A DNA stretch of 64,000 nucleotides, from assembly GCA_030549175.1 (NCBI GenBank), contig JAUKUA010000003.1, forward strand, positions 3,348,001 through 3,412,000. The letters run 5' to 3'. The notes under the pieces are model-generated. The model saw only the letters and a program-made list of their open reading frames with translations, searched no databases and was not told the DNA's origin. Numbering within the stretch: the first letter of the stretch is position 1; the number at the start of each line of letters is the position of its first letter. The translations under genes were made by a program, and so were the position numbers. Below are positions 1 to 64,000 of the stretch, in pieces. This DNA comes from Lasiosphaeris hirsuta (taxonomy: Eukaryota; Ascomycota; Sordariomycetes; Sordariales; Lasiosphaeriaceae).

Positions 1-220
1 TATTCCCACTTATCGCGCCGGCAGTCGCTCTTGAGCCCACCATATCCCCATACCTCTCCCTTATCGGCTCACCTTCGCGGGACCTGCGATCTCATCTGCC
101 GCCAGGGGTAGAGGGGACTGATGCAGACTTGGGGAAGGTGACACTTGTGACACCAAGACGCCCTGGTCATTCGTTTGGGAAAGGCTGGAGAAAAGAGGCA
201 AACCACACCACGTCCAGTTT
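1..220. other. 3' flank of the aldo-keto reductase, no gene seen
   Basis: No coding signal is convincing here. The short open frame over 129-368 on the plus strand overlaps the real minus-strand gene and has no protein character. Confidence 0.5.
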
Positions 221-1466
221 CTACTTGGCTAAAGTCTTGGAAGCACTAGGGAAAGCTATGAACGCGCTTCTTGCTGCAAGAGGAGGTAGGACACCGGTGA
301 TATTCGGGTCTCCTCCGATGAAGGTTGTCGGGAACCCAATGTCGAACTCCTTGACGCTCTCGAGGTAGGCAACCTCATCATTGGTGAGTAGGATACTCAG
401 CCCGGCGATGTTGTCCCGAAGTTGCTCAACCCTCCTACCCCCGACGATGGGAAAAACATTGTACACGCCAAATTGCGCCGCTTTCTTGAGGATATACGCC
501 AGCGCAATCTGCGTCACCGACTCAATGCCGTGGTCGGCCGCAACCTTTGCCAATGCTGCGCTGATCTCAACCTCTCCCGCCGACTGGCCGCTCCCCGACA
601 CGGCACGCAACGGATCACCCTCCTTTTCTCTCGCCTCAACCGCCCTTCGGGACTGGAACTTTCCTCCACCCAGGACTCCCCATGGCGTGAGCGCCATTCC
701 AAACGCCTTCGCCATCGGCAAAATGTCGCGCTCAAAGTCACGCTTCAACACACTCCAGTTGCCCGAGTACACACTGAACTGCGTCTTGCTGTAGGCTTTG
801 GCGTACGTGTTGGCCGCACTGACAATCCACGCGGGTGTATCGCTCACGCCCAGATACAGCACCTTGCCCTGCAGAACGAGGGCATGCAGCGAGTCCATGA
901 TCTCCTCAATCGAGGTCGTGTAGTCCCACCAGTGCACGTACAGGATGTCGATGTAGTCAGTCTGTAGCTTGAGGAGCGAATCTCGCACGCTCATGTGCAA
1001 GCTGCGTCGATGGTTTCCGCCCGCATTGGCCGTGCGGCCCTTCTTCCCGGCGCCGGCCGCGTGGAGCTGGTACTCGGCCGTGTACTTGGTGGCGAGCACC
1101 ACCTGGTCGCGTATGCCGCCATCGCGCTGGGCAATCCATTCGCCGATCCAGGTCTCGGACTCGCCGTTTTGGTAGTCGTTGGCCGTGTCGATGAAGTTTC
1201 CCCCCGCCTGCAGTGCGGACTCGAGATGAATAGGGGCGGGGGGAGATGGGAGGGGGATCAAGACCCACCTCAAAATATGCGTCCAGAAGCTCAAAGGCTC
1301 GTTCCTTGGTCATGAAGCCCCATGCTTGGTTCCAGGCTTGCCCGATATTCCCGCCACCGAGCGCGAGGGGGGAAACGCGGAGCCCAGCCGTTGACGAGAG
1401 GATCCGAAGCCGCCCCAGCTCTGTCGGCGGGTCGTCCGGCTGTGCAGGTCTCCCAAAGCCTGACAT
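221..1466 (-). CDS. Aldo-keto reductase (aryl-alcohol dehydrogenase / norsolorinate reductase-like)
   Basis: Predicted cytosolic NADPH-dependent reductase of aldehydes or ketones. Two exons, 1466-1269 and 1207-221, joined across a 61 nt GT-AG intron, give 394 aa, the usual size of the fungal AAD group. The AKR tetrad is visible: Asp in FIDTANDYQ, Tyr in the same motif, Lys in LATKYT and His in YVHWWD. The C-terminal IVGGRR segment is the cofactor-binding loop. The start MSGFGRP was chosen because it lies about 10 residues before the conserved [13 protein letters not shown]; an in-frame ATG at 1493 would add nine residues. The gene diverges from the SDR at 2695 across a 1.2 kb region with a TATA-like element on each side, so shared regulation is possible. 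The natural substrate cannot be told from sequence; relatives occur both in secondary-metabolite clusters and alone. Confidence 0.9.
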
Positions 1467-2694
1467 TCTAGGAGGTTTGAGCGTGGAGAGCAAACGAAGA
1501 TATTCTCGACAACCTGTTAGTTTTGGGTTCAGGATGAACTGTAAGTTGGCTGGGTGGGACTGAGTGCCTATAGGGACTGGGACTAGAAATACCGTAGCAG
1601 GGCAGCACTGCTACTCGCCCACTCACCTCGAGCTGCTTATCAACATGCAATGTTATATATAGCATTGAGGAGGGGTACAGCTGCACGCAGGCCGTGAGGA
1701 GGCTCAGACTTCGTCCATGAGAAACCGCCAATCATTGGCGTCGAGCACGCAATGCGGCACAACTACCCGAAATCTCCGACTCCGTGAGCATCCCAATCCG
1801 GCTACTCTCTGCATCATTACGAAAAAGGTCAATAGAGGGTCCAAGAGATTCAAATATGCAGAGAACAAATGGTAACAAGAATCAGTTTTCAGTAGGCGAT
1901 ACCGAGATGCGCTCCTGACTTGGCTTGAACTCTAAGGCATTATTGGCCGTATCATCTCGTCAGACACGAACTGATGATTCAGTGGGTTTTTTATGATGAG
2001 GGTTATCGGCTCAAGTCTTATTTGTTACGAAAGCCTCAGGGTTTCGCGGACTACCCTATTGAGTGAAGCTTTGAGAGATGTCTCGAACTCGGCAACATTC
2101 CTCGCGATCAAGAAGGTACCGAGGTAATTATTGAGGGCTGCGTTTTGTTAGGTGCCTTAGGTAGCAATGAATGACTTCCCACTACATCAATAATGGTAAG
2201 GTGGGTTTTGACAAATCCGAAGGGTGTTGCACTGTCCCGCCGTCCCAAAACCAACCGTCCAGGGCCCGGGTTCAATAGAGCTCAGTCAGCATCGCGTTAC
2301 TGTTTCTTCATTGATGCAATCATTACAAAATAATGTTAGCTCCATAGCAAATAAATTTGAGCTCAAGTAGGTTCGCAAGTGGTGAGTTGGACCTTGATGC
2401 ACTTATTGATAATTACCTAGGTTGGCGAGGTTGGCACTAAGTCTCCGGGGACCTGTTGGTAGGATCAAACCTAGGAGAAATATCACGCCGAAGTTTCCGA
2501 CAGGCAAACAAATTTGACGTGCAATAGCGCATCCCACATTTATATAAAGGCAGAGTGCCCCGTGTTGGGTTCTTTCTTGGCACTCTTCACCACAACATTC
2601 CACCAGTCAATCAACACTGCATTCTTGCATTCTCTGGTATAGGCACCTACTTCATCCTTCAACGGATATCTGGCGATCTCTGCGAAACGTCACC
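1467..2694. promoter_or_regulatory. Divergent intergenic region between aldo-keto reductase and SDR
   Basis: No gene is seen in 1.2 kb. A TATA-like stretch (ATATATAA on the minus strand) near 1651-1660 lies about 190 nt upstream of the reductase start. A second one (TATATAAAG) at 2541-2549 lies about 150 nt upstream of the SDR start. Both fit core promoters of divergently transcribed genes. Confidence 0.4.
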
Positions 2695-3819
2695 ATGTCG
2701 GATCCAAACATTATCACCGCGACCGAGGACGCTCCTGAGATGTGCCCTGACAATTTGGGCAGCCTAGGCAGGATGCGCTGGGGCAAGAACCACCCGCCCA
2801 AGGACCCGACACACATTTCCTTTGCCGGCAAGACAGTGCTCGTCACGGGCGCTAATACCGGCTTGGGTTTTGAGGCGGCGATCAAGTACTCGGCGCTCGG
2901 CGCCGACAAGCTGATCCTGGGCGTGCGCAGCGCCGCCAGGGGCGAGGCTGCCAAGGCCCAGATCCTCGCCCGCACCGGCCGCAAGCCCGACAGCATCGCC
3001 ATCGTGCTCGTCGACCTGGCCGACTACGACTCGGTCCGTGCCTTTGTGCCCGCGCTGGAAAAGGAGCTGGCCGGCCGCGGGCTCGATGTCGCCTTGCTCA
3101 ACGCCGGCCTGGTCAACCCCGAGTGGCAGGCGTCCAAGTACGGATGGGAGATGGCGGTGCAGGTCAACGTCATCTCGACCGCCCTCATGACCATCCTGCT
3201 GTTGCCGCTGCTGCGGGAGACAGCCGCCAAGACAGGGAGGGCGCCGCATTTGACCTTTGTCAACAGCAATGGCCATTCGATGGTTGCCCACAGCCGAAAG
3301 TACGTCGAAGAGGGTGGTGGCACCTTGCTCAAGGCCGCGAACGGATCCAAAGAGCAAAAGCAGGACCAGTGGCGGAGCTACTGCCTGGTCAAGCTGCTAG
3401 CCATGTCAATCGTGCGGGCCGTCGCAAAGGAAACCGAAGCCGGCAGGGATGGCCGGAGCGGTCCCGAAATCATCGTCAACTCTGTTTGCCCTGGCCTGTG
3501 CAAGACTGATTTGGGCCGAAACTTCAGCTGGCTTGTCCAAAAGTTTATGCTCCCCTACCATGCCATCTTTGCTCGCTCGGGTGAGGAGGGCGGACGAGCC
3601 CTCGTCAGCGCGACTGTGCTGGGGCCCGAGAGCCACGGTCGGTTCTGGCATAATGATATCCTCCAACCGTAAGTACCAAAACCCTCTTTGGTGTTCTCAG
3701 CTGATCGCCTTTACCAATTTAGTGTTGCCGAGTTGGTGGCCGACGATGCTTTTATGGCAGAATCCTGGTCCGAGATTATGGCAATCTTGAAAAAGGCTCA
3801 GCCAGACCTTCACCTCTAG
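2695..3819 (+). CDS. Short-chain dehydrogenase/reductase (retinol dehydrogenase/WWOX-like group)
   Basis: Predicted NAD(P)H-dependent oxidoreductase. Exon 1 is 2695-3668. A 54 nt intron (GTAAGT to TTTAG) is removed, and exon 2 (3723-3819) restores the frame and adds VAELVADDAFMAE and an Asp-His-Leu end, giving 356 aa. The Rossmann signature TGANTGLG is at about residue 52, LLNAGL follows, the catalytic Ser lies in VNSNGH and the catalytic pair is Y-x-x-x-K in SYCLVK. VCPGLCKTDLG is the usual PG motif after the active site. Without the second exon the frame ends at an intronic TAA, so splicing decides the C-terminus. It is transcribed away from the aldo-keto reductase. Substrate unknown. Confidence 0.9.
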
Positions 3820-4535
3820 GCATCTTTGGAGGGTGGTATGTAGAATAGAGATGTTGAGTGACGTGGTGCGGCGGGTTTGATTTAGCGTGTTCTTGGATGA
3901 AGTCTAGCTGTATGAAATAAGAATCAATACCTCAAGTCCTTTGATGAAATATGAGACGTTACCTGCTTGCCCCTCGGACTTGTAGTTCACGGCTCGTAGA
4001 TCTGCTAGACTCCACCGCGCCAGACCTTGGCGGTCCTCTCGAGAGGGGGGACAAGAGGAGATGGCTGCCAAAATCCTGAAGATTCTCCTCGAATGAGAAT
4101 CGAACGGCGGTCCTGGCGAGCCAGGGTGTGGTCGGGGTTGTCGTCCTGTGGCGAGCCATATCCCCGCCGCTGAGCCACTACAGTTCAGGACGCGGAGTAC
4201 CTAGTTAGCAGGTGGTTGGAACTGGTACATGTACCCCTCGCATACCAGACCCTTTCGAGCCTTCCTCTGATTATCAACAACAGCGACAAATATGATCTTC
4301 TCTGCTCGCATCGCAGTCAATTAGGCCTAGCGAGAGAATACTAACTTTCGGTCACATCTAATTACTATCACTTTGCTTCAAGATTCATCACTCAAATATG
4401 GGTCGGGATAGCTAGGTAAGTTTTGAACACTTTAATTGGCTCGAATTGGTTCTCGTGCTCACTCCATGAGTAAACAGCCACGGTCAGGGGCTACCGAGGT
4501 ATCTTCACTGACCATGCAAGTCACACAGGGTGCAA
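3820..4535. other. Intergenic, convergent 3' ends; tRNA-like palindromes but no tRNA
   Basis: There is no gene. Around 4085-4190 the minus strand carries an A-box-like TGGCTCAGCGG and a B-box-like GTTCGATTC. Short hairpins (CCTGGC/GCCAGG) are also present, but no cloverleaf forms because the acceptor stem does not pair. Confidence 0.5.
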
Positions 4536-5372
4536 CTAGAACTTCTTGGCCCACTTCAGGTCCTTAAAGTCGGCGGGGGTCTCCACCTTGACGCGCCCGC
4601 TGCGGATCTCAGGGTTGGCCAGGATGCCCTCGTAGACGGCGGCAAACTCCGAGGCGCCCGAGACGCCGTGTGCGGCGGCCTCGGCGTCGACCTCGACGCG
4701 GAACATGAGGTAGACCTCGTTGAAACGAATGTTGGTGGACTCGTTCTCACGCGCAGCAGCCGTGGCGAAGGAGAACAGGGCGCCTTGTGCGAATGCCGGG
4801 ACCGGGTGGGTGGCGACGTCGCCCTGCGAGCCGGTGCACATGGTCCACGTGCTGTTGGGGTTGTTCTGTTCCAGCAGATAGCCGACGGTGGCTTGGTAGG
4901 CGACTGGAGGGGGTTGTCAGAAAGCGCCTACATGATCCACGGTGGTGCAGGTGGGAGCATACAGAAGTTGGCCTCGAAAGAGGCATTGAGGTTGCTGCGT
5001 AGCTGGGGGATGGTGATCTGCAGAAGGGGTGTTATGCTGTACTCGCCGCCGACTTGATCGAGGTTTGATGTCAGTAGTGGACGTGCTGTGGGGGTGGCGG
5101 GAGGGTAACGAACCGCAGGCATAGACATGCTGGAAAGCGGGCAGCTTGCCAGCGCGGACGAGGTCAACCACGCCCTTCACGCCCGTGTCGGAGAGGACAC
5201 TGGCCTCGGTGAAGGTGATGCCCTCAGACGACCCAATCTGCTTGACCAGCTTGTCGGCCGAGGCCTGGCTCCGTACAACGGCCAAAACCTTGCGGCCCGA
5301 GTTCAGCGCGCCCTTGACGGCCGACACACCGATGTTGCCCGTGGCTCCAACGACGAGGACGGTCTCGACCAT
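4536..5372 (-). CDS. NAD(P)-binding Rossmann protein (NmrA/SDR-like)
   Basis: Three exons (5372-5114, 5052-4963, 4903-4536) with introns of 61 and 59 nt give 238 aa. The N-terminus VLVVGATGNIGVSAVKGAL holds the glycine-rich dinucleotide motif. The splice junctions rebuild VYACVGGEY and ANFFAYQATVGY, which read as one continuous short SDR/NmrA domain. The middle exon is only 90 nt, but both junctions keep frame and conserved hydrophobic pattern. No classical YxxxK pair is evident, so it may be a redox sensor or an atypical reductase rather than a standard SDR. A TATA-like TATATAAG on the minus strand at 5497-5505 lies about 125 nt upstream of the start. No functional partner is visible nearby. 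Confidence 0.85.
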
Positions 5373-7034
5373 GATGTCGGGAAGATGCTAAAGAGAGGTT
5401 GGAGAGATGAAGATGTTGGGAGAACGTTTAGAGCTGTTTGACGGGCTGCGAGTGAATGGCTTCGACAACCCGACATGTTTTCTGGACGTGGTCACTTATA
5501 TATACCAGTGATGTCCATTTTTGGCAGGTTGCTGTCTTGGCATCTCGATCCAGCGAGTCGGGGTGACAAATGGACCGAGGGTCTAGCCATGACAAATCGT
5601 CCGACGGTGCTTTCTCAGTTCGGCCTTGATTGCAGCGGCTTTGGTTGGAGCGAGCTAGCTAGGAGCACACGGCAAACAGCCAATCACAGGTCTTGAAGCC
5701 CGCCAAGTACGTGCCATAACCAAGGCTTCTGTCGACGCGCTCGAGACCCGCGTTACGTCGCTGCATCCAAGTTGCATCATCGGAATTTCTAGCTCTGCGC
5801 CCAAGACTTCGACTCATGCCTCGAACGCTAAAATCATTACTCCTTGCCTTACTCTGAGTCCCGTGTGCACCTATTGCAAGGCACGAATGATCATCACCAA
5901 TGATTGGTTTCATGCAGGCCGACAGAATTTCAACCCTTCGCGCTTGGAGCTAAACAGCGGCCCGGGATTGCTCGGAGCTACCAGACTATTCGATTTCCCA
6001 TCATATCTCGCGACGGACTTTAAACCACCCTTAACTGCATCTCAAGTTGACGTCTAGCTTATAATCAGCGCGACTCTTACCTCTGGAGCATACATAGTTA
6101 ATCCAAACTCGGACACTCGGCACACTGCCGACTAATACAGTCGCCAGATTCTAGTGATATCTCAACGACTCGGTCCGTACACCTCAAAGTAGGGCTTGTG
6201 CCCAAGTTTCACATGTCCTCTCTTAAATCCCTGAGCTTTTTCCGGTCCTTGTCCTTGGCCTTCTCTGAGACATTGGCATTGTTGTTGATGGCTGACTTCA
6301 AACCACGGATCCTTGGACACACAGTCGGCGTCAACATCTTCCTCACTGTGGGGCCGCGCTGAGACTTACACATCGCCCGAATTCCTCTGGCCAATATTCT
6401 CGTGCATCATAGAGCTTCCCAAGGCTGAGACGCCCGTGGAAGAGCTTGAGGCTCGGCCAGGCCCCGTCGTTTCCGTTTCGGATTCGAGCGGGTTCCATGG
6501 TGCAATATTCCAAAGAAGTAGTGTTGTTAATGTAGATACTAGACGGAGGTATGCTCAGGTACGTAGCTGGCTTAGATGGCGTACTCTCACAAAACAACAC
6601 GGATTACCATTTGCCCGACAGATGTCAACTGTTCTCTTGTCTTATGGGGTTTGGGGTTCCTACATAAGTATGATAAATGTATGGCTTTCTAATCTGTCGC
6701 TTATATTGCGCACCGATTTATTTTATAAGCTTGCCGATTCCTAGAAGCTAGGTATTTCCTGCCCTACGAGTTCTATCGACATGATCATCCACGACCCATC
6801 GCAATGTCACTCAAAGCCAAATGACCACAAGGGAACAGGAATTAGACCATGCATTAATTCGAGACTGGAGTAAAGTCTGCGAAGATAGCAGTATATCCCA
6901 GCTTATCAGGCGCTTCATCATCCTATCAGCCACTCCATACCGTCGTCAATCATAGTCCACCCTTCGCTCCAGCTAGCATATCCTCCCATTGCTGTGCGCC
7001 ACGGAACGAGTGGCAAGAATGCCCGAATAATGAG
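5373..7034. other. 1.7 kb gap, promoter of the NmrA-like gene then no convincing gene
   Basis: The first 150 nt contain the NmrA-like promoter. Beyond it only short open frames occur. The minus strand at 6343-6600 encodes a stretch with protein-like composition (SLKLFHGRLSLGKLYDARE), with a GTAAGT donor after it, but I cannot find an exon chain. It could be a gene relic. Confidence 0.4.
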
Positions 7035-8144
7035 CTAGATGCCGTCGCTTCCATCTCCCATCTCCACATCGCTATCACTCATTGCCTCGATATGGTTACC
7101 CTCCCTCGCTTGCTTTAGGACATCCATAGCTGCGAACAGGGGTGCCGTAGGCTTAAGCTGTTGCATAACATTTGGGTCCTATCCCAATTGATGATCATGC
7201 CACAAGGGATAGAGAATTTCGGCATAAAGCCTGTTTGCCACCTGCTCGAGCACATTTTCATGATCAGCGTCGGCGAGAATGCGAAATATGTCGTATAAGG
7301 CTGTGCGACTCGTATAAATCTGCCGATAGGGTTCTCTGCTGTCGGGTAGGAAGAGCAGTGCTCCAAGATCAAAAGCCTGTATGATAGCCGTCGGCAGATG
7401 GGCTTGGTCTCGGTAGTTGTCAAAATTCTCCTCCTTAATATTGGAGAGGGTACAGAGCTTCTGTCTCGCTGTCACGATATGGTCGGCAGCTGTGTTGCCA
7501 GGAGGCGGCGCCCCGTTGTACACAAACCTGATAAAGCTGTTGTAGTATTCGCTTTCGGACTTAGAGGCCCCGTCCCGAATGACCCGCCAGGCCTCCCGAG
7601 ACTGTAAAGGGCGAATATTTCGTTGAATATAGTCAACCGTCTTCAAAAACCCCTCCATTTTGAGAGATGAAAGCTCCCGTAGAATAGTTGCATACTCGTT
7701 CGGCATTCCGTCCCTCGTGCTCTCCTCCAAAGCGTTGCATGCTTGGTCAAAGTAAATACCGCTACAGGCAACAGCGAGGGCACGGGCAAGACAACCGTCG
7801 ACGAAGTTTTTGCTGAAAAAAACGTTCAGTGATCTTTTTTGCGTCACCGCTTAGGAGCGCCTTTTCCTTCGTTTGGCTATGTTGGGTATAGGTTACTGTT
7901 GATCCAACCAATTGTCTCTACGCGGTACGATGATCCACCTGCCCGACCGATACGCAACCGGCAGGCACTGATATCTTTTTCGCTGTACAGAGCTACTTCC
8001 TGGCTGGTGGCAGCATCTTATCGATCGCAACGACGATGCCAGAGATCCTGATATCACCAAATATGGGGAAATTAATTACCACTGCGCTTTGAACTCGGCC
8101 CCGGCTGCAAAGAAGCTACTGGGCTCGTCAAGGTGTCCAGCCAT
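7035..8144 (-). pseudogene. Hypothetical gene interrupted by an in-frame TAG
   Basis: An unrecognised protein. The main exon runs from about 7812 (after a TTTTTCAG acceptor) to 7035. It is open except for a TAG at 7179-7181, and the same frame continues for 47 more sense codons to an acidic tail (MSDSDVEMGDGSDGI) and a TAG at 7035. The frame on both sides of the internal stop looks coding, so a C-to-T change of a CAG codon is the simplest cause. A short first exon at 8144-8080 (MAGHLDEPSSFFAAGAEF) with a GTAATT donor keeps frame with the main exon. The 267 nt between them may hide another exon: a coding-like segment ISGIVVAIDKMLPP is present. Alternatives are an overlooked intron of about 46 nt or stop-codon readthrough. 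No domain is recognised. Confidence 0.5.
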
Positions 8145-8653
8145 GGCGTTCAAGTCGTTCTGGGGAGTATCCATCTTTTTTCTTTCTTTTTTCGGCGGCG
8201 ACGCTTGTAAGCTAGGTTGACGGTACCGGGGCAGCGACTACTACTTCTGATGCACATTTGAGTGTACGGAGCATTGGCCTCTCTGCCCGCATGGGTGGCC
8301 AGGACTGTGGACTGGATGGAGGAGGGGCTGGATATTCGAGACAGCGATAGTGGCCCTATGAGTATCACGCTATAAGTACTGTAGTACTCAAATTATAGGT
8401 GGGGAGTCTTAGGGAAATCGTTTCCACGTGAATGGGTTGTGAAGCGACGGTAGTTGCCTGCGACGGGTGATTGCAAACCAGCTAGCTGCATTTGCAATGA
8501 CATCATGACAGCCCGACACCTCAAGTTCCCCAACGCGGGGGATACCCCCTGTGCCCCTCTTGTTTGCTCGGTCAATTGATGTTGCCTATTATCAGTCAGT
8601 TGTTATTGTGTATTTTTTTTTTTTTCGTTACTGAGGAAAACTACCTCTCCACT
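8145..8653. other. Intergenic, divergent promoter region
   Basis: No gene is seen. A T-rich tract (8613-8626) lies about 30-40 nt upstream of the PEBP start, as is common in fungal promoters. Confidence 0.4.
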
Positions 8654-9648
8654 ATGCAAACCTATTATCGAAGTCTTGTGGCCTGGGCCCTCCTTGCGCT
8701 TGGTCATGTGGTTGAAGTCGCTGCGGAAAACGAGCAGCAGATCCTACAGTCCAGCGGCGTTGTAGTTGTTGCGGCGTCAGAGATGGCTAATAGAGTGCGG
8801 AAAGAGTACGAAGTGGAGGACGCGCTTTGGTTAAAGATAGTACTGATGAGATTTGGCAGGCTGAAGCATGCGGAGATCATCCCGACCGGTATGGGCGAGG
8901 CCCTCCAGAGTCCAGCTCGACACGATTTGGGCGTGGATATTGAGATAGAAGATTAACCCACGACAGTGATTGACGATTTCTTCCCCGCTCTTGAGCTTCA
9001 CGCCTCGTGGCCATCCAAGCAGCAGGCGTCGCTCGGCAACACTCTGAACCCCGAAAAACTCCAAGACGCGCCGTCGGTGTCGCTACACGATACATCCGAA
9101 TCATCCAAGCTTTGCAGCTCGAGGGTCAGCTACGTCATTGCTCTGACCGATCCGGATGCGCCGTCTCGAGACGACCCCAAGTGGTCCGAAATGTGCCACT
9201 GGATCGTGACGGGCGTGTCGGCATCGGCCATAGCAAATCGAAAAGCTCGGTGTTCATCGCGGGCGCTCGGTGACCTTACCGAGGTGATGCCGTATAAGGC
9301 ACCTGGCCCGCCCGAAAAGACGGGCAAACACCGGTACGTCTTCTTCGCATTCGTCCCCGAGAATGGCACGACCGAGAGACTACACCCCTCGAAGCCTGCC
9401 GACCGACAACATTGGGGGTACAACACGGACGACGGTGAGACGAAGGGGGTGCGCGACTGGGCTAAAGACAATGGCCTTGTTCCTGTCGGTATGTCACGAC
9501 CTTTCCTTCTACCCAATCCCCAAAGCAAAAGAATATCCTAGAATTGATCTGTCAATGATGTCTGATGGATGCGACGAAAGCGGCGAATTTCATCTACGCC
9601 AAGAACAAAAAAACAGTGAAGGCGCCTGTCGAGGGCTGGTATTGGTGA
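8654..9648 (+). CDS. PEBP-family protein (phosphatidylethanolamine-binding / carboxypeptidase Y inhibitor-like), secreted
   Basis: Three exons (8654-8888, 8967-9488, 9581-9648) give 274 aa. The N-terminus MQTYYRSLVAWALLALGHVVEVAA looks like a secretion signal. The PEBP signatures follow: ALTDPDAPSRDDPKW with MCHWI (CBR1), then GKHRYVFFAF (CBR2), and a C-terminal ANFIYAKN. Both splice junctions restore conserved words (EIIPTVIDDFFPAL; VPVAANFIYAKN), which fixes the introns firmly. Family members bind anionic phospholipids and some inhibit serine carboxypeptidases. The role of secreted fungal versions is not settled. A long insertion between the two binding motifs (ARCSSRALGDLTEV) is typical of the fungal branch. 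The neighbouring genes do not indicate a pathway. Confidence 0.9.
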
Positions 9649-10663
9649 GTCGGTGTCAGGCAAGAACGACATGGGGTGATACAAGACGCGGCGGCGCGGC
9701 GGTGTGGTCGCTGGCCTGGCTGCGGGGCTCATCCCATCTCGATCCCGCGGATAGCCCAGCGGCTCCCGGCGGACGGCAGCAGGGAAGATCAAGATTCAAG
9801 ACGGGAAAACACAAAGGAATTGGCACTTGCCAATGGCTGACTGCGAGTCCCTGCCTCATCGGTTTAGACCGCAGGCTTTGCACCATTTTGGGACGCTGGA
9901 ACATTGTCACGCAAAAGGTTCAAATAGTGGCGCTTTTGAAACACCTGGGTCCTTCTTGGCTGTGGGGCAAGTGTTCAAATTGCACTCTCGTGTTGTGCCC
10001 GTCGTGGCTTCCTGTCTTTCTCTTCACTTTCGGAAACCCCCTGGGCCCTCTCTCTGCACCTCCCAACTTAGCAGAATCAACTCACCTTTCAGCCCAGAAT
10101 CAACACCGCTGCATTGGTGCATGCAACACATTCGATCCTCGGCACCGCACACCACACACCACGCACCAAACGCCAACCGTAGCTAGCGGAACCTGCCGGT
10201 ACTTGGTGCTGCAGGAGAGTAGCGCCAGGGCGACCTGGTGGCGCTCCCTACCAATGAGACCGTGAAAATGGTGTTCCCAGGTGGGGTATGTTCGTGACCC
10301 TTGCTCGATAAGGGGCAAGCCAGACTACTAATTCTAAGTCCTCGTCCCGCAGCCCGCCCACTTCTCCATTTCGCCGGGTTGTCATTCATCGCTTGGTTGC
10401 ACTCAAAGCCGCCGGTGCTCACGTTTCTCGCTTCATCGCTCTGACTACCCGACCCCGGAGAATACGGCAGCATGGATATGGCCTCGACACATTGGTAGTT
10501 CGTCGACATTGAACCATTATCATATCCTAGTTTTTCGCACTTTACTCTCGGTTTGCTCGCTTGAGCGGTGCCCGTCCCAAGCCTAACCCCACAGCACTGC
10601 TCCGTACAACACCCATAACTCGGGAGCTAGAGGGATATCCTAGTTTCCCCAGCCTGAGAAACC
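9649..10663. other. Upstream region of the Zn2Cys6 regulator
   Basis: No gene is recognised in 1 kb. A CA-rich run (CACCGCACACCACACACCACGCACC) occurs at about 10143-10167. The long open frames here have no domain features and overlap the PEBP 3' end, so I treat them as chance. Confidence 0.4.
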
Positions 10664-13359
10664 ATGACCCCCCCACCGCCCAGTTACAAACCCATCCAAC
10701 CCGCGCTTATTGCAGACCGCGACAAGCTGCTAGCCAGCTCCCGGAGCTCCGCCGCACGCGCGAGGCATGCCAAGCGGCTGAAGGCCGTCACCCAGGCCTG
10801 CTACACATGCCGCCGCTACAAGGCAAGGGTAAGAAGGGTCATGTCGCGTATTGTCATGCCATGGATATCATCTTAGTCCCAGTTGCTAACGACCTGTCAA
10901 CAGTGTGATGGCGTCCGCCCCCGATGCAGCGGCTGCGTCGCCAAAGATAAACCGTGTGGTTATGATGGCGAGGAAGGGCAGTCTCGCCAGGCTGCGATGA
11001 AGTCTCGCCTGGAGGCATTGGAAAAGCTGGTTGGCGCTCTTCAAGCGAAACCTCCTGAGGAGGCCGAGCGACTGTTGCAACGTATCCGGACCGCCGACGA
11101 TATCGTATCGCTTTCCAGCTCTGGTAGCTATGATGATAGCAACGGTGCCGCTTCAGGAGAAAGCAACACCGGGACCAGATCCGACTCAGATCAGCTATCG
11201 CCGCCATTCTCTGCTCCAGCTACGTCGAGTGAGTCGTGGCAAACGACACAAGCTACAGCATGTGCTCTCGAGCCCCGATTATCGTCACCAAATCGAACGC
11301 ACACCGACCCATCAGCTTACCTGATCCGTTTGATAATACCAAGCGCCCAATTGACCCGTGCTGCCATCCAAAGTTTCTACAGCTCCAGTGGCAAGCTCTT
11401 CCATGTTTTCTCCCCAGAGCAGATCGATGTCCATCTTAAAAGTGTCTTTGGTCTGGATGGTCGCCCCAATGCTTCTCAGAGGGTTGCCATATGCTGTCTG
11501 TGTGCGGTTGCCGCCATCGGAATCCAGTATAATGCAGTCGATTTCGACAAGGGAGCCGAGCAGATTTTCTACGACGTCGCCCGCCACTACTTTGTTGACG
11601 TCATTGAAGAGCGACCGCTTGAGGCTATCAAGGTCTGCACGATGTTAGCAATGTACAATGTCATGGACAAAGCCACAGTGGCTCTTGCCTACGTTGGTAA
11701 GTCCTATAGAATCAACGTTCTGTTTGGAAACTCATACCTGGCTCACTAGAGGTCGCGCTGGGCATGTCTCGGAGGCACAGCCTAAATACCGCTTTCTCCC
11801 CTCTCCCATCGCTCATGCCGGATGCATGGGAAGACTACAGGAGGACTTGGAGGACATTGATGTTCTTCTCAAGGTAAGCTCACCCTACACTCCTCGCACC
11901 TAGTCACCCCCGATTGACCCAGAGCAGCTGGCTTTCATCGACCCTCGGATACATATCCGGCAACGGCGACTCGGCGTTCCAAAAGCTTGTCCCTGTAATT
12001 GACCCACGTCCCCTGACCTTACCCCGTGTTTACCATGTCAACAGTGACTAACGCCGTCATTGACCTTAGCTGGCGGAGACGGAGATTGACCATACATCCG
12101 AGATCGGCGAGAGTAGATACCCCTCTGCCTTGATTCAACATCTTAATTCGTCTTCGGGTTGCTTCCGTGTATCAATCACTGACCATATCTTCCATCAGTT
12201 GTCCAAGCGGAAATGACAAAGATATGCATGCTAAAAGCAGAGGTTCTTCGCATGCATCTTGCCTCCAAGGAGCTGACGAATACCGGGATCGATTGCGTCA
12301 TGAACGCCCTCCAGGACTGGCATGGAAGGCTTCCACAGCAGATGCACCTTTCCAATCTGGGTCGGCAGGATCTGACAGATCAAGTACGACGATCGATTTT
12401 CCATGTCCATCTGTTATACCTCGGGGCCATCATACTGCTCTATCGACGTGTTGCCTGCCAGTTCGTTCAGTCTTATAACCTTGGCGGTCAGCTTGACAAC
12501 AGCACAGCCGATAAATCAAGGGCAAGACTGCTCGATCATGCAGAGAAAGGCATTATTGCGGCCAGGCACTCGGCGCGGATATTGGGATTGCTGCTGGCCG
12601 AGCGCGGTATCTTTAGACGATGTTGGCTGGTCATGTAAGACTCTGACATTGGCACAAAGCAACTTGATTTGTTAACATCAGCACAGATTCCAATCACATA
12701 CTGCATGTGTCGCCCTCCTGCACTCGGTAGCACAGAAACAAATCCACAAGTTTCCATCCTCCTCTTGGCTGGACGACCTCAAACTCGCACAGATTTGCCT
12801 CGACACGCTTGAGTTTTGCGGGACCATCGACTCTGTTGCCCTGAGATTCCACGTCAGACTATCCGGCATCTACAGCAATCTTGTAGATTTCAGCCCGACC
12901 GGCCAAAGCACCCTGCGCCGCGCTGAGGAGTATATATACAATTGGGTCACGATGCCTCCCGACTTTCCCCCGCTGAGCAACAACCATTCGGCCCCGGAAA
13001 CGACCACTCAAGACCGGCCCTCGCTGGACTATCTCTTGGCCATTCCGCGCGATGCCAGCAAGCAGATGGTGAATCTATCATTCTCATTGCTGCTCGCGCT
13101 CTGCAGACCCTGGGGGGACCCAATCAATAGTGGAGTGAAAGAGCAGGCACAAAATGAGCTGGACTGGGGTACGGAGCAAACTCTCCCTTTCAGCTGGGAT
13201 ACGACGGGGATGGGGATTAAGACAGCTGAGAGTGTCGATGTGAATCTCTTTCTTGGTAGTGAAGAGCCAAGTGGGTGGTCGCGTGCTGATGACATCGAGA
13301 TCTATGACGAGGAAGAGAGTTACGGCGTAGAGCCTACGGCGGTTGCGGCTCTGGGGTAG
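10664..13359 (+). CDS. Zn(II)2Cys6 transcription factor with fungal-specific TF domain
   Basis: Nuclear regulator. Seven exons (10664-10828, 10904-11696, 11750-11873, 11928-11994, 12070-12112, 12199-12634, 12687-13359) keep frame throughout and give 766 aa. The zinc cluster spans the first intron: CYTCRRYKAR then CDGVRPRCSGCVAKDKPC, the canonical C-x2-C-x6-C-x6-C-x2-C-x6-C. A short coiled linker (RLEALEKLVGALQ) follows, then a Ser-rich stretch. The middle-homology domain starts near SAYLIRLIIPSAQL and includes MSRRHSLNTAFSPL and the WRTLMFFSSWLSSTLGY motif, which is itself rebuilt by splicing. The acidic C-terminus (DDIEIYDEEESYG) could be an activation region. It lies about 3 kb from the repeat-peptide locus, so it is a candidate regulator of it, but that is positional only. 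Confidence 0.92.
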
Positions 13360-13841
13360 GTTTTGACGGCGGCATCAAAAATTCTCTTTACGCTTTCAAC
13401 GGTTACTGTGTTTTGCCTTCGTGCCCTGCCGAATTCATCTCACAAGAATCTCTTGTGTTTTTCTCTTTTCCCTCGCCTTCTACACCTTCCTGCTTGATGC
13501 TGTTTTTGGAAGTCAACTCGTCACCATTGATCCTTGTCATGATTTAACTTCTCAGCACTCCAATAGCTTTATTATTAACGCAAAAGAGTATATTTATGTG
13601 TGATAGGCTTCGTTGGTAGCGGTAATATAACTTAACTATACGGTTGAGGTTGGGGCGCGGACGAAAATCCTTGAGACCCGATGCCATGACGGGTCGCGTC
13701 ACAATGTTTGCCGTCTCTCAGTCCACCATTCCAAATCATAATTCGGGGTATTATAACAAACACCAAGCAAGACCTTCAATCGCTTCCCCACATGTGCGAA
13801 ACAAAGCTAACGAGAATAGGAATCATGTTCTAAGCAAGAAC
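13360..13841. other. Intergenic, no gene seen
   Basis: A low-complexity, partly AT-rich 3' flank of the regulator. The short plus-strand frame 13644-13934 is the reverse of a better minus-strand reading at its right end. Confidence 0.4.
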
Positions 13842-13996
13842 TCACAAGGCGGCCATAGCACCAAGAACGCCGGCAGCATAGACAACAGCGACAACAACGT
13901 GGCCAGTCTCCTTGGCACCCGCGGCAGTCGATGAAGCCGAGGTCAGGATCGCAGTGACCGTAGGGAGGCGGCCTGACTTGTTGTATAGGCGCCTTT
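13842..13996 (-). pseudogene. 3' relic of a secreted or GPI-anchored protein
   Basis: Reading minus-strand from about 13996 to a TGA at 13844-13842 gives a Ser/Ala/Thr segment (TSASSTAAGAKET) followed by a hydrophobic C-terminus (VVVAVVYAAGVLGAMAAL). This is the shape of a fungal GPI-anchor or membrane tail. An in-frame TAA lies just upstream and no start is present, so only a gene end remains. It is a small piece and could be chance. Confidence 0.35.
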
Positions 13997-14486
13997 ATTT
14001 AATGAAGCTGGCCCCAACGTCCTTTTGATCCTACCTTGGGCCTCGAAGGAGCCTTGAATGGAGCCTTGCACCACTGGATCGTCTTGGCATGGCGGGGAGA
14101 GTGAACACGGCTCGGGGTGATTTTGCCCTTAAAGCATGCCTGCGTTGCTCTGGGGTGTTGGAAAATAGTTGACCTGGTATCCAGAAATGGAGCATGTTCA
14201 GCCAGCCGCAGACGCTATAGGAGCTTGGTTCGCATGGCGCTTTCCAATGCGCTCCGCGCAACTGTCACATGCTTCCGTACCCCGCGCGCTACGCGCTACG
14301 GCCTGCGCGGGACCTTGGGATAGATTGTCTCTTACCTGACTTGAAAGAAGATGCCCGGATGCTGGGGTTATAATTGCTCGATTTTGCACGCTATTGTTCT
14401 ACACGCTATTGTAAAACCCGAATACCTAGTGCCTCCCAAACCTGCATAAATGCCCAGATGCCTAGATGACCCTGCCAATCCTGTGA

Positions 14487-14732
14487 ATGCCGGGTCGACA
14501 TGTTGCTGAGAGCGAGGCCGAGAGGATAACGAAGGTCGTCGCCAAAGCGTTGGAGGAGGCTCTCGAGAGGATGGCAGAGAAGACGGCCGCCAACTTGTCC
14601 GAAGTGGACCCTAAGTCTCCCAGGCTCGACGAAGAGGAGGATAGCCCATACTTCTTGCTCCGTCCGATACGGCGGTACTGGTGGAACGCGTACCGGGGTA
14701 TAATCGGCTTTTTTGCGTTGATCTTACTCTAG
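14487..14732 (+). CDS. Small hypothetical protein with C-terminal membrane segment
   Basis: An 81 aa open frame. The N-terminal half is a charged amphipathic helix (ERITKVVAKALEEALERMAEK), and the C-terminus ends in a hydrophobic helix (IIGFFALILL) preceded by aromatic and basic residues (RRYWWNAYR). That is a tail-anchor-like layout. I do not recognise a family. It converges with the minus-strand relic at 14823-15095, which also ends in a hydrophobic glycine-rich helix. It may be a real short gene or a fragment. Confidence 0.35.
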   Translation: MPGRHVAESEAERITKVVAKALEEALERMAEKTAANLSEVDPKSPRLDEEEDSPYFLLRPIRRYWWNAYRGIIGFFALILL

Positions 14733-14822
14733 AATTCTGTTACTCTTTAGTACCCAAGATAAAAATAGAGAGGAGACACATACTGTAAGCGGTACCTTCG
14801 GGGCTTGCCGGCCGGTCAGTCG

Positions 14823-15095
14823 CTAGATGGCCAGGCCGGCGACGCCGCCAAGGACGCTGCCAATGATAGCCGTCTGTGTGGCCTTCTCGGTAATCGCCTA
14901 CTTTTGAGCCTCCACTAGTAATGTGGAGATACGTGCGTAGGCGGCCTCGTCAAATTGACCTTTAGCCATAACTTTGGCGCCGTTGCTTTCAACTATGAGG
15001 TCAAAGTCCGGCGCCCGGGGGCAGGGGGGCCGGGGGTGCGAAATCTAGGGGGAAAAAAGCTTACAGAAGATAGTCGGGTCAAGCATATTGGCCAT
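14823..15095 (-). pseudogene. Small gene relic with two in-frame TAG codons
   Basis: From ATG 15095 (MANMLDPTIF) to TAG 14823 the minus strand is one 91-codon frame broken only by TAG at 15047-15045 and TAG at 14900-14898. The segments between read as protein (DFDLIVESNGAKV; FDEAAYARISTLLVEAQK; AITEKATQTAIIGSVLGGVAGLAI), the last being a glycine-zipper-like hydrophobic tail. The first stop could lie in an intron (GTAAGC after TTCT), but the nearest AG leaves only 20 nt. The second, between QK and AITEK, looks like CAG changed to TAG. Family unknown. Confidence 0.4.
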
Positions 15096-16195
15096 CTTGT
15101 CTTGTTCAGTGGCGACGAGTAGGTTGTCGTTATGGGGAACGGAGAGAAGATTGTGGAGGAAAGATTCCTCTTTTTTTTTTTTTTTTTTCGGTTGATATAA
15201 TTTTTTGTGAGAGCTGATTAATCGTCAGATTAGTCGTCGGGACCCTTGGTTGTAGGTCTCGCGATCTAGTGTGTGATGTTGTTGCTGGGGAAAAAAGAGA
15301 AGTCATACATAAAACGACCTTACACAGACGAACATCATAAAATCACAATCTCTGCAGGGCACTAATAGCCAAGCAACCTGCACGGCCCATTTTTCATTTT
15401 TAAAGCATGGGCTACACGCTTTCCACCAAATGGTTAAGAGAAGACAATGATTAACAGCTCTCAACCAGACTCTAAGACCGCAACTTTAATGTAAATTGAT
15501 GTAATTTGACTTAGGGTAGATTCACTCGCTACTACAAAGAATGCACAGTACGTAAGCTTGAACACTGGGGTGCCCTGAACGTTGCGAGTCTCCACGCTTA
15601 CGATCATGAGAGTCACTCTCGGTCCGCAAAACGGAGGAGCGGCTGAGTCATAAAACCTTGGAGCGAGAGACGATTTTACCTTTTTAGTTGGCCCAGCACC
15701 GCCTCAATGAATGGCATGGCACATCGCGCAAGCTTTGGCATTTTGGGTCCCCTTTCAGCGACTCGACGGCAATGATATAATTTAGGGGGAGTACAAGTCG
15801 ACGGTCGCCTGATAAATAACCCACCTAGCATACACCCAACGGTGCAATAACAGGCACCTAGCCGGGGCACATTGAGCGGCGCAGTCGCCACTTAATTACC
15901 CCGGCCGTTCGCGACAAAAACACGACAGACTGGGGGCAAAAGGTTCTGGGTTGCCGCTCTGCCCGACGTGCAGCGCTGCTTCGGTCTTGGACCGGAACAA
16001 GGCAAAATGAGGGAAACGGGCAATGCGGGCAATGCGGGCAATGCGGGCAAAAAAGGCTGGTTGGAAAGATTCGAGGCGGCTGTACCTTAGAAGTCGTCGC
16101 CGTTTTTTACTAGGAAAACAAGAACAGCCGAGCCTGTCCGGCAGACCGGTAGTGTTCCTGCACTGCTCGCTCAGTACTGCTAGCACACTCACTAC
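15096..16195. other. 1.1 kb gap with poly-T tract and a short tandem repeat
   Basis: A T-tract of about 18 bases lies at 15171-15188. A GCGGGCAAT-type 9 bp tandem repeat is at 16018-16050. I see no supported gene. Confidence 0.5.
16018..16050. repeat. 9 bp tandem repeat (GGGCAATGC unit), about 3.7 copies
   Basis: The unit CGGGCAATG repeats directly at 9 bp spacing in the 3' flank of the repeat-peptide precursor. It lies in no supported gene. Confidence 0.9.
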
Positions 16196-16642
16196 CTAGG
16201 ACGTATTGACGGCTTTGATCTTGATGCCATCCTTTGTCAGCTGGATATATTCGGCCTCGTCCCGCTTGTAAGTATTCACAGCCTTGATTTTGATCCCGTC
16301 CTTGGCCAGCTTTGCGTATTCCTCCTCGTCTCGCTTGTAAGTGTTGACTGCCTTGATCTTGATTCCATCTTTGGCCAGCTTGGAGTAGTCGCTCTCCTCG
16401 TCGCGCTTATAAGTGTTGACGGCCTTGATCTTGATGCTGTCCTTGGCGAGGTTGGAAAGCTGCGGGTAGGTTGTTAGTGAGTTGCAATCAATTGGCAGTG
16501 AAGAGCGCACCTCTTCGCCTCGCCTGTACGTGTTCACGGCTTTAATCTTGATACCGTCCTTAGCGAGATCCTTGGCCGGAGCCGGGGCTGCGACGATGGC
16601 GGTGGCCTGCAGAGCCGCGAGCGCGATCAGATCGAGACGCAT
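16196..16642 (-). CDS. Kex2-processed repeat peptide precursor (candidate fungal RiPP precursor)
   Basis: Two exons (16642-16511, 16459-16196) around a 51 nt intron with GTGCGC donor, CTAAC branch site and CCCGCAG acceptor give 131 aa. Residues 1-19 are a signal peptide (MRLDLIALAALQATAIVAA). Five repeats follow at residues 26-41, 48-63, 72-87, 95-110 and 118-131. Each is L-A-K-D-G-I-K-I-K-A-V-N-T-Y followed by KR (RR after repeat 1), then a DEE-type acidic spacer. Secretory Kex2 would cut after KR or RR, and a Kex1-type carboxypeptidase would trim the basic pair, leaving peptides that end in NTY. Repeat 2 has DS instead of DG, and repeat 5 ends NTS-stop with no dibasic site. The intron falls between repeats 1 and 2 and keeps frame even if retained. 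A UstYa-type oxidase diverges from it, as in dikaritin-type RiPP loci. The mature product and its cross-links are unknown. Confidence 0.85.
   Translation of the reverse strand: MRLDLIALAALQATAIVAAPAPAKDLAKDGIKIKAVNTYRRGEEVRSSLPIDCNSLTTYPQLSNLAKDSIKIKAVNTYKRDEESDYSKLAKDGIKIKAVNTYKRDEEEYAKLAKDGIKIKAVNTYKRDEAEYIQLTKDGIKIKAVNTS
16199..16567 (-). repeat. Five in-gene repeats of the core peptide, spaced 22-24 codons
   Basis: The repeated word is IKIKAVNT. Codons for the same residues differ between copies: the Asp-Gly pair is GACGGT, GATGGA, GACGGG and GATGGC in four copies, and GACAGC (Asp-Ser) in one. The conservation is therefore at the protein level. Confidence 0.95.
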
Positions 16643-17791
16643 GTTGAGCTCAAGATAAAATGATCTAGAGTGTTGGCTGATATCTTGGAGCTCAAAACGG
16701 ATGGCTCTAGCGCAGAAGTACCCTTGCTATATACCTAATGTTCTACACAAAGTAACGTCATTAATGTTGCACACACAGTGCTCTGCCCGAACGTTTCGTT
16801 TGTTCAAGCACTTGCCTCTTTTAGTTTCCGGTACAGGTGGGCTGCGGAGATGTTTGATGCTTATTGTTCGTACCCCCGAGTTGCAACGTCGGGGGCTACG
16901 AGCTGCCTTCTTCGGCGGGATTGCGACGGTTTTGTTGGTGCAAAGTCAATAGCTCAATGGGGAGATCCGCATGGAGAGCTCCGCATCGAGAAGGTGTGAT
17001 GATGACTCTCAATTATAAACCCGTATAAGAGATGCCCAAGGCCTCAAGGGGCGTGGTGATGCATGGTACTATTACCTCAAAGCAACAGGAAATAGGCCGT
17101 TGCTACCCTATTGCCTGGCCCTGTGTTGATATGATGCATGGGATGATAGATCCAGGGTGTTGTGATTGGCACGTCTCGGAATGCTGGTCGGTCAGCGGTA
17201 TATCCAAGGACAACTCTTTTATGTCCTGCCCAAGTCGGGATCAACCCCAACCATATCGAGTTAATACCGTAGCGGGAGAAATGGGGAAAGGGAAAGAGGG
17301 GGGGGGGGGGGGGGGGGAGGCGAATGGATTGCCTTAGTTGGGCTTGTACAACGAGTACCTAATCGGTGCACAGTAAGCACTTAAATAGTAAGTCAAGTAC
17401 AGTAGGTAGTTTGTGCTTACGGTCCGCTCCGTATACCAGCTGAAGCAAGTGGCACAAAAGCATCCCCTGTGAACAACTAGACCCGATAAAGCAGTTCATT
17501 CACATCGTGGAGTAGATAGGTTGAAGTATGTTACGCAGGCAACTTTTGAAGAGACAAGGGTGCAAACCCTCCAATCTGGTCCCGACCTTGATCAGTATTC
17601 TTTGTACATTAGGTACCTAAGATGATCCATTTTCTTATCTTCTCGTCTGCCTGCATCGGCGCATATGCCGAGCAAAGCATGCTGGTGGTTAGCAGCGGAG
17701 AAGGGGAGAGAGAAAACTCTTTTATCCATCTGTTTCAAAGCTATATTCTACACACACTCACACATTCGCGTTTTGTTTCATATAGCCTATC
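16643..17791. promoter_or_regulatory. Divergent intergenic region between peptide precursor and UstYa-type oxidase
   Basis: A 1.15 kb region with no supported gene. TATATA at 16728-16733 lies about 90 nt upstream of the precursor start. A G-run of about 18 bases sits at 17301-17318. The two genes point away from each other, so a shared control region is likely. Confidence 0.5.
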
Positions 17792-18824
17792 ATGTTGTCT
17801 CAACTCTGGAGTTCCTACCGGGCATTGCCTCGAAATGAACTCTGGGATAAAGATGGTGGCATTGAAGCGCCACCATTCACGTCCTCGCCGAGCTTCACAC
17901 GCCGGTGCCTTACACGATTCTCTCCATGGCCCCGTTCAACTATTGTCCTGACAACCTCCAACATTGTAACCGTCATTTTCTTGGTCTCCCTGTTGAAATC
18001 AGGCTCGACTCCTTCTCCCGCCGAAATAATTTCCACCCCATGTTTGTCCCAGCCCTTCCCCCCCCCAGTACCACCACCTCCTGACCGAAATCCAGCGCCT
18101 GCACTTGACGCAGTCCAGTACCTCAGCCCAGAGCACTACGATGCCGCCTTCCGGCAGACCAACCGCTGGCGTGGCCCGCCCGGCACGCACTCCAACGACG
18201 TCGACATCGCCTGGTACGAGATTGAGCTCGGCGCCGGCGGCATCCGGCTGACGGCCGACGAGGTCCGTCAGCTCAACGTTTCGAGCACTCCCGCACATCC
18301 GCTCCATAAAGTGCCCGAGGAACATGGTGGCGGGTACCTTGCCATGCTGGAAGTCTTTCATCTTCTGCACTGTCTGGTATGTGCCCTTCTACGATAGAGT
18401 GGCCCAGCTGACACGGCCAAAGAACTCCCTCCGCATGGGTCTGTTCTACAACTACGAACACTACAAGTTTCTTGATGAGGGCGTTCCCGAAGAGAACATC
18501 ATAACTCATTTTGGTCTGTAAATATTTCGTCCCTGCCACTGGCAACATGGGCAACTAAACATGACTCGAGTAGACCACTGTGCCGACATGATTCGCATGA
18601 GCCTCATGTGCTCGGCCGACGTGACGCCTGCCGTGTTTTACGACCCCCTAGAAGACCCTCGGCGACGCGATGCCCTACCCAATTGGTCATCTCTTCACAC
18701 CTGTCGCAACTTTGACGCAATCTTAGAATGGAATAAGAATGGGCCACGCTCCGTCCGGTGGAGAGATGCCGGCCCCAATCTGGCATGGGACCCTTCATTC
18801 CCTGGCGCCGAAGAACCCTTCTAG
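17792..18824 (+). CDS. UstYa-family (DUF3328) oxidase
   Basis: Three exons (17792-18376, 18423-18513, 18574-18824; introns of 46 and 60 nt) give 308 aa. A single membrane helix lies at about residues 50-68 (IVLTTSNIVTVIFLVSLL), followed by a proline-rich stalk and the lumenal domain. The stalk leads into RWRGPPGTHSNDVDIAW, the family's YRGPP-like word. Both diagnostic HxxHC motifs are present: HLLHC at the end of exon 1, and HFDHC, whose Asp is split by the second intron (THF then DHCADMIRMSLMC). LHTCRNFDAI near the end is the conserved C-terminal CRNF word. Known members oxidise and cyclise peptides from Kex2-processed repeat precursors (ustiloxin, phomopsin, asperipin types). Its position head to head with a repeat precursor supports that role. 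Only one copy is found here; characterised loci often have two or more. Confidence 0.9.
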
Positions 18825-19109
18825 CCCGAGCATGGAGAAGGAGATCACCACCACCACCACGAACACAAATAACACCCGAGCCGGGATAAAAGTCAAGTAG
18901 AATATGTGATGATAAGCGGTCCTGTATAGAGGTATCTACATCCCCGAACTCCAAACTCCGAACCTCGCGCCAAAAGTCCATAATGAGGTGACCCAATCCG
19001 CCAACTCTGGTAAAATCCAACCCACCTTGGGTAACTTCAAACGCCAGAACAAGAAAAGCAAGCTCCGGCCGATGCAGCGCTGCCAAACCAATGCTATGCT
19101 ATGCTATGC
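18825..19109. other. Convergent 3' region with ATGCT microsatellite
   Basis: The 3' ends of the oxidase and the giant ankyrin gene meet here. An ATGCT pentamer repeat (about 4 copies) is at 19091-19110, touching the ankyrin stop codon. Confidence 0.6.
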
Positions 19110-22100
19110 TTAAGCCATTTTAGTCAAAGACCTCCCATATTGCTCTTGTTTCATAAACTCCTCCCGTTGTCTCCACCTGTTCAGCTCCTCGAGATCGACT
19201 TTGCCAATGACATCGCCCCTCTGCGTCTTCAGCGCAGTCATCTCCCTCCGCTTTCTCTCGCGGCTGTCGCGAGAATGATACATTTCCCTCATTTCCTTCT
19301 CCGCCACCATTCTGTCTTGCTCATAGAGCACATCTTGCTTCAAGCGATACCTATCCCGCGCCTTTTCACCGCCCTCAAAGCTCTGCTGTCGCTGGCGAGC
19401 CTCTTGCTCCTTTGGCTCCTGCGGGAAAGTCCCCGGCATACTCTCCGGCCCACGGCTCCGCTGGTGCTGGTGCTGCTGTGACATCTCTGAGCCTCGTCGG
19501 CTCCCTGCTTGCCGTTCGTGTTGCACGTCTTTAGCATGTATGCTGCTTTGCACCCTCTCGCTAGTGCGGCGCGAGTCGCTGACATAACCTTCGTCGGTTC
19601 TCCGGCTTTGGCGTTCCCAAGAACGGCGCTCCCGCTCGTACTCCTTGATCTCTTCCGGAAGCCCGATTGCGTCCTCCGGCTGAGTTTCGTTGGGGCCAGC
19701 GTAAAACCGATCTTCGGCTCCATGGTCTCTCAAGATTCGAATGAGCGCCTCTGATCGCGGTCCATGGAGTATTCCTTTGAATACATACATGGTGGGCGAG
19801 TAGTAGTAGATACCCTGCTGGAAAGTGTTCTCCTGGCTATTTATCGTCCGGTAAAGCACCTTCTCAAGCAACAACTGTGTCATGGATTCGTTCTTTGGGT
19901 TGTCAAGCGCCAGAAAAATGACAGTTTTGCAGCGGACTTTGAGAAGAGGGCTCGCTCCTGCTTCGCAGAGGATGTCCAGCGCTTCTTCCGCATCAGTCGG
20001 GTCATTGGGGACGATGCCATGGAGTGCGATTTCAGCAAGGGCGGTGCGTCCCTCATGTCGGGTCGATCTGAAATTGGCGTCGTGGCCAGCCTTGATGAGA
20101 AGTCTCAGTACCCGAGGGTGAAAGCCGCGTGACGCTTCATGGAGGCTCCCATCGTTGACGCTGGGCTTACTCCTGAGCAATAGCGTTGCGAGATCAACAT
20201 CCCCAGAGCGAGAGGCAAAAAACAATGCGGATCTACCCAGGACATCCTTGCATAGCACCTTAGCGCCAGCCTCGAGAAGTATTCGCACAACTTCACGGCG
20301 GCCCGCCCTGGCTGCAAGTAAAAGCGGATTGGCCCGGGTTCGCGGTGTTGTATAGCATACGTCGGCTCCGTGGGAAATTAATCTTTTGAGTACTGAAGGT
20401 CGAATTCCACCTGGTTGGAGGAGCGACCACATCAAGACAGACACCGGCTCCGGACCCTGGCTGATAGGTCGGCCATCCCGGTCCTTCATAATCTCATTTG
20501 CGTAAACCTGGGACGGGACCGTCGCCTCAAGCTGACAACCAGCATTTACCAGGCTGTCGAGCAGTGACACTGAGTCCGGGTATGACTTGAGACACATCAA
20601 AATAGGGGGGAGCATGCCTGGAATAGTATGATTGACATCTAGAACGCCGACCCGCTGATTTGTAAAGGCGGCTATGAGTTGTAGCAGGAGCGACTCTTTG
20701 TGGTGAGCCATGATGGAGATCGAAAGGGCGAGAGATGCAGTAGCAGATGTGGCGCCATGACTCAAAAGGAGGGATAGTAGAAATGGATCGCCCCTGCCGG
20801 CTGCTACCCCAACTGCTTTCCCATTGTCGTGATTGACATCGGCTTGAGCACCGAAAAGAGTGGCGAGGAACGCCTTCCCAAGATCCATTTGAGAATCTTG
20901 ACAGGCCACATGGTCGACCAGCTCAACCAATGCCTTGTTGACCACCTGGCCGGATGCGCCATGGCGAAGGAGAAGCTGGACTATTTCAAGGTTCTCAAAC
21001 GCAATCCACTGTCTTCCGCGGCTAATGATGCCCAAGAGTGCCTGGGTAAAGATCGCCTCGTGGTGTCCAGAATATCGCGACAGCATGCGAATGAGGTCCA
21101 GATTGAAGTTGTAAGCAGCGTTCTTTATACACACACCCTCCTCATGCGTGGCTTCAGCACCTGCTTCCAAAAGCACCTCGACAAGGCCAAGGTCCGTGTC
21201 GCGCTCGAGAGTGAGGTGCTTCATCGAAATGTTGAGATGGTCCGTTTGTAAACGGTCCAATAGTTGTCTGAATATGATCATGCGGTTTGACCTGGGGGCT
21301 TTGAGTGCCTCTAAGGCTGCGGTGAATAGCGCCTTATAGGAGACGCCCTGGGTCAAGAGTAAAGAAAAAGCGTCAGGCTGGAAGCATCGAATGGCGAAAA
21401 TGAAAACCTCTCCCTTGTTGTAATTCACGGACCCCCTCGACATAAGCAACTCAACAACTCTCCTACGAATAGTTCGTCAGCGCTGTCCAAACATGGATCC
21501 TAGAGGGGATGTACTTACATGTCTGCTGGACCCGTTTTAAAGAGGTCGACCAGTGCCCTACCCACTGCATCCTCACAAATCTGATTGCGAAGCAGAATAT
21601 GAACAAGAGCGTATCTCTCACGCCTGTCCGAAATCTTCATCGCCCACGGCAAAGCTGCGCCGAGGGTACTTGGTGATGGATGCCTTGCAATTATTTCCTC
21701 TGTAAGGTCGGCACGAGATGCCTGTACTGCGATTTGGAGAGCTTCCCCTTGTCCGTAGTCAACATCGGCTACCCCGTGACTCAGCAGCAGAGTAAAGAGC
21801 TGCCTGTTGATTTGCCTGTCCGACATCGTCTCTGCCCCCCTCTCTCCTTTCGCAGTGACTAGTTTGGTAGCTTTTACCAAACCGTCGGCCGTGCACATCC
21901 CTTGCGCGCCTGCATTTACCAGGAAGCGAGCGACTTCGTACCGAAGCTGTGTATCCTTGATCTTCATCGCTTGCGAAACGGCAACCGTGAGGCTCTCTGG
22001 AGATGGCTGGAACTCGAGGAGCTTGAGGAGGATCTCAACCTTTTCGGCTTGAATAGCCTCCAAGAGAGCGAAGGTCTCGTATTGTTGTGGTGGTGTTCTA

Positions 22101-23017
22101 AGTCGTAGGATAATACCCAAGAGGATGGCGTGGCTTCTTCTCACAGCGTGCAAGACGCCTTCGGTTACGAGCCATGTAGTCTCTGGTCCTGCGGCGCCCG
22201 CTGATAGGCACATTTCGAGAATTTCTTGTCCCGCCCGGGTTTCCTTCTCTCCCATAATCTCAACAGCCTTCCCGACGGCAGCGTCAAGAGAGCGTGGAGA
22301 AGGTAGCACCGGCCCAGATATAAGCGCTCGAACGATGTCGGGTCGAAATATCTCCACCGCATCAACCAGAGCAACGGCGTTATCGTGGTTGACATCCGCC
22401 CAGCACTTGAGGAGAAGCTGTGTTACATCGAGAGATCGGTTCTTGACAGAGAGTCGGAGTCCAGTGGATCGGCAGGCAAGGCAGGGAAGTCGGTGGCCAG
22501 ACAAGAGGGCTTGGACAAGCCCCACCTGATTCTGGTATACGGCGTTCATGAAATCGTCGTGTAGCTGAACCGGGTTGGCACCATGGTCTAGTAGCGCTTG
22601 CAGGACGGAGAGATCTCCTCGACCAATGGCATGATGAAGAACGCTGTCAAGGTTTTCTTGGTCTGCGTGGGCAGCGAGAACGCGGACGATATCGGGGCGA
22701 CATTGTGCTGTGGCTCGGAGGAGCACATTGCTGCGCTGTCCTTGATGTTGGTTGAGTGTGATCTTATTCCACGCTCCCGAACTCCTCCGCCGTGCGAAGT
22801 TGATGTCAGCCCCAAATGCCAGCAATGCCTTGACAACATCGGCTGACCCATTCGCTTCCACCACCTCGGATAACACACTATTCGCCTCTTGGTAGGTGAA
22901 GGCCGTGTCGTTTTGGAACGAAAAGGGTGAACAAAAGCAGCCGAAAGATTGCTCTTCGGCGTGGAGAGAGCGCTGGGCTTGAAGCAGCCGCCTTGCTTGG
23001 TCGATGGCACTCTCCAT
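19110..23017 (-). CDS. Giant ankyrin-repeat protein with charged C-terminal tail
   Basis: Two exons (23017-21519 and 21462-19110) joined by a 56 nt intron (GTAAGT to TTCGTAG) give 1283 aa. The join rebuilds an ankyrin helix (TGPADM then RVVELLMSRG). Most of the protein is degenerate ankyrin repeats, many with LLLSHGA, LLEAGA or ALLDHGANP words. About residues 1090-1283 are a highly charged Arg/Glu/Gln region likely to be coiled or disordered (ERERRSWERQSRR; QEARQRQQSFEGGEK). The start MESAIDQARRLLQAQ was chosen for its good context (CACAATGG); an in-frame ATG at 23107 would add 30 residues with no clear function. It has no catalytic domain, so it is probably a scaffold. It sits between the RiPP-like pair and an MFS transporter, without an evident link. 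Confidence 0.85.
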
Positions 23018-24891
23018 TGTGAACCGTTGGCTATAGTAGCCGGTTGCTCTAGACACATCGAAGCGCAGAGGCAAAAAGAGTGACACACTGAGTGTGGGGA
23101 GCGGCACGAAAAGCCTCCAACTTGGGGAACACCCGGCATTTTGAGATGGCTATGGTTCGCGTAGATTCAAGATGGACTAGACTAAAATCCCACAAGCATG
23201 GATTGCCAACAGCCGCCACACGGATGCCGATTGGCTGCGAGCGGGCATCAACAAGCGCACTTTGGCTTTGTTTCGATGGGCGCAGGAGGGAGCGCCATTC
23301 GAAACAAGAAGAAACAGTAACAGATCCTAGCTCGTAGAAACACAAACGCGCGTGTGCGCCAATCTCCTGAAGCCGAAGCTTGGCTTCGATCCGGCAGCAT
23401 GGAATGTCGGCTATGCTGACCCTGTGCTGGCCCTGTGCTTGTGAATTCACCCTGCTGCGGCTTGGGCCCGAGCCTCTGGGTCGGGCAAGTTGAGGCCCAG
23501 GGGGATTTGACGTCGTGGATGGTGTGATGTTGACGAGTCGTTGGTTGTTCCTTGCATCATTAGCCGCTGGCTCGCTTCACAAACAGAAGCTCTGCATAGC
23601 GCTCCACATGGCGCGACCAATGACAACACGCCGCCGACCTTATTAGCGCCAGAAAAAAAAAGCCACATCGTCAAAGTCGCTTGAATTGGGGGAGAACCAG
23701 CCACGAGTGCGCTTGGAGTAGCCCATCGATCTTCAACCCACCTCATGGCCCGACCAGAATGACCCTCCATCGGGCGGGCGGTCTGTGATACCAGCACCCA
23801 AAATCAACCTGGCCGACTCCCAAATCAGCCTGGACAGGCGCTGTGGTGGGAGCGATGGTATTCAAATCGAATTGTTGCCATTCCATCAACAACCGCGTGT
23901 GAGGCTTGGTTCGTAGTGGTGTAGTCTTCTCCGTAGAGAACCAAGAGTCCTAGTCCGCCTTTCCTCTTTCGTGTCTATCCCCTGTTGCTGTGAAGCACAC
24001 CCGGCGAATGCGTGATCCGAACCAGAGGCTTGCAGCTCTTAGGTCGCAGCCCACAGGAAAAAGCTTGTTATGGAAAGGGAAGATGCCCGACCAGCCTGGA
24101 AGAAACCCGGCCTATCGCACGAGCCATTTCTGGTCTTTTGATCCGGTCAGGTTGGGTGAGCTGGCTGGATACTATGCAAAGCGAACTGGGCCGGAAGGTC
24201 ACCGACGTGCGCCGCGGAACGGTGGGCTTCTCCGAATTGATCGAATCGATTGATGCGGTCGGGACCTCTGCTTCCTGCAGGCTGTCCCAGCGGTTCTGGG
24301 TCGGGTGCGAATTGGTTGTTGGGTTGTCGGTCAGGTTATGGTAGAGAGTGGGTACCGTGCACCTTCAGCAGACAGTCACAATGCAGAACAGGCTGTCAAG
24401 TGGAAACGAATCAAGTAATAACTGCAGCTCATGAATTTCGAAACCCGTAGTGGCCTGCGAATTCCGGTGACGACAGCAAGCGAGGAGAAGAGAGAAGTGA
24501 CTCGGGTGAAGCTCGAAGGGTTGGGGCGCGAGGGGTGCGCACTGACTGGGCTTCTTCCACCCACCGTCACCTGCAACATACCTAGTCCAGTCCCGTCGGT
24601 CTCCCACGCTCCTGCGCGCTCTCGCTCTCTCGTGCTCGCTCGTACCTGACAGCAAGGCAATTCCTTCGACGCTCATTCCAATTCCTTTCAATAACAGACT
24701 ACGCTACGATAGACGCCGACCTGTGGTAATAATTTCCGAGTCATCGCGCTCTGCCCCTGCTTCGATCCTTGTATTCGTCGAACTACAACTGGGATGTCGC
24801 AGACAAGCAGGCCATTTCATCATCGGTATGCTTCCCTAGCGCCGGTATTTTGGCCAATACCAAAAGGCATGCCTATCAAATCCTGCTCGCA
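23018..24891. other. 1.9 kb gap, no convincing gene
   Basis: This is the upstream region of the ankyrin gene and the 3' flank of the MFS gene. Open frames on both strands are short, lack domain features and overlap one another. A CT-rich tract on the plus strand (CGCTCTCGCTCTCTCGTGC) is at about 24618-24636. Confidence 0.4.
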
Positions 24892-26719
24892 TCATTTGGT
24901 GCTGCGGAGACCTCTTCCGTTGGCAAAAAGGACAGCAAGTACAGCCACCGCCGCGACAGCCGTCGACGTCGCGAACGAGTATCGAAGTCCATCATAATAC
25001 ACGAGCCGTGCCTTCAGCTGAATGCCAGGCGGGAGTATTTTGATGGCGGACACTGAGTGTCTGATCTCGTCGACGAGCTAGATGCAAAACCGGTCAGCAT
25101 CTCAGTTGTCTCGTTCCACCTCAGCCACAAAACAGGGAAAAGGGGCGTACTCTCCATTTATCTGGTATGTCGCCCAGAGCATCCGGAAGCCGAACGCTGA
25201 GCGTGGTTTGTACTATGGCTGAGGTGACCGCGACGCCATAAACCGTTCCCAGAGAACGGACGAGGTAAACAGTTGACGCTGAAACAGCGTGGTCTGCGTG
25301 CTCAAAGGTGGCAAGGGATGTGAAAAGGATAGCTGGATATACAATACCCTGCCCGAGATTTGCTGGGAAGATGTACACAAAATACTTCCATGCCGAGTCC
25401 TCAAATCGAAGTGATGCCACCAAAAGGTTGCCAACCACCATAAGAACAGCACCAGTCCGCACAAGGGGAATGAGCTTCCCCCACCGCGACATGACAATGC
25501 CGGCAATAAGACCGCCAATCGGCGTCGCTAGTGACGGAATTGCTAAACGGGCTCCCGCAGTCGTTGCAGAGTCCAGCAGGACAACTTGGAAGAACAGGGG
25601 AAGGTTAAAGAGATACTAGGCGACGCGTCAGTGTTGCTTTCCAGACATCAGAGAGTCAGGGTCGTTACTCACAGCATATGCGGATAGTCCCACGCAAATA
25701 TTAGCAAACTGTATCAACGCCGGCAGCTTTCCATGGAAGAGCCGAAGCGGAATGATCGGAATCGCACGCGTTCTAGCCTCGACCACCAGAAACCAAGCCA
25801 GAAGAACGAAGCTACCCACAAGCGAACCGATCACCCAGCCGCTACTCCATTGCAGCTCATTGCCGCCTAAACTCAGGCCAACCAGTTGAATAGAGATTGC
25901 AACTACCAGCAGCAAGGAGCCAGTGAAGTCAACCCTTGTCCAGATGTCTCTGAAGCCTCGGCCTATCTCGAAGCCACCCTCGGGGTTCTTGATGACCAGC
26001 GCCCCAACAAGGAGAGCAAAAGCCGAGATGGGGACCTGCAAGATAAAACACCACCGCCATCCAATACCATCTGCGATTGAGCCACCGAAGGAAGCTCCGC
26101 AGATGGCACCGAAGCCGAACATTCCATTCTGCAGTGCCTGATACATGCCGCGCTTTCGGAACGGTATCATGTCCGAGTTCACGATCGTGGCTGGATCCAA
26201 CGGTCAGCATCCTGCAAGCGGCATCCGAGGAGAGAAGTACTACGCACCCATCGTCATGAGACCTCCACCTCCAAATCCGGTGAGAGCACGCATGCAGTTG
26301 AGGAATACAATGTCTTTAGCAATACCGCATCCGAGACAGCCAAGCGCAAAGGTGATTGTCGAGATGAAGAAGCATACTCTCCGTCCGAATATATCCGACA
26401 CTCGCCCATAGAGCGGCTGAAAGGCCGTACTCGTGACCAAGTACGAGGTTGTCAGCCACGATGCCGTGTTCGCAGCATCGAACTCGGAGCTAATGACTCC
26501 ATAGGTGGCAGCCGTAATTGTTCCATCGAAACCGTAAAGGAAGACATTGGACATGATGGCTACCTGTATCCAATTGAATCCCCTTGGCGGCTTCCACGAG
26601 TCTTCGTCAGGGGCGCGCAAAAGAGGCTGATCCTCACGCGCCAGCCGGCTCGATCCTTGTGAAGAATGGCCATTTTGGCGATGATGACCATTCAGTCCGT
26701 CTTCGATTGATGATGTCAT
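24892..26719 (-). CDS. MFS transporter, DHA2-type (14 TM) drug/basic amino acid exporter-like
   Basis: Plasma or vacuolar membrane proton-driven exporter. Four exons (26719-26248, 26190-25673, 25615-25151, 25077-24892) give 546 aa. The acidic, Ser/His-rich N-terminus is followed by the first helix (VAIMSNVFLYGFDGT, holding the DHA2 F-x-x-x-x-D pattern). Next come the loop motif GRVSDIFGRRVCF (motif A) and motif C-like GFGAICGASFGG. Splicing restores LMTMATIVNSDM, LSAYAYLFNLPLFFQ and PDKWRLVDEIRHSV. The end is a final helix and a short basic tail (GRGLRSTK). It is a candidate exporter for the peptide locus 6 kb away (ustiloxin-type loci carry an MFS gene), but the ankyrin gene intervenes and the substrate is unknown. 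Confidence 0.9.
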
Positions 26720-27900
26720 AGTCTCATATGTTGTTGATTCCCGACCACAGTTCTTCGGTGCATGAAATGAAGTTTGAGCGTCAAAAACGAAACCTGAGTG
26801 GGATGAAAAGACAAGCGCCCCAAGATGTTTTTAGTCGACTTCCGCTAATTTCTCTAGCGTCCCATGCCACCTTCACTCTCCCTCGGCAAGATGATGAAAG
26901 AAAATTGTTGTGCAGATCGGCGAGGACTCATCGTATACCCTGTAGATGCATATTCCCTTTACAGCGATACCCCTAACCCCTGAACCGGCAGATCCAGAGT
27001 TGACCTCGGCCTCCCAGAGCAAGATTCCACACCCGCTCCCGCCGCTAACGGATCCCTTGCCACTGCTACAGATGCCGCAGACCGCCGCTGTCCACCCCTT
27101 GCTTCCGGCACCGGAAGCACCCCCGCAAGGTCACCCCAATCACCGGAGAACAAGGACGCCCTGCATGCAACCTGGTCACAACGGACCAACAACCATTCAA
27201 CACGACTTCGTTGACGCCATGGAGGTTGCTTATGATGAGCCGCTTTGCCAGCTTCTTTTTCACGTCATACGGTGTTTCAATGCCCAATAAGCAAGCTCTC
27301 CAATGCCTCCGGAAGCTGGACGGCGGCTCTGGAACCGAGCATGCTGCAGGAGAGGAGCATCAAGCCACTTAGGATTCGCATAAGGAGGAGAAATTTTCAG
27401 GTCGGCTTGTCATTTTGGAGAGACAACGCACACCTCCCCGTGGGACGAAGACCCAATGACTCAACGCTGATGGGCTGGCACTCCATGATGCATTGTTTAG
27501 GCATCATAACGGCAGTGGGGGGAGTCAATCAGGTTCTATACCAAGAGTGAGGCAATAGGATGGAATTATGATGAAATCCCGAACTTTGTTTCCTTCAATT
27601 ATGCATCAGATCATGACTGTTTCTTCTCCGAGCTTCGGAAAACAGTCCGTCTTGAGCTCTTATACCTTGGACCCCTCGAGACGGTATCTCTTTAGTTTTC
27701 TCACCAACATCAACCAGTAAACCAAAATTCTTACCAATATATTCACAAAGGCACAGTCACACCATACCAGGAGAACTTGTGGAGGAAACTTTCAACTTCT
27801 AGGGTTGTTCACTAACTCAAGGTGAATGTACCTAAAAGTTAAAGATGAAAGGTATAGCCGTAGCTGACGCTCATAGCCCAAGCATCGAGCAACTCCCGCC
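26720..27900. other. Divergent intergenic region, no supported gene
   Basis: The MFS and arylsulfotransferase genes diverge here. A proline-rich open frame at 26946-27290 (plus) and a lysine-bearing one at 27066-27287 (minus) overlap each other and have no domain features. Confidence 0.4.
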
Positions 27901-29707
27901 ATGAGAGCCTCAATCTGCCTGGCCCTGTTCGGTCTGGCGTCAGCGGACTGGCAGTTCCGTTCCCGACCCGACCTTGCGCCCCCTCGGCTGAACATAACGA
28001 TTCCGGCAACCAAGGACGTCGAAAGGGGGTACCTGTTTCTTGCCCCTTTTGCTGGATATCCCGACACCCCATCGGAGCAGCACGGACCTCGACAAGCCAG
28101 CCCATACATCTTCCGTGACAATGGCGACCTTGTGTGGTCTGGCTATGGTAATTATTACAGCATTTGGGCTACCAACTTCCAGGCAGGCCGGTGGAAGGGT
28201 AAAGACATCATCTTCAGCTTTGAGGGAGATCACAATCCCAACTATGGACACGGGCATGGTCACATCACGTTTCTGGACCAGCACTATGAGACCATTCGCG
28301 AGTTGCGCGCCGGAAACCACAAGCTGGTTGACAAGCACGAGTTCCACGTAGTCAACGAGGAGACCGGATTGATCCAGGTCTACCAGCCAATCCCACGGGA
28401 CCTGACAACCTGGGGCGGGAGCCCTGAGCAGCAGTGGATTGTCAACGCCATCATTCAGGGTATGTCTGCCGACTACCAGTAGCTCTGTCAGCTGCTGATC
28501 ATACCTCCTACTTCAAGAACTCGATATTGCGACTGGTAAGCTCCTTTTCGAATGGGCCAGCCTAGACCACGTCTCACCAGATGGTAACTTCCCCCCGTCC
28601 AATCAACCCTCCACACAAGCGCACAAGCCCTGACACACAGCAGAGGCCGTCCTCCCCCTCAACCCCGGCCAGGCGGGCTCGGGCTACAACAGCTCCGACG
28701 CATGGGACTACTTCCACATCAACAGCGTCGACAAGGACGCCTCGGGCAACTACCTCATCTCGGCGCGGGATGCGTGCGCCGTGCACAAGATCAACGGCAC
28801 CGACGGCTCCATCATCTGGCGGCTGCACGGCAAGAAGAGCGATTTCTCCGTCGCCGAGGACGCCAAGTTCTGCTTCCAGCACCACGCGCGCTGGATCTCC
28901 CAGGAAGACGACATCGAAGTCATCAGCCTGTATGACAACGCCGCGCACGGGAGCGAGCATGGGACCGGGCGCGAGGTGCACACCGCGCCGTACAGCAGCG
29001 GCAAGATCCTGCGGCTGAATACCACGTCGTGGACCGCCGAGCTCGTCAGGGGGTACTACCCACCCAAGGGGTACGAGTTACTGTCCAAGAGCCAGGGGTC
29101 GACGCAAGTGTTTCCCTCTGGGAATGTGCTGGTCAACTGGGGGTCGGAAGGGGCCGTGACAGAGTACACCGAGAACGGAACCCCCATCTTCCACGCGTAC
29201 ATGGACAGTGGATACCTCGGGCAGGGGGTGGAGAACTACCGCGCGTTCAAGTACAACTGGACGGGGCTGCCGAACGAGGAGCCCGCCATCGTGGCGCTGG
29301 CCAGAGAGGACGGGAGCGGGACGACGGTTTATGTGAGCTGGAACGGGGATACTGAGACGACTGTCTGGCGCTTCTTTGAGGTGACGGATGCTTATGGGTC
29401 ACGGTCGTTCCTGGGCGAGGCGGAACGAACAGGATTCGAGACGAGCTTGTTCATCCCGGGGCAAGACGAACTGAGCAAGGTGGCAGCAGAGGCCGTTGAT
29501 GCCAAGGGCAAGGTTCTTCGCGTTACAGGGGACGTCCGGGTCGAGCCCGAGATTCTCCCTGCTGCCAAGATTCGGTGCAAGACAGAGGATGCACGAATCC
29601 CGGATGGCCCAAAAGTTGCTGAGGAGAAGGTTCTGGCCAAAAGTGGCAATAGCCGCTGGGAGGAGTATGGATTACTCAAGTTCTTCCGAATCGTGAAGGA
29701 TCTGTGA
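27901..29707 (+). CDS. Secreted arylsulfotransferase-family (ASST) protein
   Basis: Three exons (27901-28459, 28518-28583, 28644-29707) give 562 aa. The first 16 residues (MRASICLALFGLASAD) form a signal peptide. The rest reads as the fungal Arylsulfotran_2 beta-propeller: YIFRDNGDLVW, DHNPNYGHGHGH, a DACAVHKINGTDGSIIWRL blade, FCFQHHARW and GSTQVFPSGNVLVNWGS. The tiny middle exon rebuilds IIQELDIATGKLLFEWASLDHVSPD-like sequence. The last acceptor is a NAGNAG pair (ACAGCAG), so exon 3 may begin at 28641 or 28644 and one extra Ala would be included. Family members transfer sulfate between phenols in bacteria; activity in fungi is largely unproven. Confidence 0.9.
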
Positions 29708-30368
29708 TTGAGGGTAGGTAACCTGGCCTCGGTAACGTTCCCCAGTCGGGTGAGACAAAGATTGGGAATTGTTGTCTGAGGCGATCAAAGGACAGACAGT
29801 TTTCTATCAAAGGAGTCGTTGCTATTTTTTCTTTCTTTCTTTTCTTATTCATCAGGTTCGTTCTTGTCAGTTTTCATTCGCTCGTTTTTGTTCAAAGGGA
29901 CCATGGTCCCAGCCGCAACACTTCATCTCAACCAAGCACTAGCCAGCCGATAGCAAATAGTACACACCCACATTCATTTACAACGTGGTGGTCGCACAGT
30001 GAATTCTTTTTATTGCAATAAAACGTCTTCTCAAATTGTTGTTTGCCGTTCCCATAATCCACGAAAGCATCCCATGGATCCTTTCACATATTTCAGCTAA
30101 ACGGAGTCCTTGAGTGCTGTTCTCCCAACCATTTGTCCTCACAGATTAATACGGCTACTAGATTGGTTGAGGTAGTACGGTCACGACATTTCATTCACAA
30201 AAACAGCCTGGTAACAAGATGGACGCCAAAAATTGTTCTTTTTAAATAGAAGATCGTCGCTAAAAATTGCCAAAGATCTTTCCAGGTGTCCAACCGTCGT
30301 CTAGTAGTCGTCTAGTAGTGATTCTTTCTCTATCAAAATCTCTGTAAGGAAGGTAATGATGACTTCCT
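29708..30368. other. Convergent intergenic region
   Basis: The 3' flanks of the arylsulfotransferase and the LPMO. It holds a T/C-rich tract at about 29826-29846 and a 10 bp direct repeat (CGTCTAGTAG) at about 30297-30316. No gene is seen. Confidence 0.5.
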
Positions 30369-31367
30369 TTAGTTGAACAGGTTGATAATGATGATGAGAA
30401 GAGTAGACGCTAGAAAAGAGGGGGCGGTTCCCAAGCTCTTCGACGCGGCTGACTTGAAGTTGGATGGCCAGGTGTTGCCCGGCGTCCAGGTTCCAGGGTC
30501 CGGTACCACAGACCCAGGGCTTTGCGTGGAGTCGCTACCTCCAGAATTGCCAGGGTTTCCAGGACTGCCGGAGCTGGGAGAGCTTCCACTTCCCGGGCCG
30601 AAGCCGGGAACACCTCCAGAGGCACTCCCAGGGTTTGGGGCCGGTGGCTGCTGTGGCTGCTGTGGCTGCTGTGCAGGCGCGGGCGAGCCGCCAGAGACAG
30701 GACCGCAGTTTCCGACGGGTGGAGTACCCGAGCCGAGCATGTCGAGGTTTGGTCCAGGGTTAAGAAAGAGGACGTTGGTTGAGTCAACAGTGCTGCATCC
30801 GTTTCCGATGTTGGCCTTCAACGGGGCTGGGAGACTGCTGAAGCCTCCGCTCCCTCCACCAAAGCCGCCGCGGATGGTGACGACGGCGCAGTCCATATAC
30901 ATCTCGCGGTTGCCGAGGTTATTGAACCAAGTCCAGCCCAGGAGTGCAGATTCGGTCGAGGGTGTGTCAGGGGGGATGGTAAACCTGAAGGTGGATTCCG
31001 CTCCGACAGGGCAGGCGCCGACGTAGCTGTGGATGACATGAAATGTGTTGCCGCCGTCGACCGAGATGGACACCTGGCACGAACCGCCGCCATGGGGAGC
31101 ACCACCGGTGATGGTCATGGAGTGGGTTTCGCCAGCTCCCCAGCTCGCGACTGGCGCTCCTTCCGGCGATCCGATGAGCGTGTGGTAGCCCTTGCACGGG
31201 TAGCTGGCTGCGCCCGACAGCGGAGATGTCAGACTATAGTCGGGATTGCTCGAATGTGGGTTACCCTTGAAGCGCAGGCTGGGAGGATCCGACATGAGCA
31301 TGTGTCCCAGGACGCGACTGCCTGTGCCCAGAACGAGAAGGCTGAGCAGAGAACGATTGAACCTCAT
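30369..31367 (-). CDS. AA11-type lytic polysaccharide monooxygenase, GPI-anchored
   Basis: An intronless 332 aa protein. A signal peptide of about 21 residues ends LG, so the mature chain starts with His (HMLMSDPPSLR), the first ligand of the copper histidine brace. The second brace histidine lies in GGAPHGGGSCQVSIS, and the axial Tyr region is WTWFNNLGNREMYMDCAVVTI. These words and PLSGAASYPCKGYH match the chitin-active AA11 family. After about residue 215 comes a long Pro/Gly/Ser/Gln-rich linker, then a C-terminal hydrophobic tail (FLASTLLIIIINLFN) typical of a GPI-anchor signal. The enzyme would thus be tethered to the cell surface or wall, suggesting a role in the fungus's own cell wall rather than diffusion to a substrate. 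That role is inference. Confidence 0.88.
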   Translation of the reverse strand: MRFNRSLLSLLVLGTGSRVLGHMLMSDPPSLRFKGNPHSSNPDYSLTSPLSGAASYPCKGYHTLIGSPEGAPVASWGAGETHSMTITGGAPHGGGSCQVSISVDGGNTFHVIHSYVGACPVGAESTFRFTIPPDTPSTESALLGWTWFNNLGNREMYMDCAVVTIRGGFGGGSGGFSSLPAPLKANIGNGCSTVDSTNVLFLNPGPNLDMLGSGTPPVGNCGPVSGGSPAPAQQPQQPQQPPAPNPGSASGGVPGFGPGSGSSPSSGSPGNPGNSGGSDSTQSPGSVVPDPGTWTPGNTWPSNFKSAASKSLGTAPSFLASTLLIIIINLFN

Positions 31368-32873
31368 GTTGACTTCCGTGAAATCGTGGTGAAGCGGAAG
31401 CTTGCGGTGACATGTATGGAAGGTGTTTGGTGGTGACCGGTTGTGATTGGGATGTTGAAGATGGTGGAAGAAAAGGGGGTGAGCGATATGTGCCTTTTAT
31501 GGAAATACAGAGTTGTGTGTAGGTTTTGTAAGAGAAAGGAATTATTCACCAGCTGCTATTCCAAAGCTGTAGCTTCAGAACAGGTTCAAAGAAAGAATGA
31601 GCTGTGTTTTCAGGAATGAACGGGGGCATTAGGCGTAGGCCCTGTGAGAGAAAGGAAATATTCACTAATTATTTTTCCTTGGATGGGTTAGTTACAGAAC
31701 AAGTGTAAGGAAAGGATGACCTGCCCGTTTAATATTGCGAATGAGATGCGTAGGTACTTAAAAATGTAGCCGAGGATAATTGAGAAGAATTATTTACTTG
31801 GTACCATTCTCTAATTATATCTGCACAATACGGGTGAGGAAAGAACGAGTTGTCCATTCTAGATTGCGAATGAGGGTCTAGGTATTTGACAATGTAACCG
31901 ATGTCGATGGAAAATCGTGTTTTACATACTGCCATCCTCTGGCTGTGTTTGCACAAATAGAAACCAAACTGGAGGGAAAGAATGGGTTGTCCATTTCATG
32001 ATGCAAATCAAAGCGTTGGGAGTGAGGTGTGAGCCTTGCAAGATAACTTGACGAGACTCCATTATTCAACGGCTGTAACTTCAGAGTGCCTAGGGGGTGT
32101 AAGGGAGGAACGTTCGGTTTACTTGGTCTCTAGCAATGGGATAATGGCATTGTGGGGAATTGATGAGTGCTGGGAAGGAACGAGTTTTCCGTCGAAAATG
32201 TAATCGATGGCATTGTGTATGGGTACCGTAAGGATATGGAATCAGCCTTATCCGGTACGGAAGAAGGAAAATTTTACTCGGGTATGTGAACAATAGACAA
32301 CACCTAGCATTGTCGTGAAACAAGTGAAAGGCCTCGAAGAGATTGATCATTGATTGCAATGGCCCGGCCTGAATAGCAGCGCACCCTCCATCCTACTGTT
32401 GATCACGAAACTATTCCGAGACCACGCAAATAAGATATTGTGAAGGCCTGCCTCAAAGGGTAAAGTTTTTCGTTCTCTCAACGTGTATGAGTTTGGGTGC
32501 GAGGTCAGGGTCCATATTTGAAGATCTAGGTAGGGTTAGGGTCTGTTGTGCCGACGCCAAGGACCCTTCACGGCAGCCACAGTTCCCTAGTTGCCTAGCA
32601 AAACCTGCTCCGCCCCCACATGATCACTCATCCGCAGGTACCGCACGGGCCACCAAACGCTGCCCATGTCTGGCAAAGCGGTCTTTTTGCTTGCCCGCTG
32701 GCCACTGACTCGCCCCCAAGGAACAAGGAAGTCAGCGACCCAGACGGTATTTCCAAGGTTGCGTGCGTGCAACTGCTCTGCACCCGCCTCTACGCCTCCG
32801 CTCTCAAGGCCCCAAACTATTCTGACTGTTCTGACCGGCGGGGCGCGAATGAAGGAGTTGAAACGGAGGCGCC
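31368..32873. other. 1.5 kb gap holding degenerate tandem repeats
   Basis: This is the shared upstream region of the LPMO (minus) and Gtr1 (plus). Between about 31540 and 32290 a diverged unit of about 120-135 bp recurs (see the repeat entry). No coding exon is supported. Confidence 0.6.
31540..32290. repeat. Degenerate tandem repeats, unit about 120-135 bp
   Basis: A GGAAAGAATGRGTTGTCC-like word appears at about 31591, 31710, 31838, 31973, 32101 and 32172. Between copies, related words recur (ATTGCGAATGAG, GTAGGTAYTT, TGTAACCGATG, AATTATTCAC, GTAACTTCAGA). Copies are roughly 60-75 percent alike by eye. Confidence 0.6.
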
Positions 32874-34190
32874 ATGTCGGATCTCGATGCGACCTTGAGT
32901 CCCAGTGATGGGGCGCTGGGAACAGCTGAAGCCGCCGCCGCTTCGTCTCGGGCAGCGCAGGCCCAGCTCAAGAAGGTTAAGAAGCAAAAGGTGCTGCTGA
33001 TGGGCAAGAGCGGTTCCGGCAAGTCGAGTATGCGCAGCATCATATTTAGCAACTATTTGGCTCGCGACACCCGGAGGCTGTGAGTCCCGTTTCCTCATCA
33101 CCAGCCCCTTTTTGAAAGGCACCGTCGGACTGACACGGCCAACAGCGGCGCAACTATCGACATTGACCTCTCCCACGTCAAGTTCCTGGGGAACCTGACG
33201 CTCAACCTGTGGGACTGTGGTGGCCAAGAGGCCTTTATGGAGAACTACCTGTCGCAGCAGCGCGCCCACGTCTTTAGCAATGTCGGCGTGCTCATCTACG
33301 TCTTTGACATTGAGAGCCGCGACGTCGAGCGCGACTTGGCTACCTATGTTAACATCATCAGCGCCCTGGTCCAGTACTCGCGCGAAGCCAAGGTCTTTGT
33401 GCTCATCCACAAGATGGACCTGATCCAGCCCGCCGCCCGCGAGGCCGTCTTCGACCAGCGTGTCGCCGTCGTCCGCCGCAAGACGGCCGAAGCCGTCGCC
33501 ATCGTGCGCAAGCAAAAACCCGAGCTCCAGCAACAGCAGCTGCAACTCCAGTCCCCACAGTACAGTATCAGCCAGCACACCCCCTACGGCGGCGCGAGTC
33601 CCGCGGCCTCGTTCGGGGGCGCCATCCCCGACATCGACCTCGACATGCAGCTCTTCGCGACCTCGATCTGGGACCAGTCGCTGTACAAGGCGTGGGCGAG
33701 CATCATCCACGACCTGGTGCCCAACCTGTCCGTGATCGAGACCCAGCTGGCCAGCCTGGGCGTGGCCATCGACGCCGACGAGATCCTGCTCTTTGAGCGC
33801 ACCTCGTTCCTCGTCGTGTCCAAGTGGACGTCGCGCGAGGGCGAGCGCAACCCGTACGGCGACCGCTTCGAGCGCATGAGCAACATCCTCAAGAGCTGGA
33901 AGCACACGTGCTCCAAGTTCACGGGCACCCCGCGCAACGCCGAGCAGTTCTCCGAGTTCGAGTACAAGATGGGCACCACCTTCAGCATGTTTGTAACAAA
34001 GTTCACCACCAACACCTACGTCCTCGTGTGCATGCCTCCCGGCGAGGCGCGCATCAATAGCGCTAAGCTCAACGTCGCCGCCGCCCGCCCGTGGTTCAAG
34101 TTCCTCGACGGGCCTGTTGTCGGACCGCCGGGTGGCGTTCCTGTAGCTGCGAATGGGTGGGCTAGCGAGCCGGGGGGAAACGCCGAATAA
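32874..34190 (+). CDS. gtr1: Rag-family GTPase Gtr1
   Basis: A subunit of the Gtr1-Gtr2 heterodimer that signals amino-acid sufficiency to TORC1 at the vacuole. Exons 32874-33079 and 33146-34190 give 416 aa. The GTPase words are G1 GKSGSGKSS, the switch II word [14 protein letters not shown] (typical of Gtr1/RagA) and G4 HKMD. The intron falls just before [13 protein letters not shown], the family's switch I segment. The C-terminal roadblock-like half ([28 protein letters not shown]) mediates dimerisation. It is longer than yeast Gtr1 because of a Gln-rich insertion ([15 protein letters not shown]) in the middle and a glycine-rich tail, both common in filamentous fungi. Confidence 0.95.
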
Positions 34191-34681
34191 CGTGATAAGA
34201 GCAATATGGGAGTGGCGAACTTGTGCGGGATGCTCCGGAGTTGGATGTCGTTTGTTTGGGGAAGGGGCAAATATCCCTGCAGACCTTTGGTTTCAAGATG
34301 AATAGTTTTTATACGAGGGTGGTGATACCCACAGCAGCGGCGTCGGGGCGTTTAAAGGGGCATAGAAATACTAGCATACTGTGAGCATCATGCTGGGAAA
34401 CGCTCACAGATAGTTTCGAGACTACGCAAGGCAGACGAAGCCATTCCTTGAATACCCCTTTCTTGTCACTTTATAAATCTGTGACTTGACCGGTTTAAAA
34501 AGCTTTCTTATTGCTAGATGGAATCTGTGACTTGATCGGTTTTAAAAGCCCAGCCCATCCATCTCTCAATTGGCTAAAGCCGTAAAACGCCGGTATGGAG
34601 AAATGCCCAATGCACTACCTGTAGCCCTATGATAACTAACCCCGTTTCCGCTCCGTCAGTACGTAACTCATGATCCCAAAC
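34191..34681. other. Convergent 3' region with 28 bp direct repeat
   Basis: gtr1 and shp1 converge here. The only marked structure is a 28 bp imperfect direct repeat at 34476-34503 and 34522-34549. Confidence 0.6.
34476..34549. repeat. 28 bp direct repeat, two copies 46 bp apart
   Basis: AATCTGTGACTTGAYCGG followed by TTTAAAAAGC or TTTTAAAAGC occurs twice with two mismatches. It could be a duplicated 3'-end element or a small excision footprint. Confidence 0.85.
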
Positions 34682-36144
34682 TCAGGCCCACTTCACAACA
34701 GCAGTTCCTCCCCGCTTGAATTCGGCCAAATCTCCCAAAACCAAGTCCTTGTCGACATGGTCCTTGTTCGGGAACGTCGTTGAAACAACCCAGGCCCGGC
34801 TGGAGATAGCAGGCTCGGCTCGCTGGATGAAGTCGTAGACGTCGCCGACGGTCTGGGTCGTGTTGAAGCGTGCAGGGAGGCGTGTGCCGTCCGGCAGTTG
34901 AATGCGCAACATCAAGGTCGGCTGCGAGCTATCCACGCCCGTGGCCGAGCCTGCACCCGAAGCAGCGGCAGCTGGGGCCGCTGTAGTTGTGCTCGCCGCA
35001 GCCACCGGTGTCGCCGCCGCTGATCCGCCGCCTGGAACGGGACTGCCGAGCCGGCGGCCTTCTCCGCCAAACGGACGGTAGATTCTGGGTAGGATGCGAT
35101 AGTTCTCGTTGTGCTGTTGCAGTTTGACATCGACGCGCTGGTCGAACCGTACATTCATAAGGTGAAGTGGGGCTCTTCCCTGTCTTATCATTTGCAGATC
35201 TGCCTGGTTTTGAGGGTCGTCAAAGCGGCGCAGTTCGCCGTCGTCAATACTGAAACCGTCAGTCCAGATGTGAAGAACACGCTCCTCCGCCGGGCCGTCA
35301 GTCGGAGCCGTAGGGATGGCACTCGTGGCGGGGTCCGGGATTGCACGGCTCTCGACGCCGTCGCCGCCAAGAACCTGGCCTCCACCGCGGAATCTCGAGG
35401 GGCCGGCAGATGTAGAAGGCTCGTTTTGGGACCCTTTGGCATTCCTATAGCACTAACATTAGCGACTAGCAACTACAGGCTGATGTAATGCATGTACATA
35501 CGCCTTGGCCTTGGCCACGATGTCGTTGATTAGTCTTCTCGGGTCAGACGAACGCTGTGAGGGGTCCTGAACTGCCAGACCCGACTTCTCTCCGCCCGCA
35601 AACAGATCCCGGGGCACGTTCCGCTCATCGTCATCATCGTAGTCCTCGTCATCGTCGTCATCATCATCATCGTGACTGTGGCCGTGGCCGTGGCCGTGAC
35701 CACCACCACCACCACCACCCAAAGAGCTTAGCGTGGCGACACCGGTGCGCTTCTGGGGCTTCTTGCTAGCCGATGACGAAGACGCACTGGTGTACTGGGG
35801 CGCGGGACGTCCGTCTAAGGTTCTCGGGCCTGTGTATGTGGATGGAGAGGCAGTTGTGGAGGCAGCGGCAGCGGACTCGGGCGGGGGGATTCCATCTCTT
35901 TCCTCTACGTCTGCCCAGTACGACGTGACGCTAGGGTTCATGCTCCATTCATTGGCTTCAAGATACTCTTCGGCCTTTCAAATGTTAGAAGCTGTGGTGA
36001 GAAGTCTGGCAGTTACAAGGGAATGGAGGACAGGAGGACGGGAGGGCTGGGAGACTGTCAGCATACCTGTTGCGCAGTCGCGCCTGTGACCACGATGAAG
36101 GCATCGATGGCAGCGACTTTGGCTTCGGGATCAGGGTCCGCCAT
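34682..36144 (-). CDS. shp1: UBX-domain Cdc48 cofactor Shp1/p47 (UBA-SEP-UBX)
   Basis: An adaptor that links the Cdc48/p97 ATPase to ubiquitinated substrates. Exons 36144-36067, 35974-35502 and 35444-34682 give 437 aa. The domain order is complete. A UBA domain lies at about residues 1-45 (MADPDPEAKVAAIDAFIVV; AEEYLEANEWSMN), split by intron 1. A disordered middle is followed by a SEP domain (RVLHIWTDGFSIDDGELRRF; MIRQGRAPLHLMNV) and the UBX fold (LMLRIQLPDGTRLPARFN) to the end. It ends in GGTAVVKWA. The middle holds an unusual run of Gly, then a Gly-His repeat, then about ten acidic residues (GHGHGHGHSHDDDD), written in GGT/CAC/GAT-type repeats that may vary in length. Both splice junctions keep domain words. 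Confidence 0.95.
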
Positions 36145-36730
36145 TTTCAGATAACAGTGGGTGGTTATTTGTGCAAAATGGTTTACAATTGCCAGAAAGG
36201 ACGAGGCTTGTGGAAATCAGGACGTAGTGTTATGTTGTCCAGCTTTGGAGTTTAGCTTTGGCAATCAGGCAGCTCAGGGCGACGCTGCATTTGCCCCGCG
36301 GCGACGCTTCCAGGTTGTTTCAGCTGGCAGCTTCTAATTACGTAATCATCCCGCCCCACCGTTTGGATAGACAGAGCTGTTGGCTGTTTTGATGCTAGGT
36401 GCCTACTTTGCAACAAGGGAATAAATGCTAGGTGCAAAAGAATCAGCATTATGCTGAATTATACTACTAGCAGCAGGTATTTGGGTTGTTGAGCTCGTTG
36501 TGGTTTGTCGATTAGCTGGGTGTCACGGTGTCCCACCTCCCAGGCTAGCTTCGGCAAGCCCCAGCCCCCCCTGTCGTGTTGTCGTGCTGCCGAGCATTTT
36601 CCGCCTGCAATTCGCATTCGCATCTCAAGATCTCCGGACATCGGGGTACAGCATCAGCGGCGCCGGCCTTTCTTGGTAATTTTTCACTCTCGCCCTTGAC
36701 TCCGTGCTGCAGTTCAACGCCCTGCCCACC
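36145..36730. other. Divergent promoter region of shp1 and mim1
   Basis: 586 bp with no supported gene between two divergent housekeeping genes. Confidence 0.5.
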
Positions 36731-37183
36731 ATGTCTTCCGAAGAGCCAGCCAACCCGATGGCCGAGTCCGGCGTCACAATCCCGTCCGACAGCGAGCAGT
36801 ACTCAGGCGAGGATATCTCTACGTCACCCCCCTCGTCATCATCGCCCGCCGTCATATTGTACCAGCCGCCTACGTTCTGGTCGCTCCTGCGCGGTGCCAC
36901 CATCAACTTATTCTTACCGTTCGTCAATGGCATGATGCTAGGATTCGGGGAGCTATTCGCCCATGAGGCTGCCTTCAGGTTGGGATGGAGTGGCACAAGA
37001 GTAGGTTGCTCAGGTTGGCCCACCGGCCGCCCCATTTTGGAACACTGTTGGGGAATGGCAGCTAATCGGTCGCAGGTGTTCCCTCTGTCAATGCGAAGAT
37101 CCCACTCCGTCGGGCCTGGAATCGAAGCTGTTGAAAAGCCTAGGCAAAGGATCAGTCTGGACGACTTGGCCAGCTTGGAGTAG
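36731..37183 (+). CDS. mim1: Mitochondrial outer-membrane import protein Mim1/Tom13
   Basis: A small outer-membrane protein that helps insert alpha-helical proteins and assemble the TOM complex. Exons 36731-37000 and 37076-37183, separated by a 75 nt intron, give 125 aa. The signature is one membrane segment with conserved flanks: FWSLLRGATINLFLPFVNG then MMLGFGELFAHEAAFRLGW. The G-x-x-x-G spacing within the helix supports oligomerisation. The Ser-rich N-terminus faces the cytosol. The intron is a multiple of three and open in frame, so retention would insert 25 residues. The second exon supplies a divergent tail ending ISLDDLASLE. It is close to oxa1, another mitochondrial biogenesis gene, but they are separate transcripts. 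Confidence 0.88.
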   Translation: MSSEEPANPMAESGVTIPSDSEQYSGEDISTSPPSSSSPAVILYQPPTFWSLLRGATINLFLPFVNGMMLGFGELFAHEAAFRLGWSGTRVGCSGWPTGRPILEHCWGMAANRSQVFPLSMRRSHSVGPGIEAVEKPRQRISLDDLASLE

Positions 37184-37826
37184 CCAGTCAGTTGATGGCG
37201 ACTACAACGTCCAAGAAAACACCAGTGAAATAGACTTCACAGCGTTGCTGCGCTCGTTCCGCCCCGCTAAACAGGAGCACGGCAGGAGTCGCGACATAGA
37301 TGCTCCATACATTATCGCTCGCAAGGAGGCATTGGGGGGGGAGCAGAAAAACAGTCGCTGCAATAGCATGGCGGTGTATGTATACAAGCACTACGGAGGT
37401 CGGCCAAGGTTCGCAAAGCACCGAGGGCTCAAAAACGGGGTTTGGGATGATGGCATTGGGCATTCGCATCTGTAAATAGCGCTGCAGGAAGCCCACAGGT
37501 GTACATTGCCGGAGTAACAAGCCAAATCAGCACGGCATAGACAGTCCTCGATCTGCCAACGTGATCCTCCTGTTTGCGCACCATTCTGTGCTGCCTTGAG
37601 TCCTGAGAGCACTCGACACCCCGCCAGCCAGGCTGTCAGGTGTGCCGTCAGGTGTCTCGCCCCACTGTCTCAGGTAAGCTGAAAAGTGCTGTCCCCATGG
37701 AGGATCAATTCCTTGCCTGCCGAAGCTTACCCGCACGGGCCCAGAAAAAAAGTTATGGCTTCGCGCTTTTTGGCCGACAGCTGTTTTCTGAAGTTTGGGA
37801 CTTTCCTTCTCAGCAATCCAGACAAA
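37184..37826. other. Intergenic, promoter of oxa1
   Basis: 643 bp without a supported gene. Confidence 0.5.
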
Positions 37827-39318
37827 ATGCTTCCAAGCAGAGGGCTCGCCCGGTCGAGCCAGTCCCTAGGACTCGTTAGAGCAGCGGTAAGAATTGAACT
37901 CAAGCGAGGCCTTCGCTGGCCCCTCTGCTGACACGCCAAAAGGGGTTCCAGAAGCCTTCAGCTCGGCTCTCGACGCGACAGTTTGGCACGGCATTGCGCA
38001 ACAACGGCGCCTCGCTGCGCGGCACTCTTCATACCGATAGATCGATCACGAGAAGGATAGCCGGCCCCCTTGCAGCAACGCCCGCGTCCCAACAGCTCCT
38101 CACCTCACTCCGGCAAGCTCGCTACGCCTCGACACAACCCAGCACTCCCCCGGCCGCAGATGTACCGCCCCCGTCGGCAGACTTGTTTTCAAGCCCAATC
38201 GACTTGGAGGGAGCCGACCTCCTCAACATAACGGAGCGCATCGGCTTCCTCAAGGAGCTCGGCATCGAATTTGGCTGGGGCCCAACCTCATGCATGCAAT
38301 GGATCCTCGAACACATCTACATCGACCTAGGCGTTCCCTGGTGGGCCGCGATTGTCCTCATGTCGGTTGCTATCAGAGTGGCCATCTTCAAGCCCTCCCT
38401 TGAGGCCTCGATACATTCGCAGATACTGCAAGACCTGCGAAAGCATCCCCGCTACGAGAATGCGATGAGCAGACTGAAGGAGGCGGCCACGTCGTCGGAA
38501 AGAACGGGCATGACGGAGATTCGCAGAGAGATCAATCTCATGAACAAGGCGGCAGGTCTCAAGGCGTGGAAGGCTTTTGTGCCCATGATCAACATCCCCA
38601 TCGGTTTCGGGGTGCTCCGCTTGTTCCGCGCCATGGCCAGTCTCCCGGTTCCCAGCCTGGAGACGGGCGGCATCCTCTGGTTCACGGACCTGACGGTGGC
38701 TGACCCCTACTATATTTTGCCGGTGGTAGCAGGCGTTGTCTTTGCCGTCGCCATGAGGGTATGTATTGTGCCCCGCCAGCGAGACTCCAAGCTAACCGTC
38801 TTGACCAGGTCCCTCTTCCCTACATGGCCCCCGCGCAGCAGAAGACGATGAAGCTCGTCGGTGTCTTTTTAATACCGCTGTCGTTTGTGTTTACCATGTA
38901 CTTCCCATCCGGCCTGCAGCTCTACTTTCTTATCAGTGGTGCTCTGCAATGGTTCCAGTCGTGGGTATTTTACAGCCCGTGGTTCCGCACCCTCGCGGGC
39001 ATGCAACCGCTGAGACTGGGTGGAGTCGCTCCGACCGTCACAACTGCCCAAAGTGCGTGGCAGGCGCCCAGGGTGGTGGACACGACAGCAACGACAGAGT
39101 CGGACAAGAACTTTGTGGCCCCCCTCTACCAGACCGTCAAGGAAGGGCTTACTAATGTGAAAGATAAACTGGAAAAGAGGGCCGAAACGGGTACTAAGAA
39201 AAGCACTCTGAAGCAAGTGGAGGAGTATAACCAGAGGAGGGCTCTAGAGGACAAGGAGGATATGCTCGCGCGCCGCCGAGCCGCGCTGTTGAAGCGCAAG
39301 AGTAAGGATAATCAGTAA
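37827..39318 (+). CDS. oxa1: Mitochondrial inner-membrane insertase Oxa1
   Basis: Inserts mitochondrially and nuclear-encoded proteins into the inner membrane. Exons 37827-37886, 37943-38758 and 38809-39318 give 461 aa. The first exon (MLPSRGLARSSQSLGLVRAA) and the start of the second (KPSARLSTRQFG) form an Arg/Ser-rich matrix-targeting peptide. The YidC/Oxa1/Alb3 core spans about residues 120-340: PWWAAIVLMSVAIRVAIF, ILWFTDLTVADPYYILPV, VPLPYMAPAQQKTMK and the last helices around FTMYFPSGLQLYFLISG. The Lys/Arg-rich C-terminal tail (VKDKLEKRAETGTKKS; ARRRAALLKRKSKDNQ) is the matrix ribosome-binding coil. The intron at residue 292 falls between TM segments. Length matches fungal Oxa1. Confidence 0.95.
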
Positions 39319-40245
39319 GGTGATCACAGGCGAAGTAACAAAATTTGTACTACTATCACAGCTCCCTTAAGTTCCGCTGTTTTGAGACGGGCGGTATCAG
39401 TAGGCGTTTAGATGTGGGCAAAACCACAAGCCGAACTAACCAAGATAGCCTTGCATTGTGTGTGCAGCAGCATACCTAGGTAAACTCTAGGGCCACCACT
39501 CTTGCAATTATCTTGTGTGTAGGATATAGATATACCTATTTAACCGAGGGCAACGCAACACAATGACTGGTCGCTGGTTGGGAGCTAGCTACCATTTGGA
39601 GCCTACGTCATTCTCCCTTGCCGGGCACGGGGAGAGCCAGCTGCAAATGCAGGCATAGCGCTGATCACGTATGGTGAGATGCAGTGGCTTTTTGATGCCA
39701 TCCCCCCCTCCCGCAGCCCTCTGCGCCCGTCTCGACGCTGGTCTGGCCCCCAATTGGGGAGCCATCGGGGAGCCATTGGGGACCGATTGATGGATTGCCG
39801 GCCAGGCTGGCGGCCCAAGGCGGGTATTGGTGAGCACGTCACTGAGAAGGTGCCCGCATTCGGTTGGTGCCAAGCCGACCGTGGCCTTTGTCCTGGTCTA
39901 TTGCTGCGTGTGCGATCGCAGGGTGGTGGGGGAGCGGGGGGGGGGGGGAGGAGGGGAATGTTGGAGCTGGGGATGGGGAATGGGGATGTTGGTGTGTGAG
40001 AGTTTGTTTTTTGTTCGTCTGGCTGGTTGTTCTTATAAGGATGCATTTCCAGTCTTTTTTTTGTGATGATAATGCTTGGGATTCTGAGCTGAAGCAATAC
40101 CCACTCCCCGCAGATCCGCCAGCCCCCTGACATCACCATCGCCCCCTGAGATTTTGGGTCATTGTTGTTGTTGTTGTTTTTGTTGTTGTTTTCTTGTTTT
40201 TTTTTTTGGGGGGGGAAACGAAGCTGCAAGAGCAATTGAAGCAAC
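39319..40245. other. Intergenic with G-run and TTG microsatellite
   Basis: A G-run at 39938-39950 and a TTG/T-rich repeat at about 40161-40208 lie in the upstream region of the carbonic anhydrase. No gene is seen; long open frames on both strands here are products of skewed composition. Confidence 0.5.
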
Positions 40246-40883
40246 ATGAGCGCCATCCAAAAGAACGTCGAGGCCTCTTCGGAGCAGTACTCATCCACCT
40301 TCACCAAGGGCGACCTGGTTCTGCCCCCCGCCAAGAAGTATCTCGTCCTGACATGCATGGACGCTCGCATCGATCCGGCCCAGGCGTTCGGTATCGATCT
40401 GGGTGATGCGCATATCATTCGAAATGTCAGTCTGCCGGTTGAAGCTTGGGCGAGGAAACACGAGTTCTAACAAAAGATATTCCTTCAGGCCGGTGCCTCG
40501 GCTGTTGACGCCCTGCGCTCCATCGTCATTAGCGAGCAGCTGCTCGGCACCACCGAGATTGTGCTGGTCAAGCACACCGGGTGCGGCATGCTGACATTCA
40601 AGAACGAGGACGCGTACGGGGTGGTTGAGAAGTCTCTTGGGTGGGTTCTCCGAACCGAAGCAGAACTCGGGGGTAATATGGCGCTGACAAGTATTACCAC
40701 AGGGCCGAGGCCGTCGAGGAACTCAAGGCCAAGAGGTTCGACTTCCTGCCGTTTCCGCATCTGGAGAACGCTGTCGAGGACGATGTCAAGTTCTTGAAGG
40801 CATCTAAGCTGGTTCCCGACTCGGCCACCATCAGCGGCTGGGTTTATGAGGTCGAGACGGGCAAGACGAGGCGGGTCGTTTAG
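40246..40883 (+). CDS. Beta-class carbonic anhydrase
   Basis: Interconverts CO2 and bicarbonate. Exons 40246-40425, 40489-40640 and 40703-40883 give 170 aa, the short cab-type length. The zinc-site words are present: CMDARIDPAQ (first Cys plus the Asp-Arg dyad) and HTGCGML (His and second Cys). AGASAVDALRSIVIS follows the first intron and RISGWVYEVETGK-like sequence closes the domain (actual: ATISGWVYEVETGKTRRVV). No targeting peptide is seen, so a cytosolic site is likely. The donor of intron 1 is GTCAGT and that of intron 2 GTGGGT, both less common than GTAAGT but frame-consistent. Confidence 0.93.
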
Positions 40884-41099
40884 GGGCAGATATAAGGAGC
40901 AAGGTTATTGTTCCCGGCTATGTATCGCTATTTTGACATGATGCCTTTTCCATTTCTGCGTGTCCTTGGCCTCAAGATGCCCATACCAACAATGCTTCTC
41001 AAACTCACAATACCAACCCACACCGTAATAGCCTCAATTGATGGGAATACATATCATGGATCATGGGCAGGGATGGTGTGTAGGCAGCTGCTGTGTTTA

Positions 41100-42034
41100 T
41101 TAGATCGAGCCGCCGCCGTCTAGGGTACCAAAAGTCAGCATCACGTCTCGAGTCTAGGAACCTCAACAAAAGACTTACCAATAACAATGGTTGTGCCATT
41201 CGCATAATCGGCCCTCACCACATAGAGATATGCCTCGGCAATGTGATCTGGCGTAGCCACGAAGCCAACAGGCAGCTTGGCAGCCCCGCTCTCAAAGAGC
41301 TCCTCCTGCTTCTCCTTGGTGTGGCCCAGCTTGTCCCAGAGCTCCGTCTTGACCAGCCCCGGAACGACCGTGTTGACGCGGATCTTCTTCTCGGTCAGCT
41401 CGTCGGCCAGTGCCGTCGTCAGCGTAATCACGCCGGCATTGAGTGCGCTGCCCAGCGTTGCCCCCTTCTTGGGCCGCAGCGCCGCGCCGCCCGATGTCAG
41501 CGTGAGCGAGCCGCCGGGCTTGACGATGTCGTACTTTGCGAGAGCTGCGGGCTTTCACTTAGACTTGTACAGTACAGGAAAGCTTCAAAACATGCCTTTG
41601 CCCACGACGACGCTCCCCCAAAACTTGACACCAAAGAGGTACTTTGCCTCGTCCAGGTCCGCATCGGCAAGCGCGCCCCGGATGATCTTGTCGACGCTGG
41701 AGAAGACAAGGTGGTCCAAGGGCGCAATAGAAACCAAAAGCTGCGTGAAGGCAGCTTCGTCGCGCACGTTGCCGACCAAGCCCTGGACGCGGCCACTGAG
41801 CCGCTTCACGGCATCATCGACCTTGTCCTGCGAGGACGAGATGATGATGACCTGGGCGCCCGATTCGACTAGGATCTCTGCCGCGCCGAAGCCGATGCTT
41901 CGAATCGCGAGAAAATATGTTAGCCATTCATTCCAGATTTTATGTACTCTGCTCCCGGCAGCCGCTCCGTACCCAGAGGAACCCCCGATGACGGCAATCT
42001 TCTTGCCCGCGAGCTTGTCGGCGAATCTACTCAT
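41100..42034 (-). CDS. Short-chain dehydrogenase-like NAD(P)-binding protein with a GC-AG intron
   Basis: Four exons (42034-41973, 41897-41596, 41544-41179, 41119-41100) give 249 aa. The first junction rebuilds IGGSSGIGFGAAEIL, the Rossmann glycine motif. The second intron begins with GC (AAAG then GCATGT) and ends CGCAG; only this junction yields VGKALAKYDIVKPGGSLTLTSGG in frame. The last exon is 20 nt and adds the usual ending TIVIDGGGSI. The region where the catalytic Y-x-x-x-K should be reads ALRPKKGATLGSALNAG and has no Tyr, so it belongs to the fungal SDR branch that lacks the standard tetrad. Its activity is therefore uncertain. An in-frame ATG at 42055 would add seven residues. Confidence 0.9.
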
Positions 42035-42455
42035 TGTTTGGTGTTTTATCGACATGATGGGGAGCTGTCTTGCAGGGCTAGATGGGCCAGGTGGAAACGG
42101 GATCAATTGAGGAGAGCTTGAGGTTCTACAATTCATATTCATGCCAGGACTGCACCTGGTGTTTTATACTCGGTTCACCCGATGAATAATACATGGTTCG
42201 ACATCGGAGATAAGGCGCCGTGTGGATGGCGTCTTTACACGCTCCAATGGCGAGTAATATACCATTTGCGACTACCTAGATGGTGTGCCCATTCGTGATC
42301 GCCCCTCAAATTTGGTAGTCATGACCATACACACTCCATCCCTGGTTCGGTTGTTGGCTTCTTTAGCACACAAAAAAGCATTTATGGCATATCAAGAGGC
42401 ATATCAAGAGGCATATTCGTGTCGTGAAAGGACTTTTTTTTTTTTTTTTTTCATA
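42035..42455. other. Intergenic with short tandem repeats and poly-T at a transposon insertion site
   Basis: A 12 bp repeat (GGCATATCAAGA, about 2.6 copies) at about 42387-42416 and a T-run of about 22 bases at 42433-42451 lie directly left of the transposon. Confidence 0.6.
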
Positions 42456-42497
42456 ACGTATTTTATAAGCGAACGGATAATTTTCCGCCACCCCACC
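42453..42497 (+). repeat. Left terminal inverted repeat of the transposon
   Basis: 45 bp, perfect inverse match to 44241-44285. The outer bases ATA contain the TA target-site duplication. Confidence 0.95.
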
Positions 42498-44282
42498 CTC
42501 TCTACCTTTCGCAACGTTTTCCTCCACCACACAATATGGCACTGCCTTCAAAGGAAGCACAATTAAACTTAGCCCTTGAAGCTCTTCGAAAAGACCCAAA
42601 ACTCCGTCTTTCAGCTGCAGCAAAGATCTATTCTGTTCCTTACACTACTCTCTACAACCGACGCGTCGGTCGGCCTTCACGACGCGATATTCCAGCCAAT
42701 TCACGAAAACTTACAGATCTAGAGGAGCATACAATTTTTCAGTATATATCTGAGCTATGTGCACACGCATTTCCTCCTCGGCTTCGTTTTGTGGAAGATA
42801 TGGCCAACCAACTGTTACGCGAACGCGACGCGCCCCCTGTCGGCAAGCTCTGGGCTCACAACTTTGTCAAACGCCAACCAGAACTCCGGACGCGTTTTTC
42901 GCGTAAATATGACTACCAGAGGGCTAAATGCGAAGATCCAAAGATTATTCGCAAGTGGTTTGCCCTTGTACATAACACTAAGGCCAAGTACGGCATCCTT
43001 GACGAAGATACATACAACTTTGATGAGACTAGGTTCATGATAGGTATGATTACTACTGGGATGGTTGTTACTACCTCTAACGGCTATGGGAAAGCTAAAA
43101 AGGTCCAACCTAGTAATCGTGAATGGGCTACAGTTATCCAGGGAGTAAATGCTCAAGGCTAGGCTATCCCACCATTTATCCTTTTAAAAGGAAAATACCA
43201 CCAGGAAGGTTGGTATCGAGATTACGGTCTTCCAACTACCTGGTATATCGGAACGACCAACAACGGCTAGACTACCAATGAGAAAGGCCTCGATTTCATC
43301 AAACACTTCGATCTTCATTCAGCATCTCGTACAAAGGGAAAATACCAGCTTTTAGTCCTTAACGGCCACGAAAGCCACCATTCCAAGGATTTCGAGGACT
43401 ACTACAAGAAGCATAACATTGTTACACTCTGTATGCCTCCTCATTCCTCACATCTAGTCCAGCCATTAGATGTTAGTTGTTTTAGGCCGTTGAAGAAGGC
43501 TTATGGTGATCAAATCGAGGAGTTGATACGTATATACATCACACATATCACCAAGTTAGATTTCCTTTGTACGTTTAAAGAGGCATTTTTTACGGCTTTT
43601 ATCGACAAGAACATCCAAGGAGCCTTCGCCGGAGCTGGCCTTGTGCCGTACGACCCAGAGAGGGTGATATCTAAGCTAGATGTACACATTCGAACTCCAA
43701 CACCCCCAGCCTCAAGCCGAACCACTACACCACCTTGGGTCTCCCAAACGCCACACAACCCTTGAGAAACCACTTCACAGTCAGCGTTTATTAAAACTCG
43801 AATTTCCAGCCATCAGGACAGCTCTCCAACCCCAATGCTAACTGCTGTGGATCGATTAGCCAAAGGTACAATGGCTGTAATGCACGAGGTAGCTCTTCTA
43901 CGTACTGAGGTCTCAGCACTACGCAAGGCCAATGAGGGGCTTAGTAAGAGACGAAGAGCTAAAAAAAACACGTGTGCGGCTTGGAGGGTCACTTACGGTA
44001 CAAGAGGCACAGGATCTACTAGATCAGAAGGCTGTGGGTGAGTAGTTAGCCTAGGAAATACGACAAAGTGGTGGTGATGCAGGGGGGTCTCGAACAAAGA
44101 TTCGGTGCTGCGGCGTGTGCGGAAAGCCTGGCCATAATGCACGCACGTGCAAGGAGGCTGCAGAATCATCTGATTCATCTGTTTCTGATTCAGTTATTGT
44201 TATTTCCTAGTGTTGTGGTTGTGTAATTGAGGGCAGTTGTGGTGGGGTGGCGGAAAATTATCCGTTCGCTTATAAAATACGT
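42456..44282 (+). mobile_element. Decayed Fot1/pogo-type (Tc1/mariner) DNA transposon, 1.83 kb
   Basis: Bounded by perfect 45 bp inverted repeats that include the TA target duplication (42454-42455 and 44283-44284). One degenerate transposase reading frame lies inside. The size and TA target site fit the Fot/pogo group. The element is non-autonomous now, because the transposase is broken by several stops and a frameshift. Confidence 0.93.
42536..44210 (+). pseudogene. Broken Fot1/pogo transposase with C-terminal zinc knuckle
   Basis: The frame from ATG 42536 shows the Tc5/CENP-B-like DNA-binding part (LRLSAAAKIYSVPYTTLYNRR; LTDLEEHTIFQYI). The DDE domain follows (YNFDETRFMIG; LVLNGHESHHS; HSSHLVQPLDV), then a coiled segment and a CCHC knuckle (CCGVCGKPGHNARTC). 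It is broken by TAG at 43160 and 43268 (Trp positions by context), TGA at 43763, an extra A in an A-run near 43970 that shifts frame, and TAG at 44040 and 44049. The second catalytic Asp of the usual LDGH word is Asn here (AAC at 43361). All substitutions are C-to-T or G-to-A type, as expected from repeat-induced point mutation or simple deamination. Confidence 0.9.
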
Positions 44283-44285
44283 TAT
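44241..44285 (-). repeat. Right terminal inverted repeat of the transposon
   Basis: 45 bp, perfect inverse match to 42453-42497. Confidence 0.95.
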
Positions 44286-44495
44286 TCCGGAAGGCCCTAT
44301 TTGTAAATTGTACCTAGCTGCAAACGAGAACGGCACTAGGTATTTGCCTTCTTTCCAGTCTCTTTTCCCTTCTTAAATACCTTACGGGGGAGGGAGTTCT
44401 TTAACAAAACAGGTGCCGGGTGTTACTTCCAGTGCTTCCCCTGCTGCCCCTTTCCGCCACAAGATACCTGAGCTACCAGGCACCAAGGTAGGTAC

Positions 44496-45476
44496 CTATC
44501 CCTGCAGCGCCTCGAGTACTCGCCGCTTTGAAGACTCGTACCGTGTGGCGCCCTCATGCACCGCATTGGTCCGATAGTCGTCACGGCCGTGTCGTCGACA
44601 AATTCTGGCCGGGACCGTCAGACCGTGGTCGGGGCGCCAAGCGCACTGGCAAGTGGCCGGCTCGAAGGCGAGACCGCTAGCGTTGAGGATTTCAAAGGCA
44701 TTTCTGCCCGCCGAGTTGTGGACCGTGGCATCGGCGCCGCGGTCTCGGACCAAGAAGGTGACGAGTGAGGCGCCCGGGAATTCCACATTCTTGTGGTAGC
44801 GTACAGCCATTGTCAGGAGGGTTTCTCCGTTCTCGGGGAACCGCGCATCTATACCCATTCCGAAGCGCAAAATCAGGTCCATCAGGTGTTTGATGAGATC
44901 CTGACGCTTTTTCTCGATCTCATCATCGTGGTGATAGCAGCAGAGCACCTCCCACAAGTTATTATACCCACACATGGAGTGGTGCAGGGCTGACTCTAGG
45001 AGCCAGATCAAGATGCCTCTCAGCTGCGGCTGAGTAAGGCCGGGCCCCATCTCCAAGAGGGCCATCATGACCTGGTATCGGTCATGGTTGTGTGCCGCAG
45101 CCATCAGGGATGCGACGTGTCCATCACCTCTGGTCACCGCCTCAGACCAGGGGTTGCTGTGGTGGACAACGTCTTCGTATCGGGCACCGTTTTTGGCCAG
45201 CTCGGCCATCACCTGGTCATAATGTCCTTGAACGTCCTCTGCGTAGTAGAGAGGCGTCTTGCCGTACTCGTCCACTTCGTTGACATCGGCGCCTTCGGCG
45301 ATGGCTTTCTCAATGATCGGAATTTGGCCCATTTTGGCGCCCCAGATCAATGCTAGCGAGGGAGCGGTTAGTTGAAGGCCAAGCCTTTCTGAGTAGCCGA
45401 GGGAGAACTCACCACCAAATGGGTCAGCGGGGGGTCCTCCATCGGGGAGGGCTGGGGAGTCGGTTCGTTCCATCAT
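44496..45476 (-). CDS. Ankyrin-repeat protein
   Basis: Exons 45476-45413 and 45352-44496 with a 60 nt intron (GTGAGT to CTCGCTAG, with CTAAC branch) give 306 aa. The frame stays open across the intron, but splicing gives a better ankyrin start (PFGALIWGAKMGQIPIIEKAIAEGADVNEVDEYGKTPLYYA when read through). Two to four ankyrin units are visible: the one quoted, DGHVASLMAAAHNHDRYQVMMALLE, and NGETLLTMAVRYHKN. The C-terminus is Cys/His/Arg-rich (CQCAWRPDHGL; RICRRHGRDDY). The start MMERTDSP was preferred. An ATG at 45692 opens 72 more codons, but these lie in a tandemly duplicated segment that looks like a leader. Function unknown. Confidence 0.8.
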   Translation of the reverse strand: MMERTDSPALPDGGPPADPFGGEFSLGYSERLGLQLTAPSLALIWGAKMGQIPIIEKAIAEGADVNEVDEYGKTPLYYAEDVQGHYDQVMAELAKNGARYEDVVHHSNPWSEAVTRGDGHVASLMAAAHNHDRYQVMMALLEMGPGLTQPQLRGILIWLLESALHHSMCGYNNLWEVLCCYHHDDEIEKKRQDLIKHLMDLILRFGMGIDARFPENGETLLTMAVRYHKNVEFPGASLVTFLVRDRGADATVHNSAGRNAFEILNASGLAFEPATCQCAWRPDHGLTVPARICRRHGRDDYRTNAVHEGATRYESSKRRVLEALQG

Positions 45477-45487
45477 TTCTACCGCTT

Positions 45488-45680
45488 GTAATAGTCGGTG
45501 GCAGCGTGGTGGTTGGTGTTGACTGTCCAGATGATGCGTGGATTTCAATGAACAAGGTAGAAACGCTGGAAAGACCACCGCATGTAATAGTCGGTAGCAG
45601 TGTGGTGGTGGGTGCTGACTGCCCACCAGATCATTCGTGGACTTCCAATAAACAAAGCAGAGACGGTGGGAAAGATGGAA
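45488..45680. repeat. 96 bp tandem duplication upstream of the ankyrin gene
   Basis: GTAATAGTCGGTGGCAGCGT at 45488 recurs as GTAATAGTCGGTAGCAGTGT at 45584. The similarity continues through the GTGGATTTCAATGAACAA / GTGGACTTCCAATAAACAA words. A third partial copy (CGTGGATTTCAAC) is at about 45698. Confidence 0.85.
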
Positions 45681-45756
45681 GGAAGAACACATCCCGTCGT
45701 GGATTTCAACAAAAATTATCGCAGCCCGCTCTATTTCGGGCGGTCTGAGCTGAGAC

Positions 45757-45797
45757 CCGCCGATTCTCCGCCGATTCTCCGCCGATTCTCCGCCGTC
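45757..45797. repeat. 11-12 bp tandem repeat (CGCCGATTCTC)
   Basis: GCCGATTCTCC is repeated three times in tandem, with a partial fourth copy ending GCCGTC. Confidence 0.9.
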
Positions 45798-46696
45798 ATA
45801 TGAAAGCCGACTTTGGACACGCCGAGTGAATGATTGATTTCATTGGAGCATATCGAGAGCAAGGGCCGCCATGTGTGCGAGAATTTCTTTTCTTCACCAT
45901 GCCTGCCACCGAGCAAGGCTCTGGGCCGGGGAGGATACTCGTGACAGGTATCATAGAAATGTACAGATAGATCTAAACATCATATTGAGCCACACTCTTA
46001 TATCAAGATCCTGGCCCCTGAAAAAAGGGGGTGAGATAACACCAACTTCCTATTAAGCTAGTGCTCAAACCTAGGGTCTGGCTAAAGGCCCCCTCAAAAG
46101 TACTAGAGATTCAAGGTCTTATATCGATACACTAGGACTTAGTCGATTGATCTACTAAATCTAAAGAAACACATTAAGGATCCAACAGATACCGATATAT
46201 TTGGGGGGGGGGGGGGGGGCCTAAACCTCGATGCCATCTCAAAGCTTGGCAGCTCAAAGCCTACCATGTTAAGGCATGTGAAAGGAGCCACCCTATCAAG
46301 TTCCAAAAGAAACCCATTTGGGTTAGTTATGTATTCCAGTGCTTTGATTAAATTCGACGGGGAAAGAGGACTCTTGTATGTAGGCTTTGTAACTTGGGGT
46401 TTCTCTTTGACTATGGCTAGAGATTCCGGAAACTGGACTGGATTCAAGAAAAAATTTCCCTTTTTTTTGTGTTAGTTTTGACATTGGGAGTAGGTACCTA
46501 AGTTGTTGTTTAGTACAAACAGCGTGTTGACAGACTCCCCCAGCTTGGTACTTGCTATGTTCGACTTGGTATGGGGTCAAGGATCCCGATTTCTCCGGCT
46601 AAGTGATACATCTATATTAAAGTATGATAATTAAGGGTGACGATATTGAAGCTATATTTTCGTACCTACAAGGCAACGTTTGGGCAAGCCTGGCCG

Positions 46697-48562
46697 CTAG
46701 TATTCCTCCCTCTCCTCCCGCCACATTTGCCTCTCCATCTGCACAACCCCGGGCCCCTGATAGACACTCCCATGAAGTCCACTTGACCAGTTCTCACCAG
46801 TTCCCGTCTTTGGGGCTTTTCGCCTATACCACCGCCCATATATCAACAGGTAGTACAGCCGAAAACAGAGGAGGGCGAAACCATCCCTCTCCAAATCCTC
46901 CGGATATCTTGCGCCAAGGTCGACGGCGGCCGCCAGCCCGCTGATAATAGCCACCTCATGCGCATTTATCATGGTCCACGAGCTCGCGAAGCGCGTGTGG
47001 CGCCGTCCTTGCAGCAGCCACATCCACGGCACGACGAAAACGTAATGGGTCCACGAGTGACACAGCTGATGCCACCAGTCCTTTCGGATGATGTTGCTCT
47101 TTTCAATCTCCCCATCGGTCCAGAGGTGGCCATCCCTCTCCCTGTTGAGGAAAATGGTCTGGAAAACGTGGTCGCAGAAGGGAACATCGGGCGGAAACTG
47201 GGCCTGGTAATGGGTGCAGTCGAAGCACATTTCCAGCTTGGTCAGATCGGCTTGGTAGGGTTTGATGTAGTACATGGGGCGGAAATTGTGACGGGCAGAT
47301 TCCACACGAGCCGATTGGTCGTTGCCGTTCAAGCAGTAGACAGCCTGGGAGTGGTTAAAGAAGTTTTCGTAATGATTACGCAAGTACGTAGAATCGCTGT
47401 GCGTGATGGTGATATCGTCGCTAAACTTGGCGGAGCCGAGCACCCGGCGCTCTCGGAAGGATGCTGTTCTTCCGAGGAGGCGTTTGGCAGTGTCGGCTCT
47501 GAGAAGCAGCATTCTGCGTGAGAGGTTGTTACACGACAAACGGGGGGAGGCACTCACAGGCAGCAGAGCACAATTTCATCATAATCCTCAGTCGTCTCCG
47601 GCGCGTTCGCGTCCGCAAGACTGATGTCATCTTCGGCTGCCCAAGCACTGGACCGACTATGGCCGTCCGACGCAGGCGTCCTCTTGATCATCCTCACCGT
47701 GACCCCTTTACTATCTCGGCGGACCACCTCGGTCAGCTCGGTCGACAGCCGGACTTTGGCACCCTTCTTGACCAAATCTAGGCGCCAGGTGTCATAGAAC
47801 TGGCTTAAGTTAGGGAACACGACCATGGGCGGAAGGTTACTCGCGATGCTCCCCTTGTCTGGCGGGTACCACATGCCGTACGTCGGGCTGGTGCACAAGC
47901 GCTCGAGCATGATGCTTGGAACCTCGGGCGTATAATTACCCGTGCCAAGGAACAAGGCCGCCATTGGCAGGGCAACAGCACTGGTAAACTCATAGCTGAA
48001 GCAGAACAGTTTCATCAGGTATTTGATGGGCAGGAGGGCGAAGAACAGCTCGAGCCATCGCACGATGGTGAGCATCTTCACGAAGCGCCTGATCTCGGCT
48101 TGGTGCCTCTCCAGCAGTTTGGTGGGGTATACATTTGTCCAAAACTGGTTGCCTTTGCCAAACGAAACCTGCAGCTTGACGGGGTTGGCGGCATATCCCT
48201 GGCGGGCAAACATAGTCATGGTGTGGTGGAAGATGTAGGAGCCGCCCTGGACGCCCTGGTTGAGCCAGGGCGTCCCATGCCTATCCTTGTTGATGGGGAT
48301 GGAGAAGGCCTGGCCGCCGCAGTAATTGGCAGCTTCAATCAACGTCACTTCGAATTTGTCGGGGTGCTGGGCCAGGTGTTGCGCACAGGACATGCCTGCC
48401 AATTTATGTCAGTCACTCTGAAATTTTGCTAAGGGATGGATCTTGGGACCACTTGCCAGCGGCGCCCGCCCCGACAATGAGCACCCTTTTCTTGGCCGGC
48501 TGTTCCTTCGTCATGGCGGATGCGTGTGGAAGCAGTGGCGGCCGCGACTTCATGGCAGACAT
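46697..48562 (-). CDS. FAD-dependent oxidoreductase (amine oxidase-like) with a GC-AG intron
   Basis: Three exons (48562-48457, 48395-47558, 47513-46697) give 586 aa. The dinucleotide motif is KKRVLIVGAGAAGMSCAQ, split by intron 1. That intron starts GCAAGT and ends GGCAG, the favoured GC-AG consensus. The acidic end of beta-2 follows (VTLIEAANYCGGQAFS). Later words are GTPWLNQGVQGGSYIFHH, LSTELTEVVRRDSKGV and DYDEIVLCCL. The last third (DDITITHSDSTYLRNHYE; FVVPWMWLLQGRRHTRFASSW) includes HEVAIISGLAAAVDLGARYP, the C-terminal FAD-contact region. The substrate is unknown; family members act on amines or carotenoid-like substrates. Confidence 0.88.
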
Positions 48563-49796
48563 GGATGCACACCAGTAAGCTCGCAGTCCCTGGGAGGGAG
48601 GCACCGAGGTCACAGCGCCGTAAGTATATTAGGAAAACAAAAACAAGTCAAAGGAGATGTCCCAACCGCAGGGAGGAGTGGGTGTGAACTGCGGCTGCAC
48701 TGGAATTGTGGCTGATGCTAGCCAAATGTCATGCGTCATGACCGTCTCTGGTGACAGCCGAATGTCGGGACCCCACAGAGACGACAGCCACCAAAAAACA
48801 CAGCCTGGAGTCAATTGGGAAAGGGAGAGCTGGACAATCCTAACTCTATGCATCCCGGTTCTTTTCTTTCTTCAGAAAAGGGGCTTTATTAGATAGGTAC
48901 CTACAAGAAGGGCTTGGGTAGTGCCGGAATGTCAGTTGCTGAAGTGCTCTAGCTGCTTCCCCTCTCTGGTTGAGTGAGATGAATGACCGCATCATCCGCG
49001 ACCGTTGGCCCGAGTACTGGGCTCAACCCTAACCCATACATCCTTGTCTCTTCTGTAATTCAACGAACCCAAGGGATATCAAAGAGAAGATGTATTCGGG
49101 GTTGTGCATGCTCTGCCTGACTTTTGTTTCAAGTTGCTGTTCATAGTCGGGTCCAACTCGGCAAAGGCGTCGATTGAAGTTCAGCTGCCACGATCAGCTC
49201 CCACCACCTTACTCGCAACAATCGAGATCCCCACAGAGGCGGACTCCCCTTTTTCAATGGAGGAAGGAGAAGTGAGCTGCCTTGTGACCCTTCTGTTGGC
49301 CCCTGCTCCCGGGTCTGGACCCAGATGCCTGTGTGTGGCGAGAGCTGGTGGTCCACTCAGATGCGGCAGCCATCTCTGGGCGAATCAGATTGGCTAGCAT
49401 CAGCATCGCCTCCTTCCCTTTCCCTGCTCGTTGGATTTCTCGACATCATGCCTTGGGTTTCACAAAACAGAGCCTTCAGATAAGAGCGGGGTCCGAACAA
49501 TTGACGTCATGGCCAGCAGAGAGGGACAGGTCTATATCTGATGAACGGCTGGCTCCCTAGCCTCATGCCATCCTTCTCTATTGCCCTAACAAGAACATTT
49601 TGGCATTATATTAACGCCATCTTGTCAAAGTCTATTTTTGCAGCGAGATACCTTTCCAGTTTTGTCGGTAGCCCAGCGGTCCTCTGTCTTGCGAATTAGT
49701 ATGCCTTCCTCTGTCACCGTCAAACAGCACCGAAGTGCTGTTGCGCCATGTTAGATTGATTCCCTCCCCTCTATAACTGGTTGACGCCTGACCTGA
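48563..49796. other. Intergenic, no gene seen
   Basis: This divergent region has only short frames. A possible upstream exon of the next gene (MPSSVTVKQHRSAV at about 49700-49741) has no good donor. Confidence 0.4.
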
Positions 49797-51746
49797 CTGT
49801 GCCCAGCTACGGCCCCCACGACCAAAACAAATCAAACCGCCCACACAGCTCAGACGACTCACACAGCCCATACAGCTCATACCCACAAGAGCTCCAAGAC
49901 GCATACATCTTCGAAAAGCAAGCCATCGACTCACGCAGAGACAGCCAAGCTGTCAACATACTCGGAGTCAATCAAGCCATCAACTCACAGCGTAACAACC
50001 AAGCAGTCTACACACAGACTATCAACCCAAAGTGTGACAACCAAGCCGTCTATCTACTCCGAGACAATCAAGACCTCGGACCACAGCGTGACAGCCAAGC
50101 CTTCAACCCACACCGTCAAACCTACGCCGTCGGTTCACTCCGAGACAGTCAACCCGTCAACCAACAGCGTGAAAACCAAGCCGTCCACCCGCGCAGATAC
50201 CGTGGCAGCTGCCAAGACTGACACCATGTCAACCCCTCCGCGAGAGTCGAGAAAATCGGCTTCCACTCGAGCCCCAACGACTGTAGCCGAGACTACCAAG
50301 ACCAAGAGGTCCTCTTCTACCAAGACCAAGGTTGACGATATGGCCAACGCCCCCTCGGCCAACAAGTCGTCAAATAGGCGCGAACAGAGCACCCACGGGC
50401 GTGATCCCACCGGCTCTGTGTCGCACAACCATCAGCACAGTCACTCGCACCAGCATGAGCACAGGACTATAGTAAAGGCCAAGACCCCAGCCCAACCCGT
50501 CGCTCCAGCTGCCAAATTCGCCCCCGCCGCACCGTTGACACCGGCGGCGCTCCGGCCCAACACCTGGACTGCCCACACGCAGCGCGCCATGCGAAAGTCG
50601 GCCGGTATGTCCGGCAGTCCCGTTCGCCCGGCTCCTATCTCGGCACCGCCTCCGTCGTCGCCGCTGCGTCCCACTACGCAGCCGCCAACATCCCGGGCCT
50701 CGAGCTCGGTGCAGCGGCCCGTGGCCACACAGGCCCCAGCGCCATCCACGCGGGCATCAACCCAGGCCCCAGCGCCATCGACCCGCGCATCGACGCAAGC
50801 CCCGGCACTATCCACGCGGGCATCGACACGGGCTCCGGCACCGCCGACGCAGGCCTCGACACCCAGGTCCAAGCCGGCCACCGAGCCGGCTGTCTACCAG
50901 CCGAGGCTCGCGGATACGCCGCGACAGGCACCCAAGCCCAAAAAGCAGTACGCGCCAGGCGCGCTGGTGCCCACGTCGGCCTTCGTCAACCCGAACTCGC
51001 CCAAGACGACGAGGACCACCCCCGGGAGGAGCGAGGGTAACAGCAATATGTCGGGCGCGCTGGTGCCGCGCACCGAGAGACAGGCGCAGTCTTCCCCGGG
51101 TGGCGATCTTGTGGGACGCACCGTTGGCGGAGTGACGTCAGGCGTTGGGAATACCCTGGGCGCTGCTGTTGGGGGTGTCGGCAAGACGCTCGGGGATACG
51201 ACAGGCGCGCTGGGACGCGGGGATGTCCTCGGCACCGTCGGGGGGCTGACAGGAGGTCTCGGTCAGACTGTTGGGGGTGTGGGCAAGGGATTGGTAAGTT
51301 TCTCTCTTTATTTTCTGTCTGCCGTTTACTCCTCTCTTGCAGCGCTATACAACGGCGTCATGGTGTTTCTCCTCTTCGTCCTTCTCCTATTTTTCGTCTA
51401 ACTCGTTGCCTTGAAGCAGCGCGACACGAGGATACTCGAGTGGTTGAATGAGAGTTGCTGACAAGGTCTTTCTCTCCTGCAGGGTGACACTGTTGGAGGA
51501 GCTCTTGGTGGAGTTGGCGATGCTGTTGGTGGTCCCGTCGGCGGCATCGTCGGGGGGCTGGGCCGCGGCGTCGGCGGTGCTGTTGGCGGCATCACTGGCG
51601 GCTTGGGCGATGGAGTTGGTAAGATTGGCAAGGGAGATTTGCTTGGTGGTGTTGGTGATGTTGTTGGTGGCGTGACACAAGGCGTTACAGGGCTGCTAGG
51701 CGGTGTCCTCGGCGGCCTAGGAGGTGGCCTAGGGGGTGGCCGGTAA
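49797..51746 (+). CDS. Low-complexity Thr/Ser/Pro-rich protein with glycine-zipper C-terminus
   Basis: The secure part is exons 50226-51293 and 51483-51746 (443 aa from ATG 50226). The same frame is open back to 49797 and encodes a repetitive KPSTHS/TTK segment, so an upstream exon or a missed start is likely; a CCCAG acceptor lies at about 49802. In order: a basic region (TTKTKRSSSTKTK), a His run (HNHQHSHSHQHEH), an 11-residue repeat TQAPAPSTRAS four times (50727-50858), GALVPTSAFVNPNSPK, then a Gly/Val repeat region (GNTLGAAVGGVGKTLG) that continues across the intron to GGLGGGLGGGR. The glycine-zipper part suggests membrane insertion or self-assembly. The start is marked at the edge of the open frame and is uncertain. 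No known family is named. Confidence 0.65.
50727..50858 (+). repeat. 33 bp (11-codon) tandem repeat, four copies
   Basis: Each unit encodes TQAPAPSTRAS with minor changes (TRAPAPPTQAS in the last). Confidence 0.9.
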
Positions 51747-52350
51747 TGACTTAGAGTAATATGGTGGATCTAGGATATTGTGTTGGGTTGACAGAGTTAT
51801 ATGAAGGAATCCTTGGCTTTATCAGACTGGTTTTCAAGTTTCTATTTCAACATATTACAAAACAAGCAATTGGAAATGAAGCTTGAAGGAACACAATCCC
51901 AACTCAGAACGAACAGTCGGTTAGCTGCAATGAGCTGTGCAACTTAGGATACGGAAGCAACCGAGACCTCGGGGACAGTCTAGAGGCTGTAAACTTCTCC
52001 ATAACCTTAGACAAACTTGCTGCCCAGAGTCTTGAGCTTGTCAAACTCTTGCAGCAGTTTTCCCTTTGTCCATGATGCTTCCTTGCTCTTCGCGCTTCCC
52101 GACACCATGACGGTCTCCGCTGCTTTATCATCGAGTCCGAGGTTCAACGAGGCAAAGGTCTCAATGGCTGACAACTTGACATCAGGGGCTTTGTTCTGTA
52201 GAGATGTTGATGTCTGGGCTGTGTTATCTAGAGCTTTGTGCAGAATCCTGAGCTTAGCTGCAGGACTATCGGCAATGCACTTCACAAGAGATATAGGTAC
52301 TCAGTTATTGGGCATTCTATATGTACCTTTTAGAGGGCAGGGTATGGTTC
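51747..52350. other. Convergent region with a possible small gene on the minus strand
   Basis: See the next entry for 52007-52282. Otherwise no signal. Confidence 0.4.
52007..52282 (-). CDS. Short hypothetical coding segment
   Basis: A minus-strand open frame of about 90 codons (AAKLRILHKALDNTAQTS; LSAIETFASLNLGLDDKAAE; LLQEFDKLKTLGSKFV) with balanced, protein-like composition. It has no ATG start at its 5' edge; the frame could begin after an AG acceptor near 52283. It may be the last exon of a lost gene. No family is recognised. Confidence 0.3.
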   Translation of the reverse strand, partial: KCIADSPAAKLRILHKALDNTAQTSTSLQNKAPDVKLSAIETFASLNLGLDDKAAETVMVSGSAKSKEASWTKGKLLQEFDKLKTLGSKFV

Positions 52351-53936
52351 TCAGCGCCTCGCCAACCCAATTTCCAGCCCTAGCGGTTTCCTCAAAAAGC
52401 CCTCCTTGGTATCCATGTAATCCTGCCTCAAAAATACCTCGTACCTCCTCGCCCACGAGGCCACGATCAGCTTCATCTCCATCTCAGCCACGTTCCTGCC
52501 CACACAGGCTCGGGGGCCATGGCTGAAGGGGATAAACGCGTTCTTCTGTCTCTTCGTCAGCGTTTCCCACCGCTCTGGCCGGAACTCATTGGCGTCTGGC
52601 CCCCAGATCTCGGTCGAGTGGTGTACTGAGTACGTCGGCACGCTGAGGACCGTTCCGGCCGGAAAGAAATGGCCGTGGATATGCACGCCCAGCGAGTCGT
52701 CGGGGACCTGCCGCGGCAGACCTATGCCCGAGGTGGAATGATGCCGTAGAGCCTCGTTGATGACAGCCTGAAGGTACGGTAGTTCCTTGACCATATCGAA
52801 CGTTGGGACGTCAACGGTATCGGGAATGGCCGCATCCAGCTCCGCCCGCAACTTCTCTACCACGCCCGGTGTGCGCACAGCGTGGAAGAGCAGCGCACAC
52901 GACGAGTTAGACGTGGTGTCGCTTCCTGCGATCAGCTGCGTGAGTGCCTCAGCTGTGAGCTCCTCGCGCCCAAGCGGCTCGCCATTCTCATCGCGCCCTT
53001 CCATGAGCCTCTCCAACAAGTCTTTCCGGGCCGTCGTAGGTGGGGTTTCGAGCCGCGCCGTCACCCGCGCAATGGCAATGCCCGCCAGACTTTGCACCGC
53101 CTGTAGTCCGCTTGTGAAGAAGGGGTCGGGAAGATACTTTGCCCATGGCTTCAGTGCAGGGAGAATCCCGAGGGCGGCCGAGACCTCGCCCCGGCGGTTA
53201 AGGATATCGATGGCGGGCGCGTAGACGGGCGGGCTGTCGGGCGATGAGCGCACTTCGGCCATGTCAGCGCCCGAGGAGAGCATGCCAAAGGGGGCGCCAA
53301 AGGCCAGGTCGCCGATGATGTCGAAGGCGAGGTAGTTGAACCAGTTGAGGCAATCTAGGTGAGCGGCGCCGTCGGGGTGAGGAGACCGCAGGATTAGGTT
53401 GTCCCATTGCTTAACGAAAAGCTCGAGGTTGGAGTGGATGTACGGCTCGAACTGGGCAACCGACTTGACTGAGAAGGTGTGCGCAACGATCTTGCGCTTG
53501 CGCGTGTGGTCGTGACGGTCGCGTGTGTTGAAGATGCCGCGTGTGATGCTAACAAAGGCGTCGTAGAATTCGCTTCACAGAGGGTCAGGGAACTCGGGTC
53601 TCTGGCGCTGGTATCAGGGGTAACTCACGACTTCAGGAAGCCGTTTCCATGGCCGTAAATGGCTTGGATTGCGTCGTCATCGTTGATGCTGACATGGTTG
53701 GGCTGGATACGCACGACAGGCCCAAGTTCCTTGTGCAGTCGGTCGACCGTCTTGTATCGATGTCCCCGGCGACACACCCTCAGCAACCACAGGTTGGAGA
53801 ATTGTGCTGGGAATGGGGCCGGGATTCCCTTCAGGTGCTTGTATGTCACCAGGTAGGGGAAGACGTAGTAAAAAACGAAACCGAGGGCCACAACGGCCGG
53901 CGCCCATGGCGAGCAGACAAGGTTGATGACTGCCAT
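52351..53936 (-). CDS. Cytochrome P450, CYP53 (benzoate 4-hydroxylase-like)
   Basis: A membrane-anchored monooxygenase of the ER. Exons 53936-53629 and 53572-52351 with a 56 nt intron give 509 aa. An N-terminal anchor helix (AVVALGFVFYYVFPYLV) is followed by the proline-containing hinge (LKGIPAPFPAQFSNLW). The I-helix oxygen motif is AGSDTT, ExxR is EALR and the heme-binding loop FSHGPRACVGR. LRSPHPDGAAHLDCLNWFNYL and GMLSSGADMAEVRSSPDSPP are words I recognise from CYP53. CYP53 enzymes para-hydroxylate benzoate and related aromatic acids, feeding them to ring cleavage and detoxifying plant phenolics. No other gene of that route is present here. The start MAVINLVC was chosen to put the anchor at the N-terminus. 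Confidence 0.92.
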
Positions 53937-54924
53937 AGGTGAAGGGGACGGTGATGATGAAGAGAAGGGAGAGCAGGCTTCCAAAGAGAAAGGGGAGACG
54001 TCGATTTGACCAAGTACTGCGTAAGATGGTCTCACTCAGCCTGGGGCACGAGAAGGAAGACGGTATCCACCACTTTAAATCGACAGGCCGATCCACACAC
54101 GGAACGGCCACCAACATGGCGGCCGCTTGGTCCATGTCATCGGGGGTGTCATCAAAGCGTCGCGACACGAGTGCGTCGGGATGGGACACCTTTTCCCGGC
54201 TCTCGGGGCTGCACAAGATTAAGTGACGAGTCAGCTGCGTGGTAGATGCATCCCGGATGGCAGCTTCGGCTGACGAGGTGTGGCCCGCAACGGCCTTGGT
54301 GCATACCCCAGGTTTCGGCGTGCATCACTTCGCAGGGGGCTCCCCTCGCAATGCGGGGAGCCCCGCCGCCACCGAAGAGCCCGGCAGAGCAGCACGGCAC
54401 CAGAGCTATATTGTAGAGACCGCCCAGCGCGGGGACACCGAGTTAGCCGGGGTTATTCAGCTTCTTTCGCGACTCCGAGTTCGTTTCGTCGGGGGCAATC
54501 CATGCCAAAAGCCGAAATCCTGAACCCACGTCGTGAAAAACACCCGACAGCTTTGACACAGCGAGCGAGCCGACAAGCGTTGGTAAAATTCGGAAATCGG
54601 TACTCAGGGGCCCCATCCCGAAGTTCCACCAGCACCCAACAACCCTAATAAGCTCATCAAAATGCTCGCGAATAGCCGACGCCTGTTGAAATTCATCTCA
54701 TGATTTTGTACTGCCAGCCATGTCACCAGTTATGGTATATAATACAAACTCCCAGCCAGTTCCAAGGTCCAAACGCCGACCATGCATCCCCCAGAAAAGT
54801 AAACAAACTTGCCAGTCAACACAGCTAGATATATGACAACAACTTTATCCCTTAGAAGACGAGGGCAAAAAAACCGGCCCTGTTCAACAAGCGCGCATCA
54901 TACAGTATAAAAGCAAGCCGGGCC
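53937..54924. other. Intergenic, no gene seen
   Basis: This is the upstream region of the P450 and the 3' flank of the next gene. GC-rich frames at 54239-54650 show no domain features. Confidence 0.4.
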
Positions 54925-57422
54925 TCAGCGCAGCATGTATGAGAGATCGGGGAGATTGGCAATGATGTGGCCGACATCATCACTTCGCGTGGCCAGACCG
55001 TTGCCGATGTCGGTATCATCTTCGGCAGCCGAAGCCACCGGCAGCACAGTCGGCGATGATATTTCAAGCGGTGTAGTAGGACTGAAGGTGTACTCGCTCA
55101 GGAGCTGTTTGGATGTAGCACTGCGTACAACCAGTTCAGTCCCAGGGGACGCGATGGGGGTTTCAGTAAAAGGAGTGGGAGAAAATATAGGAATTGGTGT
55201 CGATGGCGTAAAGGGTGTCGCCATCATGGGAGGGGGCGGCGCTGGCGCAGCTGCGGGTTTAGGGGGCTTAACCATGGAAACTGCAGCCGACCTTTTCGGT
55301 GGGGACTCAAAAACAGAGAAGTCGACAGCTTCCCATGGGCCAGAGGCGGTTGAAGAACCGGTTGCTATTCCCACGCTCGCAGTGGCAGGGCCCTCGGCCT
55401 CGTTCACCAGAGGAGCAGAACGGGTGCCAGATTGCGGCGTGGGAAAACCTTGGGGTGGCACTGAGAAGGCATTGCTCAGGCTCTGAAAGTCAGTTGCGGC
55501 AGGCTTCGAATCTGAGGGTGAAGTGACCATTTCACCCCACTCATCGTCGTCATCCTCCTTGGGGGTAGACTCTCAGCTACAGTGGGAATGCGTATGGCAG
55601 CGGCGTTGGGTGGCAGCTTTTCTAGAGCTGATATTTGGGGCATGGAATGTTGCAGGGTCGAAGATGGTTGGGGAGCCGCAACTGGTCTTGCTAGCGGCGG
55701 AATCGACTTGGCTGGCTGTGTCTGCAACGGAGGAGACGTGGGTGAGTTAGAGCTCCAGCCAAACGAGGCAACGGGTGGAACGACGACGCTTGAGGGGCGG
55801 TGTATCGGACTACGCAGAGATCCCGAAGTCTTCCTTAAGGGCGGGCCGGCCAGTGGTTGGAGTGAGGTGGCTCGGGAGTGGCCTTTTCTTTTCCCGAAAA
55901 CGGCATCCAGCGTGACTGGTTCGGCAGACGAGTCCCAGCCAAACATGTTCTTCTGCGTCTTAGATATGCCACCTCCAAGAGTGACACGTCCCGCGATCGA
56001 GTCCTCTTCCATCCATCGCCGAACTATTTTGATGGTGTCCTGGCGGATAGTCGAGGTTGGCCAGGCGACAAGCCGATAGTTTTCGTCGTCCCCAGCATTG
56101 TATTTCCGCAAAGAGCCCATCCGTGACACTCGGTACCATGTTTTTCGTTCTGAGATCTCGCCGAAGCTGTCTGTAATGATATAATCCGAAACCTCAGAGT
56201 TTGCCTCAGAGACCTTTGTAGCGAGAGTGGACTTCTCTAAGCTGAACAGTTTCTCGATGTTTCCTAGATCGATATCAAAAGCAACGGGTCCATGCGCCGC
56301 GAGCACTTGCTTGATGTGAATTGTTGAGTCTGTGGATGACTGTGGCGAAGCTGCCGCGGATGTGGTGGGTGTCGAGGATTTAGCTGTAGGCTTCGGGGTC
56401 GCAGGTCTGTCGAGAGCTGAAGCTGGAAGCGGCCTATCTTGGTCAATATCTTCAAAGCCCCCGAACTCTCCTACGTCATCGCAGCTCTCTTTCTGATTCA
56501 GGCCTATTGGACTTTTGCTGCGCTCTGTTTTGGTAGTTACGGGTTCCTCGCTCAGCGCCCTAGCTAGCCCGTCAAATTTTTCGACCAGCTGTTGGACTTT
56601 GCCAGACGTCGTCCGAGCTACCGGTTGGCGAGTTTTGGAGTCTTCGTCAATGGAGGTGATTGGCGAGTCTTGACGATCGTTTTCACGGTCCGTATCGTCA
56701 CCGGACAATGAGCCAAATGGCGATTCGTGGCTCTGAGTTCCAGATTCAACGCTCGGCCGTACAACATCCTGTGACATTCCGTCAACTTGATTTTCTGCCG
56801 AGGTTGACTTTTCCACCGCGTGTTCTTCAGCAGGGAAGCGTCCCAGCGTGCCATTGCCAATGTCAGCTTCGCTCAACTTTGTTTCATGCCAATCTCGATC
56901 CAAGTCTAGTTGTGCCCCTATATCTCCTGTCCCAACTTCCGCACGTTCCACGCTTGACAAGGGAGGCGCATCAATGACCAGCCGAAGAGTAGAGGGGCCG
57001 TCTATTGAGGGTGAGAAATCGGTAGACCACGGATCGGGAGAAGGTTGACGTATACTAGGAATCGATCCATTGGCAGGTTTCGGAAGGGCGATACTTCCCG
57101 GCCAGGCAATGGGACTTGGCTTGCTGAACTCATCGTGTCGAGGGGGTGAGGCGAGATTCGGACTTGGTGCGCTCCACCCACCTCCCCATCCCGACTGTGC
57201 CGTTGCTGGCGCATCCGCGGATGCCCAGTCACCAATACCATCATCGTCGTCTGCCCAGGGCGACTGTCCCGAGATAGCCGGTATTCGAGGCGAGTTGGAG
57301 ATCGAGAAGAAGGCACGCGGCGGGGGTTCAAGGTCGGATTTCGCGGATTTTGTCGGGGAAGATGGTTTCCCGCCTTTCTCTGGAGACGGTGCTGTCCACG
57401 GTGAACCCCATGGATCGTCCAT
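54925..57422 (-). CDS. Proline/serine-rich protein with DPW and acidic-W motifs, apparently frameshifted
   Basis: The frame from ATG 57422 (MDDPWGSPWTAPSPE) is open to 55476 but loses protein character after IRIPTVAE at about 55575. From there a second frame gives ESTPKEDDDDEWGEMVTSPSD and runs to 54925. The shift matches two extra bases in a GAGAG run (plus-strand CTCTC at 55570-55574). Genuine slippage, a sequencing error or an unusual intron could explain it. The middle holds a conserved-looking domain (KTWYRVSRMGSLRKYNAGDD; DTIKIVRRWMEED). DPW words (DDPWGSPW, SPDPWSTDF) and acidic-W words (SPWADDDD, DDDDEWGEM) resemble motifs that bind clathrin-adaptor ears, so a trafficking role is possible but unproven. 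Confidence 0.7.
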
Positions 57423-58467
57423 TATGCCCAGCGACAACTGTCATGTTGCGCAGGCAGGCCCGTGTGTACTATGTGGAGCAAAGCATGTCGCCCGGCAGAG
57501 CTCGCCGCTTGTTGCGCTGGAAACGGCGAAAGGCAATCGGCACGGTCGTTCGTTGCTAGACGGCTTGGATGGTGTCGATAGCTCGCTTGTCGCCGTCAAC
57601 CGGGTGTGTAGGGTGCAGCAGAGTTGTTTGTGTTGATGGAGCTCAGCGATGGAAGGGGGATGCGACATGTGGCATCTCAGGTTGCATAGGGTGCATGACG
57701 TGGGCTGGTTGGCCAGGTGTGTTTTTTTCCCCTGGGGGCTGAGAGCCAAGAGCTTCAGAACGCGCAAACCGGGGGCGTTCGTCAGATCGCCCGATTCCTG
57801 GAAGTTAAGATGCGCCTCCCGTTTCGACCTCGTCGGGAGGCTCCACAAACCCGCTGCCCGTTTCGACCCTCGCCAAATTCACACCCCAAAGCCTCTATGC
57901 GCTGGTTTACGAATTTACGAAGCGCAGACGCTGATGGGATGGTGAAAGCCACCGTTGTCCAACAATATCCAGAGAGCGCAAGAGCTACAATAACCACGTT
58001 TTGGTTCAAGCTTCACACTCGACTCATGTTGGACCCGGGCTTTCCGCTGGTCCCACCAAATCTCAGTCATGGCAAACAAGAATTACACATTCCGGGTAGG
58101 CTTTGTACATGGCGAACCTATGGCCGGTCATGAGATACCAAAGCACCGGGATCGCTCCCTAAGTGTACTGGGTATCGTTTGCACGAAAGGTACGTAGTTG
58201 CCGGGTGCTTGGAGTGCTCAGCCATTGCCCGTGTCCCGAAGGCAAGGTACCTCCGGAGAAGGTCTCCACTTGCTGATAAAGCAGGGGCCGATACAGGCCG
58301 ATGGAGGGGCATCCCAGCTCAAGCTCCCAAATGCCACGAAAAATGTTGCTGCAGACTTTGATATGACGCCTTTCCAGTCGCCTTGAGAAAGGTACTGCTT
58401 TTCAGAACCTTGCCTTCCCACAAATAAGCAGGTCCTACGCAGGATTCACAAATTCGTCTCGCCCGCC
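57423..58467. other. Divergent intergenic region, promoter of cfd1
   Basis: 1 kb without a supported gene. Confidence 0.4.
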
Positions 58468-59478
58468 ATGTCGCTCTCCAAGATCAAACATATCGTCCTG
58501 GTGCGCATCCCGGTGCCCCTCTGGTGCCCTCTGCTACCCCACCATCGCTGTCAGCGGCATCATTACCTAACGAACATACCCATCTAGGTACTCTCGGGCA
58601 AAGGTGGTGTTGGAAAATCATCTGTGACAACCCAACTTGCTCTCTCGCTCTCGCTGGCTGGCCATTCGGTTGGCGTTCTCGATGTTGACCTCACGGGTCC
58701 TTCGATTCCGCGCATGTTTGGCATTGAAGATGCAAAAGTGACACAGGCCCCTGGCGGCTGGCTGCCCATCACTGTTCACGACGCCGACCAGACCACTGGC
58801 ATCGGATCCCTTCGCGTCATGAGTCTCGGCTTCCTGCTTCCCCGTCGGGGCGATGCCGTGGTCTGGCGCGGGCCCAAGAAGACGGCCATGGTGCGCCAGT
58901 TCCTCTCAGACGTCTTCTGGGACGAGCTCGATTTCCTCCTCATCGACACGCCGCCCGGTACTAGTGACGAACACATCTCTTTAGCAGAAACACTTCTGCA
59001 GAAGGCACGACAAGACCAGCTGGCGGGTGCCGTCGTCGTGACAACGCCACAAGCTGTTGCGACGGCAGATGTCAGGAAAGAGCTCAACTTCTGCACCAAA
59101 ACCGGAATCAAGGTCATCGGTGTTATCGAGAACATGAGCGGCTTCATATGTCCGAACTGCAGCGAATGTACCAACATCTTCATGAGCGGTGGTGGAGAAG
59201 TCATGGCCAATGACTTTGGAGTCCGCTTCCTTGGCCGTGTCCCCATCGACCCTCAGTTCCTGGTCCTAATCGAGACTGGCGAGACACCAAGATATCCAGA
59301 AGGGACTGAGGTGAATGGGCAGGATATTTCAACACCAGCGCAAGAGCCGGATGCAGATGGTACTGTAAAGAAGACTGCATTGTTGGTGTACAAATATCAG
59401 GATTGCTCTCTCGCCTCCATTTTCAAGTCGATGACCGCAGAAGTAATATCTGCAGCACAGCAGACGAGCAGCGGATAA
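58468..59478 (+). CDS. cfd1: Cytosolic Fe-S cluster assembly ATPase Cfd1 (NUBP2)
   Basis: A partner of Nbp35 in the cytosolic Fe-S scaffold. Exons 58468-58500 ([11 protein letters not shown]) and 58588-59478 give 307 aa. The first exon is only 11 codons and the 87 nt intron has a GTGCGC donor. The deviant P-loop [14 protein letters not shown] follows immediately. Other MRP/NBP35-family words are [25 protein letters not shown] and the C-terminal CPNCSEC motif that holds the bridging cluster with a second subunit. There is no N-terminal Cys-rich extension, which separates Cfd1 from Nbp35. It carries a fungal acidic insert ([11 protein letters not shown]) near the C-terminus. Confidence 0.95.
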
Positions 59479-60493
59479 GGGCTCACTCTCGTTCTCTCTT
59501 GAGAAACCCCGCGTTCTTGAGTCGTACACTTCCTCGAGGCCGTAGCCATTATATCACAAACAAAGGCCGCCCCGTTTCCACCAAGTTTTACAATCTTAAT
59601 TTACGCATCCACGTCTGTGGGGTGTGAAGCTCAAAACAAACTCGAGCGGCTTACCAGGTCCTTCATATCTTGAAGCGAAAGATGCCGAAGCCGGGATGAC
59701 GAGGGCAAATGATGACGCTGACCCAGAGGCCAACAATGGCAGAAATCGTGCAAACGGTCATATTATGAAGCTCCTAGGTTCATATATGGGGCATGTGACT
59801 ATTGGATCCGAATTACGATGAAACTAGAGGCTAGAGAGGAACACGAGCGGGAAACCGCTCGTATCCAAGAAGCGGAAACGCACCCGAAATGCATGTAGGC
59901 TTGGGAGCTGAATACAACACACGGCATTCCAGCGAAAAGGCATGCGTGAGGGCAAGAAGAGTGATGCTGTAATGGAAGTTTCCGTTCGGTCGGGCCAAAA
60001 TCGGGCATTTTCGGTTCACTCCCTCCCGCAACACGACGCCCGTGCGTTAGGGCTGATCAACAACACCAGTGTGAAGCTTAACAGTGGGGGGGGGACAAGC
60101 TCAGATCGGAAAACTCTGGGAACCCCCGCAACCCTCTGGCATCCCACGTCTTGACAACAAAAATTTAAAATCTCTCACCGACCAGGGGAACAAATCTCGG
60201 GCTGTCGACTGTCCTCGGCCTTTATAAGCCAAGTAACTCTTCGCACTGCCTGACCTGTTCCCCAGGCTACAAAGTTTGCCTTACACTTCGTCAAGTCAGC
60301 GGCGCAGACACACAGTCTTGCAACTTGGAGCTCTCCCCGCCCTGGAACTCAATCCACAACTTTCCGTCGAAAGAGTCGCGTCTTGAAGATGCGGACAATC
60401 AAATAAACACCCAGCCTCAACCCACTCCACCCGCGCAGTTTTTTTGAGACTGCCCTTGGGCACCAATTACTTTATCCGGTCTTTACGCTGTCC

Positions 60494-60583
60494 ATGAGCT
60501 CATTTGACCTTCTTCGCTTCCTATCTAAACCCGCAAAGTGCGACAACTTTTTTATTGTTCCCCCTTCTTCTTTTTTTCGCTGA
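60494..60583 (+). other. Upstream ORF 1 of spe2, 29 codons
   Basis: ATG AGC TCA to TGA, encoding MSSFDLLRFLSKPAKC and a Phe/Pro-rich end. It ends one base before uORF 2 begins. Confidence 0.45.
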
Positions 60584-60584
60584 C

Positions 60585-60608
60585 ATGGTCCTCACCAGGC
60601 CTCGATAG
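60585..60608 (+). other. Upstream ORF 2 of spe2, 7 codons
   Basis: Encodes MVLTRPR then TAG, about 390 nt before the main start. AdoMet decarboxylase mRNAs in animals and plants carry short regulatory uORFs that sense polyamines; whether this one does is unknown. Confidence 0.45.
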
Positions 60609-60998
60609 CACCACTTCGATCGCCGATCAATCCTTACCACCACTGCGCTCATCGTCCATCGCTGAATCTCACCTAGTCTCCACGTCTCCCGATACTTAAG
60701 AGACAAGTATCGGCCTAGTCGCGACCACGGCCCCTTCGCAAAGAAAGCCCAAAATTCCGTTCTCAAAGCTTTATCGCCTCTCTCTTCGCGTCCGCCCCCC
60801 CTAACGTCCCCCTCGCGAGACGTTTGATCACCCGCCCTACATATTGCAGCTGGCTCCGCCAGCACACAGAACAATCACACTCCTGTGGGCCTACTCTCTC
60901 AAGCGGACACCGCAAGGTTCGTTTGAGCGGCAGCTAGTGTCCCGCGGACGCTTACTCCCAAAAGCACAGGTCGACAGCTGCCTGGGCATCAATCCGAG

Positions 60999-62528
60999 AT
61001 GGTCAACCCCGAGATACCCAGCGACTATACCTTTTCGCCATCTGAGGGCACGCCGTACTTGACCATCAACCATGAAGTCGCTGCCGACCTAGACTCGAGC
61101 AACGCCTTCGAGGGCCCCGAGAAGCTCCTGGAAGTCTGGTTTGCACCTAGCCCAAAGGTTCTTCCCCCGGGCGCCAAGGAGAATGGCCTGAAGGCGGTTG
61201 ACTCTTCCACCTGGGAAGGAATGCTGGATCTTGTGAACTGCAAAGTGCTGTCCATTATCAGGTCTGAGCATGTTGACGCATACCTTCTCTCCGAGTCCAG
61301 TATGTTTGTCTTTGCCCACAAGATTATCCTGAAGACCTGTGGAACTACGACTCTACTGCTCGGTCTACATCGCCTACTGCACATCGCCGCTGTGGATGCC
61401 GGATTCCCGTTTCACAATGCGCAGTCTCTCGAGGACGTTCGAGCGGCGGCGACGCCCCATCGTGTCTTCTACAGCCGCAAGAACTTCCTGTTTCCCGACA
61501 AGCAGCGAGGCCCCCACCGCAGCTGGAAGGAGGAGGTCAAGTACTTGGACAATATGTTTGAGAATGGCAGCGCATACATGGTCGGCAGGATGAACGGCGA
61601 CCACTGGTACCTATACATCACATCGCCCAACTCGACACTGACCCCTCCGCAAACTCCCACAGAGAGTCACAGTAGCAGCCCAATTCGCCTCTCCAAGATC
61701 CCCACTGGCGTTATTACGTCTTTCGGCGCAACTACCGAAGGAAATGCCGACGAGACTTTGGAGATGTTGATGACGGATCTCGATCCGGAAAACGCCAAGC
61801 AGTTCTACCTTGAGCAAGCGAGTGCGGTCGCTAGCGAGCAGGTACCTATGCGTACTCGGCAAGCCGGACAGGAATCGGATTCAACCTTTGACGTCTTCGG
61901 TGATTGCGGAGAGGCAGACATCCCGAAGGAACAGGTAGTGTCGGCGGAATCGGTCGTTGTCGAAGCCGCCACAACCGAGGGCCACGCTCTCGGCACAGTT
62001 GTGTCGGATACCTGTGGCCTATCGGATGTGTACCCCACTTTGACCTACCCGGAAGCGCGTATTGATGCGTATCTCTTCTCTCCTTGCGGTTTCTCTGCCA
62101 ATGGAGTTGTTCCTGCTCCCCCTTCGACGGATGCTAGTGTCACTAAGGCTGCGCACTACTTCACTGTCCACGTCACCCCGGAGCCGGACTGCTCTTTTGC
62201 TTCGTTTGAGACCAATGTCCCTGGTGGGCAAAATGGCCGCGAGACTTCCGATGTTATCGAGCAAGTCGTCAACATTTTCCGCCCTGGCCGTTTTAGCGTG
62301 ACACTTTTTGAGGCTAAGGGCAAGATTACCGACGTAGCTCGGACGGGCGAAGAAGACCCGCGACGCAGCTGGGGGCCAGCCGTGAAGCAGCGTATGGAGC
62401 GCATCAACGGATACCGCCGCATCGACCGCGTTGTCCATGATTTCGAGGACTACGATCTCGTCTTTCGATTTTACGAGCGTGAGGGATGGGTTGGCGATGG
62501 AGGTGCCCGGGTTGGAGAGGAGGACTGA
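60999..62528 (+). CDS. spe2: S-adenosylmethionine decarboxylase proenzyme Spe2
   Basis: Makes decarboxylated AdoMet, the aminopropyl donor for spermidine and spermine. A single exon of 509 aa, usual for filamentous fungi. The autocatalytic cleavage site that creates the pyruvoyl group is in AYLLSESSMFVFAHK (between Glu and Ser). KIILKTCGTTTLLLGL follows, and the catalytic Cys region is DAYLFSPCGFSANGV. The core words FEGPEKLLEVWF and HYFTVHVTPEPDCSFASFE are conserved. Two insertions (SPNSTLTPPQTPTESHSSS and the 280-340 region) are fungal expansions. The context gives no polyamine partner. Regulation may include the upstream ORFs. Confidence 0.95.
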   Translation: MVNPEIPSDYTFSPSEGTPYLTINHEVAADLDSSNAFEGPEKLLEVWFAPSPKVLPPGAKENGLKAVDSSTWEGMLDLVNCKVLSIIRSEHVDAYLLSESSMFVFAHKIILKTCGTTTLLLGLHRLLHIAAVDAGFPFHNAQSLEDVRAAATPHRVFYSRKNFLFPDKQRGPHRSWKEEVKYLDNMFENGSAYMVGRMNGDHWYLYITSPNSTLTPPQTPTESHSSSPIRLSKIPTGVITSFGATTEGNADETLEMLMTDLDPENAKQFYLEQASAVASEQVPMRTRQAGQESDSTFDVFGDCGEADIPKEQVVSAESVVVEAATTEGHALGTVVSDTCGLSDVYPTLTYPEARIDAYLFSPCGFSANGVVPAPPSTDASVTKAAHYFTVHVTPEPDCSFASFETNVPGGQNGRETSDVIEQVVNIFRPGRFSVTLFEAKGKITDVARTGEEDPRRSWGPAVKQRMERINGYRRIDRVVHDFEDYDLVFRFYEREGWVGDGGARVGEED

Positions 62529-63347
62529 TGGCATTATCTTGCTCAGCAAGGCTACAGAGGTAAAGTGGATAAGGGGTATATGAGTTAATGGGTTATGAGA
62601 TATGATCATGCGTCACATTTCGCGCTGGTTTCGCTCATCAAAATTAGACTTCATCTGAAGGACATTTGTCACGTTGCCAGTCAAGCAGACGTTGGATATC
62701 TCGGATTTTCTCCGCTTGGGCTTTGTTTCGTGTTACTTCTGTTTCTAGTTTGGGGCATGACTCTCGCCTGGAGGTATGTCAGCCACGTGCTATGGATGGC
62801 CCTTTTTCCCGAGACTTCACATTCCTCAGTTCCCAGCCCACTCGGAATTTTCCATCGAATACTTCGAGGCTGGCCTATTCTGTATCACAATCCTCGCAGC
62901 ACAATGAATCTAAATCCAGCAGCTAGTCACACCAGGCCTCCCTGCCACACGTCGAGGAATAGATGTATGTCACCAGGCAGCGCCAGACAAAGCCAACTGC
63001 ACGTCCAGCATTCATACATCTCTAAAAGAGGTATCCCCCCCCCTCAGGAGCCGCTGCTCTCTTACCTACAATGTCACTAGCGTAGCCCACTTTTCAACCC
63101 CTAAGCAGTCTCACAACTTCTCGCAATATTAGAGCTGCTCACTACACCATTATCACCGACTCGGCCGTCCGGCACGGCCCCGCTATCACGATCTTTGCAA
63201 AATCGGAATCCGGTGCCTCGATGGACGTTTCCGCAAGCGGTTGCAAATTGTCTCTTTGCTCCCCTGCTTGAACAACTTGGCGAACCACTGCCACCATCCG
63301 CTGCCATTCGTTACGAAGGGTGCTCTACCCATTCTCTCGACTTCGCG
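62529..63347. other. Intergenic, no gene seen
   Basis: Only short frames are present in the 3' flank of spe2 and the upstream region of the next gene. Confidence 0.4.
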
Positions 63348-64000
63348 ATGGATTCACAATTAGAACCATTGGGACAGAGAGACGCATGGGTGCCCTTGTT
63401 CGCTCGCGTAATTGTTCTTTTCGTCCTGCTCGCTGGTTCGGTAACCGGGCTGGTTGTTTCTTGTCTGGTATTCTCCGGTGGTTACATAGTATTCCCCGTG
63501 CCAAGCCAGTACTTTGCGCAAAGCTTCGTCATGCATGCCGTAAGTACCCCTTTACCCTGCTTATGATATTGCTGATAAGCACTAAACCGAAGAAGTCCAT
63601 ACGCTGACCAGAGCGGATGCTCGCATAGTCTATCCTCTCCGTGATATACATGGTGGTCTTCTCCGCGTCATGCCTCAAAAAAGAAAGACTATACGGTACT
63701 GGTTACAAAATTCCGCCGGGGTTCAAGCACCGAGTCTACGCCTGGTTTTGGGGACTCATGGGCTTAGCCACTATAATGTGGATGGCAGCAGCACTGGCAG
63801 TTGTGGCAGTGTTCCTCTATCTCGATGACGGGGTTAACTCAGTATTGTCAATCATACTCAAATTAGACATGTTTTCTTGCGCCGCCGGATGCTTCGCGCT
63901 GTTGGTCATCATCGCGATAACCTCGATAAATTCCCGACTCGTGCTGGGTCCCCGACCTCCTCGTCGCCCCAGCCCCGGCGTCCGCAGCAGCAGCCGCAAC
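63348..64000 (+). CDS. Four-helix integral membrane protein (MARVEL-like), truncated by window end
   Basis: Exon 1 63348-63539 starts MDSQLEPLGQRDAW and contains the first membrane helix (VIVLFVLLAGSVTGLVVSCLVF). An 89 nt intron with GTAAGT donor follows, and exon 2 begins at 63629 (SILSVIYMVVFSASCLKKE). Two more helices (WGLMGLATIMWMAAALAVVAVFL and CAAGCFALLVIIAITSI) follow, and then a Pro/Arg/Ser-rich tail (GPRPPRRPSPGV) still open at base 64000. Four helices with short loops and a cytosolic tail fit the fungal MARVEL-like group, but no signature residue proves it. The 3' end lies outside the window. Confidence 0.75.

Follow-up and report, generated by a model that had tools for sequence, protein, structure and literature searches.

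Kex2-repeat precursors (KEPs) paired with UstYa-family (DUF3328) proteins form a large, well-known class of gene architectures. In the survey of PMC7329392, DUF3328 genes are located near 1,758 of 7,878 Kex2-repeat precursors, most frequently in the adjacent position, and the repeats of these precursors contain Tyr more often. UstYa-family enzymes are described as possessing a dicopper site and catalyzing oxygen-dependent cross-linking of side chains (PMC12186524), and processing of KEPs by Kex2 and Kex1 is known (PMC9769878). The asperipin-2a cluster of Aspergillus flavus (aprA, aprY, aprT, and aprR) encodes a repeat precursor and one UstYa-family enzyme, to which sequential oxidative macrocyclization is ascribed (PMC6514808). 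The ustiloxin and phomopsin clusters likewise combine a secreted repeat precursor containing dibasic sites with UstYa-family proteins, namely, two and five DUF3328 proteins, respectively, plus a tyrosinase; their core is of the YxIx type, with Tyr and Ile as the linked residues (PMC7329392). S41 peptidases are named for phomopsin-type clusters (PMC6514808), and the victorin precursor of Cochliobolus victoriae is counted among Kex2-processed dikaritins (PMC10512285, PMC9769878).

We analyzed a 64,000-nucleotide stretch of the Lasiosphaeris hirsuta genome (hereafter, the window) that contains the gene combination expected of dikaritins, a KEP gene accompanied by a UstYa gene. The two genes are arranged head to head, 1,149 bp apart from start codon to start codon (16643..17791), and this divergent intergenic region is presumed to include a promoter region common to both. 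The locus is likely to be a minimal, two-gene dikaritin-like RiPP cassette in which the UstYa enzyme oxidizes Tyr-ended peptides, probably at that Tyr.

The precursor gene is on the minus strand (16642..16196) and encodes a protein of 131 aa once a 51-nt GT...AG intron predicted from the sequence (16460..16510) is removed; with the intron retained, the frame remains open and encodes 148 aa. Exon 1 (16511..16642) encodes repeat 1 preceded by a hydrophobic, signal-peptide-like leader (maximum mean hydropathy over 12 residues, 2.13, starting at residue 6) with AAP after the hydrophobic stretch, and exon 2 (16196..16459) encodes repeats 2 to 5 and the stop codon. Judging from hydropathy and inspection by eye, the protein appears to carry the secretion signal expected of a KEP. 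KEPs contain at least three near-identical repeats with dibasic spacing; here, there are five, with RR once and KR three times. Core 1 (KDGIKIKAVNTY, 16526..16561, minus strand) is followed by RR, whereas cores 2 (KDSIKIKAVNTY, 16409..16444), 3 (KDGIKIKAVNTY, 16337..16372), and 4 (KDGIKIKAVNTY, 16268..16303), all on the same strand, are followed by KR, and core 5 (KDGIKIKAVNTS, 16199..16234, minus strand) is directly followed by the stop codon. The window cores conform to the pattern KD[SG]IKIKAVNT[YS]. An earlier note on this DNA described a secreted-type, five-repeat precursor of 131 aa, as we find, but also had every repeat ending in KR or RR, which does not hold for the fifth. Similarly, the Tyr that it considered invariant before KR precedes RR or KR in all four dibasic copies and is the final core residue in four of the five, whereas repeat 5 reads VNTS at the stop codon, with neither Tyr nor a dibasic site.

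Comparison of the five window cores over a 14-codon stretch (10 pairs, 140 codons compared) revealed 67 synonymous versus 12 nonsynonymous codons, from which we infer that the protein repeat is under selection and is not a fresh DNA duplication. A genome search detected a single copy of the precursor in L. hirsuta. Two protein searches with the precursor returned no L. hirsuta precursor, whereas the search with the UstYa protein returned that of L. hirsuta, P0006, so that the precursor gene seems to be unannotated, at least in the database searched. Against Pfam, the precursor matched ACT_7 and four other entries, each below its cut-off, and these matches were taken as chance. The 131-aa precursor contains no Cys, in contrast to the two-Cys alpha-pheromone core reported in Sordariomycetes (PMC6339444). 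The computed neutral monoisotopic masses of the unmodified peptides between dibasic sites include 2192.169 for GEELSNLAKDSIKIKAVNTY, 2397.243 for DEEEYAKLAKDGIKIKAVNTY, 1348.771 for KDGIKIKAVNTY, and 1105.650 for GIKIKAVNTY.

The UstYa-family gene (17792-18824, plus strand) consists of four exons separated by three introns (54, 46, and 60 nt) and encodes 290 aa. Exon 1 (17792..18041) includes a membrane-helix-like stretch (maximum mean hydropathy over 19 residues, 2.13, starting at residue 50). The deposited protein P0006 likewise lacks the sequence of the 54-nt intron (18042-18095), and it differs from our 290-aa model by a single additional residue at one splice junction. Exon 2 (18096..18376) ends just past the first HxxHC motif, HLLHC. 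Exon 3 (18423..18513) reads NSLRMGLFYNYEHYK...ITHF, where the orthologs read on as HCLNSLRMGLFYNY, and exon 4 (18574..18824), which ends with TAG, completes the second motif, HFDHC, so that this motif arises only when the two exons, all being on the plus strand, are joined across the 60-nt intron. Proteins of the UstYa family characteristically carry a pair of HxxHC motifs and a membrane helix near the N-terminus. The spliced window protein contains all of these, in agreement with the divergent gene that the earlier note had described 1.15 kb away from the precursor. A 308-aa model, in which the intron at 18042-18095 is retained, scored 151.9 bits against Pfam UstYa (PF11807; cut-off 25). In an alignment of 33 UstYa sequences, H165, H168, C169, and H199 are invariant, and H202 and C203 are conserved in at least 90%. 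A His-rich C-terminal tail (at least three His in the last 14 aa) is present in 23 of the 30 matches P0006-P0035. In the window, an in-frame stretch past the TAG, PEHGEGDHHHHHEHK (18825..18872, plus strand), resembles this tail; the window copy could be weakened, given that the stop precedes the tail kept by orthologs. For the C. caudatum ortholog, the modeled structure was poor (mean pLDDT 64.9) and showed no fold match to solved structures at E <= 0.001; a sequence comparison with solved chains gave a single match (E 0.017), which was taken as chance.

The surroundings were searched against Pfam using 30 of the 78 stop-to-stop ORFs, all within the first 47.6 kb, along with the precursor and the oxidase. 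Ankyrin proteins are encoded directly downstream of the oxidase, followed by an MFS transporter gene at 25.1-26.8 kb, about 6 kb past the oxidase, and an arylsulfotransferase-like gene at 27.9-29.7 kb; the other products recognized in the window include oxidoreductases, encoded at the left edge, and a PEBP-like protein. No tyrosinase, S41 peptidase, methyltransferase, or other typical RiPP gene was recognized among the 30 ORFs scanned. The genome has 42 tyrosinase matches, all of which lie outside the window (C8:3348001-3412000). The cassette probably comprises the two genes, possibly with the addition of the MFS transporter.

This composition sets the locus apart from the described clusters and counts against the dikaritin-like interpretation. 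Compared with the ustiloxin and phomopsin clusters, a single UstYa gene was seen, the tyrosinase is missing from the window, no S41 peptidase was recognized in the ORFs scanned, and the core does not conform to the YxIx type. The victorin core may bear some likeness to the window core. The asperipin-2a cluster is the smaller comparison, with only four genes, which is still more than the pair here; its core, FYYTGY, holds several aromatic residues (PMC6514808), whereas that of L. hirsuta has one C-terminal Tyr in a Lys/Ile-rich context, and no reductase was recognized directly beside the L. hirsuta pair.

Comparison with UstYa entries and with other precursors, which the earlier note had suggested, yielded relatives of both proteins. 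A search with the UstYa protein (E up to 0.001) returned 45 proteins, 23 of them named Colletotrichum; with 27 of the 45 (P0007-P0033), the window protein shares 56-78% identity. A single-sequence search with the precursor (E up to 1) returned five proteins, all from Colletotrichum. A profile search, in which just the 7,994 candidates with the most words in common were scored, added C. cereale, C. zoysiae, Purpureocillium takamizusanense, and nine others, for a total of 17 precursor homologs (seven from Colletotrichum, one from Purpureocillium, and nine others; weakest E 3.1e-8). By eye, most of the 17 have a signal-like start. The named core holders belong to three orders, Sordariales, Glomerellales, and Hypocreales. 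One of the homologs, P0001, carries the precomputed label PF28464.

From the window precursor and its 17 homologs, we collected 50 core copies (5 from the window, 20 from Colletotrichum, and 25 others), counting fragmentary and near-identical precursors as they came, discarding as chance one hit to the P0056 signal peptide, and allowing N at position 2, which added one more copy from P0057. The 12-residue consensus is K-D-[SG]-I-x-I-K-[SA]-x-x-T-Y. Because the pattern used for counting requires one residue at position 1 and allows a limited choice at positions 2, 4, 6, and 7, only the other positions, including Tyr12, are informative. Position 12 is Tyr in 49 of the 50 copies and Ser in one, window copy 5, the sole copy lacking this Tyr; much of the weight of this count comes from Colletotrichum copies that are nearly identical and from homologs that were themselves retrieved by similarity. 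Position 11 is Thr in 40 of the 50 copies, position 8 is Ser or Ala, with Ser in Colletotrichum and Ala in Purpureocillium and the window, and position 5 is variable (I, K, V, Y, and Q). Few copies contain a further aromatic residue within the core (3 of 50, in a slightly different set of copies). In an alignment of six precursors made without the pattern, positions 4, 6, and 7 (Ile, Ile, and Lys) are kept in the aligned repeats. KR or RR follows 40 of the 50 copies, and the protein terminates exactly at position 12 in eight, seven of which end in Tyr; two copies have neither a dibasic site nor the protein end, in P0051 (followed by K and the end) and in P0061 (followed by QG). The closest counterparts of the window precursor in core and repeat layout are eight proteins, P0001-P0005, P0051, and P0053 from Colletotrichum and P0057 from Purpureocillium, which differ in having two or three repeats versus five in the window; six of them end in Tyr at the stop, and four are on a contig of the same length as that of a conspecific UstYa ortholog.

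Linkage was assessed by comparing the longest contig given for each precursor with that for each UstYa match and taking equal lengths as a pair. Same-length contigs were found for 5 of the 17 homologs, and the species agree in four: C. caudatum (contig 16,294; precursor P0003, UstYa P0013), C. somersetense (186,330; P0004, P0017), C. cereale (33,695; P0051, P0012), and C. zoysiae (766,871; P0053, P0024). The fifth pair is on a contig of 17,528 (P0054, P0046). The remaining 12 precursors had no UstYa match on a same-length contig among the matches listed; nine of these are on contigs shorter than 6 kb, and those of C. sublineola, C. navitas, and P. takamizusanense are on longer ones. Given the five same-length pairs, the precursor-UstYa linkage looks conserved, and together with the Pfam score, its apparent recurrence upholds the pairing of a Kex2-repeat precursor with a UstYa protein proposed in the earlier note.

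In a phylogenetic tree of 20 UstYa proteins, the Colletotrichum sequences group together (99/97), as do two sequences from Xylariales (91/82), with Purpureocillium (Hypocreales) beside the latter (87/85). The three Sordariales sequences of the window subfamily group weakly (76/80), and the deeper forks are weak as well. A Diplogelasinospora sequence, which we take to belong to Sordariales, is among the more distant ones; the orders were looked up for four species and are presumed for the rest. The tree appears compatible with descent of the enzyme along with the species, although it does not amount to proof.

The window pair is one of several candidates of its kind in L. hirsuta. The genome contains 41 UstYa matches that form 31 groups (600-bp gap) in 21 neighborhoods (20-kb gap). 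Of these neighborhoods, 18 were examined, the window and 17 others, in 20 stretches of 6.5-10 kb, leaving out those at C1:4408 kb, C11:2482 kb, and C14:332 kb. Repeat precursors were detected in five of the 18, namely, the window, C7:261 kb, C10:3388 kb, C7:1360 kb, and C11:1841 kb, with the precursor and the nearest UstYa match divergent in four of the five; accordingly, there are four further candidate precursor-UstYa pairs. These numbers are a lower bound because the scan called for an uninterrupted frame with identical 4-residue words within about 10 kb around each UstYa match. Applied to 257 kb, the repeat criterion passed seven real frames, including two other-frame readings of one precursor, versus none in 20 codon-shuffled copies. 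In contrast to its 56-78% identity with P0007-P0033, the window UstYa protein is 25-47% identical, over pieces of at least 40 residues, to those encoded in 19 of the 20 other stretches, and 55-65% identical in three short pieces of 16-22 residues. A kexin-type P-domain is encoded on C1.

In the pathway that we propose, the precursor would enter the secretory pathway, where Kex2 would cleave after each KR or RR and Kex1 would trim the basic residues, releasing a peptide that ends in core Tyr12. The final copy of several homologs stops at Tyr12 itself, as if the stop codon replaced Kex2/Kex1 trimming. The membrane-bound UstYa-family enzyme, with its two HxxHC metal motifs, would next oxidize the peptide. 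The likeliest oxidation site would be the C-terminal Tyr, perhaps joined with a conserved Ile, at position 4 or 6, or with Lys7, whereas the acidic spacers would probably serve as leader or spacer outside the final product. Tyr12 appears to be the natural target because it is the sole near-invariant aromatic residue in the core. Of the two candidate residues named in the earlier note, the Tyr before KR is favored by this near-invariance, whereas the spacer Tyr fares poorly: a Tyr up to 6 aa before the core is present in 3 of the 5 window copies and 19 of the 20 Colletotrichum copies but in merely 7 of the 25 others, and we rejected it as a general rule. A more specific proposal, which we advance with considerable doubt, is that the core K[DAN]x[IL]xIK[SA]xxxY is a conserved oxidized peptide messenger or defense compound of Sordariomycetes made by a minimal precursor-plus-oxidase cassette, with a link between the C-terminal Tyr and a Lys or Ile located five to eight positions before it. 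If true, this Tyr-Lys/Ile ring would be larger than, or linked differently from, the known dikaritin rings.

The chemistry could also differ in kind. In a variant that overlaps the main interpretation, the UstYa enzyme would hydroxylate, desaturate, or halogenate the core without forming a Tyr-linked ring, and we consider this possible although not probable. Some orthologs are labeled Cyclochlorotine biosynthesis protein O by one source, and a copper-dependent halogenase, said to belong to the same family as UstYa, has reportedly been described, which would support halogenation. Phomopsin desaturation requires UstYa homologs according to PMC10512285; however, the near-invariant aromatic residue is of the type used in the known Tyr-linked rings (PMC7329392), which argues for Tyr cross-linking. 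It is unlikely that the locus produces plain linear secreted peptides, such as a hormone or pheromone-like or surface-active peptides, with the UstYa neighbor acting on another substrate. Many Kex2-repeat precursors do give linear or minimally modified products, as described in PMC9769878, and DA-PA dipeptides follow KR in some homologs, as in Ste13-trimmed precursors. Charged and aliphatic residues alternate in the core KDSIKIKAVNTY, as they could in a beta-strand, but the residues found at position 5 are incompatible with strict alternation, the pheromone-type precursors surveyed in PMC7329392 almost all lack a DUF3328 neighbor, and 5 of the 17 homologs appear to be linked to a UstYa ortholog as well. 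Quite improbable is a former working cassette now decaying in L. hirsuta, with the oxidase tail and the Tyr of the last core lost, as the in-frame His-rich tail beyond the TAG, the TS in place of TY in core 5, and the recovery of the UstYa protein but no precursor in protein searches could suggest, because both frames are otherwise intact with both HxxHC motifs present, synonymous changes dominate among the window cores, and short genes are easily missed in annotation.

Under the preferred interpretation, a two-gene cassette for oxidized Tyr-ended peptides, the architecture is already known, whereas the core family is new to the literature text searched. The core words tried were not found in that text, and nothing there contradicts the view of the earlier note that the core resembles no published core known to it. 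The search covered running text, and the surveys of PMC6339444 and PMC7329392 may list the family in figures or supplementary tables.

Five characterized dikaritins are given by a 2022 count (PMC10512285), compared with at least 838 precursor types (PMC7329392). Against this background, the present family would provide a clean test of how a peptide is read by a single UstYa enzyme, with a fixed core length, a single aromatic residue with few exceptions, and natural variants along with a matching oxidase in several fungi. The spread of the core over three orders of Sordariomycetes suggests a role beyond one host or species and, speculatively, makes a conserved signal or a general defense compound likelier than a species-specific one.

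Besides the pair in the window, a scan for repeat precursor frames in stretches of about 10 kb around matches to the Pfam UstYa profile (PF11807, DUF3328) in the L. hirsuta genome, which required an uninterrupted frame and identical four-residue words, yielded further precursor candidates divergent from a UstYa gene (coordinates are internal to each genomic stretch). The candidate in stretch L014 (8068-8436; contig C7, ~261 kb) carries eight copies of a repeat centered on DATQYYDK(K)R, with the UstYa match at 5153-5632. In L019 (1880-2782; C10, ~3388 kb; UstYa match at 5168-5648), the candidate contains about 10 copies of ARHHKGKKTNGKR; di-His motifs are described for some UstYa-linked precursor types in PMC7329392. 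The candidate in L030 (2522-3328; C11, ~1841 kb; UstYa match at 4930-5079) contains seven ARQGGKKVTFLPKDYKR-type repeats. Another candidate, with nine DTVIPDKQKYE-type repeats, shares its strand with the UstYa gene (L022:2361-2852; C7, ~1360 kb; UstYa match at 4629-5159).

The genome profile search also detected several UstYa matches in each of two stretches, C13:706204-715414 and C11:3845137-3859710. The scan recovered no repeat precursor in either of them; the C11 stretch additionally contains tyrosinase matches at 3856.7-3857.4 kb.

In the window, ankyrin-repeat frames are located at 19110-23149, close to the precursor-UstYa pair, and farther right, at 44496-45839. Immediately 3' of the stop codon of the window UstYa gene, positions 18825-18872 encode, in frame, a His-rich stretch resembling the tails of orthologs, which suggests a truncated tail or, possibly, stop-codon readthrough.
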